Assembly: GCA_026712925.1 (NCBI GenBank) | Contig: JAPOPJ010000271.1 | Coordinates: 1 to 38,390 of the forward strand | DNA from: Nitrososphaerota archaeon | GTDB taxonomy: Archaea; Thermoproteota; Nitrososphaeria; Nitrososphaerales; Nitrosopumilaceae | DNA: 38,390 bases | Direction: 5' to 3' | Shown here: piece by piece, positions 1-38,390 of the stretch | Layout: the number at the start of each line of letters is the position of its first letter | Numbering within the stretch: position 1 is the first letter of the stretch | Program-made: the position numbers and the translations under genes | Notes under the pieces: model-generated | Databases searched by the model: none | What the model was told of the DNA's origin: nothing | What the model saw: the letters and a program-made list of their open reading frames with translations, nothing else

Positions 1-954
1 AGTGAACTTGGCAAAGTCCAAATCATGGATGTGTCAAATCCAAACAGAATGATTCCAAAGGGATTGATTGAAAATGATGATACCATAAAACTTGGAGGCG
101 CACGTGCAGTATCTACATTTAGTGTTGGAAACGATTACTATGCAGCAATTGCAGCTGAAACTGACAATGCAGTACAGATTTTAAACATTACAAACCCAAA
201 CAGAATCATACCAGTGGATAACATTTCAGATAATGATGCCTTGGAGCTTGCAGGACTAAAACACATTGAAACATATACCATTGGTTCCAAAAGTTATGCA
301 ATAGTACCTGCACAGTCTGATGACGGCATCCAGATATTAGAGTTAAACCTGATTCCCACAGCAGATGCTGGAAAAAACAAGACAGTCACTATTGGCAGGA
401 CAGTCACACTTGATGGCTCCGCATCTACGGATGATGGTGATTTGACATATTCATGGAATCAAGACTCTGGGGATACTGTAGAGTTCTCAGAGGAGACATC
501 AGCAATGCCAACATTTGATGCACCAAGAAAAACTGACACTCTAGTATTTACACTCACAGTTACTGATGAGGGTGGCTATATGGATTCAGATACTGTCACA
601 ATAAAGGTAATCCCAAAAAGAGACATCAAAGACATGGATGAGACATTAATCATAGCCCAGATAACCGGCCCCAATGAGATCACTGTAGCATTTAACAAAG
701 AAATATCCACATTCATCAACAGTTATCTGAATTTCACCATATCTGGTGAGGATATGGCACGAAACATTACAGGAATTGATGGCTCGCCAAGTAAACGTGG
801 TATGATAACCATAGATGGTGAGGATGTGAATGCATATCTTACAATATTGACATTTGATGGAGAACCTGCCCCTGCGGGCTCGACTGGCTCTATGTATATT
901 CAGCATTCAAACCACTATTTGAAATTGGCAACAGTTACTGATGCTCAGAATTAG
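1..954 (+). CDS. Secreted beta-propeller (LVIVD-like) / PKD protein, 3' part
   Basis: The reading frame is open to the left edge, so the start lies outside the window; an internal ATG at 25 is not the real start. The first ~115 residues contain two copies of a repeat of about 50 residues ending in 'VQI(M/L)(D/N)(V/I)(S/T)NPNR', like LVIVD beta-propeller blades. Next comes a PKD-type Ig domain (from 'PTADAGKN' through 'LTVTDEGG'), then a C-terminal beta domain starting 'GPNEITVAFNKE', which resembles the SwmB/SbsA Ig-like folds of surface proteins. It ends without a hydrophobic anchor. By family knowledge this is an extracellular or S-layer-associated protein; its ligand cannot be inferred. 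The giant protein at 23816-30055 is another modular surface protein of similar style. Confidence 0.75.
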   Translation, partial: SELGKVQIMDVSNPNRMIPKGLIENDDTIKLGGARAVSTFSVGNDYYAAIAAETDNAVQILNITNPNRIIPVDNISDNDALELAGLKHIETYTIGSKSYAIVPAQSDDGIQILELNLIPTADAGKNKTVTIGRTVTLDGSASTDDGDLTYSWNQDSGDTVEFSEETSAMPTFDAPRKTDTLVFTLTVTDEGGYMDSDTVTIKVIPKRDIKDMDETLIIAQITGPNEITVAFNKEISTFINSYLNFTISGEDMARNITGIDGSPSKRGMITIDGEDVNAYLTILTFDGEPAPAGSTGSMYIQHSNHYLKLATVTDAQN

Positions 955-1031
955 TACATCACAATAAGTGCACCATTTACCCATAATACCGACACAACAA
1001 ATATGATATCCTCAACTCATGTCAAAAAGTA

Positions 1032-1301
1032 TCATACTTGAGTTACATCTACTGAAATTACACTTACCAGTGGATTGTAGATTCGCAATTCATCACATAT
1101 TTGCCGAACCATGTCCTCTGCTTCACCCTTACTGTCTTTTATTACCTTGAATTTCAACATCTTTGCTGTTTTAATTTCAGATACCGGCGCAGAGTGGTTT
1201 CTTAATACCAAGTCATTTAGAATCGTCATACCCTCAGGATCACTAATCCCAGGCTTGTTTTCAATTGTTACACTTACAACATACGTTGGCACAAATTCCA
1301 A
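1032..1301 (-). CDS. purS: PurS, phosphoribosylformylglycinamidine synthase small subunit
   Basis: This 89-residue protein has the PurS pattern: an N-terminal beta strand (VVSVTIENKPGISDPEG), then 'MLKFKVI' in the middle and a C-terminal 'ICDELRIYNPLVSVISVDV'. PurS bridges PurL and PurQ in the fourth step of de novo purine synthesis; neither partner is nearby, so it stands alone here. The start is TTG at 1301, because an in-frame stop lies two codons upstream and no ATG exists. A TATA-like box (TATAAAAG read on the minus strand, 1342-1349) would give a leader of about 19 nt. PurP, a later purine enzyme, is encoded at 5661. Confidence 0.85.
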   Translation of the reverse strand: MEFVPTYVVSVTIENKPGISDPEGMTILNDLVLRNHSAPVSEIKTAKMLKFKVIKDSKGEAEDMVRQICDELRIYNPLVSVISVDVTQV

Positions 1302-1341
1302 GTTTTAATTGAGGTTAATCTATCTTGCGTAAAATCTTGTG

Positions 1342-1349
1342 CTTTTATA
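1342..1349. promoter_or_regulatory. TATA-like box, possibly bidirectional
   Basis: The eight bases read TATAAAAG on the minus strand, about 45 bp upstream of the purS TTG, and CTTTTATA on the plus strand, about 26 bp upstream of the hairpin that begins at 1373. The spacing fits archaeal box A in both directions. Which direction is used cannot be told from sequence. Confidence 0.45.
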
Positions 1350-1372
1350 CTCATATTTTGATAACATGGCAT

Positions 1373-1426
1373 AGTGGTTCTGTGGACGTGTTGTTAAACA
1401 TCCCCCACCGCCCAGAACCACTTTTG
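1373..1426 (+). ncRNA. Candidate small structured RNA or terminator hairpin
   Basis: AGTGGTTCTG (1373-1382) is perfectly complementary in inverted order to CAGAACCACT (1413-1422), a 10-bp stem. Inside it, further short pairings are possible (1388-1392 with 1397-1401). A T-rich stretch (CTTTTGTATTATT) follows at once. The 5' arm begins where a transcript driven by the TATA-like box at 1342-1349 would start. This could be a small noncoding RNA of about 54 nt or a terminator-like hairpin. No known RNA family was recognised. Confidence 0.35.
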
Positions 1427-1628
1427 TATTATTCCAAAGGTATGAAATCCTAGTCACATACCATACCTTCTAGTCACACTAGCACAAATTAACAGAATTG
1501 CAAGTACAATATCAGCCATTCTGGTTTTTGGCCACTCTAAAGCAGTAACACTCCTTGTATGTTAGCAATACAGCAGACATGATACTGTATAATTTTGGTT
1601 TTTCATGCATGGTGAATTACCAAGATTT

Positions 1629-1667
1629 GTGGTTTAGGAGTGTGGTTTAGGAGTGTGGTTTAGGAGT
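1629..1667. repeat. 13-bp tandem repeat, 3 perfect copies
   Basis: GTGGTTTAGGAGT occurs three times head to tail with no mismatch. The region is noncoding. Function unknown; probably replication slippage. Confidence 0.9.
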
Positions 1668-1716
1668 CAACATTGGCTACAATCACAAGCATGCCCGGAA
1701 TGATTGGGCAAAACTC

Positions 1717-1848
1717 CATCAAATACATCATCAAATACAACATCAAATACAACATCAAATACATCATCAAATACATCATCGATTACAACATCGATTACAA
1801 CATCGATTACAACATCGATTACAACATCGATTACTTCATTAATTTCAA
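1717..1848. repeat. 12-bp minisatellite, about 11 units in two variants
   Basis: Five units of CATCAAATACAW are followed by five units of CATCGATTACWW and a decayed last unit. The sharp switch from one variant to the other suggests two successive local expansions. The 12-bp period leaves open frames on both strands, which are not believed to be genes. Confidence 0.9.
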
Positions 1849-2488
1849 CTCCACGTACTTTATCACAGACACCATACACAACAGCACATACACACAAAGC
1901 TGCTTTATGCCAAGCCACATACACAAAGCCGTCGCATAGCATTCATGACATTCATGACATACTTGTGTGCACGATTAGAACTTGTATTTTTTCAGTCCTT
2001 CTGTTAATACCAAATTCATCACATGTGAAAAGCTGACAGATTTTGATGATGTTTTTATCATCTTTGCCTGAAGCGACCGCAATTTTTCCGTGTTTGATGT
2101 ATTTAGTACTATTGTTACTCTATTACCCATGTGTGTTCTTTACATTATTCATATAAAAAGACAGTATGAAATTAGGCATCAGCATTTAGAGTATATTAAA
2201 AACTACAAAATAGCACCCCATATCTGTACTCAAAATAGCACTCAAAATAGCCACATCATCAAAACAGCACACACCTGTTTCCTCATACTGTACTTTTTGT
2301 AAATTCACAGCCCAAATACGTGATTACACATCTGCCATACAGATACTAGCCTGAATCTCTAAATGCATAAAATGCCATATATTGTCAATTTATGATTCCA
2401 GATATAACACCTATAGTAAAATGGTACTTTTTGTCAGAATAATGATTTTGTGAGTAAATGCCATACCATAGGCAGAAAAATCCAACCA

Positions 2489-2497
2489 ATTTATAAC
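2489..2497 (+). promoter_or_regulatory. TATA box for the gene at 2521
   Basis: ATTTATAAC is centred about 28 bp before the ATG at 2521, so the transcript would start at or next to the start codon (leaderless). The same arrangement recurs for many genes in this window. Confidence 0.6.
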
Positions 2498-2520
2498 AGA
2501 AAGTACAAGAATATCACATA

Positions 2521-2985
2521 ATGGCAAGATCAAGATACTGGAAGATAACCCCAGATGAACTGGGCAATTTCAAATATGAGCAAGATAAATTGCTAAATTG
2601 GGAGATAAAGTGTATAAGAGAACCCGAATCAGATGCAATATTTATTGGCGTATTTATGTACCGAGACGGAACACCATACGACTATGAATCAATAAAGGGA
2701 ATCACATACTTTCACAATAATATTTCAAGGGATGAACTACCAGATATAACAAAATTCCTCCAAGCCAAATATGGTGGAAAAGAGATGGAAAAAGGCGAGA
2801 GAATCTTCCTAAAGGACTCTAAAGAAATCTATTCTGGAGATGACCTAGCAGGTCTTGCAAGAGCCATGGAGGAAAAGTTTAGTGTCAAGGCTATAATATC
2901 TCTAGAGTTTGAGGGCATAACACATGATGAGCTAAAAAAAGCTGGCTTACCAGAGGCAAAGCTGCTCCCCATTCCAGGCAAATAG
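2521..2985 (+). CDS. Conserved hypothetical protein (154 aa)
   Basis: I do not recognise the family. The protein is soluble, mixed alpha/beta and charged, with no signal peptide, membrane segment or cysteine motif. Visible blocks are 'RYWKITPDELGNF' at the N-terminus and a C-terminal half with 'GDDLAGLARAMEEKFSVKAIISLEFEG'. A TATA-like box about 28 bp upstream fits a leaderless transcript starting at this ATG. It lies 30 bp before tatC on the same strand, but tatC seems to have its own box A. A housekeeping role is possible; no function is inferred. Confidence 0.75.
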   Translation: MARSRYWKITPDELGNFKYEQDKLLNWEIKCIREPESDAIFIGVFMYRDGTPYDYESIKGITYFHNNISRDELPDITKFLQAKYGGKEMEKGERIFLKDSKEIYSGDDLAGLARAMEEKFSVKAIISLEFEGITHDELKKAGLPEAKLLPIPGK

Positions 2986-3015
2986 ATAAAACAGTCAATG
3001 ACTAGTATGATTTAG

Positions 3016-3801
3016 ATGTCAGAGTTTGAAGAGATTCGCATTCACCTAAATGAGCTAAGAAAAAGAGTTTTACGAATTATAATTATACTTGGAATCATTA
3101 CAGTATTCTTGCTGACATTTCATGCAGAGCCAGTACAAATAGGAGATGTAATGATATACTATCCAACGCCAGAGCCACTAGATAACATGGCAGCACAAAT
3201 TACAAACCACATGAGAGATACACTAGTACCAGAGAATGTACAGTTGATTCAAACAGCTCCTGGTCAGGCATTTTTTGCACAGGTGTACATTGCAGCACTA
3301 GTTGGAATACTTGCAAGCATGCCAATAATTGTTAGAGAAATGGTAGGATTCATCAAACCCGCACTAAAAGAAAGCGAGATTAATGTAGGTAGGGGTATAT
3401 CCATACCAGCAGTTGGGCTTTTTGCCGCAGGCTGTATCTTTTCATACTTTTTTGTAGTGCCATATATACTAGAATTTCTGTACAGGTATGGTGAGTCAGC
3501 AGGACTAGTTACATTTCTTAATGTAATGGACTTTGTGACGTTTGTTCTCCAATTTCTGCTAGCATTTGGACTCTCGTTCCAGCTACCGCTAGTCATGTAT
3601 GCAGTAACAGCATCCGGAGCTACAGATACAAAGTTTTGGAGAAGAAATGCAAGATATGCAATAATTGTCATAGTGATATTTGGGGCTATAATCACACCTG
3701 ACGGGAGTGGTGTTACAATGTGGTTTATTGCAGGCCCGATGATCGCATTATATGCTGCAGGCATGGTTATAATTGAGAGAAAGGCAAGGTTGAACACTTA
3801 A
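3016..3801 (+). CDS. tatC: TatC, twin-arginine translocase receptor subunit
   Basis: TatC is the polytopic membrane core that recognises twin-arginine signal peptides of folded exported proteins. The 261 residues carry the family's N-terminal motif 'HLNELRKR', the segment 'FIKPALKESE' (family: PgLxxxER) and six predicted membrane helices, including 'YFFVVPYILEFLYRYG' and the 'FGAIITPDGS' loop. The length is typical. A weak TATA-like AGATAAAAC sits about 26 bp upstream of the ATG. tatA follows after 27 bp, giving a minimal archaeal TatAC system. Confidence 0.95.
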   Translation: MSEFEEIRIHLNELRKRVLRIIIILGIITVFLLTFHAEPVQIGDVMIYYPTPEPLDNMAAQITNHMRDTLVPENVQLIQTAPGQAFFAQVYIAALVGILASMPIIVREMVGFIKPALKESEINVGRGISIPAVGLFAAGCIFSYFFVVPYILEFLYRYGESAGLVTFLNVMDFVTFVLQFLLAFGLSFQLPLVMYAVTASGATDTKFWRRNARYAIIVIVIFGAIITPDGSGVTMWFIAGPMIALYAAGMVIIERKARLNT

Positions 3802-3828
3802 ATCTAAAATGTGTAAAATAATATCATA

Positions 3829-4035
3829 ATGTTTGGAATGAACTTTGCCGGTTTTATTGCAGGCCAAGAATGGATATTCATCATAATAATAGCTGTGGTG
3901 CTTATCTTTGGTGCAAAAAAAATCCCAGAGCTTGCAAAGACGTTTGGCAAGGCAAAAGGAGAGTACGAAAAAGGAAAGATAGAGGGTGAAAAAGAGCTAA
4001 AAGACTTTAAGGATAAAGAGACAAAATCTGACTAA
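3829..4035 (+). CDS. tatA: TatA, twin-arginine translocase pore-forming subunit
   Basis: This 68-residue protein has a single N-terminal membrane helix (WIFIIIIAVVLIFG), the diagnostic hinge and amphipathic helix 'FGAKKIPELAKTFGKAKGEYE', and a highly charged C-terminal tail. This is the TatA/E architecture that oligomerises around TatC during transport. It is separated from tatC by 27 bp containing its own TATA-like ACTTAAATC about 26 bp before the ATG, so it may be transcribed alone as well as with tatC. Its stop overlaps by a few bases the stop of the convergent SRPBCC gene. Confidence 0.93.
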   Translation: MFGMNFAGFIAGQEWIFIIIIAVVLIFGAKKIPELAKTFGKAKGEYEKGKIEGEKELKDFKDKETKSD

Positions 4036-4496
4036 ATCTTCACAGTCAGTACAAGCTCATCTATAACTTTAGAGAAATCTCGCTCAAGCCCACTAGGTCC
4101 AAAGAGTCCTGCAATCCTCATAGCACCATGCAATCTAAAGTTAACATTTATTGAAATTCTAGTCCCCGTACCAACAGGTTCGTACAACTCTACAATGTGG
4201 CTATTTTTGGCATCACCTCCAATTACAAGCACTTCATGTTTGTATGGTCTATCCACCATGTGCCTTGTAGTCATTATCAACTCTTTTCCTGCAATAATGC
4301 GGTGCTCTTCTGCAACAGATGTATTTCCGCGAGATGAGAGCAGTCTGATTGATGGGAAGCGGTGCGGTAATAATTTTTGCATGCCCATAATATCAGTCAT
4401 TACATCAAATGTTTTTTCTATATCAGCACTGGTAGTTTTTTCTAAAAGAAATTGTGGCAAGTGCTCACCTAGAACCCCAGCGGTGATACAAGTCAT
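4032..4496 (-). CDS. SRPBCC (START-like) ligand-binding protein
   Basis: The protein shows the polyketide-cyclase/coenzyme-Q-binding-like pattern: an N-terminal 'FLLEKTTSADIEKTFDVMTDI' (family: xIxAPxExVFxxxxD), antiparallel strands in the middle, and a long C-terminal helix with 'GLFGPSGLERDFSKVIDEL'. Such proteins form a hydrophobic pocket for lipids, quinones or similar small molecules. The start is uncertain: ATG at 4496 overlaps the ubiX end by 32 nt, while a TTG at 4460, just past the ubiX stop, would give a protein 12 residues shorter. The overlap points to co-translation with ubiX, so a role in prenyl-flavin or quinone metabolism is possible but unproven. Confidence 0.8.
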   Translation of the reverse strand: MTCITAGVLGEHLPQFLLEKTTSADIEKTFDVMTDIMGMQKLLPHRFPSIRLLSSRGNTSVAEEHRIIAGKELIMTTRHMVDRPYKHEVLVIGGDAKNSHIVELYEPVGTGTRISINVNFRLHGAMRIAGLFGPSGLERDFSKVIDELVLTVKI

Positions 4497-5025
4497 GCTC
4501 TATTCCAAACTGATCCAAGCACTTTCCAACACCGTGGTTTATTATATCATCTACTGACTTTGGAGCAGTATAAAATTCCGTTACAGGTGGCATTATAACA
4601 ACTCCCAATCTGGAGAGTTTTAGCATGTTTTCAAGATGAATTGCAGAAAATGGTGCCTCGCGTACCATCAAGACAAGCTTGCGTGATTCTTTTATTGCCA
4701 CCCCGGCAGCACGTGCAACAAGCGTGTCATCATAGCCATTTGCTATAGCTGATAGTGTCTTCATGCTACATGGCAATATCATCATACCATCAGTTTTGTG
4801 CGTACCGCTTGATACTGCGGCTGCCATGTTCTTCTCATCATAATATGTAGATGCCAATGATCTTACATACCCCACATCATACTTTGTCTCCATTGCAATA
4901 CATTTTGCGCCCCATTCAGACACTACAAGAGATGTCCCGATATCTAGTTTTTTTAAAACCTCTAGCATGCGGATTCCATAAATTGCACCCGTGCTTCCTG
5001 TAATTCCAACAACTAGATTCAACAT
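4465..5025 (-). CDS. ubiX: UbiX-family flavin prenyltransferase
   Basis: UbiX joins dimethylallyl phosphate to FMN to make the prenylated flavin used by UbiD-type decarboxylases. The 186-residue protein has the N-terminal flavin-binding 'GITGSTGAIYGIRMLE', the 'ILPCSMKTLSAIANG' segment, 'VREAPFSAIHLENMLKL' and 'PPVTEFY', all family hallmarks, at the usual length. A TATA-like AGATAAAAAAC lies about 27 bp upstream of the ATG. It overlaps the downstream SRPBCC gene. In menaquinone-making prokaryotes UbiX/UbiD homologues can serve the late decarboxylation step, which would fit the mqnD-like gene at 37132. That link is an inference. Confidence 0.92.
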   Translation of the reverse strand: MLNLVVGITGSTGAIYGIRMLEVLKKLDIGTSLVVSEWGAKCIAMETKYDVGYVRSLASTYYDEKNMAAAVSSGTHKTDGMMILPCSMKTLSAIANGYDDTLVARAAGVAIKESRKLVLMVREAPFSAIHLENMLKLSRLGVVIMPPVTEFYTAPKSVDDIINHGVGKCLDQFGIEHDLYHRWGSR

Positions 5026-5078
5026 ACCAAAAAAGCAGTATGGCGGTTTTTTATCTGTTTGACATGAGATATGCTGAT

Positions 5079-5441
5079 CTAGTCACGGTGTCCCGTATCA
5101 TCATATTTCACACTATCATGCTTTGTATCATCATGCTTTGTATCATCATGCTTTGTATCATCATGCTTTGTATCATCATGCTTTGTATCATCATATTTCA
5201 CACCATCATGCTTTGTATCATCATATTCTATATCATCATGTCTCACAATATCGTCTGGTATGGTGCCAAAGTCGTCTCGTCTAAGATCCTCACTAGACAT
5301 GCCTCGTTCACGCCGCCTCTTGACCCACAGGTATATCCCACCTACAAACATGGCAGTAAGCAGTATAGCACCTGCCATTTGTAGCTCAAAATGATACAAC
5401 ATGATATAACTTGGTGTGCTTTGAGAAAAATCTTGCGGCAT
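5079..5441 (-). CDS. Single-pass membrane protein with Asp/His-rich pentapeptide repeats
   Basis: The 120 residues contain one membrane helix near the N-terminus (MAGAILLTAMFVGGIYLW), a basic stop-transfer stretch (KRRRERG), and a C-terminal tail made of roughly nine units of the pentapeptide (D)DTKH. The tail is encoded by a 15-bp DNA repeat. An N-out, C-in topology is suggested by the positive-inside rule. The many Asp and His residues could bind metal ions, but slippage of a DNA repeat explains the tail equally well. A start at the second Met (MLYHF) is possible. Whether it is expressed cannot be told. Confidence 0.5.
   Translation of the reverse strand: MPQDFSQSTPSYIMLYHFELQMAGAILLTAMFVGGIYLWVKRRRERGMSSEDLRRDDFGTIPDDIVRHDDIEYDDTKHDGVKYDDTKHDDTKHDDTKHDDTKHDDTKHDSVKYDDTGHRD
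5101..5245. repeat. 15-bp tandem repeat inside a coding region
   Basis: The unit TATCATCATGCTTTG recurs about nine times with a few variants (ATATTTCACACTATC-like). The 15-bp period keeps the reading frame, producing the (DDTKH)n tail of the minus-strand protein and a meaningless open frame on the plus strand. Copy number is likely to vary between strains. Confidence 0.88.
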
Positions 5442-5660
5442 GTCGATCTTTTCCCAAACTGGCCATACACAGCAAAACCAAGATATACGACCAACCTAAC
5501 ATATCAAAATCAGTCACAAAGGTACAATTCAATCAAAATTAGCCCAATGACATAATCAGATATAGCTATAAGATGGAATACGACGGGCAAAACTTTAGAA
5601 TTTGCTAGAAAATACATATCAGAAAATTAGCTATATTAGAACCCATACCCAAGCCACATC

Positions 5661-6752
5661 ATGATTAAGAGACAAGAGATGGGCAAGATTGCCAGAGATT
5701 ATCAAGGTATCAGAATAGGTGTGCTTGGAAGTCACTCAGCACTAGAAATTATGGACGGTGCAAAAGACGAGGGTTATAAAACTACAGTCTACTGCCAAAA
5801 AGGAAGAGAGACACCATACCAGAGGTTTAAAAGAGTTGCAGATGAAATTGTTGTACTAGATAAATTCAAAGACATGGCATTAGCCAAGACACAAAAGCAA
5901 TTAAAAGATAACAACACCATCATAGTCCCACACAGGTCACTTGTGGTTTACTTGGGATATGATACATTAGAAGAAAAATTCAAAGTGCCCATATTTGGAA
6001 ACAGACGACTTTTTCGTGCTGAAGAGCGAAACGCAAAGAAAAACCAGTACTATTTGCTTGAAAAAGCCAAAATCAAGCTTCCAAGACTGTTTAAAAACCC
6101 AAAAGAGATAGACTGTCCATGCATGGTAAAGGTACAAGAAAAGGACAGACCACTTGAGAGGGCATTTTTCACCGTCTCATCATACTCAGACTATAAGGAA
6201 AAATCAGAGGCACGAATAAAACAAGGACTGATATCAGAAGAGGATTTGACAAGTTCAAGCATTGAAGAGCTTGTAGTGGGAACATACATGAACTTTAACT
6301 TTTTCCACACGCCGATATCAAAACAAGTCGACTTTATAGGAATAGAGAGAAGGTTACAGACTAACATACATGACTATAATGCACTCCCAGCAAGACAACA
6401 ATTAGACATTGATGTAGACCTGCAAAATATTGAAGTCGGTCACACTCCAGCAAGTATAAGAGAGTCACTTTTAGATAAAGTCATTAAAATGGGTGATCAG
6501 TTTGTATCAGCAGTAAAAAAAGAATATGCACCGGGAATCATTGGCCCATTCTCACTCCAAAGTGTAATTACAAAGGACCTAGAGTTAGTAGTATATGATG
6601 TATCACTGCGTGTACCTGGAAATCCAATTGTTGCAACAACTACACCCTACACAAAGTACCAGTACGGCCATACTTTTGGCGTTGGTAGAAGAATTGCAAT
6701 GGAGATAAGACAAGCAGAAATACAAGATAAAATGAACAAAATTGTCACATGA
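5661..6752 (+). CDS. purP: PurP, FAICAR synthetase (archaeal purine synthesis)
   Basis: PurP is the ATP-grasp enzyme that formylates AICAR to FAICAR using formate and ATP, replacing the folate-dependent PurH step in archaea. The 363 residues start with the family's 'GVLGSHSALEIMDGAKDEGY', contain 'VPHRSLVVYLG', 'PIFGNRRLFRAEERN' and 'MNFNFFHTPI', and finish with 'YGHTFGVGRRIAMEIR', all recognisable PurP blocks. The length is normal. A TATA-like GCTATATTAG lies about 26 bp upstream of the ATG, fitting a leaderless message. An alternative start is the ATG seven codons in (MGKIARDY). Confidence 0.95.
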   Translation: MIKRQEMGKIARDYQGIRIGVLGSHSALEIMDGAKDEGYKTTVYCQKGRETPYQRFKRVADEIVVLDKFKDMALAKTQKQLKDNNTIIVPHRSLVVYLGYDTLEEKFKVPIFGNRRLFRAEERNAKKNQYYLLEKAKIKLPRLFKNPKEIDCPCMVKVQEKDRPLERAFFTVSSYSDYKEKSEARIKQGLISEEDLTSSSIEELVVGTYMNFNFFHTPISKQVDFIGIERRLQTNIHDYNALPARQQLDIDVDLQNIEVGHTPASIRESLLDKVIKMGDQFVSAVKKEYAPGIIGPFSLQSVITKDLELVVYDVSLRVPGNPIVATTTPYTKYQYGHTFGVGRRIAMEIRQAEIQDKMNKIVT

Positions 6753-7248
6753 TGCTTTACATAATATGAAACACCATCATACATTCTGGTACGATTCAGA
6801 TTTTGTTTGTAGATGGTATAGTAATTTAACAATAGAATTTATACTCAGTATATTAAACCCACGATACAAAATCAGCCAGATAAAAACACATTTTATTTAC
6901 CACAAAGAATCTACTGTACAAAAACACAGTAAATGATATCAAAAAACATACAAAACAGAAAAAACCTAGGCATCAAGAGAATCACCACAAATACGGTGTG
7001 TTTTTGTAGTTTTTGTGTAAAGGATACAGTAAATTCACACATGTAATAACAGAACTGTGTATCAATTGTAAACAAATGCATTGAAAAGTAGCATTGTTGC
7101 TCTCAGAAAGAGTCAAAAACGAGTCACAAATTAGCAACCACATAAGCTGTAAATGAAAAAGATTGATGGAGTTGATGAGACAGGTAGGAAACAAGTGTAA
7201 AAAACTCGATTCAGCATGTATGAGAAATAAAAGTACTATTTCACAGAT
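6753..7248. other. Intergenic stretch, no gene recognised
   Basis: No supported gene. Around 6984-7010 the sequence ACAAATACGGTGTGTTTTTG resembles the outer end of the dispersed element at 21790-22110, so part of this region may be a decayed copy. Short open frames here have no supporting promoter or protein features. Confidence 0.5.
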
Positions 7249-7462
7249 TTTTTCCAAAACTCGGAGCTTGGGTGGACAAAAGGTGTCAAGGGGTTTATTG
7301 TATAGATAATATCAAACACAGCAAGAGTGGTCGCATACTACACATCAAAATCCATTTTGACATCGATGAAGAATCCAAAACACGACAAATTTACTACTCG
7401 TGATGAATATGCCCACATCAGAGGTTAAAATCAGTAAAATGCTGAGTTTATGGAAGGATCTT
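7249..7462 (+). repeat. Dispersed element copy A, upstream of PIN module 1
   Basis: The left end CCAAAACTCGGAGCTTGG matches the left end at 31387-31405 (CTCAAATTCGGAGATTGG). The core shares 'CAAACACAG.AAGAG', 'CATACTA', 'CCATTTTGA' and 'AATCCAAAA' with the copy at 31374-31594. The right end GAGTTTATGGAAGGATC corresponds to that copy's right terminal repeat. The alignment was made by eye and the copies are diverged. Confidence 0.65.
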
Positions 7463-7503
7463 TTTTTCATGCAATTAATATACATCCTTATGTTAGAATT
7501 AGC

Positions 7504-8040
7504 ATGTCATCAATCACATTACTAGATGAAATTACAAATAGAATAAACACCATGAATGCAGAGAATGTGATAGATGTCACTATATGTAATAGTCTAACCG
7601 AATTAAATGAAAAAATGATAGAAATTGATAAAAAGTGGTTAAAAATCGATCATGAAAACAGTTTTAGATTCTTTTGTGGAGTAGGAGCTGTTGAATTACT
7701 TCTTGAACAAATGATAGAACGATTTCAGATCGAAGGAAAACAAAATGATTTGCAGATTGTACGGGACTCTTCAGATGTGATTCCGCTTGCATGTGAGATC
7801 ATTCAACTTGCAGAACAGTATAACCCAGATGATAATCTAGCTGAGCAAATATCAGAAAAAAGACTTCAATTACGCGACTTGGTAAGGGAAAAAAACTTGT
7901 TAGAACCTGTTGAGCGAAATCTGCGTGACATTGACAAAAAATTCCTTGGAGAGGTGTTTGATAAAATGTTGGAAAATATTGGAGCTCCAAGAGAAATACC
8001 TACAAATGTGAGTGTTGATGAGATTAAAAATACTTCTTGA
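7504..8040 (+). CDS. Helical partner of PIN-like nuclease, copy 1
   Basis: The family is not recognised. The protein is soluble and almost all helical, with a conserved core 'GAVELLLEQMIERFQIE', then 'VIPLA.EIIQLAEQYNPDD' and a charged helix 'ISEKRLQLRDLVREKNLLE'. It ends in 'NVSVDEIKNTS' and overlaps the PIN gene by 23 nt, so translation is probably coupled. I chose ATG 7504 over ATG 7450: a TTAATATAC box lies about 25 bp before 7504 in all three copies, the 7450 start falls inside the dispersed element, and base changes between copies upstream of 7504 are not codon-like. By position it resembles an antitoxin or immunity partner, but this is inferred from gene order only. Confidence 0.75.
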   Translation: MSSITLLDEITNRINTMNAENVIDVTICNSLTELNEKMIEIDKKWLKIDHENSFRFFCGVGAVELLLEQMIERFQIEGKQNDLQIVRDSSDVIPLACEIIQLAEQYNPDDNLAEQISEKRLQLRDLVREKNLLEPVERNLRDIDKKFLGEVFDKMLENIGAPREIPTNVSVDEIKNTS

Positions 8041-8857
8041 TTCTACCATTATGATTGCCGCAAGTATTTACAACACTCGTGATAAGACAGGCTTGGTAGA
8101 AAATAGATCAGATGCAACAGATCTGATTAACGAATTAAAAAAACACGTAAATGAAAAAATAGGAATAACAACGCAAACACTATATGCTGAGTCTATGAAT
8201 GCAGTTGAAAAAGGAATAAATGATGCCATGCCTAAAACATTATCTAATTTTGACAGAGTGAAAACTCTACGACAGTCAATAAATGTATGTGAAGATGAAG
8301 TTTATAGACTTTCCAAGTACTTGTATCAATATACCTCTGAATATCTAAAAGGGAAAGAACTACAAGACGCAAAAGATGAAATTGAAAAACTGTCAAAATA
8401 CATCAAAGTAAGACATGAAACAGTGTACAAAGATGAGAATAGTCAACGTAAGGAAGCTGAGCGTAGAGCCAATCTTGAAATCAAACAACAACAGAATAAA
8501 CAATTGTGGTATGTTCTTTTTAAAAAGTATCTAGAACAGATACGGATAGAATCAAAACAAGTTAAAAAATTTGTGAGTAAAGAACCAAATGCTAAAAAAT
8601 TTGACAGTAAAAAATCAAAAGATGGAAATTCAGGAGACAAACGCATACTGGCAGAATCTGCCGCAATCAAACACAAACATGAGAAAAACAAAGAACCCAT
8701 CGATTTTTACATTGCATCGTATGATACTGGATTTTTCTCAGCGCAAATAGTAAATGGTAAGAAATCAGATGTAGTGACAAAAGAAATAAAGAAAAGATTT
8801 GGAATAGTTTGTGAACACCCAAGAGAAATTATACGACAGTGTTTTTCTGATAGATAA
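8018..8857 (+). CDS. PIN-like nuclease with long helical insert, copy 1
   Basis: PIN domains are Mg-dependent RNases common as VapC-type toxins. The pattern fits: an N-terminal strand with the first acid (KILLDSTI, D8), an acidic residue after the second strand (TQTLYAES, E58), then near the C-terminus GDKRILAES (D207) and FYIASYDTGFF (D236), followed by 'RFGIVCEHPREI'. Between E58 and D207 lies a charged, coiled-coil-like insert of ~140 residues, making the protein 279 aa instead of the usual ~130-150. ATG 8018 is preferred to GTG 8012. It overlaps its partner gene by 23 nt. The PIN call is by motif and needs structure prediction to confirm. Confidence 0.7.
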   Translation: MRLKILLDSTIMIAASIYNTRDKTGLVENRSDATDLINELKKHVNEKIGITTQTLYAESMNAVEKGINDAMPKTLSNFDRVKTLRQSINVCEDEVYRLSKYLYQYTSEYLKGKELQDAKDEIEKLSKYIKVRHETVYKDENSQRKEAERRANLEIKQQQNKQLWYVLFKKYLEQIRIESKQVKKFVSKEPNAKKFDSKKSKDGNSGDKRILAESAAIKHKHEKNKEPIDFYIASYDTGFFSAQIVNGKKSDVVTKEIKKRFGIVCEHPREIIRQCFSDR

Positions 8858-8934
8858 AATTAGTTTGAAAATAAGATTACAGTCTAATTAAAATAAGAAC
8901 TATCATTCTAAATTAATTTAATTATGAATTATTT

Positions 8935-9106
8935 GGTATTTTTTTGCCAAACTGTAACAAGACAAGCGTAACCAACAACTCCCACACTCCAAAACCCATT
9001 CTAGTGATGCTGGGTAATCCTAAATGTCTAAAATATGTTATAAAAGACAGACATGTCAAGGTCAGAGAGTCAGATTAACAAAAGCCTCGAATTTGCAGAA
9101 GGATCC
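8935..9106 (+). repeat. Dispersed element copy D, upstream of PIN module 2
   Basis: The segment beginning CAAAACCCATTCTAG near 8992 aligns with CAAAACCCATTTTGA at 31476-31490. Similarity continues through 'AATCCTAAATGTCTAAAAT' to the right end CTCGAATTTGCAGAAGG, which matches the right terminal repeat at 31571. The left end is decayed. A T-run at the start (TATTTTTTTG) may terminate module 1. Confidence 0.6.
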
Positions 9107-9148
9107 TTTTTTCATGAAATTAATATACATCCTTATGTTAGAATTAGC

Positions 9149-9685
9149 ATGTCATCAATCACATTACTAGATGAAATTACAAATAGAATAAACACCATGA
9201 ATGCAGAGAATGTAATAGATGTCACTATATGTAATAGTCTAACCGAGTTAAAAGAAAAAATGATTGAAATTAAAAAAATGTGGTTAAAAATCAATCATGA
9301 AAACAATTTTGGTTTCTTTCGTGCAGTAGGAGCTGTGGAATTACTTCTTGAACAAATGATGGAACGGTTTCAAATCGAAGTAAAATATGATGATTTACAA
9401 ATTGTACAGGACTCGTCTGAGGTGATTCCACTTGCGCGTGAAATCATTCAACTTGTAGAACAGTATAATCCAGATGATAAACTAGCTGAACAAATATCAG
9501 AAAAAAGACTTCAATTACGCGACTTGGTAGAGGAAAAAAACTTGTTAGAGTCTGATGAGCGAAATCTGCGCGACGTGGATAAAAATACGCTCGATAAAAT
9601 ATTTTGTAAAATGTTAAAAAATATGGACGTTTCACTAAAAGTTCCTTCAAATGTGAGTATTGATGAAATTAAAAATACTTCTTGA
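9149..9685 (+). CDS. Helical partner of PIN-like nuclease, copy 2
   Basis: Paralogue of the gene at 7504, with near-identical N-terminus (MSSITLLDEITNRINTMNAE) and the same core 'GAVELLLEQMMERFQIE'. The C-terminal third is the most changed ('NTLDKIFCKMLKNMDVSLKVP'). ATG 9149 is chosen because TTAATATAC lies about 25 bp upstream. The longer frame from 9053 begins inside the dispersed element and only ~10 bp after a TATA-like motif, too close to be a start. The gene is intact although its PIN partner is broken, which is a hint that the partner may have a use on its own or that the break is recent. Confidence 0.72.
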   Translation: MSSITLLDEITNRINTMNAENVIDVTICNSLTELKEKMIEIKKMWLKINHENNFGFFRAVGAVELLLEQMMERFQIEVKYDDLQIVQDSSEVIPLAREIIQLVEQYNPDDKLAEQISEKRLQLRDLVEEKNLLESDERNLRDVDKNTLDKIFCKMLKNMDVSLKVPSNVSIDEIKNTS

Positions 9686-10640
9686 TTCCACCATTATTAT
9701 CGCCGCAAGTATTAACAACACTAATGAAATGACAGGCATGGTAGGAGGTAGCTCAGATGCAACAGACCTCATTAATGAATTAAGAACACGTAAAAATGAA
9801 AAAATAGGAATAACAACTCAAACACTGTATGTTGAGTCTATAAATGCAATGGAAAAAGGAATAAAAGATGCCATACATAAAATCCTTCTAAAAAGATTAA
9901 AAGATAGATCTAATGAAAACGTTAAAAAAGAAATAATTGAGCCCATATGGGAAATTCTTAAAAAAAAATTAAAAGAAAAAGATAATGAAAACGTAAATAA
10001 AATAATAAATTATGCGATAATTGAAGCATTATTTGATAATGATATTGCAAAATCACTAGATCATGTAGTAAATATGTGTGAAAAGGAAGTAAAGATACTT
10101 TTCAGGGCCTTGTTTCAATACACTTCCCAAGAACTAAATGGGAGAAACTACAAGATGCAGAAGTTAAATTAAAAAACTGTCAATGTACATCAAGGCAAGA
10201 TATGAAACAGTGCATAAAGATGGTGATAAACAACGTAAGGAAGCTGAGCGTCGAGCCAATCTTGAAATCAAAGAACAACTGAATAGACAATTATGGGGAG
10301 ATCTTTTTAAAAATGTTTGGAACAAGTGTGGATAGAATCAAGACAAGTTAAAAAATTTATGAGTAAAGAACCAAATGCTAAAAAGTTAGACGGTAAAAAA
10401 TCAAAGTGTGAAAATTCTGGAGATAAACGCATACTGGTAGAATCCGCGGCAATCAAATCCAAACATGCGAAAAACAAAGAATCCATTAATTTTTACATTG
10501 AATCATCTGATACTGGATTTTTCTCACCACAAATAGTAAATGGCAAGAAATCATATGTAGTTACAAAAGAAAAAAAGGAAAGGTTTAATATAATTTATGA
10601 TGATCAAAAAGAAATCATACGACAGTGTTTTTCTCATTGA
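9663..10640 (+). pseudogene. PIN-like nuclease, copy 2, frameshifted
   Basis: Compared with copies 1 and 3, this copy has three apparent single-base losses near 10146, 10168 and 10310. They cause a stop at 10170-10172 and split the gene into an N-terminal piece (9663-10172) and a C-terminal piece (10317-10640). The C-terminal piece, still with GDKRIL and SSDTGFF, is back in the original frame after three losses. It also carries extra coding sequence of about 40 residues made of two similar blocks containing 'NENV(K/N)K', a local duplication. The first PIN acid (LLDSTI) is intact. Sequencing error is unlikely to explain three separate losses plus an insertion, but raw reads were not seen. Confidence 0.7.
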
Positions 10641-10724
10641 TATGATTGATTTGAAAATAACATTACAGTCTAATTAAAATAAGAACTATCATTCTAATTA
10701 AATTCATTACAAATTATTGAATAT

Positions 10725-10889
10725 TTTTTTGCCATACTGTAACAAAGCAATAGCAACCAACTACCCCCACATCACAAAATGCATTTTAGAGATGATGTGT
10801 AATCATAAGTGCCTAAAATTTGTCATAAAAGACAGACATGTTAAGGTCAAAGAGCCAGATTAACAAAAGCAAAGAGTTGTGGAAGAATC
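10725..10889 (+). repeat. Dispersed element copy E, upstream of PIN module 3
   Basis: Close to copy D throughout ('CATACTGTAACAA', 'CAACTACCCCCACATCACAAAATGCATT', then CATAAAAGACAGACATG) and ending AAAGAGTTGTGGAAGAATC, the decayed right terminal repeat. Compared with copy D it lacks one base near the 3' end, which breaks the frame that in copy D could be read from 9053. It starts with a T-run likely to terminate module 2. Confidence 0.55.
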
Positions 10890-10932
10890 TTTTTTTCATG
10901 CAATTAATATACTACCTAATGCTAGAATTACC

Positions 10933-11469
10933 ATGTCATCAATAACATTACTAGATGAAATTACAGATAGAATAAACACAATGGATACTGAGGGCATGAT
11001 AGATGCCACAATATGTAATAGTCTAACCAAGTTAATCGAAAAAATGATAAAAATTAAAAAAAAGTGGTTAACAGTCAATCATGAAAATAATTTTGATTTC
11101 TTTTGTGCAGTAGGAGCTGTGGAATTACTTCTTGAGCAAATGATAGAGCGGTTTCAAATTGAAGCAAAATACAATAATTTGCAAATTGTATTGGACTCTT
11201 CAGATGTGATTCCGTTGGCACGTGAGATCATTCAAATTGCAGAACAGTATAATCCAGATGATGATCTAGCTGAGCATATATCAGAAAAAAGACTTCAATT
11301 ACGCGACTTGGCAAGGGAGAAAAATTTGTTAGAACCTGTTGAGCGAAATTTGCGTGATATTGACAAAAAATTTCTTGGAGAGGTATTTGACAAAATGTTG
11401 GAAAATATTGGAGCACCAAGAGAAATACCTACAAATGTGAGTGTTAATGAGGTTAAAAATACTTCTTGA
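10933..11469 (+). CDS. Helical partner of PIN-like nuclease, copy 3
   Basis: Paralogue of the genes at 7504 and 9149, with the same helical core and a C-terminal end nearly identical to copy 1 (EPVERNLRDIDKKFLGEVFD). ATG 10933 has TTAATATAC about 26 bp upstream. A GTG at 10879 would add 18 residues, but in exactly this stretch copy 3 differs from copy 1 by several replacement changes in a row and no silent ones, as expected for noncoding DNA. It overlaps the PIN gene by 23 nt. Confidence 0.73.
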   Translation: MSSITLLDEITDRINTMDTEGMIDATICNSLTKLIEKMIKIKKKWLTVNHENNFDFFCAVGAVELLLEQMIERFQIEAKYNNLQIVLDSSDVIPLAREIIQIAEQYNPDDDLAEHISEKRLQLRDLAREKNLLEPVERNLRDIDKKFLGEVFDKMLENIGAPREIPTNVSVNEVKNTS

Positions 11470-12286
11470 TTCCACCATTATTATCGCCGCAAGTATTTAC
11501 AACACTCGTGAAAAGACAGGCTTGGTAGAAAATAGATCAGGTGCAACAGACCTCATTAATGAATTAATAAAACATGTAAATGAAAAAATAGGAATAACAA
11601 CGCAAACACTATATGCTGAGTCTATGAATGGATTGAAAAAAGGTATAAAAAATGCCATGCCTAAAACATTATCTGCATATGATGAAACAAATACTCTAGA
11701 ACGTTCAATAAATGTATGTGAGGATGAAGTATATAGACTTTCCATGTACTTGTTTCAATATACCTCTGAATATCTAAAAGGGAAAGAACTACAAGACGCA
11801 AAAGTTGAAATTGAAAAACTATCAAAATATATCAAAGTAAGACATGAAACTATGTACAAAGATGATGATAGTCAACGTAAGGAAGCTGAGCGTAGAACCA
11901 AGATTGAAATCAAACAACAACAGAATAAAGGATCATGGAAAGTTATTTTTGAAAAGTATCGAGAACAAGTACGAATAGAATCAAAACAAGTTAAAAAATT
12001 TATGAGTAAAGAACCAAATGCTAAAAAGTTAGATGGTAAAAAATCAAATGATGGAAATTCAGGAGACAAACGCATACTAACAGAATCTGCAGCAATCAAA
12101 TACAAGCTTGAGAAAAACAAAGAACCAATTGATTTTTACATTGCATCGTATGATACTGGGTTTTTCTCACCACAATTAGTAAATGGTAAAAAATCAGATG
12201 TGGTGACAAAAGAAATAAAGAAACGATTCGGAATAATTTGTGACCACCCAGGAGAAATTATACGACAGTGTTTTTCTGATAGATAA
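11447..12286 (+). CDS. PIN-like nuclease with long helical insert, copy 3
   Basis: Intact paralogue of copy 1 (279 aa) with all four candidate acidic positions: LLDSTI, TLYAES, GDKRILTES and YDTGFFS. Most differences from copy 1 lie in the helical insert ('MPKTLSAYDETNTLERS'). Retention of the acids in two of three copies suggests that catalytic function has been maintained. The ATG at 11447 is preferred over GTG 11441. The 3' flank, ending in a T-rich stretch near 12366, is shared with the other modules. Confidence 0.7.
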   Translation: MRLKILLDSTIIIAASIYNTREKTGLVENRSGATDLINELIKHVNEKIGITTQTLYAESMNGLKKGIKNAMPKTLSAYDETNTLERSINVCEDEVYRLSMYLFQYTSEYLKGKELQDAKVEIEKLSKYIKVRHETMYKDDDSQRKEAERRTKIEIKQQQNKGSWKVIFEKYREQVRIESKQVKKFMSKEPNAKKLDGKKSNDGNSGDKRILTESAAIKYKLEKNKEPIDFYIASYDTGFFSPQLVNGKKSDVVTKEIKKRFGIICDHPGEIIRQCFSDR

Positions 12287-12521
12287 GATTAATTTGAAAA
12301 TAAGATTACAATCCAGGTAAATAGGAATTACCCATTCTAAATTAAATTATAACAAATTATTGGGTATTTTTTATCATACTGTATGCCTTTCTCAAATACC
12401 CACATATATTTTGCAATGAAATTATTGTAATCTATTTTCTTTTATTTTCAACATTTACTTTAGCCATACCTTGAGTAAACATGACAAACATTATTCTTTT
12501 TCATTATAAGTAGATTAGATG

Positions 12522-12962
12522 TTAGTTTGCCTCCACATTCTCCTTTAGCAGGTTATCTCTTACCAGAATTGGAATCTTGTAAAATGTAGCAAGTGCCAGA
12601 GCATCTGATGCCCTATAACTTCTCAGCACCATATCTTTTTTTCCAGTAAAGTATAGATTTGCCCGGAGTACCTCACCACTTTCATATATTTTCACCTTTA
12701 CAAGAACGAGTTCATTTTCCTCACATATCTCACTGATCATCTTGTATATTGATGAGTGGCCATCATGGTTTGCATCTGAAAATGAGGATATGTGTTTTGC
12801 AACCTCGCCTGAGAATGCCCGAATATAAAACTCCCGCCCGTCAGCAGACTTTAGAATCACTATCCCCTCCACTGCGTGTGGATCCACAAACCCAACATGG
12901 TCAATACGGACTGACTCGTAACCTGAATCCTGGGCTTGATCTATATCCATAAGCGTATGCAT
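12522..12962 (-). CDS. DUF151 / bifunctional nuclease family protein
   Basis: The 146-residue protein has the DUF151 layout: 'EGIVILKSADGREFYIRAFSGEVAKHI' (family: LP..IG..EA..I), a middle helix 'SSIYKMISEI', strands 'ELVLVKVKIYESGEVLRANLYF' and the signature C-terminal 'RASDALALATFYKIPILV' (family: RpSDAiaLA...PI.v). A plant member has RNase and DNase activity, but the function in archaea is not established. A TATA box TTTATAAAC about 24 bp upstream of the ATG supports a leaderless start. It is a single gene with no operon partner. Confidence 0.85.
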   Translation of the reverse strand: MHTLMDIDQAQDSGYESVRIDHVGFVDPHAVEGIVILKSADGREFYIRAFSGEVAKHISSFSDANHDGHSSIYKMISEICEENELVLVKVKIYESGEVLRANLYFTGKKDMVLRSYRASDALALATFYKIPILVRDNLLKENVEAN

Positions 12963-13146
12963 GACATTTCTAAGCGATGTTTATAAAGATAAGTTACCAT
13001 ACCCTCACTTTCAGGTATGATAATATGGCATTCTACACTTGTGTAATAATCTACCTTTTCAGACCAGTTTTTTCTAGTCACAAAAAATCATACTATACAT
13101 GCCACCAACCCCAAATTATTTAAAATGAGCCACAATGAAATGTTTA

Positions 13147-14961
13147 ATGTCTACAAACCCCGAAAAGTCAATCTCGTACATACTCTCAAAACCAGTCTCA
13201 ACATACATGAACAATGACGTACTCACACTAGATCAAGACACATTAACTAGAGATGCTGTAAGAACGCTACAACATTATGACTCTGATGATATTGTTGTTG
13301 TTGACAAAAACAAGATAGCAGTAGGCATTGTTACAGATGAAGACATACTAGAAAAGGTAAGCGATGCCACAGTAAATGCCGAGGCCACACGGCTCAGAGA
13401 TGTCATGACCAAACCAGTGATTACAGTTTATGAGAAAACAACACTGCAAGAAGCATTGCATCTAATGCGAGATAACCGCATCAAAAAGCTGCCCGTACTA
13501 TCAAAGAAAAACTTTGTAGTAGGCATGATATTTCAAAAAAAGATATCAGATGTGATAAAGGAAGCCACTGTCATTACTCCCAGACTCCTCAGCCCCCCGG
13601 TAAAGGCAGTTCTAGGCAACCTAGGTTTTGTGCTCCAATTTGCAGGCGTTTTGCTACTAGCACCAGCACTCTTGTCAACTATACTAGGAGAGACCATCAC
13701 AGCTACTGGAATTTATCTTACCATGGTATTATTACTTGTCACTGGATTTTTTCTAAACTCGTACGGTGAAAAGGCCGCCCTTAATTTACAACAGGCATCC
13801 ATATTGGTATTTGCAAGCTTGTTTCTTCTTTCATTGTTTGGAACTATCCCATATCTGTATGTAGCCCCGGCAGACTCTACAGGAATTGAAGTATTTGCAA
13901 ATGCATTTTTTTCAAGTGCAGCAGGATTCACCACAGGTGGAATCTCACTGTATGATGAACCAGAAAACCTACCGCAAAGTTTCACATTTTACAGAAGCTT
14001 TACACAGCTTGTAGGGGGCATGAGTTTCATTTATTTGGTCATGACTGCATTTTATCCAGAATCAAAGTTACAGTCAATGAGGGGATTCATCTCTGGGAAG
14101 ACGCTCCACATGAAGGAGCTCTTTGGAACCATTACCATAATTTTTACGGTATATATTGTGATTGTAGCAGTGTTGTTATTCTTCCTTGGTGAGAGAAACA
14201 TGATAGATAACATCTCCCTCTCAATGAGTACGCTTGCTACTGGTGGCTTTACCCCTACATCGACAATTTTAGACGGACTAGAGTGGAGAGAACATCTTGT
14301 CTTGATGGGAGCCATGATTCTAGGTGCATTACCATTTACATTTCATTATGCATTTGTCAGAAAAAAATTCCTCTCACCCAAGCTTGGAAATGAAGTTCTG
14401 GTGTACTTTTCAATTCTTGTCTTTGCCACACTCTTGTTTGTTTGGTTAAGTGGACTAGACTTGTTAGAGGGTGCGTTTTATTCCATATCTGCAAGCACTA
14501 CTGCCGGACTCCAGTATGAGAATTTATCAGGATTAGACTCTGCCGCACGTGTTGTTTTGATAATATTGATGTTTGTTGGAGGATGTGGATTTTCAACTGC
14601 TGGTGGATTCAAGGTGTTTAGATTATTCCATCTCAAGGACTGTAGAAAAATATTCAAATCCGCATCAAGGAAAAGCCTCGACATTCGAGATAGAAATGAG
14701 ATAATAACAACGATACTCATCATAAGCTTATTTCCAGCAATTGCGGCAATTACAGCAGGGCAGTTAGCAGTAACAGAGAATGCAAGTTATGAGGATGCGT
14801 TTTTTGAATCAGTTGGAGTGATTACCACCGGTGGGCTATCCTCAGGCGTAATTGACTTTGAGACAGACCCGGCAACAAAGATTGTGCTTAGCTTTTTGAT
14901 GATCTTTGGAAGGCTAGAGATTATTGCCATAATCTACATATTTGTACCCAAACTGATATGA
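13147..14961 (+). CDS. trkH: CBS-pair / TrkH fusion, potassium uptake subunit
   Basis: Residues ~10-140 are two CBS motifs ('VSTYMNNDVLTLDQDT', 'VGIVTDEDILEKV', 'VMTKPVITVYEKTTLQEAL', 'VVGMIFQKKISDV'). The rest is a TrkH/KtrB transporter with four pore loops: 'SSAAGFTTGG', 'STLATGGFTP', 'SASTTAGLQY' and 'SVGVITTGGL', plus 'GGCGFSTAGGFKVFR'. TrkH moves K+ (or Na+) across the membrane, normally gated by a separate TrkA. Here a nucleotide-binding CBS pair is fused to the N-terminus and no trkA is adjacent, suggesting direct gating by adenine nucleotides. ATG 13147 is chosen because TTATTTAAAA is centred 26 bp upstream; ATG 13135 is the alternative. Confidence 0.9.
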   Translation: MSTNPEKSISYILSKPVSTYMNNDVLTLDQDTLTRDAVRTLQHYDSDDIVVVDKNKIAVGIVTDEDILEKVSDATVNAEATRLRDVMTKPVITVYEKTTLQEALHLMRDNRIKKLPVLSKKNFVVGMIFQKKISDVIKEATVITPRLLSPPVKAVLGNLGFVLQFAGVLLLAPALLSTILGETITATGIYLTMVLLLVTGFFLNSYGEKAALNLQQASILVFASLFLLSLFGTIPYLYVAPADSTGIEVFANAFFSSAAGFTTGGISLYDEPENLPQSFTFYRSFTQLVGGMSFIYLVMTAFYPESKLQSMRGFISGKTLHMKELFGTITIIFTVYIVIVAVLLFFLGERNMIDNISLSMSTLATGGFTPTSTILDGLEWREHLVLMGAMILGALPFTFHYAFVRKKFLSPKLGNEVLVYFSILVFATLLFVWLSGLDLLEGAFYSISASTTAGLQYENLSGLDSAARVVLIILMFVGGCGFSTAGGFKVFRLFHLKDCRKIFKSASRKSLDIRDRNEIITTILIISLFPAIAAITAGQLAVTENASYEDAFFESVGVITTGGLSSGVIDFETDPATKIVLSFLMIFGRLEIIAIIYIFVPKLI

Positions 14962-15140
14962 TAGATTGTGTAAATCATAGAATGTTAAATAGTACAATTC
15001 CTCGCAAGTGCGTATTTTATGCCTAAAATCAAATTTTGTAAATCACAAAAATCAAGATAAGCATACCATTTACAACATGGTGCTGTAGTGTTTGGCAGTC
15101 TGTTAAGTTGTATTTGATAGTATGTGTTTTAGTCTGTTTG

Positions 15141-15205
15141 TTAGTATGATTGCTAGTATGATTGTTAGTATGATTGCTAGTATGATTGCTAGTATGATTG
15201 CTAGT
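15141..15205. repeat. 12-bp minisatellite, 5 copies
   Basis: Five head-to-tail units of YTAGTATGATTG, directly upstream of the gene at 15246. It lies between the trkH end and a TATA-like box and so could affect promoter spacing. Open frames through it on either strand are by-products of its period. Confidence 0.9.
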
Positions 15206-15245
15206 CCATAGGATAAGATTTATTGTTGATGCGATAATGTACGCC

Positions 15246-16097
15246 ATGACCGGCTCTACTGGGCGCGTCGCAGCCATTCCTGCAGGACAAGGCCGTAAAG
15301 GTAAGGGGATGATCATCCTAGGACTTGCAAGCATTGCAATGCTGTTTGTGGTGTACTCTAGGTATCAAGACTCAGAGCTGCTCACACCAAATGCCATAGA
15401 TATAATCCAGAGACTGGCATACGGTTTTTACATTGCACTTTTAGCATCATTTGGTGCCATATCATACGGATTATACATATACCACAAAGACAAGGCTAGA
15501 AATGCCAAAAGGGATATCGCATCTGTGATTGCGCTTGCAACGTGGAATCCCAAGTCTCGTAAAATATTTGTAATTACATTTGTAGGGTATGGTTTGTTTT
15601 TCTCTCTTGCATCAGGTACTTTGGTGTATCAGCCAGAAGTGAATTTTGCAATCCACTATGGTGCAGATATACCATCAGGGTTTGTTGCACCATGTTGTGG
15701 TGAGTTAGGATATATGCCAAAGATTATCATATATCTAACAGAGCACATAGGATTACAGATAGTTCCAATAAATCTAGTGCTTCAAGTTACAGTATCATAT
15801 TTGGTTGCGCTAAATGTTTCACTTGCCGCAAGTGCATATGGAATCTCCAAAAAAGATAAAGGTATAGGCACGGTTGGTGCAATAACAGGACTATTCATTG
15901 CATGTCCCACATGCGCAGGTACATTCTCATCATTAATTATTGGAACAGCAAGTGCCATAGCACTTACTGCCACCCTAGTACAACTCCAAACTGCATTTAT
16001 CGGCATTTCAATTCCAGTGCTTCTTGCCGCAACACTCATCATGGCAAAAAAGTTACAAAACCCTGATGGTAGCTGCAAGATAGACCATACCACATAA
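15246..16097 (+). CDS. Polytopic membrane protein with CC and CPTC motifs
   Basis: Family not recognised with certainty. About six to seven hydrophobic segments are visible: two near the N-terminus ('GMIILGLASIAMLFVVY', 'GFYIALLASFGAISYGLYIY'), then 'KIFVITFVGYGLFFSLASG' and at least three more. Two cysteine motifs stand out: 'FVAPCCGELGYMP' in a loop and 'ACPTCAGTFSS' at the edge of a helix. Paired cysteines in such places can bind metal or do redox chemistry. It ends in 'GSCKIDHTT'. ATG 15246 is preferred, with AGATTTATTG about 26 bp upstream; ATG 15237 or a TTG at 15198 inside the minisatellite are alternatives. Confidence 0.75.
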   Translation: MTGSTGRVAAIPAGQGRKGKGMIILGLASIAMLFVVYSRYQDSELLTPNAIDIIQRLAYGFYIALLASFGAISYGLYIYHKDKARNAKRDIASVIALATWNPKSRKIFVITFVGYGLFFSLASGTLVYQPEVNFAIHYGADIPSGFVAPCCGELGYMPKIIIYLTEHIGLQIVPINLVLQVTVSYLVALNVSLAASAYGISKKDKGIGTVGAITGLFIACPTCAGTFSSLIIGTASAIALTATLVQLQTAFIGISIPVLLAATLIMAKKLQNPDGSCKIDHTT

Positions 16098-16800
16098 TAT
16101 GATATAATGGTATAATGATATAATGAACCGGTCACTACCAGAAAACACTATCGGGTATCAGCAGAATGTGGCATCTTTTTCACCAAACTTTGGTTTTTAA
16201 AATATCAAAGTCTTACCAATACCAGATTTTCCAGAGATGTGTTATTAGATTATATGACTAGATGAGATAACCTTTTAGATTATTTTACATTTCATGATAT
16301 AGGATTTGTTTTGGTTTTGAGATAGAACAGATTGAGTTCCTAAAATGATATAATGGTGAATTTATAGTGTGTAACTTTCTGACATCCTAGATTGTTTGAA
16401 ATGCATTAATTCCTATATGTAAAGGGATTCTAGCCACAAACCCAGCAAGATGTGCTAGATTAATCATTCCAGTATTACAAAATTTAGAGGTATTACTCGC
16501 AAACCACTCCCAACACACACAATATCACTCCCAGATACACTCCAAAATACACACTCCAAAATACACTCCCAACACACACAATATCACTCCCAGATACACA
16601 CTTCCATGCATACACTCCCAGGATACACACTACAGACAAAAAGCATAGCATACAGGATACCATTTCCCAAAGTCATGACTTTACAGGCATGTGCTGAACA
16701 CATGACGCTGTAATGTGTGGCTATGACACAGTTCTACAATGTACAGCTACGAGGTCAACTTGTAAATCTAAATATATCACAGTACACGTTATTTCCACAA
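16098..16800. other. Intergenic stretch with direct repeats, no gene recognised
   Basis: About 700 bp with no supported gene. The right half (16500-16640) is low complexity, rich in ACTCCCA and ATACAC words, and contains the 36-bp direct repeat at 16504 and 16564. A frame upstream of the kinase start (from 16717) is open but has no promoter. Confidence 0.55.
16504..16599. repeat. 36-bp direct repeat, two copies 60 bp apart
   Basis: The same 36 bases, starting CACTCCCAACACACAC and ending CCCAGATACAC, occur at 16504-16539 and 16564-16599. Between them lies related low-complexity sequence (CTCCAAAATACACA twice). This looks like local duplication. Confidence 0.85.
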
Positions 16801-18309
16801 ATGGAAAAGCACAACGGTGAAAACCAGATCAAGCACCCAAGGTTAAAAAAGATGGTGCCTGAGCTTCGCCGCACCATAAACATGGACGGCATAATTATAG
16901 ACTGCAACGAATACTATGCCGATAAGATTGGTCAGTCAATTGATGAGATAATAGGATTGCATGCAGATGAGCATACCCCGCCAGATGACAGGGAAAAATT
17001 CCACGAGGAATTTGAATATTGGAAGAAGACAAAGACCGGAAAAAAGATTTTAATAAACATCATGGCAAAAGACGGAACAATTATGGAAATGATATCATCT
17101 ATCAAGAGCCACATCGGTGAGGATGGTGAATTGACTGGTAGAACAGCAATCATGATGGACCTCAATGAATTAAAAGAGTTCCAAAAAATAGTGATGCTTA
17201 GAAAATTTGAGAGTCTTTATGAGAACTCGCCGGATCTTTACAGAACAGTCAATTATAATGGCACCATTGTAGATTGCAACAAAGCATATCTCAGGGAGCT
17301 TGGCTATGATAGTAAAGAAGATGTAGTTGGCATGAATCTGCTTGAGCACACATCTGAAAAAAGTATAGACATTATGCGAATAAACATGGCTAACTGGCGA
17401 AACACAGGCGCTGGAAAGACATCTGAAATTTGGATGAAGCGAAGAGACGGAACAGAGTTTCCATCCATCCTTACACCAACTAACATACATGACAAAGATG
17501 GTAACTTGATTGGCAGGAATGTAGTGATAAAAGATGCCACAAGTATGTACGAAACAAAACAAATGCTAAGTGAGCAGAAAAAAATAGACAGGATGAAAGA
17601 AGAATTTCTCTCAGTAGTGACGCATGAGTTAAAGTCACCCCTTACACCAATCATTGGGTTTGCTCAAGCCCTTACTAGGCCCAAGATGCTAGGCGAATTA
17701 AATGAAAAACAAAACGATGCAGTAATAACTATACTATCTAACGCAACTAGACTCAGAAAACTCATAGGAGATATGTTAGATGCACACAAGCTAGAGCTGA
17801 AAAAAATGAGGTTTGACCTCAAGGAAATGTCTGTAAATGACCTAATGAGTCACATAGATAAATCATTCCAGCTGACGGCAAAGGAAAAAGGTGTATCTAT
17901 ACACTGTAATGTAAAAGGAAATGATGAAATCATGATTACTAGTGATAGAGATAGAGTAGAGCAGGTAATTACAAACCTGACATATAACGCGATAGACTTT
18001 ATACCAAAAGATACAGGAACCGTGACAGTTACTGCCGAATATGTTGGCTCTGAGGTGCAGTTCTCAGTTGTAGATAACGGTATAGGCATACCGCCAGAAA
18101 AGCAAAAAGAGTTGTTTAAAAAATTCTACCAAGCCAATACATCACATGATAGAAAGCACGGCGGGACCGGACTAGGACTCTCAATTTGTAAGGGGATAGT
18201 AGAGGGTCTAGGAGGCAAGATAGGTGTTGAAAGTACCGAGAATGTGGGAAGCAACTTTTATTTTATACTGCCTGTGAAAAGAGGCGATAATGAGAGTTCT
18301 CCAGATTGA
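16801..18309 (+). CDS. PAS-PAS sensor histidine kinase
   Basis: A soluble kinase with no membrane segment. Two PAS domains (around residues 25-130 and 140-260) are followed by HisKA with the H-box 'SVVTHELKSPLTPIIGF' (phosphorylated His near residue 275). The HATPase domain has an N-box in 'NLTYNAIDF', G1 'DNGIGIP' and G2 'GGTGLGLSI'. It would sense a cytoplasmic signal and phosphorylate a partner, most likely the receiver protein whose gene overlaps its end by 20 nt. ATG 16801 is chosen because TAAATATAT is centred ~27 bp upstream (leaderless). An earlier ATG at 16723 adds 26 residues without a promoter. Confidence 0.9.
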   Translation: MEKHNGENQIKHPRLKKMVPELRRTINMDGIIIDCNEYYADKIGQSIDEIIGLHADEHTPPDDREKFHEEFEYWKKTKTGKKILINIMAKDGTIMEMISSIKSHIGEDGELTGRTAIMMDLNELKEFQKIVMLRKFESLYENSPDLYRTVNYNGTIVDCNKAYLRELGYDSKEDVVGMNLLEHTSEKSIDIMRINMANWRNTGAGKTSEIWMKRRDGTEFPSILTPTNIHDKDGNLIGRNVVIKDATSMYETKQMLSEQKKIDRMKEEFLSVVTHELKSPLTPIIGFAQALTRPKMLGELNEKQNDAVITILSNATRLRKLIGDMLDAHKLELKKMRFDLKEMSVNDLMSHIDKSFQLTAKEKGVSIHCNVKGNDEIMITSDRDRVEQVITNLTYNAIDFIPKDTGTVTVTAEYVGSEVQFSVVDNGIGIPPEKQKELFKKFYQANTSHDRKHGGTGLGLSICKGIVEGLGGKIGVESTENVGSNFYFILPVKRGDNESSPD

Positions 18310-18661
18310 CGACAATGACGACATTAGAAAGTTTGTAGGCATGACTGTCTCTAGCATGGGGCATGACTACGAATCAGCAGATGGCGGTAGAAAAGGTGTA
18401 GAAATGATAGAAAATAACCAGTACGATATGGTACTACTTGACATGTCAATGCCAGAGTTCTCTGGAATCGATGTGATAAATGACCTTAGCTCAAAGAACC
18501 TCATGACAAAACAAAAAATCGTCATATTTTCAGCATCTGTAAAAAAGGACGATATCATAGAGGAATTACAAGGAAAAGGCATTCATTCGTTTCTTCCAAA
18601 ACCAGTAGATATTGATGAGTTAATAGACAAACTAACAGAGATTGAAGACGAGATAAAGTAG
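18290..18661 (+). CDS. Single-domain response regulator (receiver)
   Basis: At 123 aa it is a receiver domain only: acidic pocket 'IDDNDD' (D7, D8), phospho-acceptor D51 in 'VLLDMSMPEFSG', the conserved Ser in 'IVIFSAS' and Lys in 'FLPKPVD'. It has no DNA-binding or other output domain, so it acts through protein contact or as a phosphate relay. The 20-nt overlap with the kinase gene points to coupled translation and a cognate pair. Confidence 0.93.
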   Translation: MRVLQIDDNDDIRKFVGMTVSSMGHDYESADGGRKGVEMIENNQYDMVLLDMSMPEFSGIDVINDLSSKNLMTKQKIVIFSASVKKDDIIEELQGKGIHSFLPKPVDIDELIDKLTEIEDEIK

Positions 18662-18690
18662 GCATAACATATGTACATCATACCAGAAAG

Positions 18691-19431
18691 TTGCCAGATT
18701 TTACCAAACCAGACCCCACACTATCACGCTACATGACCAGATGTGCAGTTTGGATAGTAATTTATAAAAGAATCTTTCAGAGGCTGTTGTTGTTTAACAG
18801 GCAAATCTTTGCAGTAATAGGACTAATGGCAGTTATAACTGTGGCATTATATTCAATCCAAGACCACGGAGACGAGTCCTGTGACATATTTGAGCTGCAC
18901 CACGAGTGTGATTTATCAGGCTGGATAACTCTGATATATGGAGATTTGCTGATAGGCATAACGCTTGCACTTGTATTTCACTATATGGTATCAGATAGCA
19001 ACAAAAAGATAGCAGCCGCAGCTGTAAAGACAGACAAGGTACTCTCAGAGATGAGAAGAGTGCATGACAGGCGCAAGGCATACGTCATTTTAGCTCTAAA
19101 GAACCACTTTAGCTCGCTGTTGCTGTGCGTGGGAATGATTAATCGATTCATGGATAGTGATGATGAGAAAAAAAAGAACATTGCAGAGTCAAAAAAACAA
19201 GATTTGGATAAGATACTCCAAAAGAGTCAGATGGTGCTAGACCTTTCAATTGATGTGTTGGATCCAATGCTCGTTGAAAAGATTCAAAAGATATTCACAG
19301 TGATTGAGGATAGTATGGAAGAATCTGACAAAGGAATGATTGTAAATGCCGATCAAGCAAAGACACTAGTCAAAGAAGTTACAGAAAAGCTAGACGAAGA
19401 AAGTAAAAATATTGACAAAATTCTGAAATGA
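18691..19431 (+). CDS. Two-TM membrane protein with cytoplasmic coiled coil
   Basis: Family not recognised. Two membrane helices ('IFAVIGLMAVITVALY' and 'WITLIYGDLLIGITLALVFHYMV') flank a short acidic loop with several Cys and His (DESCDIFELHHECD). A long charged helical region of about 130 residues follows, which could form a coiled coil. The architecture resembles a stripped sensor or signalling adaptor, and it sits 30 bp after the receiver gene, so it may belong to the same signalling unit. The start is TTG 18691 or ATG 18733, both before the first helix. A T-run follows the stop at 19435-19440. Confidence 0.7.
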   Translation: MPDFTKPDPTLSRYMTRCAVWIVIYKRIFQRLLLFNRQIFAVIGLMAVITVALYSIQDHGDESCDIFELHHECDLSGWITLIYGDLLIGITLALVFHYMVSDSNKKIAAAAVKTDKVLSEMRRVHDRRKAYVILALKNHFSSLLLCVGMINRFMDSDDEKKKNIAESKKQDLDKILQKSQMVLDLSIDVLDPMLVEKIQKIFTVIEDSMEESDKGMIVNADQAKTLVKEVTEKLDEESKNIDKILK

Positions 19432-19868
19432 CATATTTTTTGTACTGAATAATCCAAATGTTATAGTTCTAAAATGGGCATGATACATCCCGTAGATATT
19501 TCTGCAAGGATGTAGTCTTGAGTGAAATAAAGATATGAAAAGCAAGAAACTATTCACGTTTTGTAAAATACATATAAGGACTAAATGAATCTGTTGAATA
19601 ATCCTGCATGAGGCCATATTTTCAGGGATATTTTTGTGCCTAAAAATAGAATTTTGCAACAAACTTGACCAAATCCAATAATGTTATACCCATACCATCA
19701 TGCATGTGAGTAGATGTCAAAAAACAAATTTGATGCACAATTCTTTATTCAAACACAGAAAATAACCCCTGCAACTATTCACATCTGTGTTATAAACACA
19801 AAATCACTATACACCTTGCTTCATACGCAGACAAACTTGAAATGTAAACAATTCTGAATGCAAACATC
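19432..19868. other. Intergenic stretch, nothing certain
   Basis: A T-run at 19435-19440 probably ends the upstream transcript. A 47-codon frame at 19714-19857 has a TATA-like TGTTATACC about 26 bp upstream, but its composition is not convincing. Nothing else is seen. Confidence 0.45.
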
Positions 19869-21035
19869 TCAACTCTCAGGTATTTTAAACCATTTTCGTG
19901 GCATGAATCGTTTTACCAGCAATGCTGTTCCAGTCAAGTATATCATTATACCCACAGGCTCTATCCAGTTTTGGCTCCCATTCCCAGGTGTGATTCCCAG
20001 AGCTGGCTCTACTACAAAAAGAAATATTGAACCTGCCATGAGTGGAGCCATCCCTACAAAGAAGAGCATGAGTGTGCCAGTATCCCTTATGGCAATTAAC
20101 AGATCCCTGTATGTGCCGTGCGGCTTTTTCCACTTGCCAGGGCCAAGCCAGACTTGCATCCCACCAACATACCAATATACCATCCCTTGTAATATCATGG
20201 CTCCAATAATATTACCTAGTGTTACTGGGACTAAGTTGTTAAACCATGCCTCGCCCCAAGTATAGTCTCCACCTGCCCATATCCCTGCAGCTAGTGCAAA
20301 GTGATTCACTATACTATGCTCAAAGCCAATGGCAAAAAAGACCGACACTGGAATCCCAATTAACAAGATTTTTGAGAAAATCTCCTTTGTTCTGTATGCA
20401 CCCCATACACCCATGGCAATAAGCCAATTTGCAAATATTCCACGATAAAATAGCTGATCCCATGTCAGCTCATTTACTTTTTTCTCACCAATCCCTGCAA
20501 GTATTCCCATGAGATCTGAGCCGACAGGCCCTGCTTGTCCTGCGCCTATAATTATCATCCACCCAATGACAAAGCCTGCCATCCAGTGTCCAGAGTGTGT
20601 GATGGACCACTCCCACAGTACCTCGCGCCATCTAGACCTCTGTGTCATCATGGCAATTCCAGCAGTCATATAATCACCTGTCACCAAGTTTGAGCCATAC
20701 AATATTACCAAAACGAGTGCAGAAAAGCCAAAAACTGCAAATGCAAGAAACTGACCTAATCCATATGACAAGTCCGTTGCTACAGAGAACATTATCATCC
20801 AAGCAAGGAACGCCGCAAATGCAAGGTATGCAGTTGCCTGCCAGCCCATAATGAGCCCCTGTGCAGGATTTACCTTTGTTTTTTCAACACCCAGACTACT
20901 TAGTGTTTTTATGGTATCAGATATTCCAAAAAGCTTTGTAGTCATGCGTGGCGGGGATTCGTCCTCATCCTGCCCGGACAGAGTATCTTTGTCTGTCTTG
21001 TCTTGTTCAGATGGTGTATCAGTATTGTCACTCAA
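19869..21035 (-). CDS. Formate/nitrite transporter (FNT) family channel
   Basis: FNT proteins are pentameric channels for small monovalent anions (formate, nitrite, hydrosulfide). The 388 residues show 'YGSNLVTGDYMT', 'FYRGIFANWLIAMGVWGAYR', the pore motif 'IGFEHSIVNHF' with its central His, and 'NLVPVTLGNIIGAMI', with six membrane helices. Two oddities are a hydrophilic N-terminal extension of ~55 residues and long loops near the C-terminus (GGMQVWLGPGKWKKPHG). In an ammonia oxidiser nitrite is the likely substrate; this is inferred from physiology. The start is TTG 21035, about 6 nt after a start site predicted from TAATATAG at 21064-21071. Confidence 0.9.
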   Translation of the reverse strand: MSDNTDTPSEQDKTDKDTLSGQDEDESPPRMTTKLFGISDTIKTLSSLGVEKTKVNPAQGLIMGWQATAYLAFAAFLAWMIMFSVATDLSYGLGQFLAFAVFGFSALVLVILYGSNLVTGDYMTAGIAMMTQRSRWREVLWEWSITHSGHWMAGFVIGWMIIIGAGQAGPVGSDLMGILAGIGEKKVNELTWDQLFYRGIFANWLIAMGVWGAYRTKEIFSKILLIGIPVSVFFAIGFEHSIVNHFALAAGIWAGGDYTWGEAWFNNLVPVTLGNIIGAMILQGMVYWYVGGMQVWLGPGKWKKPHGTYRDLLIAIRDTGTLMLFFVGMAPLMAGSIFLFVVEPALGITPGNGSQNWIEPVGIMIYLTGTALLVKRFMPRKWFKIPES

Positions 21036-21106
21036 TTATTTATTCAGATTATCAAGAGATCACTATATTAGATTGACGGTTGGGTATGAGTGGATGGATT
21101 TTTGCA

Positions 21107-21262
21107 CGTATGGCATGTATGATGAGTAGATATGGCAGGTAGATATGGCAGGCAGATATGACATGCAGGTATGGTAGGCAGTCATGATGAGCGACTTTAA
21201 TGTGTAGACATGGTAGGCAGTTATGATAATCAGGTATGATGTGCAGGCATGGTAGGCAGACA
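21107..21262. repeat. Degenerate short tandem repeat upstream of the FNT gene
   Basis: Words of the form GGTAGGCAGNNATG and GATATGGCAGG recur about ten times with irregular spacing of 10-18 bp. It lies between the divergent FNT gene and the small gene at 21331. Open frames across it are not taken as genes. Confidence 0.6.
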
Positions 21263-21330
21263 AAAGAAACACCAGATGTAAAAATCAATAGACCAATGCT
21301 TCTTTTTTTGAATAATATCATCACAGCATA

Positions 21331-21552
21331 ATGGATGAAAAAGAGGAGGACAAGTCCGCAGAATCCAGAGATCAACACATAAAATACTATAGATCATTAA
21401 ATGAGATGATTTTAAAAATGCACAGTGAGATAAATGTTGCAAAAGATGAGGCAGTAAAAAAACACCTAGATAATAGAATTGATGCACTAAACAAGGACAA
21501 GAAAAGAATAGAGCAGATGTTTCCGGAGATTGACTGGGACGAGGCTAGTTGA
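21331..21552 (+). CDS. Small charged coiled-coil protein (73 aa)
   Basis: Family not recognised. Almost entirely charged alpha helix ('LNEMILKMHSEINVAKDEAVKKHLDNRIDALNKDKKRIEQM') ending in an acidic tail (DWDEAS). It has no cysteines or membrane segment. Its stop codon overlaps the TTG start of the next gene (TTGA), so the two are translated together and their products may pair. Confidence 0.65.
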   Translation: MDEKEEDKSAESRDQHIKYYRSLNEMILKMHSEINVAKDEAVKKHLDNRIDALNKDKKRIEQMFPEIDWDEAS

Positions 21553-21755
21553 ACGGCTTTATAGAAAAGAACCACAACAGGCATCTTGACATGCTTCAAG
21601 AGTACAAAAAGAGCCTAGTTGAACAAGTGCGTGCTTTGGAAAAACTTGACAGAGAATCTGATTTTATCAAAGAATGGAACAGGGATACGATAATTGAAAG
21701 AAAAGCCGAGATAAAAACAATAGACATAATTTTGAAAAATTTGGTACGGTTCTAA
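21549..21755 (+). CDS. Small helical protein, coupled to 21331 gene (68 aa)
   Basis: Family not recognised. A helical protein with 'MLQEYKKSLVEQVRALEKLDRES' and 'ERKAEIKTIDIILKNLV', of similar size and style to the protein upstream. The start is TTG 21549, overlapping the upstream TGA by the sequence TTGA, an arrangement typical of re-initiation. The two may form a hetero-oligomeric helical bundle; that is inference. Confidence 0.6.
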   Translation: MNGFIEKNHNRHLDMLQEYKKSLVEQVRALEKLDRESDFIKEWNRDTIIERKAEIKTIDIILKNLVRF

Positions 21756-21789
21756 AGAGCAATCCTAAAACGTTTCAAAATAAGACGCA

Positions 21790-22110
21790 TGAAATCCTAC
21801 CAAATACGGTGTTTTTGTTAATTTGGGTCCTTGACCTAGACACATTCATCACAGGTGATAAATTTGAGATGTTTTGGGTTCTTGTATCTATTCACGTACC
21901 ATGATAGTTTGCGTGTGGATATGGAAGAACACATGTTGGTTTTGTGTTTGCAAAAGTATGAGTGTGAACAGTTACGGATTCTTTAGTAATTTCAAAATGA
22001 TTTTTGGTATCTAGCAATTAATCATCCTTGCCTTGTTTGGTGTTGTGGACATGGTAAACTATTTGATATCATATGTACATCCAAGCGCCGAGTTTGGAAA
22101 AGAACAGATA
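21790..22110 (-). repeat. Dispersed element copy C, inverted and with an internal insertion
   Basis: Read on the minus strand, the left end is CCAAACTCGGCGCTTGGATG (22082-22101). The core 'CAAAAATCATTTTGAAATTACTAA' aligns with the copy at 31374. 'AAAACATCTCAAATTTATCA' then matches AAAATATCTTAAATTTATCA at 31507-31526, and the right end is CCGTATTTGGTAGG. Relative to that copy about 110 bp of extra sequence lies in the middle. No toxin-antitoxin gene is adjacent, so the element can occur alone. Confidence 0.65.
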
Positions 22111-22160
22111 CATGATAAAACTTGGAAATTATTATAATTTATGGTACGTAGCTTGAAATA

Positions 22161-22226
22161 CATGGTTTGTAATGCATGATTTGTAATGCATGATTTGTAA
22201 TGCATGGTTTGTAATGCATGGTTTTT
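22161..22226. repeat. 14-bp tandem repeat, 4.5 copies
   Basis: CATGRTTTGTAATG is repeated four times and then partially. Noncoding. Confidence 0.9.
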
Positions 22227-22324
22227 GGAACACATTCGCAAAAGACAATAAAGCTAGATAGTCACGCAGTATGTGATTCTTTTGCAGACTTTGAAAAAAT
22301 ATCTGGCAAGAGTGCTACAACATA

Positions 22325-22705
22325 CTAGATAACAGTTGCAATTTTTTTGATCTTTGTAATGATGCGAATCTTGGTGCTTGTGGGCATTTCTGGTTCCATA
22401 GTAAAGTAAATGATGTTTCGCTTCGTATAGATTACCATTTGTGTAACCTTTTCTCTCTCTACATGTACGTATCGAACCTTTCCAAGAGAACGATCAAACT
22501 CTTTTCTCATTGTACGTCTTTGTGCAACTTGTTTGCAAAAATGCTCCTCTTCCTTTTGTGATTTTAGGGATGTCTTGCCGTCCTTCATTATTGCCTCCCG
22601 GATATTTCCCATAGGATCAATTATAGCAGTAAATCTCATCCTTGAATCCAACGCTATAATGGACTCTACTAGCTCCAGCAGATCAGCCTGTTCCTTTTTA
22701 GCCAT
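22325..22705 (-). CDS. Conserved archaeal protein, possibly DUF6659-like
   Basis: A 126-residue protein starting 'MAKKEQADLLELVESIIAL', with 'RFTAIIDPMGNIREAIMKDG', a central charged segment and C-terminal strands 'QMVIYTKRNIIYFTMEPEM'. The alternating strands and the 'DPMGNI' turn recall roadblock-like folds. I recall similar thaumarchaeal proteins under DUF6659, but could not check. A longer frame begins at 22798. I chose ATG 22705 because a TTATAT box lies about 27 bp upstream, giving a leaderless start. Function unknown. Confidence 0.7.
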   Translation of the reverse strand: MAKKEQADLLELVESIIALDSRMRFTAIIDPMGNIREAIMKDGKTSLKSQKEEEHFCKQVAQRRTMRKEFDRSLGKVRYVHVEREKVTQMVIYTKRNIIYFTMEPEMPTSTKIRIITKIKKIATVI

Positions 22706-23043
22706 CACAGATTTAAAAATTACTGGGCAAATATAATCTATTGAGAGACGTGCTGTAGCATACTCCGTATAAAAGCCACATTCATGCCAAAGTAACACAC
22801 AATCCTAAGAAGATATCCAAACCCCCTATAGCACCAGCGCAAATGCCAAGAGTTGGAGATCCACATCATACCACATATCCTACCACATATCCTACCACAT
22901 ATCCTACCACATATCCTACCACATATCCTACGAAAAATCACCAGAATCTCAAAGATACTACATGTTCGTCCCCACCATATTAGACCAAAACAGGCACTAA
23001 TTCAGCGCAACAATATTAGATATGTGTGGTATGGGGAGAAATA
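22706..23043. other. Intergenic stretch with minisatellite
   Basis: Divergent promoter region between the gene ending at 22325 and the methyltransferase. It contains the TTATAT box at about 22731-22736 (minus), the 12-bp repeat at 22869-22931 and AATATTAG at 23011-23018 (plus). Confidence 0.55.
22869..22931. repeat. 12-bp minisatellite, 5 copies
   Basis: TACCACATATCC is repeated five times without mismatch. Noncoding, upstream of the O-methyltransferase gene. Confidence 0.92.
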
Positions 23044-23658
23044 GTGGATAAAAACATAACCAAAACGCTCAAGAAACTCGAAAAGCAATCCCACCTAGAA
23101 AAAACCCGCAAGGTGGATGTCCCACCAGAAAAGAGAATGCTTGCCATAACTAGAGATACAGGCGAGTTGATTAATTTGCTACTTTTTAGCAAAAAAGCAA
23201 AAAACATGCTAGAGATTGGCACATCCACAGGATACTCTACTTTATGGTGTGCAGAAGTGGCAAAACGAAATTCTGGTAAAATTTTTACAATTGAGTGTGA
23301 CCAAAACAAAATCAAGCGCGCAGAAAAAAATTTTGCAGATGCCAAAGTTACAAAATATATCAACATCATGAATGGTGAAGCAGTAGATATTTTAGAATCA
23401 CTCAAGCACAAGAAAAAATATCAGAGCTTTTTTGATTTTGTCTTGATTGATGCTGACAAAGAAAATGTCACTAAATATTTTGATCTTGCAGTCCCGCTAG
23501 TTAAAAAAGGAGGCATAATCATGACAGACAACATGACATACCCTGAAAAATACCGTACACACATGAAAAAACTTTCACAACACATAAGAAAAAACCCAAA
23601 ATTTAGAACCATGACATGTCAGATTGGAAACGGTGAAGAGATTTCAGTAAAAATTTAA
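23044..23658 (+). CDS. O-methyltransferase, family 3 (COG4122-type)
   Basis: A class I SAM-dependent methyltransferase of the catechol/caffeoyl-CoA type. Motif I is 'MLEIGTSTGYSTLWCAE', motif II 'IFTIECDQNKIKRAE', the metal-binding 'FVLIDADKENV' carries the conserved Asp, and 'IIMTDNM' supplies the next Asp. Both acids needed for divalent metal are present. The substrate is unknown. I chose GTG 23044 (leaderless, with AATATTAG about 28 bp upstream); GTG 23026 would add six residues. It is a single gene. Confidence 0.9.
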   Translation: MDKNITKTLKKLEKQSHLEKTRKVDVPPEKRMLAITRDTGELINLLLFSKKAKNMLEIGTSTGYSTLWCAEVAKRNSGKIFTIECDQNKIKRAEKNFADAKVTKYINIMNGEAVDILESLKHKKKYQSFFDFVLIDADKENVTKYFDLAVPLVKKGGIIMTDNMTYPEKYRTHMKKLSQHIRKNPKFRTMTCQIGNGEEISVKI

Positions 23659-23760
23659 CCCAACATAGCAGCACATCAACATGTCATCATATCAGCATGA
23701 CAGCATATCACCAAAAAACCACACTGCCGAGTTTAATTTAATAATTTTAGGTACAACACA

Positions 23761-23788
23761 CATCAAGCATCATACATCAAGCATCATA
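23761..23788. repeat. 14-bp direct repeat, 2 copies
   Basis: CATCAAGCATCATA is repeated twice head to tail between the convergent methyltransferase and giant-protein genes. Confidence 0.8.
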
Positions 23789-23815
23789 CAAACATGACAG
23801 TATGAAAATATCACA

Positions 23816-26800
23816 TCATGGTACAGGTGCAGGTACAAACCCAGTACCAGGCACATATGTTCCGTAGCGCTCCCATCCAGACTCGCCGATTATCCATATA
23901 GCATAGCTTGCTTCTGCTGCATCACCTGCGGCATTAAGTGAAATGTTTCCTATTGCGCCACTATATTGTGATGTAATCATTGGTATCTGCCTCTTTACAT
24001 CCTCAAAGCCAGCATCACCAGTAGCCTCAATGGCTAGGCCGAGAATCTGCACACTATCATAAGAAGCATAGGCATACACATTGGGATTGCCTTCAATTCT
24101 AGGATCCTCTGAAAAGCGCGTATTTAGTTCTGTGTACATCGGACTAGTATCATCAACATCAAATATCCGCTCCCTGAATTTTGTATTCTTTAGAAACTCT
24201 AGCACTACTTCATTATTCACTAACACCTCACTTTGAACATTAGCATCAGAGCCTATCCACTGTACACTGTGCAGTATTTCATGAGCGGCTGCTTTTTCCA
24301 TAAAGACCTCAGTCTCACCAATTCCCACATACATTACAGCAATTTTCTCACTTCCATGTTCATTTACAAGCAGTTCTATTTTATCTGCCAAAGTTGCAGT
24401 CATTTCCTCAAACATTGAATCATAACAGTCAGGTATATCACATAGTGGATAACTTTCAAAGTCATCTACCATACCACCCATACTCTCAAATGATGCAGCA
24501 GTACTATTACGCAGTCCATTACCAAACGCATCATCCCTCCACACAGGAACAAGTACACTAATCCCATCATCAGTGAGTAGCTGTGCTGCCACTACACCTT
24601 GCAGAGAATCATCAGGGGCAAGGCGGAATACATTATCTCCTTCATTTGCAATGCTAGGTGCAGTAGAACAGCAGCTGAGAAGTAGCATGTTATTTGCATT
24701 AAGATAGTCTTTAATTTGTGCAATACCACCGCTAGCAGATGGACCAGTGATGTACCTAATTCCATCATCATTAAATGACCTAACAGGCTCTACATACCCC
24801 TCAGATGCAGTATCAGCAACCTGAATATCTAGCCTCCATGTTGCATTTTTTTCACTCAAATATTCATTAAAGTCATTTACTGCATACTCTGCGGCTACAT
24901 TTCTGTGAACTCCTGCACCGTCTGCCCTAGTTACTGGGATTAGACCACCAATCTCAACTATTTCTACCCATGCCCCGTCAATTATTCTCCACACGGCATA
25001 CTGGCCATCTGCACGGTCACCGGCACTATTTAAAACCGTATTTCCTGATGCCCCTACATACTTTGCAGACACATCAGACAGAGAGGCCTTGACATCACTT
25101 ACATCAGTACTCTGTGCATCTAAAATGGAGAGTCCTAGGAGCCACACCACATCATACTCAAAGCTAGTATAGACACTTGGTGCCCTGTAAAATTGTACAT
25201 TATCCTCAAAGTGTTTTGCAATCTGTTGTGTAATTACATTGTCATGGACTCGTGGTTGTACAGATACCAGCCCTACACGCTCTGCAAATTCAAGCGCAGT
25301 TTCATTATCAGTTATGTTCGGATATGCAGTATTTACATCTGCACTATACCACTTTACACCATTTAATACATCATGCTTGCTTGCCTCGACTAGAAAATCA
25401 GCATTACGCTCAAACCCAACATACAGCACTGCAACATTCCCAGCACCATTGTCAATCATTTGCTGTACTGCATCTGCAAGGGTAGCAACAGGTCCTTCAA
25501 GGTCATCATTATAACTAATCACACCTCCCATTATATTCCCATCAGACATACTCTCAAAAGAGGTACCAGTCAATTCCAGCAAGTCATTTACCCAAATATT
25601 CTCAAGCCCCACAGGAACAAATGCACTGATATCATCACTATTCATGACATCAGCTAGTTTTTCAGCGTGCTGTGCATGTCCTGGTGCAAGTCTAAACATT
25701 GCATCATTATCAATTGCAAATGGCGTAGTAACACTACAACAGCTCAACAAGAGCATGTCATTTTCATTTGCATATCTGAGTAATGCAGTATCATAGTCTA
25801 TTGCATTCCCATCAATAATCTTGATGTTTGAATTATTTAGTGCAGTGAGTTCCTCTAGTGCAACAGCAGGATTAGTTTGGGAGTCACGCCTATCCACTGA
25901 AAGTGACCATCCTGCATCAAGGCTTTCCAGATAATCATTAAAATCATTTACTGCAAGTATTGAGGCGGCATTTATCTCCTCACCATACTTTGTCGCACCA
26001 CCAGATAATGGTGCTAGTGCACCTATTGATATTTCACCCTCAAGGGAAGTCCTTTCTGCTGCAAGATAGTTCCAGTGGCCCGGACTTAGTGGATATGACG
26101 GATCATCAAATGCCCTCACTACAAGGCGCATCTCAGGGATATACTCATCAAGGTAGAATGGTCCATTGCTTATCACGGCTGTACCCTTTTCTGTAATCCA
26201 GTTAATTGATGCGGCATATCTCGTGTCAACATCTGTCATATCATCATACACACCGGCAGGTATCATTCCATCAGACATCATCCCTAGTGCATTCTTTATC
26301 AAGGCGACATCCATATCATCTAACATAGAAATCCACGAGACATCATTACTCACTGCAACAGAATTTGAAAATGCGGCATCACCATTTAGCACCACGGCCT
26401 CCATTGCAGCTTGCACCTCCCATGGTATGCTACTCCAAAGCAGTGCACGAGATGCAATTTCAGATTCATCAAAGTGCCAATAATCCACATACACATCTAT
26501 TGTATCATCATCAATTACGCGTATTCCCTTTATCAGAGGATTTGCACCTGCTGCTAATTCGGGATCATACTTTGCCACATCATCGGGGTTTGAGCTAGAC
26601 TTTGTAATCCATTCTCTATATAGGTATGTAGGATACATCACATCATTAATGTCCATTGGTATTCCATTATGCCACTTGCTAAATTTCAAATCAACTCTAA
26701 CCTTACTAATTGACTCTGTACCCTGTGGTAATGTTGTCCACTCTTGGTTTGCCGCATCCCACATGACAGCATCATCATGGAGTGTAATCATACCATCAGG

Positions 26801-29800
26801 ACCATTGGTATCTACAGACCATGCAACCCTTACTGGTGTCAAGTCACCTGTAAATGGATCCCTCACGGCAGCTGGATCGCGTAATATATTCCAAGTATAT
26901 GTGCTATATGTGTCTGTAAATCCTGAAACTGTATTCCATGGACTCTGTCGGATGTATTTTACCCCGACTACTAAATCATCATCACCGGCATTTGCATTAA
27001 TTAATGTGGCTCTGTTTGTAATTCCTTGGCCTTGTGCATTTACCACGCCTCCAATACCTTCCACTGCAACGTATTGGTCATTTTCATATCCAAGAAATAT
27101 CCTTACAGATTCTTGTACACCCGCCAAGACTGCCTCTCGGACTAGATTTGCTCTCTCAGCGTTATTGGAGTACTCTTCATTGTATATCCTCATAGTAGTC
27201 TCATCCAAAAATTCATTTTCATAGTTCCAATAATTAGGGTTGTTCAGCCCCGGCATAAATGAACCCCATGGTGCATAATATGTTGCAATGCTGGTATTAT
27301 CATATTTGGTTACTGTAGGTCCGCCAAATGCTCCAGTGTAAATGTGCCAATCAAGGTTTGCAGGGTTTGAACCATACACCACATTAAACGCATCATTAAG
27401 ATTTCCATTAATTATATCCACTGCAAATCCTAAACTGACAAGCTCTTCAGCAAGAGAGTTTCCAATTGCATCTCTAATGGAATCATCATTGCGTATGAAC
27501 ATTTTAACAGTTATCTGTGTATCATCCATCAACCATTTTCCATCATACTTTGTAGCTCCATTTTCTTCAAGAACATCGCTTATCATCATGTCTGCCATAT
27601 TTACATCATATCTGATTCCAAGGTTTTCAATGTCTTTATACACTAAAAGATAGTCATTGTGCGTGGGCCCAAATACAGATAGCATGATATTGCCATGCCC
27701 TCGGAAATGCTCACGTACTATTTCTTCCCGGTCAACTAGAAAATTAATAGCATAACGCATCTCTTGGAATGCAAATGGGTTGAACTGATCATCAACATCA
27801 GCAGGGTTTAGAAATAAATCATAAGTTACACCACCTATAGACTCAAATCCCTGCACACCTTCAGGCAAGCCATCTTCTGTTTGGTCACGCGGTATGGGGT
27901 AATAGTACATGTCAAATGAACCATCTTGTACCTCAGATAGTGCAGTTGTCTCATCATTATACTCAATGAATGTTATCACATCTACATTGGTGCCACGATC
28001 AGAGGCAGGCAATATTGGTGCTAGGCCAATCATCATTGTATATGTGGAATCAAATGACGTGCCAGAAATGATTAGTGCACCTGGTACTTTTACACCATTA
28101 GGGTATGTGTGGATTGGTGATGTTGCTTCATAGCCAGCTGGTAATACCACCTGTGCAAGAAAGTCTGCTGGAACCAAGTCTGCCCTAGTTGCCACACCAT
28201 TTGCATCAGTGAATATGCTGGAAAGTGGACCAATTGTATATGTGTATGCAGTTATCTCTATTTCTGGAAATGGTTTCTCATTATCATCCATTATACCATT
28301 TCTATTATTATCATAAAATGTAGTGACATCAAGTGTGATTAGCTCGTCTGCCGGTACGGGATAAAATCCAATATTAAATTCACTAGCAGTATAATCATCA
28401 AGTGCTTCATACGTGTACCATTTCTCTGAGGATAAAATGGTACCAGGAGGATAGTACGAGGACTGGACTAGTATCAATCCAGGTGGCATCTCAAAGAACT
28501 GGGTATATTTGCCATCAGGTGTGGTGATTAGTTCTGTAAATGTTCCAGTTGAGAAATTAAAAGTAATTATTTTGTGATTTGCAATTCCTAGCTCACCTGC
28601 ATCCATATTGCCATTATTATTAACATCTGAAAATATTGTACCAGATAGAATAGTACCATTTAGCATCATGAGGTGAAGTACATCAGTGCCGGTGGAATCC
28701 TCTGATACCTCAGGGCCAGGTGCACCTGCTGCTAAATCTGGTATGCCATCCATGTTAATATCACCGACAATTGCAACAGAAGAGCCAAACAAGTCCACGC
28801 CGCCAAGATTCGGACCATTTGGAGTATCTGCATTAATTTCAAAAGTGTTTTTTATTGCACCATTACTCTCAAGGTATAAAACATACAAGTCACCTGTTCC
28901 TACACTTTGTGTGTGATGTCCTGGAGCACCTACAACAATATCAGGTGTACCGTTCCCATCAATATCTCCTAGTGATGCAACTGATTCTCCAAATAAATCA
29001 CCCTTTACAAGGGAATTAGGACCGTTTGGAGTTTCAGAGTTTATGTCTATTGTATTTAGGATTGCCACGTTTTCATCAAATAAAATGACATACACATCAC
29101 CAGTAGTGTTGCCGCGGTCATGATACCCCGGCGCGCCTACAACCATATCTGGTGTACCATTCCCATCTACATCACCAGCAGCTGCAACTGAAGCACCAAA
29201 CCTGTTGCTGATTTCTAGAAATGGCCCTTTAGGAGTATCGGCATTTATCTCAACTGTTCTGATTATACTGCCATCCGCATTAAGGAGTAATACGTAAACA
29301 TCACCAGATGCTATACCTCCTACATGATGTCCAGGTGCACCTACTGCAATATCTGCTGTGCCATTCCCATCCATATCACCAATATTTGCAACAGATGTGC
29401 CAAACAAGTCACCAGTTTGAAGTGATTCGGGCCCATTTGGAGTCTCAGAGTTTATCTCCATAGTTTTCAGAACAGTACCGCCATTTCCAAGTAGTATGAT
29501 GTATACAGTACCAGTATTTTGAGTATGGGTAGGATGTCCTGGTGCACCTACTGCAATATCAGGTATGCCATTCCCATCCATATCCCCAATATTTGCAATG
29601 GATGTACCAAACAAAGAGTATGGTCCAAGTGAGTCAGGACCGTTTGGAGTGCCAAGGGCTATCTCGATTATACCACCATCTAGTATAGCTCCATCTACAT
29701 CAAGCATCATTAGATAGATATCACCTATTCCAATTGTCTTGTCTTGGTGTCCCGGAGCTCCTACTGCAATATCAGGTATGCCATCCCCGTTAATATCACC

Positions 29801-30055
29801 TATTGGTGCAACAGATGAACCAAACAAATCATGCTCACCAACTGATGGACTGTGTATTTCAATTGAATTTTTTATCATAATATCTGCAAAAGACTCTGAT
29901 GTGGCAGGAATAGCCATAGCCACCACTGCAAAAACCACACAAATTGGTATTAGTATGTTGTTTTTCACCAACAATCCCCAGTATGGTACCAATTTTACTA
30001 GTATTAATTTCAATCCATGATCGCAGTTTTTTCTAGCAGGGTCCTCGCCAAACAC
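23816..30055 (-). CDS. Giant secreted multi-sensor protein: FG-GAP / SdrD-like / SBP_5 / two Peripla_BP_6
   Basis: About 2,079 residues. An N-terminal hydrophobic segment (NNILIPICVVFAVVAMAIP, cleavage near 'SESFA') is followed by six FG-GAP repeats of type 'LFGxSVAxxGDxDGNGxPDIAVGAPGH' (residues ~77-460, integrin-like propeller with Ca-binding DxDGNG loops). Next are two Cna-B/SdrD-like segments ('DVNNNGNMDAGE', 'DNNRNGIMDDNE', ~465-690) and an SBP_bac_5 peptide-binding region (~690-1330). Two Peripla_BP_6-type domains follow (~1345-1700 and ~1705-2065), each with 'MLLLSCCS'. There is no C-terminal anchor. GTG 29968 (MKNNILIP) would give a cleaner signal peptide than ATG 30055. It is probably a cell-surface nutrient receptor, but no ABC permease or ATPase gene is nearby, so uptake partners are unknown. 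Confidence 0.88.
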   Translation of the reverse strand: MFGEDPARKNCDHGLKLILVKLVPYWGLLVKNNILIPICVVFAVVAMAIPATSESFADIMIKNSIEIHSPSVGEHDLFGSSVAPIGDINGDGIPDIAVGAPGHQDKTIGIGDIYLMMLDVDGAILDGGIIEIALGTPNGPDSLGPYSLFGTSIANIGDMDGNGIPDIAVGAPGHPTHTQNTGTVYIILLGNGGTVLKTMEINSETPNGPESLQTGDLFGTSVANIGDMDGNGTADIAVGAPGHHVGGIASGDVYVLLLNADGSIIRTVEINADTPKGPFLEISNRFGASVAAAGDVDGNGTPDMVVGAPGYHDRGNTTGDVYVILFDENVAILNTIDINSETPNGPNSLVKGDLFGESVASLGDIDGNGTPDIVVGAPGHHTQSVGTGDLYVLYLESNGAIKNTFEINADTPNGPNLGGVDLFGSSVAIVGDINMDGIPDLAAGAPGPEVSEDSTGTDVLHLMMLNGTILSGTIFSDVNNNGNMDAGELGIANHKIITFNFSTGTFTELITTPDGKYTQFFEMPPGLILVQSSYYPPGTILSSEKWYTYEALDDYTASEFNIGFYPVPADELITLDVTTFYDNNRNGIMDDNEKPFPEIEITAYTYTIGPLSSIFTDANGVATRADLVPADFLAQVVLPAGYEATSPIHTYPNGVKVPGALIISGTSFDSTYTMMIGLAPILPASDRGTNVDVITFIEYNDETTALSEVQDGSFDMYYYPIPRDQTEDGLPEGVQGFESIGGVTYDLFLNPADVDDQFNPFAFQEMRYAINFLVDREEIVREHFRGHGNIMLSVFGPTHNDYLLVYKDIENLGIRYDVNMADMMISDVLEENGATKYDGKWLMDDTQITVKMFIRNDDSIRDAIGNSLAEELVSLGFAVDIINGNLNDAFNVVYGSNPANLDWHIYTGAFGGPTVTKYDNTSIATYYAPWGSFMPGLNNPNYWNYENEFLDETTMRIYNEEYSNNAERANLVREAVLAGVQESVRIFLGYENDQYVAVEGIGGVVNAQGQGITNRATLINANAGDDDLVVGVKYIRQSPWNTVSGFTDTYSTYTWNILRDPAAVRDPFTGDLTPVRVAWSVDTNGPDGMITLHDDAVMWDAANQEWTTLPQGTESISKVRVDLKFSKWHNGIPMDINDVMYPTYLYREWITKSSSNPDDVAKYDPELAAGANPLIKGIRVIDDDTIDVYVDYWHFDESEIASRALLWSSIPWEVQAAMEAVVLNGDAAFSNSVAVSNDVSWISMLDDMDVALIKNALGMMSDGMIPAGVYDDMTDVDTRYAASINWITEKGTAVISNGPFYLDEYIPEMRLVVRAFDDPSYPLSPGHWNYLAAERTSLEGEISIGALAPLSGGATKYGEEINAASILAVNDFNDYLESLDAGWSLSVDRRDSQTNPAVALEELTALNNSNIKIIDGNAIDYDTALLRYANENDMLLLSCCSVTTPFAIDNDAMFRLAPGHAQHAEKLADVMNSDDISAFVPVGLENIWVNDLLELTGTSFESMSDGNIMGGVISYNDDLEGPVATLADAVQQMIDNGAGNVAVLYVGFERNADFLVEASKHDVLNGVKWYSADVNTAYPNITDNETALEFAERVGLVSVQPRVHDNVITQQIAKHFEDNVQFYRAPSVYTSFEYDVVWLLGLSILDAQSTDVSDVKASLSDVSAKYVGASGNTVLNSAGDRADGQYAVWRIIDGAWVEIVEIGGLIPVTRADGAGVHRNVAAEYAVNDFNEYLSEKNATWRLDIQVADTASEGYVEPVRSFNDDGIRYITGPSASGGIAQIKDYLNANNMLLLSCCSTAPSIANEGDNVFRLAPDDSLQGVVAAQLLTDDGISVLVPVWRDDAFGNGLRNSTAASFESMGGMVDDFESYPLCDIPDCYDSMFEEMTATLADKIELLVNEHGSEKIAVMYVGIGETEVFMEKAAAHEILHSVQWIGSDANVQSEVLVNNEVVLEFLKNTKFRERIFDVDDTSPMYTELNTRFSEDPRIEGNPNVYAYASYDSVQILGLAIEATGDAGFEDVKRQIPMITSQYSGAIGNISLNAAGDAAEASYAIWIIGESGWERYGTYVPGTGFVPAPVP

Positions 30056-30140
30056 ATATTGGTTCTGTTTTGTATGACTGATATCGTGTTTCTTAATTTC
30101 AGTATTTAGAATATCTAATCTAAATTACTCAAAAAGATCA

Positions 30141-30644
30141 TCAAGTTAGATAAAGACTGATTGCCTGCTCTATTTCAGAGTACTCTGTATCAGACTTGGC
30201 AAGGCACTTGACTTCATCCCAGTTGATTTTGTGACTACAGCAAACAGCCAATCTTTGTAGGTCTTCAATGTCCTGATCGCGACCTGCCCTATACTTTGCA
30301 ATAATTAGGCCCTCCAAAGAGATGGTATTAACGGTGGTTCCTTTCTTGTCTACGGGAATTGCTGTTGCAGTCCTTATGATGTAATCAAGCGGAATCCCAT
30401 TTAGGTTCCGCTCATGATATACATCAACTTTGTAGTTTCTGGGTGTAAATTTTTTGCCTTGCAGGTCTATTTTGTACCCCTTGTCCAAAAACTCATCAAC
30501 TGTAATCTGTTTGGCAACAACAAAATCTAAATCCTGAGATTGTCGTTGCTCACCAGTATGCAACATAACTGCAACTGCCCCCACAAACGTGACATCTCCA
30601 AGATCCTGAGAAATGCACACTGCTTCTTTAATTAACGGTTTCAC
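30141..30644 (-). CDS. AbiEii-like nucleotidyltransferase (toxin candidate)
   Basis: The 167-residue protein has the minimal nucleotidyltransferase pattern: 'FVGAVAVMLHTGEQRQSQDLDFVV' (G...V, then RxSxDLDF with the two metal-binding acids), a later Asp-containing strand 'YKVDVYHERNLNG', and a helix 'LEGLIIAKYRAGRDQDIEDLQRL' typical of AbiEii/MenT-type proteins. It overlaps the upstream helix-turn-helix gene by 17 nt. In type IV-like systems the NTase is the toxin and the upstream gene the antitoxin and autoregulator. The call rests on motifs; activity on tRNA or other targets is not known. Confidence 0.75.
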   Translation of the reverse strand: MKPLIKEAVCISQDLGDVTFVGAVAVMLHTGEQRQSQDLDFVVAKQITVDEFLDKGYKIDLQGKKFTPRNYKVDVYHERNLNGIPLDYIIRTATAIPVDKKGTTVNTISLEGLIIAKYRAGRDQDIEDLQRLAVCCSHKINWDEVKCLAKSDTEYSEIEQAISLYLT

Positions 30645-31314
30645 TTGGCAAGTCCTCTTGAATTTTTAGTATTGTATCCCATGTAAATCTGACTTTGGTT
30701 TTTATCATGTCCTTGTGTGTCAGCATGATGGCAGCTGCATCCAGAAAGCTTCGCCCGCCATTTGCCACACAGTCAAGAAAGATCCTCTCAACTGAATCTT
30801 CAAACGAGCCAGTTTTTGGTAATAACACCACATTGCCCCTTTTTCCTTCTCTGAATCCATAGCTCTTTAAAAACTTGGAGACTTTTTCCACATCATCAAC
30901 ATAGACAAACAAATCAAGCGGAGTCTGAAACTTTGTTAGTTCATAGGCTTTGTAATCAAGCGTGATGACGGAGTCTTTTGGAAGATGTTTTTTCATAAAG
31001 TTGACATCAGTTGGTTTGTAATGTCGTCCAAACCTTCTGGCTTTTTTGAGCGCCATTAAGGAAGGGAGTATATTTTGCAAAACAAAATACGGTTGTGAAA
31101 TCACCTCCCTTTTTATTGAAAATTTTCCACGGCTGTAATCTGCCAGCCCCAGATCTTCTAGACAAGCCAGTCTTCTTTTTATGGTCCTAGCAGACAGATT
31201 GACTATATTTTCCAAATTCTTTAGATTATAGATTGGGTTTGAGGGCAGCTCCTGTGCAAATATGATCGCGCTTCTTGCCTTTTCAAGCATTGATGTAGAT
31301 TCCTGCATGTTCAT
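30628..31314 (-). CDS. wHTH regulator, antitoxin-like partner of the NTase
   Basis: The N-terminus has a winged-helix pattern ('NLKNLENIVNLSARTIKRRLACLEDLGLADYSRGKFSI'). The remaining ~150 residues include 'SVITLDYKAYELTKFQTPLDLFVYVDD' and 'LDCVANGGRSFLDAAAIML', resembling the C-terminal part of AbiEi-type antitoxins or NTase-associated regulators. The gene overlaps the NTase gene by 17 nt. Its promoter has a perfect palindrome between box A and the predicted start site, suggesting autorepression. ATG 31314 leaves a leader of about 24 nt; ATG 31308 is also possible. Confidence 0.75.
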   Translation of the reverse strand: MNMQESTSMLEKARSAIIFAQELPSNPIYNLKNLENIVNLSARTIKRRLACLEDLGLADYSRGKFSIKREVISQPYFVLQNILPSLMALKKARRFGRHYKPTDVNFMKKHLPKDSVITLDYKAYELTKFQTPLDLFVYVDDVEKVSKFLKSYGFREGKRGNVVLLPKTGSFEDSVERIFLDCVANGGRSFLDAAAIMLTHKDMIKTKVRFTWDTILKIQEDLPSETVN

Positions 31315-31343
31315 ACAGTAATATGTGCAATATATTTAAAGTT

Positions 31344-31368
31344 TAGACAAATTTGTCTATTTATATAG
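31344..31368 (-). promoter_or_regulatory. Promoter with 16-bp palindromic operator for the NTase operon
   Basis: CTATATAAA (31360-31368, read on the minus strand) is a good box A. Right after it, TAGACAAATTTGTCTA (31344-31359) is a perfect 16-bp palindrome, lying between box A and the start site expected near 31338. A dimeric repressor bound there would block transcription. The wHTH protein of the same operon is the obvious candidate. Confidence 0.65.
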
Positions 31369-31373
31369 TATTT

Positions 31374-31594
31374 CGCACAGGTTTTTACTCAAATTCGGAG
31401 ATTGGATGGCCAAAAGATGACAAAGTACAATATCCATACCACCAAACACAGTAAGAGGAACCACATACTATATCCCAAAACCCATTTTGAAGTTGCTAAA
31501 TAATCCAAAATATCTTAAATTTATCATCCATGATATACATATCGAGGTAAAATGCGCAAAATAGCAAAAGCTCCGAATTTGGTAAAGAACCGCG
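31374..31594 (+). repeat. Dispersed element copy B with terminal inverted repeats
   Basis: The left end CGCACAGGTTTTTACTCAAATTCGGAG (split here as CGCACAGGTTTTTA + CTCAAATTCGGAG, 31374-31400) matches the reverse complement of the right end CTCCGAATTTGG + TAAAGAACCGCG (31571-31594) at most positions. TATT flanks both ends (TATTT before CGC, TATTG after GCG), a possible short target duplication. There is no coding capacity. Size and ends look like a MITE-type nonautonomous element. It begins only ~5 bp upstream of the NTase-operon box A. Confidence 0.65.
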
Positions 31595-31861
31595 TATTGC
31601 TTCAAGTGCTTAGAATAGATGTAATTGTAAACCAGTAGAGTGTGTGACTCTAACATTATCCCATTCTTTGGAATGTATCTACTATGCGTTTTAACTCTGA
31701 TATGATTGTGTAGGTAAGGGTTTTTTCATGAAAAGTGCTTAAATTTAGCAAGTTGGGATTAGCCTAAATGCTTACAGTATATCTATGCAATCACAATAAT
31801 GCAGACCATATAATCTGGCTTTTCTTCAAGGTTTTTTTTAGGCAACAATATACAAAAACCA
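31595..31861. other. Intergenic stretch, no gene recognised
   Basis: No gene is supported. CAATATACAA near 31845-31854 is a candidate TATA box for the small membrane protein that follows. Confidence 0.45.
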
Positions 31862-32089
31862 TTGAGAGGGGAGGTAAAGGTAATCTGTGTAGGGGTTATC
31901 ATGGTAGTAGTTGGTCTAGTTCTGTTTTACGCCATCCAAACAAAGCCAGGAATTGACGAATCACTACGCGCAGTAAAGCATGCAGGAACGTTTGTAGGAC
32001 TGATGGGCATAGGAGTATTCATTGCAGGCATGCTACTATACCTGATTAGCAGGAATCAACCACAGCCTGAGGATACGTTTGGCAGATAG
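31862..32089 (+). CDS. Small two-TM membrane protein (75 aa)
   Basis: Two hydrophobic helices ('VICVGVIMVVVGLVLFYAI' and 'GLMGIGVFIAGMLLYLI') are joined by a polar loop (QTKPGIDESLRAVKHAGT), with a short polar C-terminus. Family not recognised. The start is uncertain: TTG 31862 keeps the full first helix, while ATG 31901 would cut it to about 10 residues. A GGAGGT-like stretch lies just inside the longer version. No operon partner. Confidence 0.55.
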   Translation: MRGEVKVICVGVIMVVVGLVLFYAIQTKPGIDESLRAVKHAGTFVGLMGIGVFIAGMLLYLISRNQPQPEDTFGR

Positions 32090-32100
32090 TGGCATAATAT

Positions 32101-32128
32101 GATATATGACACATGATATATGACACAT
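32101..32128. repeat. 14-bp direct repeat, 2 copies
   Basis: GATATATGACACAT is repeated twice head to tail just after the small membrane protein gene. Confidence 0.8.
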
Positions 32129-32160
32129 CATAAAACAGCATTCAAAATACCCCCCACCAT

Positions 32161-32231
32161 CATATCCATGCATCTTTGATATAATCGGACATTCCCCATA
32201 TCCATGCATCTTTGATATAATCTGACATTCC
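32161..32231. repeat. 36-bp-period tandem repeat, 2 copies
   Basis: The block starting CATATCCATGCATCTTTG occurs at 32161-32195 and 32197-32231 with a single difference (CGGAC versus CTGAC) in 35 positions. Each copy contains the palindrome ATGCAT. Noncoding; too few copies and no spacers for a CRISPR. Confidence 0.88.
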
Positions 32232-32386
32232 CACAATCCTGATCATAGCACATGTTGTAGAATCACTCACAGAGAGATGCCATTTATTTGAAAATGCATT
32301 CATAATACCATACCTGTACACATCTAAATTATACAATATAATGGCAATTCAGAAATTATAAAAATACGACATTTCAACAAAAATAG

Positions 32387-32809
32387 TTGAGTGAATCATT
32401 CTGGCTTGGAGGGACGTACATTAAACATGAAGGTGGGTATGAAATCATACTAAAGTCACTAAATCACTACAAAAAAAGACTAAAAACACTAGGACAAAGC
32501 CCAGAGCTGCAAAACTCTGCTGCCATGTTTGCCTCAGTACTCAATCAAGAGGCAAGAAAGACAATACCCATAATTGATGGTACGATAGAAAAGATACACG
32601 ATATCCTCAGAGGTGTAAAAGAATATGATTCACTATACAATGATGTGAAATTTTTAGAAAAAGCACTCTCATGCTATAAATCAGACATACAAAAGGCTCA
32701 AGATACAGGTAATGAATACTTTGTAAAACTAGTTGGAGACATGAAAGCCGCAAGCAATGACATAGAGCCAATTAATACTGCCAAATGCAAAATAAACACA
32801 TGTATCTAA
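32387..32809 (+). CDS. Hypothetical helical protein (140 aa)
   Basis: Family not recognised. A mostly helical, soluble protein with heptad-like stretches ('YEIILKSLNHYKKRLKTLG', 'LYNDVKFLEKALSCYKSDIQKAQ') and a C-terminal 'KCKINTCI' with two cysteines. The start is TTG 32387, about 28 bp after AATTATAAAAATAC, fitting a leaderless message. It converges with the gene at 32806-33060, their stops overlapping by a few bases. Confidence 0.6.
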   Translation: MSESFWLGGTYIKHEGGYEIILKSLNHYKKRLKTLGQSPELQNSAAMFASVLNQEARKTIPIIDGTIEKIHDILRGVKEYDSLYNDVKFLEKALSCYKSDIQKAQDTGNEYFVKLVGDMKAASNDIEPINTAKCKINTCI

Positions 32810-33060
32810 TTTCCTTGCACATACCAATTAAGATATGGAATTAATGCCTTGCACATTTTTTTTCTCTCAGATTCAGTATCTGCCATTTTAACTGCATGAA
32901 TCTTTTCACCTAGATATTTTTGAGTGATATTACTTTTCAGATGTGGTTGAATCTGTAACAGTATGGCAAGTACACTTTCAGAGTCTGCATCATTAAATTT
33001 TTGTAACATACCATATACATCATCTTTTAGTGACATGTTTGAAATCACAACCACCCCCAT
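32806..33060 (-). CDS. Small helical protein (84 aa)
   Basis: Family not recognised. All-helical, with a 'SVLAILLQIQPHLKSNITQKYLG' core and charged C-terminus. ATG 33060 is followed by another Met (MSLKDD) eight codons later that might be the true start. It lies 9 bp after the stop of the minus-strand gene at 33070-33300, and an AT-rich TTAATAAATAA inside that gene's end could be its own promoter. Confidence 0.55.
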   Translation of the reverse strand: MGVVVISNMSLKDDVYGMLQKFNDADSESVLAILLQIQPHLKSNITQKYLGEKIHAVKMADTESERKKMCKALIPYLNWYVQGN

Positions 33061-33069
33061 ACAAATATT

Positions 33070-33300
33070 TTATTTATTAATATCATCATCATCCCAAGTC
33101 AGGCGGAACCTACCCACTACACGTAGAACGTTCAGTCTTCCACCTTTTTTGAATTTAAGTCGGTAAGAGTTTTGGGAGGCATCATTAATCTCAATGCTGA
33201 CATCGTCATGGATTGTTTCAAAAGTGGCAGGCTCTACTGATACCTGCTTCCAGTCTTCTTCCTCAAAGTCCAGATAAAACTTTGTGTATAATAATCCCAT
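33070..33300 (-). CDS. Small beta-rich protein (76 aa)
   Basis: Family not recognised. Predicted strands alternate ('YTKFYLDFEE', 'VSIEINDASQNSYRLKFKKGG', 'RVVGRFRLTW') and it ends in the acidic 'DDDDINK'. TTTTTATTTAG about 26 bp upstream of the ATG supports a leaderless start. First gene of a likely two-gene unit with 32806-33060; a beta-rich plus helical pair of small proteins could be a toxin-antitoxin or regulator pair, but nothing specific supports that. Confidence 0.5.
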   Translation of the reverse strand: MGLLYTKFYLDFEEEDWKQVSVEPATFETIHDDVSIEINDASQNSYRLKFKKGGRLNVLRVVGRFRLTWDDDDINK

Positions 33301-33363
33301 GTGAATATCACATCATTGCTAAATAAAAACCCGTGCCTGATAACTGTGGTATGAATAAGTACA

Positions 33364-33476
33364 ATATCTAAAGAAAAGTCACGACTTTGCCACTTCTTTG
33401 TTTACATGTAAAGTGATATGATATGATATGATGCAGTGATATCTAAAGAAAAGTCACGACTTTGCCACTTCTTTGT
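33364..33476. repeat. 38-bp perfect direct repeat containing a hairpin
   Basis: The same 38 bases (starting ATATCTAAAGAAAAGTC, ending CACTTCTTTGT) occur at 33364-33401 and 33439-33476. Each copy holds the inverted repeat AAAGTC-AC-GACTTT with outer arms AAAGAA/TTCTTT. Between the copies is a short GATAT repeat. The copies are identical over 38 positions in noncoding DNA. They could be paired operators, a small-RNA pair or a recent duplication. Confidence 0.85.
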
Positions 33477-33582
33477 CCACACATCGCTACATTTTTTGCC
33501 ATATATTGTACAGGGGAGCAGTCAGGATCAAACTAGTACAACATCAAATTTGAGAGCGTCATCATATATAATTTAAAAACTC

Positions 33583-34263
33583 TTAAACCTTGATTTTCTT
33601 TTTTTGTTTTACTGAACCATCAGGATTGTATGTAATTGTAGATATTAGATTGCCATCTGTATCATACAAATTCTGTTTCGTTTTAGAACCATCAGGATTG
33701 TATCTAGTCTCAGATTTTATATTATCATCTTTATCGTACAATCTTTGTTTCGTTTTAGAACCGTCAGGGTTGTATGTAGTCTCAGATTTTACATTATTAT
33801 TTTCATAATACTCGTACAAATCCTGCGTCATGGAACCATCAGAGTTGAAAGTAATCTCAGATTTTACATTACCATCATCATAATACTCGTACAAATACCG
33901 CTTCTCTATTGAACCATCAGGATTGTATCTAGTCTCAGATTTTAAATTATCATCCTCATAATACTCGTAAAAATCTTGCACTTTAGAACCATCAGAGTTG
34001 TAAAAAGTCTCAGATTTTAAATTATCATCCTCATAATACTCGTAAAAAACCTGCTCCTTAGAACCATCAGGATTGTAGTAAATCTCAGATTTTGGATTGT
34101 TGTCTTCATAATAGTCTAACAAATCCTCTAACCCTTTAGAACTATCAGTGTATGTAGTTTTTGATTTTAACTTGTCATATTCATCGTATATTTCCAACTT
34201 TACTATTGAACCATCAGAGTTATCATAGATCTTTAGTTTATCATTGTTGTTTTTCTTTGACAA
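33583..34263 (-). CDS. MORN_2 / YwqK-like repeat protein
   Basis: The 226 residues consist of about nine imperfect repeats of 20-24 residues with the pattern 'YYEDDNLKSETFYNSDGSKVQDF', i.e. (Y)-D-x-G/D-N-hydrophobic-KSET-x-YN-x-DGS. This matches the MORN_2/YwqK type, which forms stacked beta hairpins. YwqK has been labelled an antitoxin component in databases, but evidence for that is thin. No signal peptide or membrane helix. The start is TTG 34263, with a TATA-like TTTTTAATATC about 30 bp upstream. The neighbours do not indicate a role. Confidence 0.75.
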   Translation of the reverse strand: MSKKNNNDKLKIYDNSDGSIVKLEIYDEYDKLKSKTTYTDSSKGLEDLLDYYEDNNPKSEIYYNPDGSKEQVFYEYYEDDNLKSETFYNSDGSKVQDFYEYYEDDNLKSETRYNPDGSIEKRYLYEYYDDGNVKSEITFNSDGSMTQDLYEYYENNNVKSETTYNPDGSKTKQRLYDKDDNIKSETRYNPDGSKTKQNLYDTDGNLISTITYNPDGSVKQKKKIKV

Positions 34264-34568
34264 ATTTGGTCGTTTTATTAATTCAACGTGATATTAAAAA
34301 GCATAACTATTCAAGTTTATAAAGTGACAACTAGCACTTCTCCTCAATCATTTTATCATACACACATGAAAAACATGTTTAGCTTGAATGTTTAGAATAT
34401 AACATGACTAGTTTGAATCTGATACAAACCCTACCAGAGGTCATATTAACAGAGATATTTTCCATACCTGAAAATACAATCATACAACAAACGCCCTGAT
34501 TATATCACACAATTACAAAAATGTCATGAAATAATTAAAGCAAATCCACATGAATAAAAATCAGCATA
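34264..34568. other. Intergenic stretch, no gene recognised
   Basis: About 300 bp of AT-rich sequence between the end of fusA and the start of the MORN_2-like gene, both on the minus strand. It contains that gene's box A near 34290-34300. Nothing else seen. Confidence 0.5.
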
Positions 34569-36761
34569 TTACTCTCTATCGATAAACTCACTAGCACCAG
34601 GTACATCAGGTGCTAGTCCCTTTCTCTTTCTAATATCAGCAATTGCACTTGCGTGTATTGACTTTGGAACCTCAGACCATTCCTTAAATGAGGTATTCCA
34701 TGTAGCACGTCCTGCTGTCTGGCCTCGCATCTCCTCAGAGAGTGTAAATGTCTCAGATGCAGGTATCTCACCTGTTACAATACTAGCTGCACCCTTTTGT
34801 ACCATATCTAGCACCTTACCACGTTTGCCTGATAGTACGGTAGCCACATTACCTACAAGATCCGTAGGCACTCTTACCTCTATTGCAAGAACAGGCTCTA
34901 AAACTGTAGTCCCGGCAGTTAGCAATGCACCTAAACATGCACGTCTTGATGCCGGTCCAAGCTGTGAGAGTCCTCGGTGTGCAGTATCCTCGTGAGGCAC
35001 AAAGTGTGTAAAGATAAACTTACAGTCTCGCATCTGTTCTTTGCAAAGTGGTCCTTCCTTCATGACATCATCAAATCCAGAGTTTATAGAGTCAGTAGAT
35101 TCTTGCACAAATTGAACTCCCTTGGTGCCATTTATCAGTACATTACCACGAGAGTCATACCGCATCACTCGTTTTATGGTATCAGTATCCCAGCCTGCAC
35201 CTTTGAGCAAATCAGAGACTATTTTTTTGTCTTTCATATCACTAATCTCACCTGTTCTAAGCATGTGTGCAATCTCGGGCTCTAGTGGTTCAACCTTCAT
35301 GAATATTTTGTTGTGACGATTAGGTGACTTTGCCATTATAGCATCACAATTTCCCTTTACAGTCTCTCGATAATTTATGAGTGGTTCTGAAGTTATAATC
35401 TCTACTTTAGCATCTTGTATTCTGTGCGTTGCAACATCTAGATGCAATACCCCCATACCAGCAACAATAGTCTCACCACTCTCCTCATCAATTTTTACTA
35501 CTAAATTTGGGTCCTCAATTGTAAGCTGTTTGAGAACTTCGACTAGCTTTGGCAAATCTTTTGGATGTTTTGGCTCTACTGCAACTTGAACTACTGGCTC
35601 AGAGACATACTTTACACCCTCAAACATTTGTATTCCCTTTATTGTAGATACTGTATTTCCTGCCCTAGCATCGGTAAGTCCAAGCAATGCAGGGATATTA
35701 CCTGAGCCAAGCTCACCTACCTGCTCTCTTTGATTCCCCATGAAAAAGTTTACTGACTGTACACGTCCCTCTCGCTTTTCATCAATGATATTTACTGTCT
35801 GGCCATCTTTTATTGTGCCAGAAAACAATCTCCCTATAGCTACCGGACCTGCTGCGGGATCCAAAACCATATTTACAATCATCATTATTGTCGGGCCATC
35901 ATCACTGCATGCTAAAAGCGCCTTACCTACATCAGAGTTTAGGTCACCTTTCCAAATTTGAGGTATCCTGTATGTCTGGGCAACATGTGGAGGCGGATGA
36001 TGCTTTACCACCATTCCCAATACAGCATCTGCAAGCGGTGTCTTTTCAACAAGATCAGAGACACTCTCATTTTGATATGCATCAATTACATCCTTGAATG
36101 TTATTCCTCTCTCTTTCATCAGGTCAATATTGATTGCCCATCTATCCTTTGCAGAGCCAAATGTAACACTAGCATCCTGAATTGATACCTTCCATTTTTC
36201 TCGATACTCTGGTTCTGCATACGTCTCTACTAGCTGATTAAAGTTTGATACCACACCTGCAAGCGTCTCTTGCATTTTTTCAGGTGTCAGTCTTAGCTCT
36301 TTGATGAGCCTATCGACTTTGTTTATGAATAGTACAGGTTTTACCCTCTCTTCTAGTGCCATACGGGTCACAGTCTCAGTCTGCGTCATTATACCCTCTA
36401 CAGCATCACATACTACAACTGCACCATCAATTGCCCTTAGGCTTCTAATCACTCTACCGCTAAAATCCACATGTCCTGGAGTGTCAATCATATTAATGAC
36501 ATACTCTTTGTCTTTTTGCGTAAAGTGCAGTGTTACATTTGCCTGGTATATGGTAATTCCTCGCTCTTGTTCTTCCTTGTCAAAGTCCATTGCAAGTGCC
36601 TTTCCTGCCGCAGAGGGGGCAATTATTCCAGAGTATGCAAGCAGGCTGTCACTCATGGTAGTTTTACCATGGTCCACATGGGCAATTACACCAAAGTTTC
36701 TGATCTGCTCTTTGTTTTTAATGATTTTGAGTACATCATTTGTGGACTTGAATTTGACCAT
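34569..36761 (-). CDS. fusA: Translation elongation factor aEF-2
   Basis: EF-2 is the GTPase that drives translocation on the ribosome. The ~730 residues show G1 'AHVDHGKT', the switch 'ERGITI', G3 'DTPGHVDF' and G4 'NKVD', and a domain IV tip 'HEDTAHRGLSQLGPASRRA' in which the second His is the residue converted to diphthamide in archaea. The length matches archaeal EF-2. I chose ATG 36761 (MVKFKSTNDV), with TTTAATAG about 27 bp upstream; GTG 36770 would add three residues. It is a single gene. Confidence 0.97.
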   Translation of the reverse strand: MVKFKSTNDVLKIIKNKEQIRNFGVIAHVDHGKTTMSDSLLAYSGIIAPSAAGKALAMDFDKEEQERGITIYQANVTLHFTQKDKEYVINMIDTPGHVDFSGRVIRSLRAIDGAVVVCDAVEGIMTQTETVTRMALEERVKPVLFINKVDRLIKELRLTPEKMQETLAGVVSNFNQLVETYAEPEYREKWKVSIQDASVTFGSAKDRWAINIDLMKERGITFKDVIDAYQNESVSDLVEKTPLADAVLGMVVKHHPPPHVAQTYRIPQIWKGDLNSDVGKALLACSDDGPTIMMIVNMVLDPAAGPVAIGRLFSGTIKDGQTVNIIDEKREGRVQSVNFFMGNQREQVGELGSGNIPALLGLTDARAGNTVSTIKGIQMFEGVKYVSEPVVQVAVEPKHPKDLPKLVEVLKQLTIEDPNLVVKIDEESGETIVAGMGVLHLDVATHRIQDAKVEIITSEPLINYRETVKGNCDAIMAKSPNRHNKIFMKVEPLEPEIAHMLRTGEISDMKDKKIVSDLLKGAGWDTDTIKRVMRYDSRGNVLINGTKGVQFVQESTDSINSGFDDVMKEGPLCKEQMRDCKFIFTHFVPHEDTAHRGLSQLGPASRRACLGALLTAGTTVLEPVLAIEVRVPTDLVGNVATVLSGKRGKVLDMVQKGAASIVTGEIPASETFTLSEEMRGQTAGRATWNTSFKEWSEVPKSIHASAIADIRKRKGLAPDVPGASEFIDRE

Positions 36762-36770
36762 AATCGGCAC

Positions 36771-37131
36771 AAATTTCTTTATCTATTAAACCTTGTGAGA
36801 AATTTATCATTACCTTATTGCCATATTTTCTATATCCTTCAAGTGTATGGCAGTCTTTTTTACCTACTAGATATCTTACCACCTAGTCATACAATATCAA
36901 AACAGCACACATCTGAAAGATATGGACTAAGATATTCTTTGAAAAGTCAAAATATGATAAACATGCCACAATGTACGAGGCATTGGATAGTATGCTCTGA
37001 TGAGCATTTCATCATATCACACTACATCATACCAGATTACATACTATGTAAATACATCAGAATTTTGTATCTGTAGAAGGTTTGAACATAGTAGAGTTTT
37101 GATTTTTATAACGATGCCATAGAGGGAACAT
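36771..37131. other. Divergent promoter region between fusA and mqnD-like gene
   Basis: It contains the fusA box A near 36785-36793 (minus strand) and, for the gene at 37132, GATTTTTATAACG (37101-37113). No small gene or RNA was recognised between them. Confidence 0.55.
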
Positions 37132-37962
37132 GTGGAAATTTCAGTCGGGCACACCCCGGACTCTGATGATGCATTCATGTTTTATGGCATGTTTACAGGT
37201 AAGTTAAGCCCGCCCGGTTTTACCATAAATCATATCATTGAGGATATTGAAAAATTAAACATAAAGGCAACAACAGGCGAGCTTGATGTTACGGCAGTAT
37301 CAGTCCATGCGTGCGCATACACACCAGGATATACAATCCTTAGAAGCGGGGGAAGTTTTGGCATAAATTACGGCCCCATAGTTACTGCAAGAAAATTAAT
37401 CAATATGGAAGAATTAAAAAAATGCAAAATAGCCATACCTGGAAAAATGACATCTGCATTTTTATTATTACAGTTAATGATTGGAAAGTTTGATTATGTA
37501 GAGATGCAATTTAGTGACATTCCAAAAGCAGTAAAAGATGGCAAGGTAGATGCTGGCCTGATAATTCATGAGACACAGCTCTCATACGAACAAGAAGAAA
37601 TTGTAAAGATACTAGATGTAGGGAAATGGTGGGACAAGACCACCGGTGGCCTACCTGTTCCGCTCGGAGTTAATGTGATAAAGACCAGCCTTGGAGAGGA
37701 TGTAATTAGCAAGTTTGACAAACACTTGCAAGAATCAATAGAGTATGGTAGAGCAAACATGAATGAGGCAATGGACTATGCCATGAGGTATAGTAGAGAC
37801 AAGCCAAGAGATTTGATTGAAAAATTTGTAAAAATGTACGTAAATGACGTGACTGTAAATATGGGCAATGACGGGGAGAAGGCCATTAGAAAATTCTTTG
37901 AGATGGCAAGAGAGAAAGATTTGCTTCCAGAGGTTATACCAAAGATTGCAGGCAGGCAATAA
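37132..37962 (+). CDS. mqnD: MqnA/MqnD-family protein, probable 1,4-dihydroxy-6-naphthoate synthase
   Basis: The protein begins 'ISVGHTPDSDDAFMFYGMFTGKL', the family's opening (SPCPNDTF-like), and has a periplasmic-binding-protein-like two-lobe fold with 'LDVTAVSVHACAYT', 'GGSFGINYGPIV', 'KIAIPGKMTSAFLLL' and 'GLIIHETQLSY' (substrate-pocket HE). The family makes menaquinone precursors in the futalosine pathway. MqnD is favoured over MqnA by length and by the HE..L motif, but other DUF178 roles cannot be excluded. GTG 37132 lies about 26 bp after TTTTTATAAC, fitting a leaderless start. A small gene follows after 17 bp. Confidence 0.8.
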   Translation: MEISVGHTPDSDDAFMFYGMFTGKLSPPGFTINHIIEDIEKLNIKATTGELDVTAVSVHACAYTPGYTILRSGGSFGINYGPIVTARKLINMEELKKCKIAIPGKMTSAFLLLQLMIGKFDYVEMQFSDIPKAVKDGKVDAGLIIHETQLSYEQEEIVKILDVGKWWDKTTGGLPVPLGVNVIKTSLGEDVISKFDKHLQESIEYGRANMNEAMDYAMRYSRDKPRDLIEKFVKMYVNDVTVNMGNDGEKAIRKFFEMAREKDLLPEVIPKIAGRQ

Positions 37963-37979
37963 TTTGCAGGGGATACACA

Positions 37980-38270
37980 TTGGGTGATGGTATAGCAGGT
38001 CCAGTTGTTGGAATCCTTGCACATAATGCATTTGAAATTATAGTATCTCATTTTAGAAAAGACAACAAAGAGGAATATGGCAAGTCTGAAAAGATAATAA
38101 TATCAAAGATAGATAATCCAGAGAATCCACAATATCATGACCCTACGCAGGCAGATTTAGAAAAAGCATTAAAGGGAAAATTCGTATCCTGTAATGTTCA
38201 GTATCGAGACTCCAAGACAGATGCGCTAGTATGTAATGTCTTTGTACAAAAACCTCCAGAAGGGTTTTAG
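37980..38270 (+). CDS. Conserved hypothetical protein downstream of mqnD-like gene (96 aa)
   Basis: Family not recognised. Starts 'GDGIAGPVVGILAHNAFEII', then a charged middle and a strand-rich C-terminus 'KFVSCNVQYRDSKTDALVCNVFVQKP'. TTG 37980 is the only usable start in the frame; AGGGG lies about 7 nt upstream and could act as a ribosome site. It is 17 bp after the mqnD-like stop, so the two are likely co-transcribed. Confidence 0.65.
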   Translation: MGDGIAGPVVGILAHNAFEIIVSHFRKDNKEEYGKSEKIIISKIDNPENPQYHDPTQADLEKALKGKFVSCNVQYRDSKTDALVCNVFVQKPPEGF

Positions 38271-38310
38271 GTATGATTTAGTCAGGTGTGTCATAGTGTG
38301 AAATATGATT

Positions 38311-38390
38311 CTAATACTTGAGTATGATTTCAATATCAGTCTTCATTACAGTGCTTAGAATTGCGCTGTTATAGAGGAGTTTTTTTGATA
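38311..38390 (-). CDS. 3' end of an unidentified minus-strand gene
   Basis: A frame open to the right edge ends at TAG (38311-38313). The last 25 residues include 'LLYNSAILSTVMKTDIEI', which has the look of a real C-terminal helix. The pattern faintly recalls the end of the KEOPS subunit Pcc1, but it is far too short to claim. It converges with the gene at 37980. Confidence 0.4.
   Translation of the reverse strand, partial: SKKLLYNSAILSTVMKTDIEIILKY

Follow-up and report, generated by a model that had tools for sequence, protein, structure and literature searches.

A pair of overlapping genes, A followed by B, that is repeated in tandem in the DNA analysed here (38,390 nucleotides of a Nitrosopumilaceae contig, hereafter the window) apparently belongs to a real and hitherto undescribed archaeal gene-pair family, and we consider it probable that the pair constitutes a mobile type II-like toxin–antitoxin module with a new type of antitoxin. 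Consistent with the suspicion of a first-pass annotation of this DNA that the system is unrecognised, neither A nor B matches a family in Pfam, NCBIfam or PADLOC, and B also lacks a match in PHROGs; if our reading is correct, the two would represent new protein families.

Open reading frames (ORFs) and repeats bear out the triplicated, overlapping two-gene module that had been annotated: three tandem copies, each with A (178 residues, helical) preceding B (about 280 residues), occupy positions 7504–12286 at a spacing of 1645 and 1784 nt, with a DNA identity of 82–91% between copies over their main blocks and a G+C content of about 0.31 across the module versus about 0.39 in the surroundings. 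As the duplication extends to the spacer 5′ of copies 2 and 3 (82%), the entire unit has been amplified. All genes lie on the + strand. In the first copy, the ORF of A1 (7504–8040; helical partner and putative antitoxin of 178 residues; A-family HMM, E 2e-59) overlaps that of B1 (8018–8857; PIN-like with a long helical insert; B-family HMM, E 3e-80), whose ATG lies at 8018 in an ORF that opens with a GTG at 8012. In the third, A3 (10933–11469; helical partner of 178 residues) overlaps B3 (11447–12286; PIN-like with insert), both identified by ORF and HMM. The intact overlap measures 23 nt, the start codon of B (ATG at 8018 and 11447) being located within the 3′ end of A.

The middle copy has decayed on one side, as the first-pass annotation had noticed for one of the three: A2 (9149–9685; ORF; HMM, E 2e-57) is intact, while B2 (9663–10640; HMM and alignment) is a pseudogene in which 144 nt have been inserted in frame and three 1-nt deletions break the reading frame. 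The insertion, which is absent from B3, corresponds in position and length to two 72-nt tandem repeats that are 75% alike (9853–9996, + strand). The intact copies have diverged to 85% (A1 versus A3) and 84% (B1 versus B3) identity with dN/dS ratios of 0.29 and 0.38, respectively, and with values well below 1 in intact genes both A and B look to be under purifying selection. Elsewhere, the window contains a short tandem repeat (5040–5384 and 5079–5441) that gives an MLCII-repeat reading on the + strand and a KHDDT repeat on the − strand (a 120-aa ORF), a 2079-aa ORF with internal repeats (23816–30055) and, apart from this, diverged DNA repeats that cluster at 33600–34220.

Protein A, 178 aa long in the window and 165–180 aa in the family (longer in some paralogues), is predicted to be all-helical. 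The AF2 model of A3 (pLDDT 81, with 109 of 178 residues at 90 or above, nearly all within the first 130) features five main helices and a low-confidence tail. Fold searches with A in PDB and BFVD returned no match at E ≤ 0.001, members of the family gave no match to RHH, AbrB, HTH, MerR or PHD in Pfam and NCBIfam, and A is unrelated to the insert of B. According to the model, A is thus a helical bundle without a detected DNA-binding domain or known antitoxin fold, in agreement with its annotation as an all-helical protein that is no VapB-like antitoxin. At one further locus (L025, 7042–8076), two A domains from different subfamilies are fused as a 344-aa protein upstream of a broken B, and a cut copy of this fused double A gene is found at positions 1–699 of L024.

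Protein B carries acids in the PIN order D, E, D, D (D7, E57, D206 and D235 of B3, numbered from 11450), which are invariant in the nine paralogues from the genome of the window (G000) in our first alignment and at least 90% conserved in the wider family; the conserved blocks read IxxDTNVIxxASI, VxxE, DxxILAE and IASxDxxFF. When the B family core without insert columns was compared by HHalign with ordinary VapC-type PIN proteins from the same and related genomes, the global alignment (E 6e-5) placed all four motifs in register, and the local alignment (P 9e-5) scored 32.6, whereas the best of 100 column shuffles scored 18.6, the HHalign probability of 38–73% corresponding to a marginal profile match. 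No single B sequence reached a PIN cut-off in Pfam and NCBIfam scans: the paralogue at L019 matched PIN_4 (PF13638; E 0.028; 15.2 versus a cut-off of 21.9 bits) and PIN_12 (PF16289; E 0.9; 10.3 versus 32 bits) over complementary halves of B, below both curated cut-offs, and no named subfamily fits. From motif order and register together with the profile alignment we infer that B is a PIN-like protein. The PIN-type acids annotated at both ends of B (LLDSTI, TLYAES, GDKRIL and YDTGFF) are thus supported by motif, register and conservation, and the comparison with PIN profiles suggested at the time brought the four motifs into register far above shuffles.

The distance between the E and the third acid is 149 residues in B3 compared with about 53 in the ordinary PIN protein of L110, and the net extra length of B therefore amounts to about 95–100 residues; the annotated charged helical insert of ~140 residues holds as a long insert, not in its size. 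Across the family this distance ranges from about 94 residues (C28) through 121 (L152) and the 149 of B3 to still longer in C38 and C169, and intact B proteins measure 223–422 aa. Since the segment between acids 2 and 3 occurs in all members and varies widely, it is an ancestral and fast-evolving feature; by this comparison the insert is ancestral to the whole pair family and no peculiarity of the window locus.

Within G000 (2.19 Mb, 330 contigs), which judging from its gene content would be a Nitrosopumilaceae-like ammonia oxidiser, the A–B pair recurs at about 20 further loci, a search with A likewise finding about 20 places and B relatives being full on contig C165 and divergent on C28, C290, C169, C38, C86, C296, C2, C6 and others. 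Searched separately in 400 genomes of the class, the A and B profiles hit the same four genomes only, G000, G006, G033 and G162, with G033 harbouring an intact pair on one contig (26-nt overlap). A second search, with a richer B profile in 398 genomes of the phylum, revealed members outside the family of the window's genome in G424, G529, G544 and G669, the first three at least representing another class. Immediately 5′ of B, all four carry an A homologue (A-profile E 1e-15 to 3e-18), with an overlap of 4–11 nt in the three intact pairs, so that the survey of archaeal genomes for the gene pair, as proposed earlier, uncovered the same A–B order in distant genomes, another class included. A match in G154 (E 1e-5) was rejected as a family member, as it looks like a coiled-coil protein and has no A adjoining. 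B gave no match in viral_contigs or phages and A none in plasmids, and a single-protein scan of genome_contigs was negative, the family alignment finding one locus there (L085).

Four A genes are found in the genome G405; one of them forms an intact pair, and another is accompanied by a B that is split by an IS630-like (DDE_3) transposase (L102, 8458–9462), the C-terminal end of B continuing at 9524–9643. This genome is titled Acidimicrobiia; its contigs C2 and C4 (L085, L102, L103, L140 and L141) encode a giant NHL-repeat-like protein akin to the surface proteins of archaea. This protein makes it probable that contigs from a GC-rich archaeon have entered the G405 bin, for which reason we do not claim transfer to bacteria.

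Most pairs of G000 lie near a MITE, a repeat of roughly 220 bp bounded by 24-bp terminal inverted repeats, which is present in at least 40 copies in this genome (119 candidate places genome-wide, of which 40 were scored and matched). One MITE end is found 34–41 nt before the start of A at several loci, among them all three window copies: a diverged copy (7237–7468, + strand; nhmmer E 3e-35) ends 35 nt before A1, and remnants at 8956–9112 (+ strand; E 6e-22) and 10741–10898 (+ strand; E 2e-15) end 36 nt before A2 and 34 nt before A3, respectively. A 1.6-kb element (L018, 5362–6965) shares its ends with the MITE, encodes a DDE_Tnp_IS240-type transposase and probably gave rise to the MITE family. 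No MITE was found near the pairs at the G006, G033, G162 and G405 loci examined, and the MITE may therefore explain the expansion of the pair in G000, not the origin of the family. Further copies reside at 31369–31607 and 21799–22112 of the window and at 3703–3950, 6748–6971 and 7706–7944 of L018. A second dispersed repeat, of about 90 nt, occurs on many G000 contigs (window 21884–21976, L020 2750–2840 and about ten other places).

At every locus holding both genes, A lies directly upstream of B on the same strand, with an overlap of 4–26 nt or a gap of 13–15 nt, and at several loci a TATA-like box is visible by eye about 25–30 nt before the start codon of A; the box and the abutting or overlapping arrangement suggest that A and B are transcribed from one promoter. 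The distances of A and B co-vary (Mantel r 0.86, p 5e-5, 11 pairs), as expected of cognate pairs and as shared descent alone would also give. HMM mapping of A and B onto the loci uncovered a marked asymmetry in decay. Both genes are intact at 12 loci (in G000, window copies 1 and 3, C165, C28, C290, C169 and C296; in other genomes, G033, G405-L103, G529, G669 and G544), A is intact and B broken, interrupted or absent at 15 (in G000, window copy 2, C6, C195, two on C78, C219, C108, C79 and C318; elsewhere, G006, G162, L102, two at L085 and G424), and an intact B with a broken A was found at none; contig ends truncate the pairs on C38, C86 and C2, and on C251 A is broken and B missing. B being about 1.6 times the length of A, a length-proportional null for 15:0 is roughly 0.63^15, about 0.001, if the loci are independent, which they are only partly, several being paralogues in one MAG. 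Decaying toxin–antitoxin loci usually lose the toxin and retain the antitoxin, and the one-sided decay lends indirect support to a toxin-like B and a protective A.

In the toxin–antitoxin module that we favour, B would be a PIN-superfamily, metal-dependent endoribonuclease whose four acids cluster and whose helical stretch separating acids 2 and 3 probably acts as a cap for substrate choice and/or partner binding, and A would be a helical-bundle antitoxin with a flexible C-tail. A would be made first from one promoter, with B translationally coupled to it; A would then bind and silence B, and upon loss of A, B would cut RNA and growth would stop. Here, the RNase activity of B, its inhibition by A, the binding mode and addiction are what we infer, and the proposal in the first-pass annotation of a toxin-antitoxin or defence locus draws indirect support from the A-to-B coupling, the co-occurrence, the one-sided loss of B, the amplification and the mobile surroundings. 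In favour of the module we also count the neighbours in some genomes, namely an Eco57I-type modification enzyme, a protein of the DUF4268 family, an integrase-like ORF and, adjoining the intact G033 pair, a 1226-aa protein with integrase repeat units and helicase and methyltransferase domains (L061, 6535–10215).

The assignment of B could be called into question on structural grounds, as the AF2 model of B (pLDDT 46, low confidence throughout) shows no PIN fold and profile searches of PDB gave coiled-coil, designed-helix or chance matches only, leaving B without a sequence relative there. B might then be another acid-bearing helical or Rossmann-like enzyme with convergent motifs, but the order and register of the four motifs are those of PIN proteins, at a score far above that of shuffles, which makes this highly improbable, and the AF2 run is uninformative because its alignment, drawn from the window and L085, comprised just two near-identical full rows and fragments. 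With the model having failed, the fold of B rests on the motifs and the marginal profile match. A distinctly unlikely alternative, though less so, holds that B is a non-toxic RNA-processing nuclease and A its obligate helper, the two having spread by transposon activity instead of addiction. PIN domains also serve RNA maturation, and the flanking MITEs could account for the copy number without addiction; however, the pair is missing from about 99% of the class and is therefore not housekeeping, and A persists once B has gone, although a helper should then decay along with its enzyme.

Mechanistically close to a toxin–antitoxin module, but selected for defence, would be an antiviral effector pair with A as the sensor of infection that releases or activates the PIN nuclease, such that RNA is cut and the infection aborted. 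This we deem unlikely, albeit the strongest of the three contenders. The patchy distribution, the variable insert of B, as in arms races, and the R-M, helicase–methyltransferase and integrase-like neighbours in some genomes would fit. However, ordinary cellular genes surround the pair in the window and at most G000 loci, no sensor domain can be recognised in A, and the matches to described anti-phage defence proteins are confined to scattered, weak, single-member PADLOC hits, none of them convincing.

If the toxin–antitoxin reading is true, the type II catalogue would gain a helical-bundle partner with an enlarged PIN protein, and the about 20 diverged loci in one genome would offer a natural set for partner specificity and cross-talk. 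Transposases and toxin–antitoxin genes are reported to abound in sponge-associated thaumarchaea (PMC6790972) and, elsewhere, not to be enriched as a group (PMC7848895); families absent from Pfam would escape such counts. We further entertain, as a tentative and rather doubtful extension, a separate archaeal class of PIN-based conflict systems, in which a helical, non-DNA-binding partner would gate the nuclease via the segment between acids 2 and 3, and which would extend beyond a single class of the phylum and have become, in one ammonia-oxidiser-like lineage, a MITE-associated selfish cassette of about 20 diverged copies, the fused double A gene included.

Among known systems, HEPN-MNT modules, common in archaea (PMC2701414), are akin to the A–B pair in that one partner is a small helical bundle, but the pair has no MNT nucleotidyltransferase, B bears PIN acids, and no HEPN match to A was obtained in Pfam or among the fold matches listed. 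PIN nucleases are abundant archaeal toxins, and most of the partners listed for them by Makarova et al., 2009 (PMC2701414) bind DNA (RHH, AbrB, Xre-HTH, PHD, COG2442, COG2880, COG1753 and MerR). As VapBC is defined by a DNA-binding antitoxin (PMC3834315), the A–B pair is by that feature not VapBC: its partner is a helical bundle of 165–180 aa without a detectable DNA-binding domain, and B is about twice the normal PIN size (223–422 aa when intact, versus about 130–150 aa for a compact VapC-type PIN toxin), with an ancestral helical segment between acids 2 and 3. Yet, akin to type II modules in general, in which the antitoxin gene of an adjacent, co-transcribed pair usually comes first, the putative antitoxin A lies directly upstream of B, and akin to VapBC the two genes are tightly coupled, patchily distributed, amplified and set in mobile neighbourhoods, with the four acids of B in PIN order judging from motifs and register, such that the A–B pair may work like VapBC.

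Follow-up and report, generated by a model that had tools for sequence, protein, structure and literature searches.

How animal-associated ammonia-oxidising archaea obtain organic nitrogen is still an open question, for which published genomes suggest Liv transporters and exported proteases. A single gene from a Nitrososphaerota archaeon of the family Nitrosopumilaceae bears on this question, because its architecture links the Liv system with the exported proteases. Here we ask what this protein is, from which parts it was assembled, and what it may do at the cell surface. The gene lies on contig JAPOPJ010000271.1, and by "the window" we mean the whole stretch of 38,390 nucleotides that was analysed. 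Reference positions of the peptide-binding protein are those of PDB entry 7fi3, which we take to be OppA of Thermococcus kodakarensis. The features of the locus are as follows.

23816–30055, minus strand: whole fusion gene, unbroken over 2,079 codons when counted from the first GTG; seven Pfam families score above cut-off.
29885–29968, minus strand: Sec signal peptide VKNNILIPICVVFAVVAMAIPATSESFA, its probable start codon being the GTG at 29968; sequence and alignment with the paralogue C209.
28646–29884, minus strand: six FG-GAP repeats (residues 58–470), each with a DxDGNG-type loop, beta-propeller-like; Pfam and paralogues of the same layout.
28013–28645, minus strand: two SdrD_B / Cna-B-like modules (residues 471–681); Pfam and paralogues.
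27986–28012, minus strand: fusion joint (residues 682–690); paralogue alignment.
26957–27985, minus strand: C-terminal half of the permuted OppA-type module (residues 691–1033, about 321–723 of T. kodakarensis OppA); profile and sequence matches.
26051–26956, minus strand: N-terminal half of the same module (residues 1034–1335, T. kodakarensis OppA 18–310); profile and sequence matches.
24956–26050, minus strand: LivK-type module 1 (residues 1336–1700), of the OppA-LivK fusion clade; Pfam, motif and tree.
23819–24955, minus strand: LivK-type module 2 (residues 1701–2079), without a C-terminal membrane anchor; Pfam and motif.

The frame around the gene is open for 2,102 codons without an internal stop. 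From the N-terminus its product has a signal peptide, followed by six FG-GAP repeats, then two SdrD_B modules, one SBP_bac_5 (OppA-type) module and lastly two Peripla_BP_6 (LivK-type) modules. All Pfam scores of the protein exceed the curated cut-offs: FG-GAP (4.4e-42, six stretches), SdrD_B (2.3e-12, two stretches), SBP_bac_5 (1.9e-20), ANF_receptor (5.7e-40) and Peripla_BP_6 (3.3e-24), the last two with two stretches each. The domain list and order given in a preliminary description of this DNA were recovered in full by these searches, both substrate-binding families included. That description also proposed a secreted protein of about 2,079 residues, a length that needs revision. Translated from the GTG at 29968, the fusion protein aligns with the signal peptide of the paralogue C209 and with the first mature residues of the latter (...AHA/DIQIKDVIEI), cleavage of the fusion protein being read as VKNNILIPICVVFAVVAMAIPATSESFA/D. 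This downstream GTG is the likely start and gives a protein of about 2,050 residues. The C-terminal end reads YVPGTGFVPAPVP and carries no membrane helix. GC content (0.39–0.43) and codon-position GC are alike in all modules, and there is thus no sign of a chimeric contig.

The peptide-binding module proved to be present as described, though not as one linear domain, since the C-terminal half comes first and the N-terminal half second, the reverse of the canonical order in family 5 of the substrate-binding proteins (SBP). Residues 690–914 match positions 147–350 of the SBP_bac_5 profile, whose positions 28–139 match further downstream, and in a single-sequence search the first part of the module corresponds to OppA (7fi3) 331–601 and the second to 22–309. 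A family profile built from 17 homologues aligned with the same OppA at an E-value of 4.5e-92 in swapped order, pairing profile positions 349–641 with OppA 18–310, 4–251 with 321–592, and 277–337 with 663–723, the third block being weak on its own. About 12 residues remain to link the old OppA termini and about 10 where the chain is opened, the new termini falling between OppA 310 and 321, within the linker that connects the halves. The C-terminal half exceeds the Pfam cut-off; the N-terminal half alone scores below it, yet reaches 1.9e-46 against OppA with the family profile. The alternative of two unrelated, incomplete SBP domains is rejected because the halves are complementary, do not overlap and between them account for almost the whole of T. 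kodakarensis OppA, and also because their order is kept across many genomes. On these alignments the module is a circular permutant of SBP family 5. T. kodakarensis OppA (family 5, cluster C) aligns nearly full length with both halves and differs from the module in that the latter has its halves swapped and sits, without an anchor, inside a multi-receptor protein. We found no mention of circular permutation in this protein class in the open-access papers searched.

The permutation is not peculiar to the fusion gene, for single-receptor homologues in many genomes show the same order. A permuted OppA-type module is present in 50 of 61 relatives. A scan of named genomes, restricted to those outside the near kin of the window's genome, gave 364 relatives, the best 80 of the 364 coming from genera that include Nitrosopumilus, Nitrosarchaeum and Nitrosotalea. 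Of 151 genomes from across the phylum, 114 have a match to the permuted profile, in many cases continuous over its entire length in frames of about 800–1,000 residues, while in G106 and G178 the halves stand in the canonical order. By these comparisons the permutation is inherited: single-receptor permuted homologues occur in almost every genome of the Nitrosopumilaceae and across the Thermoproteota, and the module belongs by homology to a core family of ammonia-oxidising archaea that is also widespread in the phylum. A permutation of this kind bears on the folding, docking and annotation of such proteins.

The usual standalone form has about 820 residues, with a signal peptide, an Ig-like region and a C-terminal membrane helix. 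In ammonia-oxidising archaea it shares the swapped order and 43–47% identity with the fusion module; it differs in retaining the membrane anchor and the conserved columns and, in some cases, in adjoining dppBC-type genes. These permease genes directly follow the standalone homologue in some relatives (e.g., L062, L064, L069 and L070). The window's genome also encodes a standalone permuted copy (on C320), which deviates at 1 of 165 otherwise near-invariant columns, whereas the fusion module deviates at 30 of 165. The conserved YTEGW reads YTGAF in the fusion protein, and with so many changed columns peptide binding or permease docking may have been lost.

Both LivK-type modules score above the Peripla_BP_6 cut-off, with ANF_receptor as their top Pfam match. 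Proteins joining the OppA-type and LivK-type parts occur in four other genomes as well (G032, G297, G301 and G315, in frames of about 1,100–1,180 residues), which makes five genomes in three genera with that of the window. These four resemble the window protein in falling into the same clade in both halves, and differ in having one LivK module only and no FG-GAP/SdrD part. In the trees the fusion members form a single clade both in the OppA part (support 100/98) and in the LivK part (100/100); such matching clades imply that the OppA-LivK fusion most simply arose once, and we read this part as an old clade of single origin. The preliminary description had called for a search for the same architecture in relatives; the full form was found in the window's genome only, one of 250 family genomes, and the OppA-LivK part in the five genomes named. 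The SdrD-OppA and LivK1-LivK2 joints are each known from a single metagenome-type assembly of 330 contigs.

In the clade of module 1, G(P/N)(A/V)ID stands in place of the usual LivK motif GPxxS, whereas module 2 retains the usual GPSASG and SCCST motifs. The Ser and Ser/Thr of the amino-acid site, as placed solely by alignment with 3ipc, are accordingly kept in module 2 and replaced in module 1, for which a search of the PDB gave no match. The replacement motif is conserved rather than decayed, which suggests that the module 1 clade binds another ligand than the usual LivK.

Among 293 sampled frames, from regions partly picked for containing these proteins, Cys-Arg is the commonest last dipeptide, with ten cases (G297, G301 and G315; L273–L278, L283, L290 and L301). 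Nine of the ten open with a signal-peptide-like start, the tenth being truncated there. They include all five OppA-LivK fusions of these three genomes and a 2,060-residue protein with many FG-GAP repeats (L278, G301:C56). This ending may be a C-terminal sorting signal.

The N-terminal half has close relatives in the same genome, which encodes two intact single-gene FG-GAP-SdrD paralogues, C209 (669 residues, 68% identity) and C312 (646 residues, 59%). Like the fusion protein, both start with a signal peptide and continue with six FG-GAP repeats and two SdrD modules; they differ from it in ending where it enters the receptor half. The paralogues finish in STYTMMIGL(S/A)PVQ*, while the fusion gene reads STYTMMIGLAP-ILPASDRG and continues as the mature N-terminus of the OppA module; the sequence spanning this joint is STYTMMIGLAPILPASDR. 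The FG-GAP repeats resemble those of the integrin alpha propeller, which has seven blades against the six repeats here, and between the signal peptide and repeat 1 there is no space for a seventh. The B-like modules resemble those of staphylococcal SdrD. An LPxTG-type adhesin was considered and rejected: the fusion protein sequence contains no LPxTG sorting signal, and the full-length MSCRAMM_SdrD model gives 21.1 bits against a cut-off of 2,500. Elsewhere in this genome the SdrD module is mostly a C-terminal tail, found on subtilases, on propeller-LivK proteins (C65 twice, C140 and C77) and on FG-GAP proteins. The subtilases (C111, C319 and C259; L177, L178 and L181; about 1,100–1,340 residues) carry it C-terminally, as the FG-GAP proteins do.

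The absence of permease and ATPase genes from the surroundings, pointed out in the preliminary description, holds for the 20 main ORFs of the window (all but the smallest), so that no local ABC operon was found; yet permeases of the cognate types are encoded elsewhere in the genome, dppBC-like genes on C155 and livFGHM-like genes on C16. All five OppA-LivK fusion genomes have LivHM permeases, and the genomes of the family sample that encode LivHM permeases are largely those that have Peripla_BP_6 proteins as well. According to published work, LivFGHMK is typical of sponge-associated thaumarchaea and nearly absent from free-living ones (PMC7848895, PMC6790972), and sponge thaumarchaea are credited with tandem LivK domains and expanded exported subtilisin-like proteases (PMC6790972, PMC7848895, PMC6697440). 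Ca. Nitrosospongia ianthellae has three consecutive LivK domains in one protein, repeated as they are here, and the available description mentions no OppA-type or FG-GAP/SdrD part in that protein (PMC6790972). The tandem-LivK sponge thaumarchaea and the window's genome both belong to LivHM-bearing lineages. In a 1,690-residue frame (L226, in G022) the LivK module occurs four times, three of the copies having identical sequences. The window's genome carries LivHM, which is reported as typical of sponge-associated thaumarchaea, and we infer that it derives from a sponge-associated archaeon. The LivHM permeases found with the fusion clade are a reported hallmark of sponge thaumarchaea (PMC7848895, PMC6790972), and therefore a mixotrophic symbiont fits better than a free-living organism sustained by ammonia and CO2 alone.

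These comparisons show a stepwise origin. The OppA module of the fusion protein is a duplicate of the standalone, anchored permuted protein; in lineages that also have LivHM permeases such a duplicate, without the anchor, most simply became fused once to a LivK-type receptor; and here the two-receptor protein bears a second LivK, while a whole FG-GAP-SdrD protein is attached in front of its mature N-terminus. The FG-GAP/SdrD part may then set the protein in the surface layer, alongside the SdrD-tailed subtilases, where the permuted OppA and LivK modules would capture released peptides and amino acids. These would be handed to the Dpp and Liv permeases, which are encoded separately, or kept at the surface. 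We give about even credence to the gene product being a secreted, anchorless cell-surface capture receptor built by stepwise gene fusion. Its best reading is as part of a digest-and-capture system of a sponge-symbiont-type archaeon, in which peptides and amino acids are probably captured at the cell surface. The multi-ligand capture suggested at the outset survives, with changes, as the best reading, in line with binding modules that fall in clades descending from transporter-type binding proteins and with the signal peptides of the paralogues of the adhesion-type half. Against it stand the lack of a nearby permease gene and of an anchor, the 30 changed OppA columns, and a LivK module 1 without the usual serine motif.

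The main rival to capture is an adhesin or recognition receptor, its binding modules re-used for host or neighbour molecules with no role in transport. This would suit the integrin-like FG-GAP and SdrD parts, the lack of an anchor, the pocket residues altered in the OppA module and LivK module 1, and the restriction of the receptor half to LivHM-bearing lineages, a type reported from sponges (PMC7848895). We nevertheless hold it to be rather unlikely: module 2 retains the usual motifs, the own conserved motif of the module 1 clade suggests a maintained small-molecule pocket, and FG-GAP and SdrD modules by themselves do not demonstrate adhesion. It is improbable that the gene is a recent readthrough fusion or a misassembly without selected function, its parts working as before. 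Such an event would account for an architecture seen in one of 250 genomes and for a joint placed exactly where the paralogue ends and the mature OppA module begins, but the long open frame, the uniform composition and the old OppA-LivK clade argue otherwise, and an assembly error would be unlikely to remove a stop and a signal peptide so precisely in frame. A sensor role, with ligand binding relayed to the cell in the manner of ANF_receptor-type or chemotaxis systems, seems very improbable. ANF_receptor as the top Pfam hit for both LivK modules and a PAS-histidine kinase gene at 16717–18309 point that way; the protein has no transmembrane or cytoplasmic part, however, and the kinase gene lies about 5.5 kb off on the opposite strand without a shown link. 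Returning to the capture receptor, we propose tentatively, and with some doubt, that the permuted OppA-LivK proteins are a distinct receptor class of sponge-type archaea with a new LivK pocket motif, docked here through FG-GAP-SdrD, a module common to exported subtilases, to form part of a single surface apparatus for digesting protein and capturing the products.

Some other genes of the window may be recorded. The minus strand, which holds the fusion gene, carries immediately upstream of it a gene for a DUF6036/AbiEii-like nucleotidyltransferase (30141–30644), and elsewhere one for a MORN_2-repeat protein (33583–34263) and one of the formate/nitrite transporter family (19869–21035). Two ORF pairs of equal lengths (196 and 281 residues) and the same arrangement lie at 7450–8857, where no Pfam match was obtained, and at 10879–12286; they are probably a duplicated element.

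Follow-up and report, generated by a model that had tools for sequence, protein, structure and literature searches.

The question raised by this locus was whether the family-5 binding domain (SBP_bac_5) encoded within the window, that is, the whole stretch of 38,390 nucleotides that was analysed, has been circularly permuted within its chain or consists of two partial domains that have been joined, both readings having been offered by the original prediction. In what follows, B designates the C-terminal (second) half of an ordinary family-5 protein and A its N-terminal (first) half, so that the ordinary order is A-B; the B-A order received the label P1, coined in the present analysis, and P2 is a third arrangement. 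The domain is carried by a protein of 2079 aa in which Pfam recognised, in this order, FG-GAP repeats, two SdrD_B domains, SBP_bac_5, Peripla_BP_6, and ANF_receptor. The start codon of this protein is uncertain, the GTG at 30055 being the most upstream. Its features are as follows:

23816..30055, minus strand: putatively secreted multi-domain protein of 2079 aa, one open reading frame, which carries the permuted domain
28646..29848, minus strand: region of beta-propeller-type FG-GAP repeats at aa 70-470, with approximate boundaries (Pfam PF01839 matched in 6 stretches, E 4.4e-42)
28118..28636, minus strand: pair of SdrD_B-like domains spanning roughly aa 474-646, the first with an approximate start (Pfam PF17210 matched in 2 stretches, the best at aa 579-646)
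27035..27985, minus strand: B half of SBP_bac_5, aa 691-1007 (Pfam, 7fi3 match, half-specific HMMs, VIA-align)
26981..27034, minus strand: short joint from the old C-terminus to the old N-terminus, aa 1008-1025 (half-specific HMMs)
26066..26980, minus strand: A half of SBP_bac_5, aa 1026-1330 (PF00496 match, 7fi3 match, half-specific HMMs, VIA-align)
24977..26035, minus strand: type I binding domain 1 (Peripla_BP_6), aa 1341-1693 (Pfam PF13458; collinearity with the sister protein L161)
23894..24904, minus strand: type I binding domain 2 (ANF_receptor/Peripla_BP_6), aa 1718-2054 (Pfam PF01094)

The four motifs on which the original prediction had relied were all found where it had placed them, in the single minus-strand frame 23816-30055: ALSEVQDGSFDMYYYP at aa 705-720 (27896-27943, minus strand), MRYAINFLVDREEIV at aa 766-780 (27716-27760, minus strand), KFSKWHNGIPMDINDV at aa 1124-1139 (26639-26686, minus strand), and NGPFYLDEY at aa 1297-1305 (26141-26167, minus strand). 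The SBP_bac_5 profile (PF00496), which scored 73.8 bits against a curated cut-off of 32.4, was matched by its positions 147-350 at aa 690-914 and by its positions 28-139 only further along the chain, at 26102-26677, and the order is therefore inverted. A phmmer search against the PDB led to the same arrangement, since the OppA of Thermococcus kodakarensis (7fi3) was matched by both halves, swapped, with an E-value of 4.8e-27 that makes a chance match very improbable (query residues 364-647 aligned with chain residues 22-309, and 25-272 with 331-601), and with the family profile 7fi3 scored 310 bits, again in two stretches. Half-specific HMMs found B (427 bits) and then A (396 bits) in the window domain; these models were built from an alignment containing the window sequence, so that the 7fi3 match constitutes the independent evidence. 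The claimed inversion was thus borne out by the Pfam profile order and the swapped 7fi3 match. The 'B-C-A' label that had accompanied it fits less well, for there are two blocks, B then A, which 'circularly permuted' describes better. Each segment of the fold was present once and none was doubled, as membership in the SBP_bac_5 family requires, whereas the ordinary sequence of A followed by B was not met; the domain was accordingly filed as a circularly permuted variant and not as an ordinary SBP_bac_5 member.

Structure models pointed to the complementarity of the two blocks. The AlphaFold2 model of the window domain, computed with 20 relatives, was confident across its whole length (pLDDT 86.2 and pTM 0.84 over 676 residues). 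By VIA-align, the B half (model 11-356) was superposed on 7fi3 330-754 (Z 27.2, rmsd 4.5, 340 aligned) and on DppA (1dpp) 199-507 (Z 21.4, rmsd 4.6, 298 aligned), reaching the last residue of DppA, and it was hence mapped onto the section of DppA/NikA-like proteins running to their true C-terminus. The A half, folded alone (pLDDT 85.3, pTM 0.85), corresponded to 7fi3 from residue 42 onwards (Z 31.4, rmsd 2.6, 294 residues aligned) and to NikA (3dp8) 9-190 (Z 9.7, rmsd 3.5, 171 aligned), i.e., to the N-terminal part of ordinary SBPs. Since B maps to the C-terminal part and A to the N-terminal part, the halves are complementary. They were mapped separately and by sequential matches only, and for the way in which A packs against B there is a single AlphaFold2 model, made with 21 sequences. 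Foldseek on the whole window model gave a TM of about 0.4, which is expected for a permuted fold, because only one half can be aligned in sequence. The fold matches observed were cluster C proteins, and no type I Pfam family was reported over the segment, an absence from the list that is not in itself proof.

The B-A order was not restricted to the window. A membrane-anchored paralog in its own genome, at C320, is encoded by an 824-aa frame in which a hydrophobic N-terminus is followed directly by the B half, with A after it. A PF00496 search was matched by 19 of 21 genomes, and half-specific HMMs revealed the B-A order in the window domain and in all 20 relatives from 19 genomes (the own genome included), the A half being matched in two pieces in one of these relatives (L042). 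In the collection of named genomes, 471 stretches encode a relative, and the best 80 of the 471, which were fetched and came mostly from Nitrosopumilus, Nitrosarchaeum, and other ammonia-oxidising archaea, displayed the B-A order without exception (80/80). The family model was matched by 109 of the 120 genomes of the class, with 96 matches in 94 genomes covering at least 660 of the 827 model positions in one alignment (counted by hand); at the level of the phylum, 122 of 151 genomes matched, and collinear B-A proteins were present in many other families among the matches listed. The window domain itself was collinear with the P1 family alignment in the B-A order (940 bits over model positions 13-691), as membership in the P1 family also requires, being one of the 21 rows of the model that gave this score, and it was mostly 39-45% identical to rows from its own family. 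No NCBIfam model scored above the cut-off. Altogether, hundreds of relatives share the B-A order, mostly as stand-alone proteins, which demonstrated that the P1 order is the conserved state of an archaeal family of Opp/Dpp binding proteins.

These results bear directly on the possibility that the contig merely juxtaposes two incomplete SBP domains or contains an assembly chimera. Within the window alone, the Pfam matches do form two separate pieces, as such an origin would leave. These pieces are, however, complementary and not redundant, they were modelled jointly with the pTM given above, the B-A order recurs in all of the 80 fetched loci and also in complete genomes, and even the fusion to the type I domain is repeated in a second genome. 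An order conserved in independent genomes rules out both the chimera and the partial domains, and the chance left to them is practically nil. The second of the two original readings, partial domains that had been joined, had to be abandoned for the same reason, the blocks giving one complete family-5 fold, whereas permutation within the chain gained support from their complementarity, from the confident joint model, and from the order conserved in relatives. It can be stated with high confidence, extending to the whole explanation and its P1 family reading, that the permutation is real and that aa 691-1330 make up a complete family-5 (cluster C, Opp/Dpp-type) binding domain. In this domain a short linker connects the old C-terminus to the old N-terminus, and the break in the chain falls at the boundary of the former halves, immediately ahead of the strand leading to the 'GeiD' motif; both points were demonstrated.

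The usual P1 member has about 820-900 aa and consists of a hydrophobic, signal-peptide-like N-terminus, the B half, and the A half, followed by an extra domain or a Thr-rich stalk and then by a C-terminal membrane anchor. By a simple hydropathy rule, a hydrophobic C-terminal anchor was detected in 55 of 60 proteins (58 B-A and 2 A-B), the five without it being the window protein, L161, L163, L036, and L037. In 9 of the 19 genomes carrying the permuted gene (G005, G007, G008, G015, G016, G017, G018, G019, and G020), BPD_transp_1 permease genes adjoin it on the same strand, and in four of them (G015, G017, G018, and G020) the same cluster includes genes for oligo_HPY (OppD/F-type) ATPases. In the other 10 genomes, including the window's own, the permease genes are located elsewhere and do not adjoin the permuted gene; OppBC-type permeases and oligo_HPY ATPases are present in the own genome. 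Moreover, wherever a genome of the own family matched the PF00496 search, the own genome included, all of its PF00496 matches were permuted proteins. Given the proximity to Opp/Dpp permease genes in 9 of 19 genomes, P1 proteins are probably binding subunits of Opp/Dpp-type importers and so working transporter subunits, which is the simplest reading in the absence of binding data. They would operate as ordinary family-5 proteins do, two lobes closing on a peptide-like ligand that would then be passed to OppBC, both steps being inferred.

The window copy is an unusual P1 paralog, without anchor and fused to FG-GAP, SdrD_B, and two type I domains. The extra C-terminal domain or the stalk with its membrane anchor is absent from the window protein and from L161 (genome G267), and in the window protein the type I domains follow the permuted domain in place of the stalk and anchor. 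L161 was collinear with aa 692-1696 of the window protein (42% identity over 1015 aa), and as this stretch covers the permuted SBP and a type I domain, such a fusion exists in two genomes. Type I domains related to those of the window protein are numerous in the own genome and in a few others. The own genome also encodes two more copies of the FG-GAP part, with identities of 66% and 57%, and carries BPD_transp_2 permeases. The neighbourhood examined around the window gene contained no permease, and the neighbouring genes, among them a formate/nitrite transporter family gene and an elongation-factor-type GTPase, do not form an Opp operon. It could be argued, then, that the permutation is real while this particular copy is only a non-binding structural spacer in an adhesin-like surface protein, and the lack of an anchor and of a neighbouring permease, the fusion to FG-GAP and SdrD_B domains, and the long branch that the window domain shares with its sister L161 (grouped at support 100/100) are all compatible with that role. 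Nevertheless, the domain remains 44% identical to the C320 paralog, which is of the working type, and its fold was modelled with confidence, so that a spacer is unlikely without being excluded. The explanation preferred here is that the window protein may be a secreted or surface paralog that lost its anchor and gathered several binding domains on one chain, which is an inference.

Other arrangements came from f39, one archaeal family of the phylum, in which four genomes (G242, G175, G406, and G410) have members of ordinary order and two (G407 and G408) the P2 arrangement. The exchange shows in the corresponding residue ranges: between L220 (ordinary) and L221 (P2), 38-487 corresponds to 374-829 and 495-821 to 58-384, with 58% and 62% identity in the two exchanged parts, while between the ordinary and P1 orders, L134 16-374 corresponds to L199 469-799 and L134 397-826 to L199 69-489. 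The proteins displaying the three arrangements are about 36-62% identical. The cut of P2 lies about 100 residues further on than that of P1. The C-to-N joint of P1 proteins reads W, A/G, L/I, R, T, about four residues, D, and G, before the old N-terminal strand, and a joint of this type is also present in P2 proteins, in which the A-to-B link resembles that of ordinary f39 proteins.

A tree was computed from 46 rows brought into common register. In it, f39 (four ordinary and two P2 rows) was nested among P1 proteins by three successive branches (support 97/94, 100/100, and 100/97), 7fi3 being outside them, and a topology keeping every P1 row on the same side of a branch was rejected (p-AU 4e-7). 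An earlier AU test with fewer relatives had been borderline (p 0.044) and became clear with denser sampling; the two tests with denser sampling concern the same split, and both the split and the groups were chosen after the first trees had been seen. When rooting was attempted by a quick method with four distant proteins of ordinary order, f39 stayed nested and 7fi3 fell inside the permuted group. With its long outgroup branches the root is not firm; long branches also make the latter placement unsafe, and no claim is made that 7fi3 itself is a reversal. Left out of all trees were L151, L152, and L214 (weak halves) and L213 and L150 (B half only), and the careful trees also excluded L042, L205, and other rows that were very close to one another or long.

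This insecure root leaves some room for the opposite course, in which the ordinary order of f39 is ancestral and P1 originated on several separate occasions, always at one and the same site; the hinge that separates the halves is an easy place for the chain to open. The nesting of f39 within P1, the rejection of the tree with P1 on one side, and the P1-like C-to-N joint of P2 all speak against it, and ancestral order in f39 was judged improbable. The tree and the junction sequences favour instead a duplication intermediate and a reversal: a B-A-B intermediate would have arisen from P1 by duplication and been trimmed in two ways, giving the ordinary f39 order, which would then be a reversal, and P2. 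The furthest-reaching reading, reasonably supported although far from settled, is that a permuted Opp/Dpp binding protein is in use throughout this archaeal phylum and that the permutation is reversible, from P1 through B-A-B to A-B (four genomes) and P2 (two genomes), with traces of the path kept in P2 as a C-to-N joint of P1 type and an A-to-B link of f39 type. No surviving B-A-B or A-B-A-B protein was seen among the frames listed, for which no dedicated search was made. L234 and L240 had seemed to retain, behind the A half, a vestige of a second copy of the beginning of B, but the alignment tail is too weak for this to count.

Compared with ordinary SBP_bac_5 proteins (OppA, DppA, NikA; the nearest solved structure is 7fi3), the window domain has every segment of the two-lobe fold and the conserved motifs, and linkage to Opp/Dpp permeases occurs among its relatives (9 of 19 genomes), though not for the window gene. 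P1 differs in its B-A order, with the old termini joined and new termini at the junction of the old halves, and the window domain in sitting within a 2079-aa fusion protein without anchor. A search of the literature on permuted binding proteins, whose coverage left out most subscription journals, found no permuted family-5 protein. It returned engineered sensors, designed ribose-binding halves, and TpMglB-2 (Tp0684), a permuted glucose-binding protein of Treponema pallidum designated 'Type Ic / cluster Bc' (PMC4990184). According to the available portion of that paper, the TpMglB-2 permutation is natural, conserved in its lineage, and linked to membrane tethering; TpMglB-2 thus resembles P1 as a naturally permuted ABC-transporter binding protein kept in a lineage, but it is bacterial, has the type I (cluster B) sugar-binding fold, and had three N-lobe strands moved (PMC4990184). 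For sponge-associated ammonia-oxidising archaea, the accessible parts of two reports describe livFGHMK transporters and mixotrophy; the type I domains of the window protein are both of the LivK kind, and in those parts neither fusion to a family-5 domain or FG-GAP nor permutation is mentioned (PMC6790972, PMC7848895). Permutation by duplication, with predicted tandem or partly trimmed intermediates, was described for saposin/swaposin and DNA methyltransferases, as far as the source could be consulted (PMC3320104), and the route proposed for P1 is similar in this respect; unlike those cases, three arrangements occur here in one family and one has apparently returned to the original order. Natural permutation was therefore already known for the type I fold, whereas no report of a family-5 case was found in the literature searched.

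Ammonia-oxidising archaea are abundant, and the binding protein on which their Opp-type importer of peptides appears to depend is recognised by profiles only in part: in P1 proteins, PF00496 detects either one half or two broken pieces, so that the architecture is easily overlooked. The three arrangements, at the identities given above, provide natural matched material for the origin and reversal of circular permutations. Finally, the permutation relocates both chain ends and hence the membrane anchor, which may represent an adaptation of tethered archaeal binding proteins.

The FG-GAP and SdrD_B part of the window protein was found in two additional copies in its own genome (G000), which were located as follows:

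contig C209, 8197-10035: copy of the FG-GAP + SdrD_B part, 66% identity
contig C312, 5986-7773: copy of the FG-GAP + SdrD_B part, 57% identity

Directly upstream of the gene encoding the window protein lie two overlapping genes, and a two-gene unit is repeated elsewhere in the window:

30141-31314, minus strand: DUF6036/AbiEii-like nucleotidyltransferase gene with an overlapping 228-aa gene
7380-8960, oriented as copy 2: two-gene unit, copy 1, overlapping frames of 196 and 281 aa
10809-12389, oriented as copy 1: two-gene unit, copy 2, overlapping frames of 196 and 281 aa

No family was found for the 228-aa gene, and the pair to which it belongs looks like a toxin-antitoxin-type pair. The DNA of the two unit copies was highly similar along its length, and a Pfam search with the 196-aa and 281-aa frames returned no family.

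The permuted family-5 solute-binding protein was also encoded in a record titled Gammaproteobacteria bacterium BBSC-SA02 (BMAH01000059.1), in its archaeal form; this is probably a misassigned archaeal contig.

Within the Nitrosopumilaceae, a search of the near-complete, single-contig genome G060 gave zero matches to the permuted protein, despite which a type I binding domain was present. Very large frames with repeated type I binding domains (4055, 2364, 2203 and 1690 aa) were observed in G261, contig C1, and G277, G267 and G054 likewise encode such proteins, an expansion in a few genera of this family.
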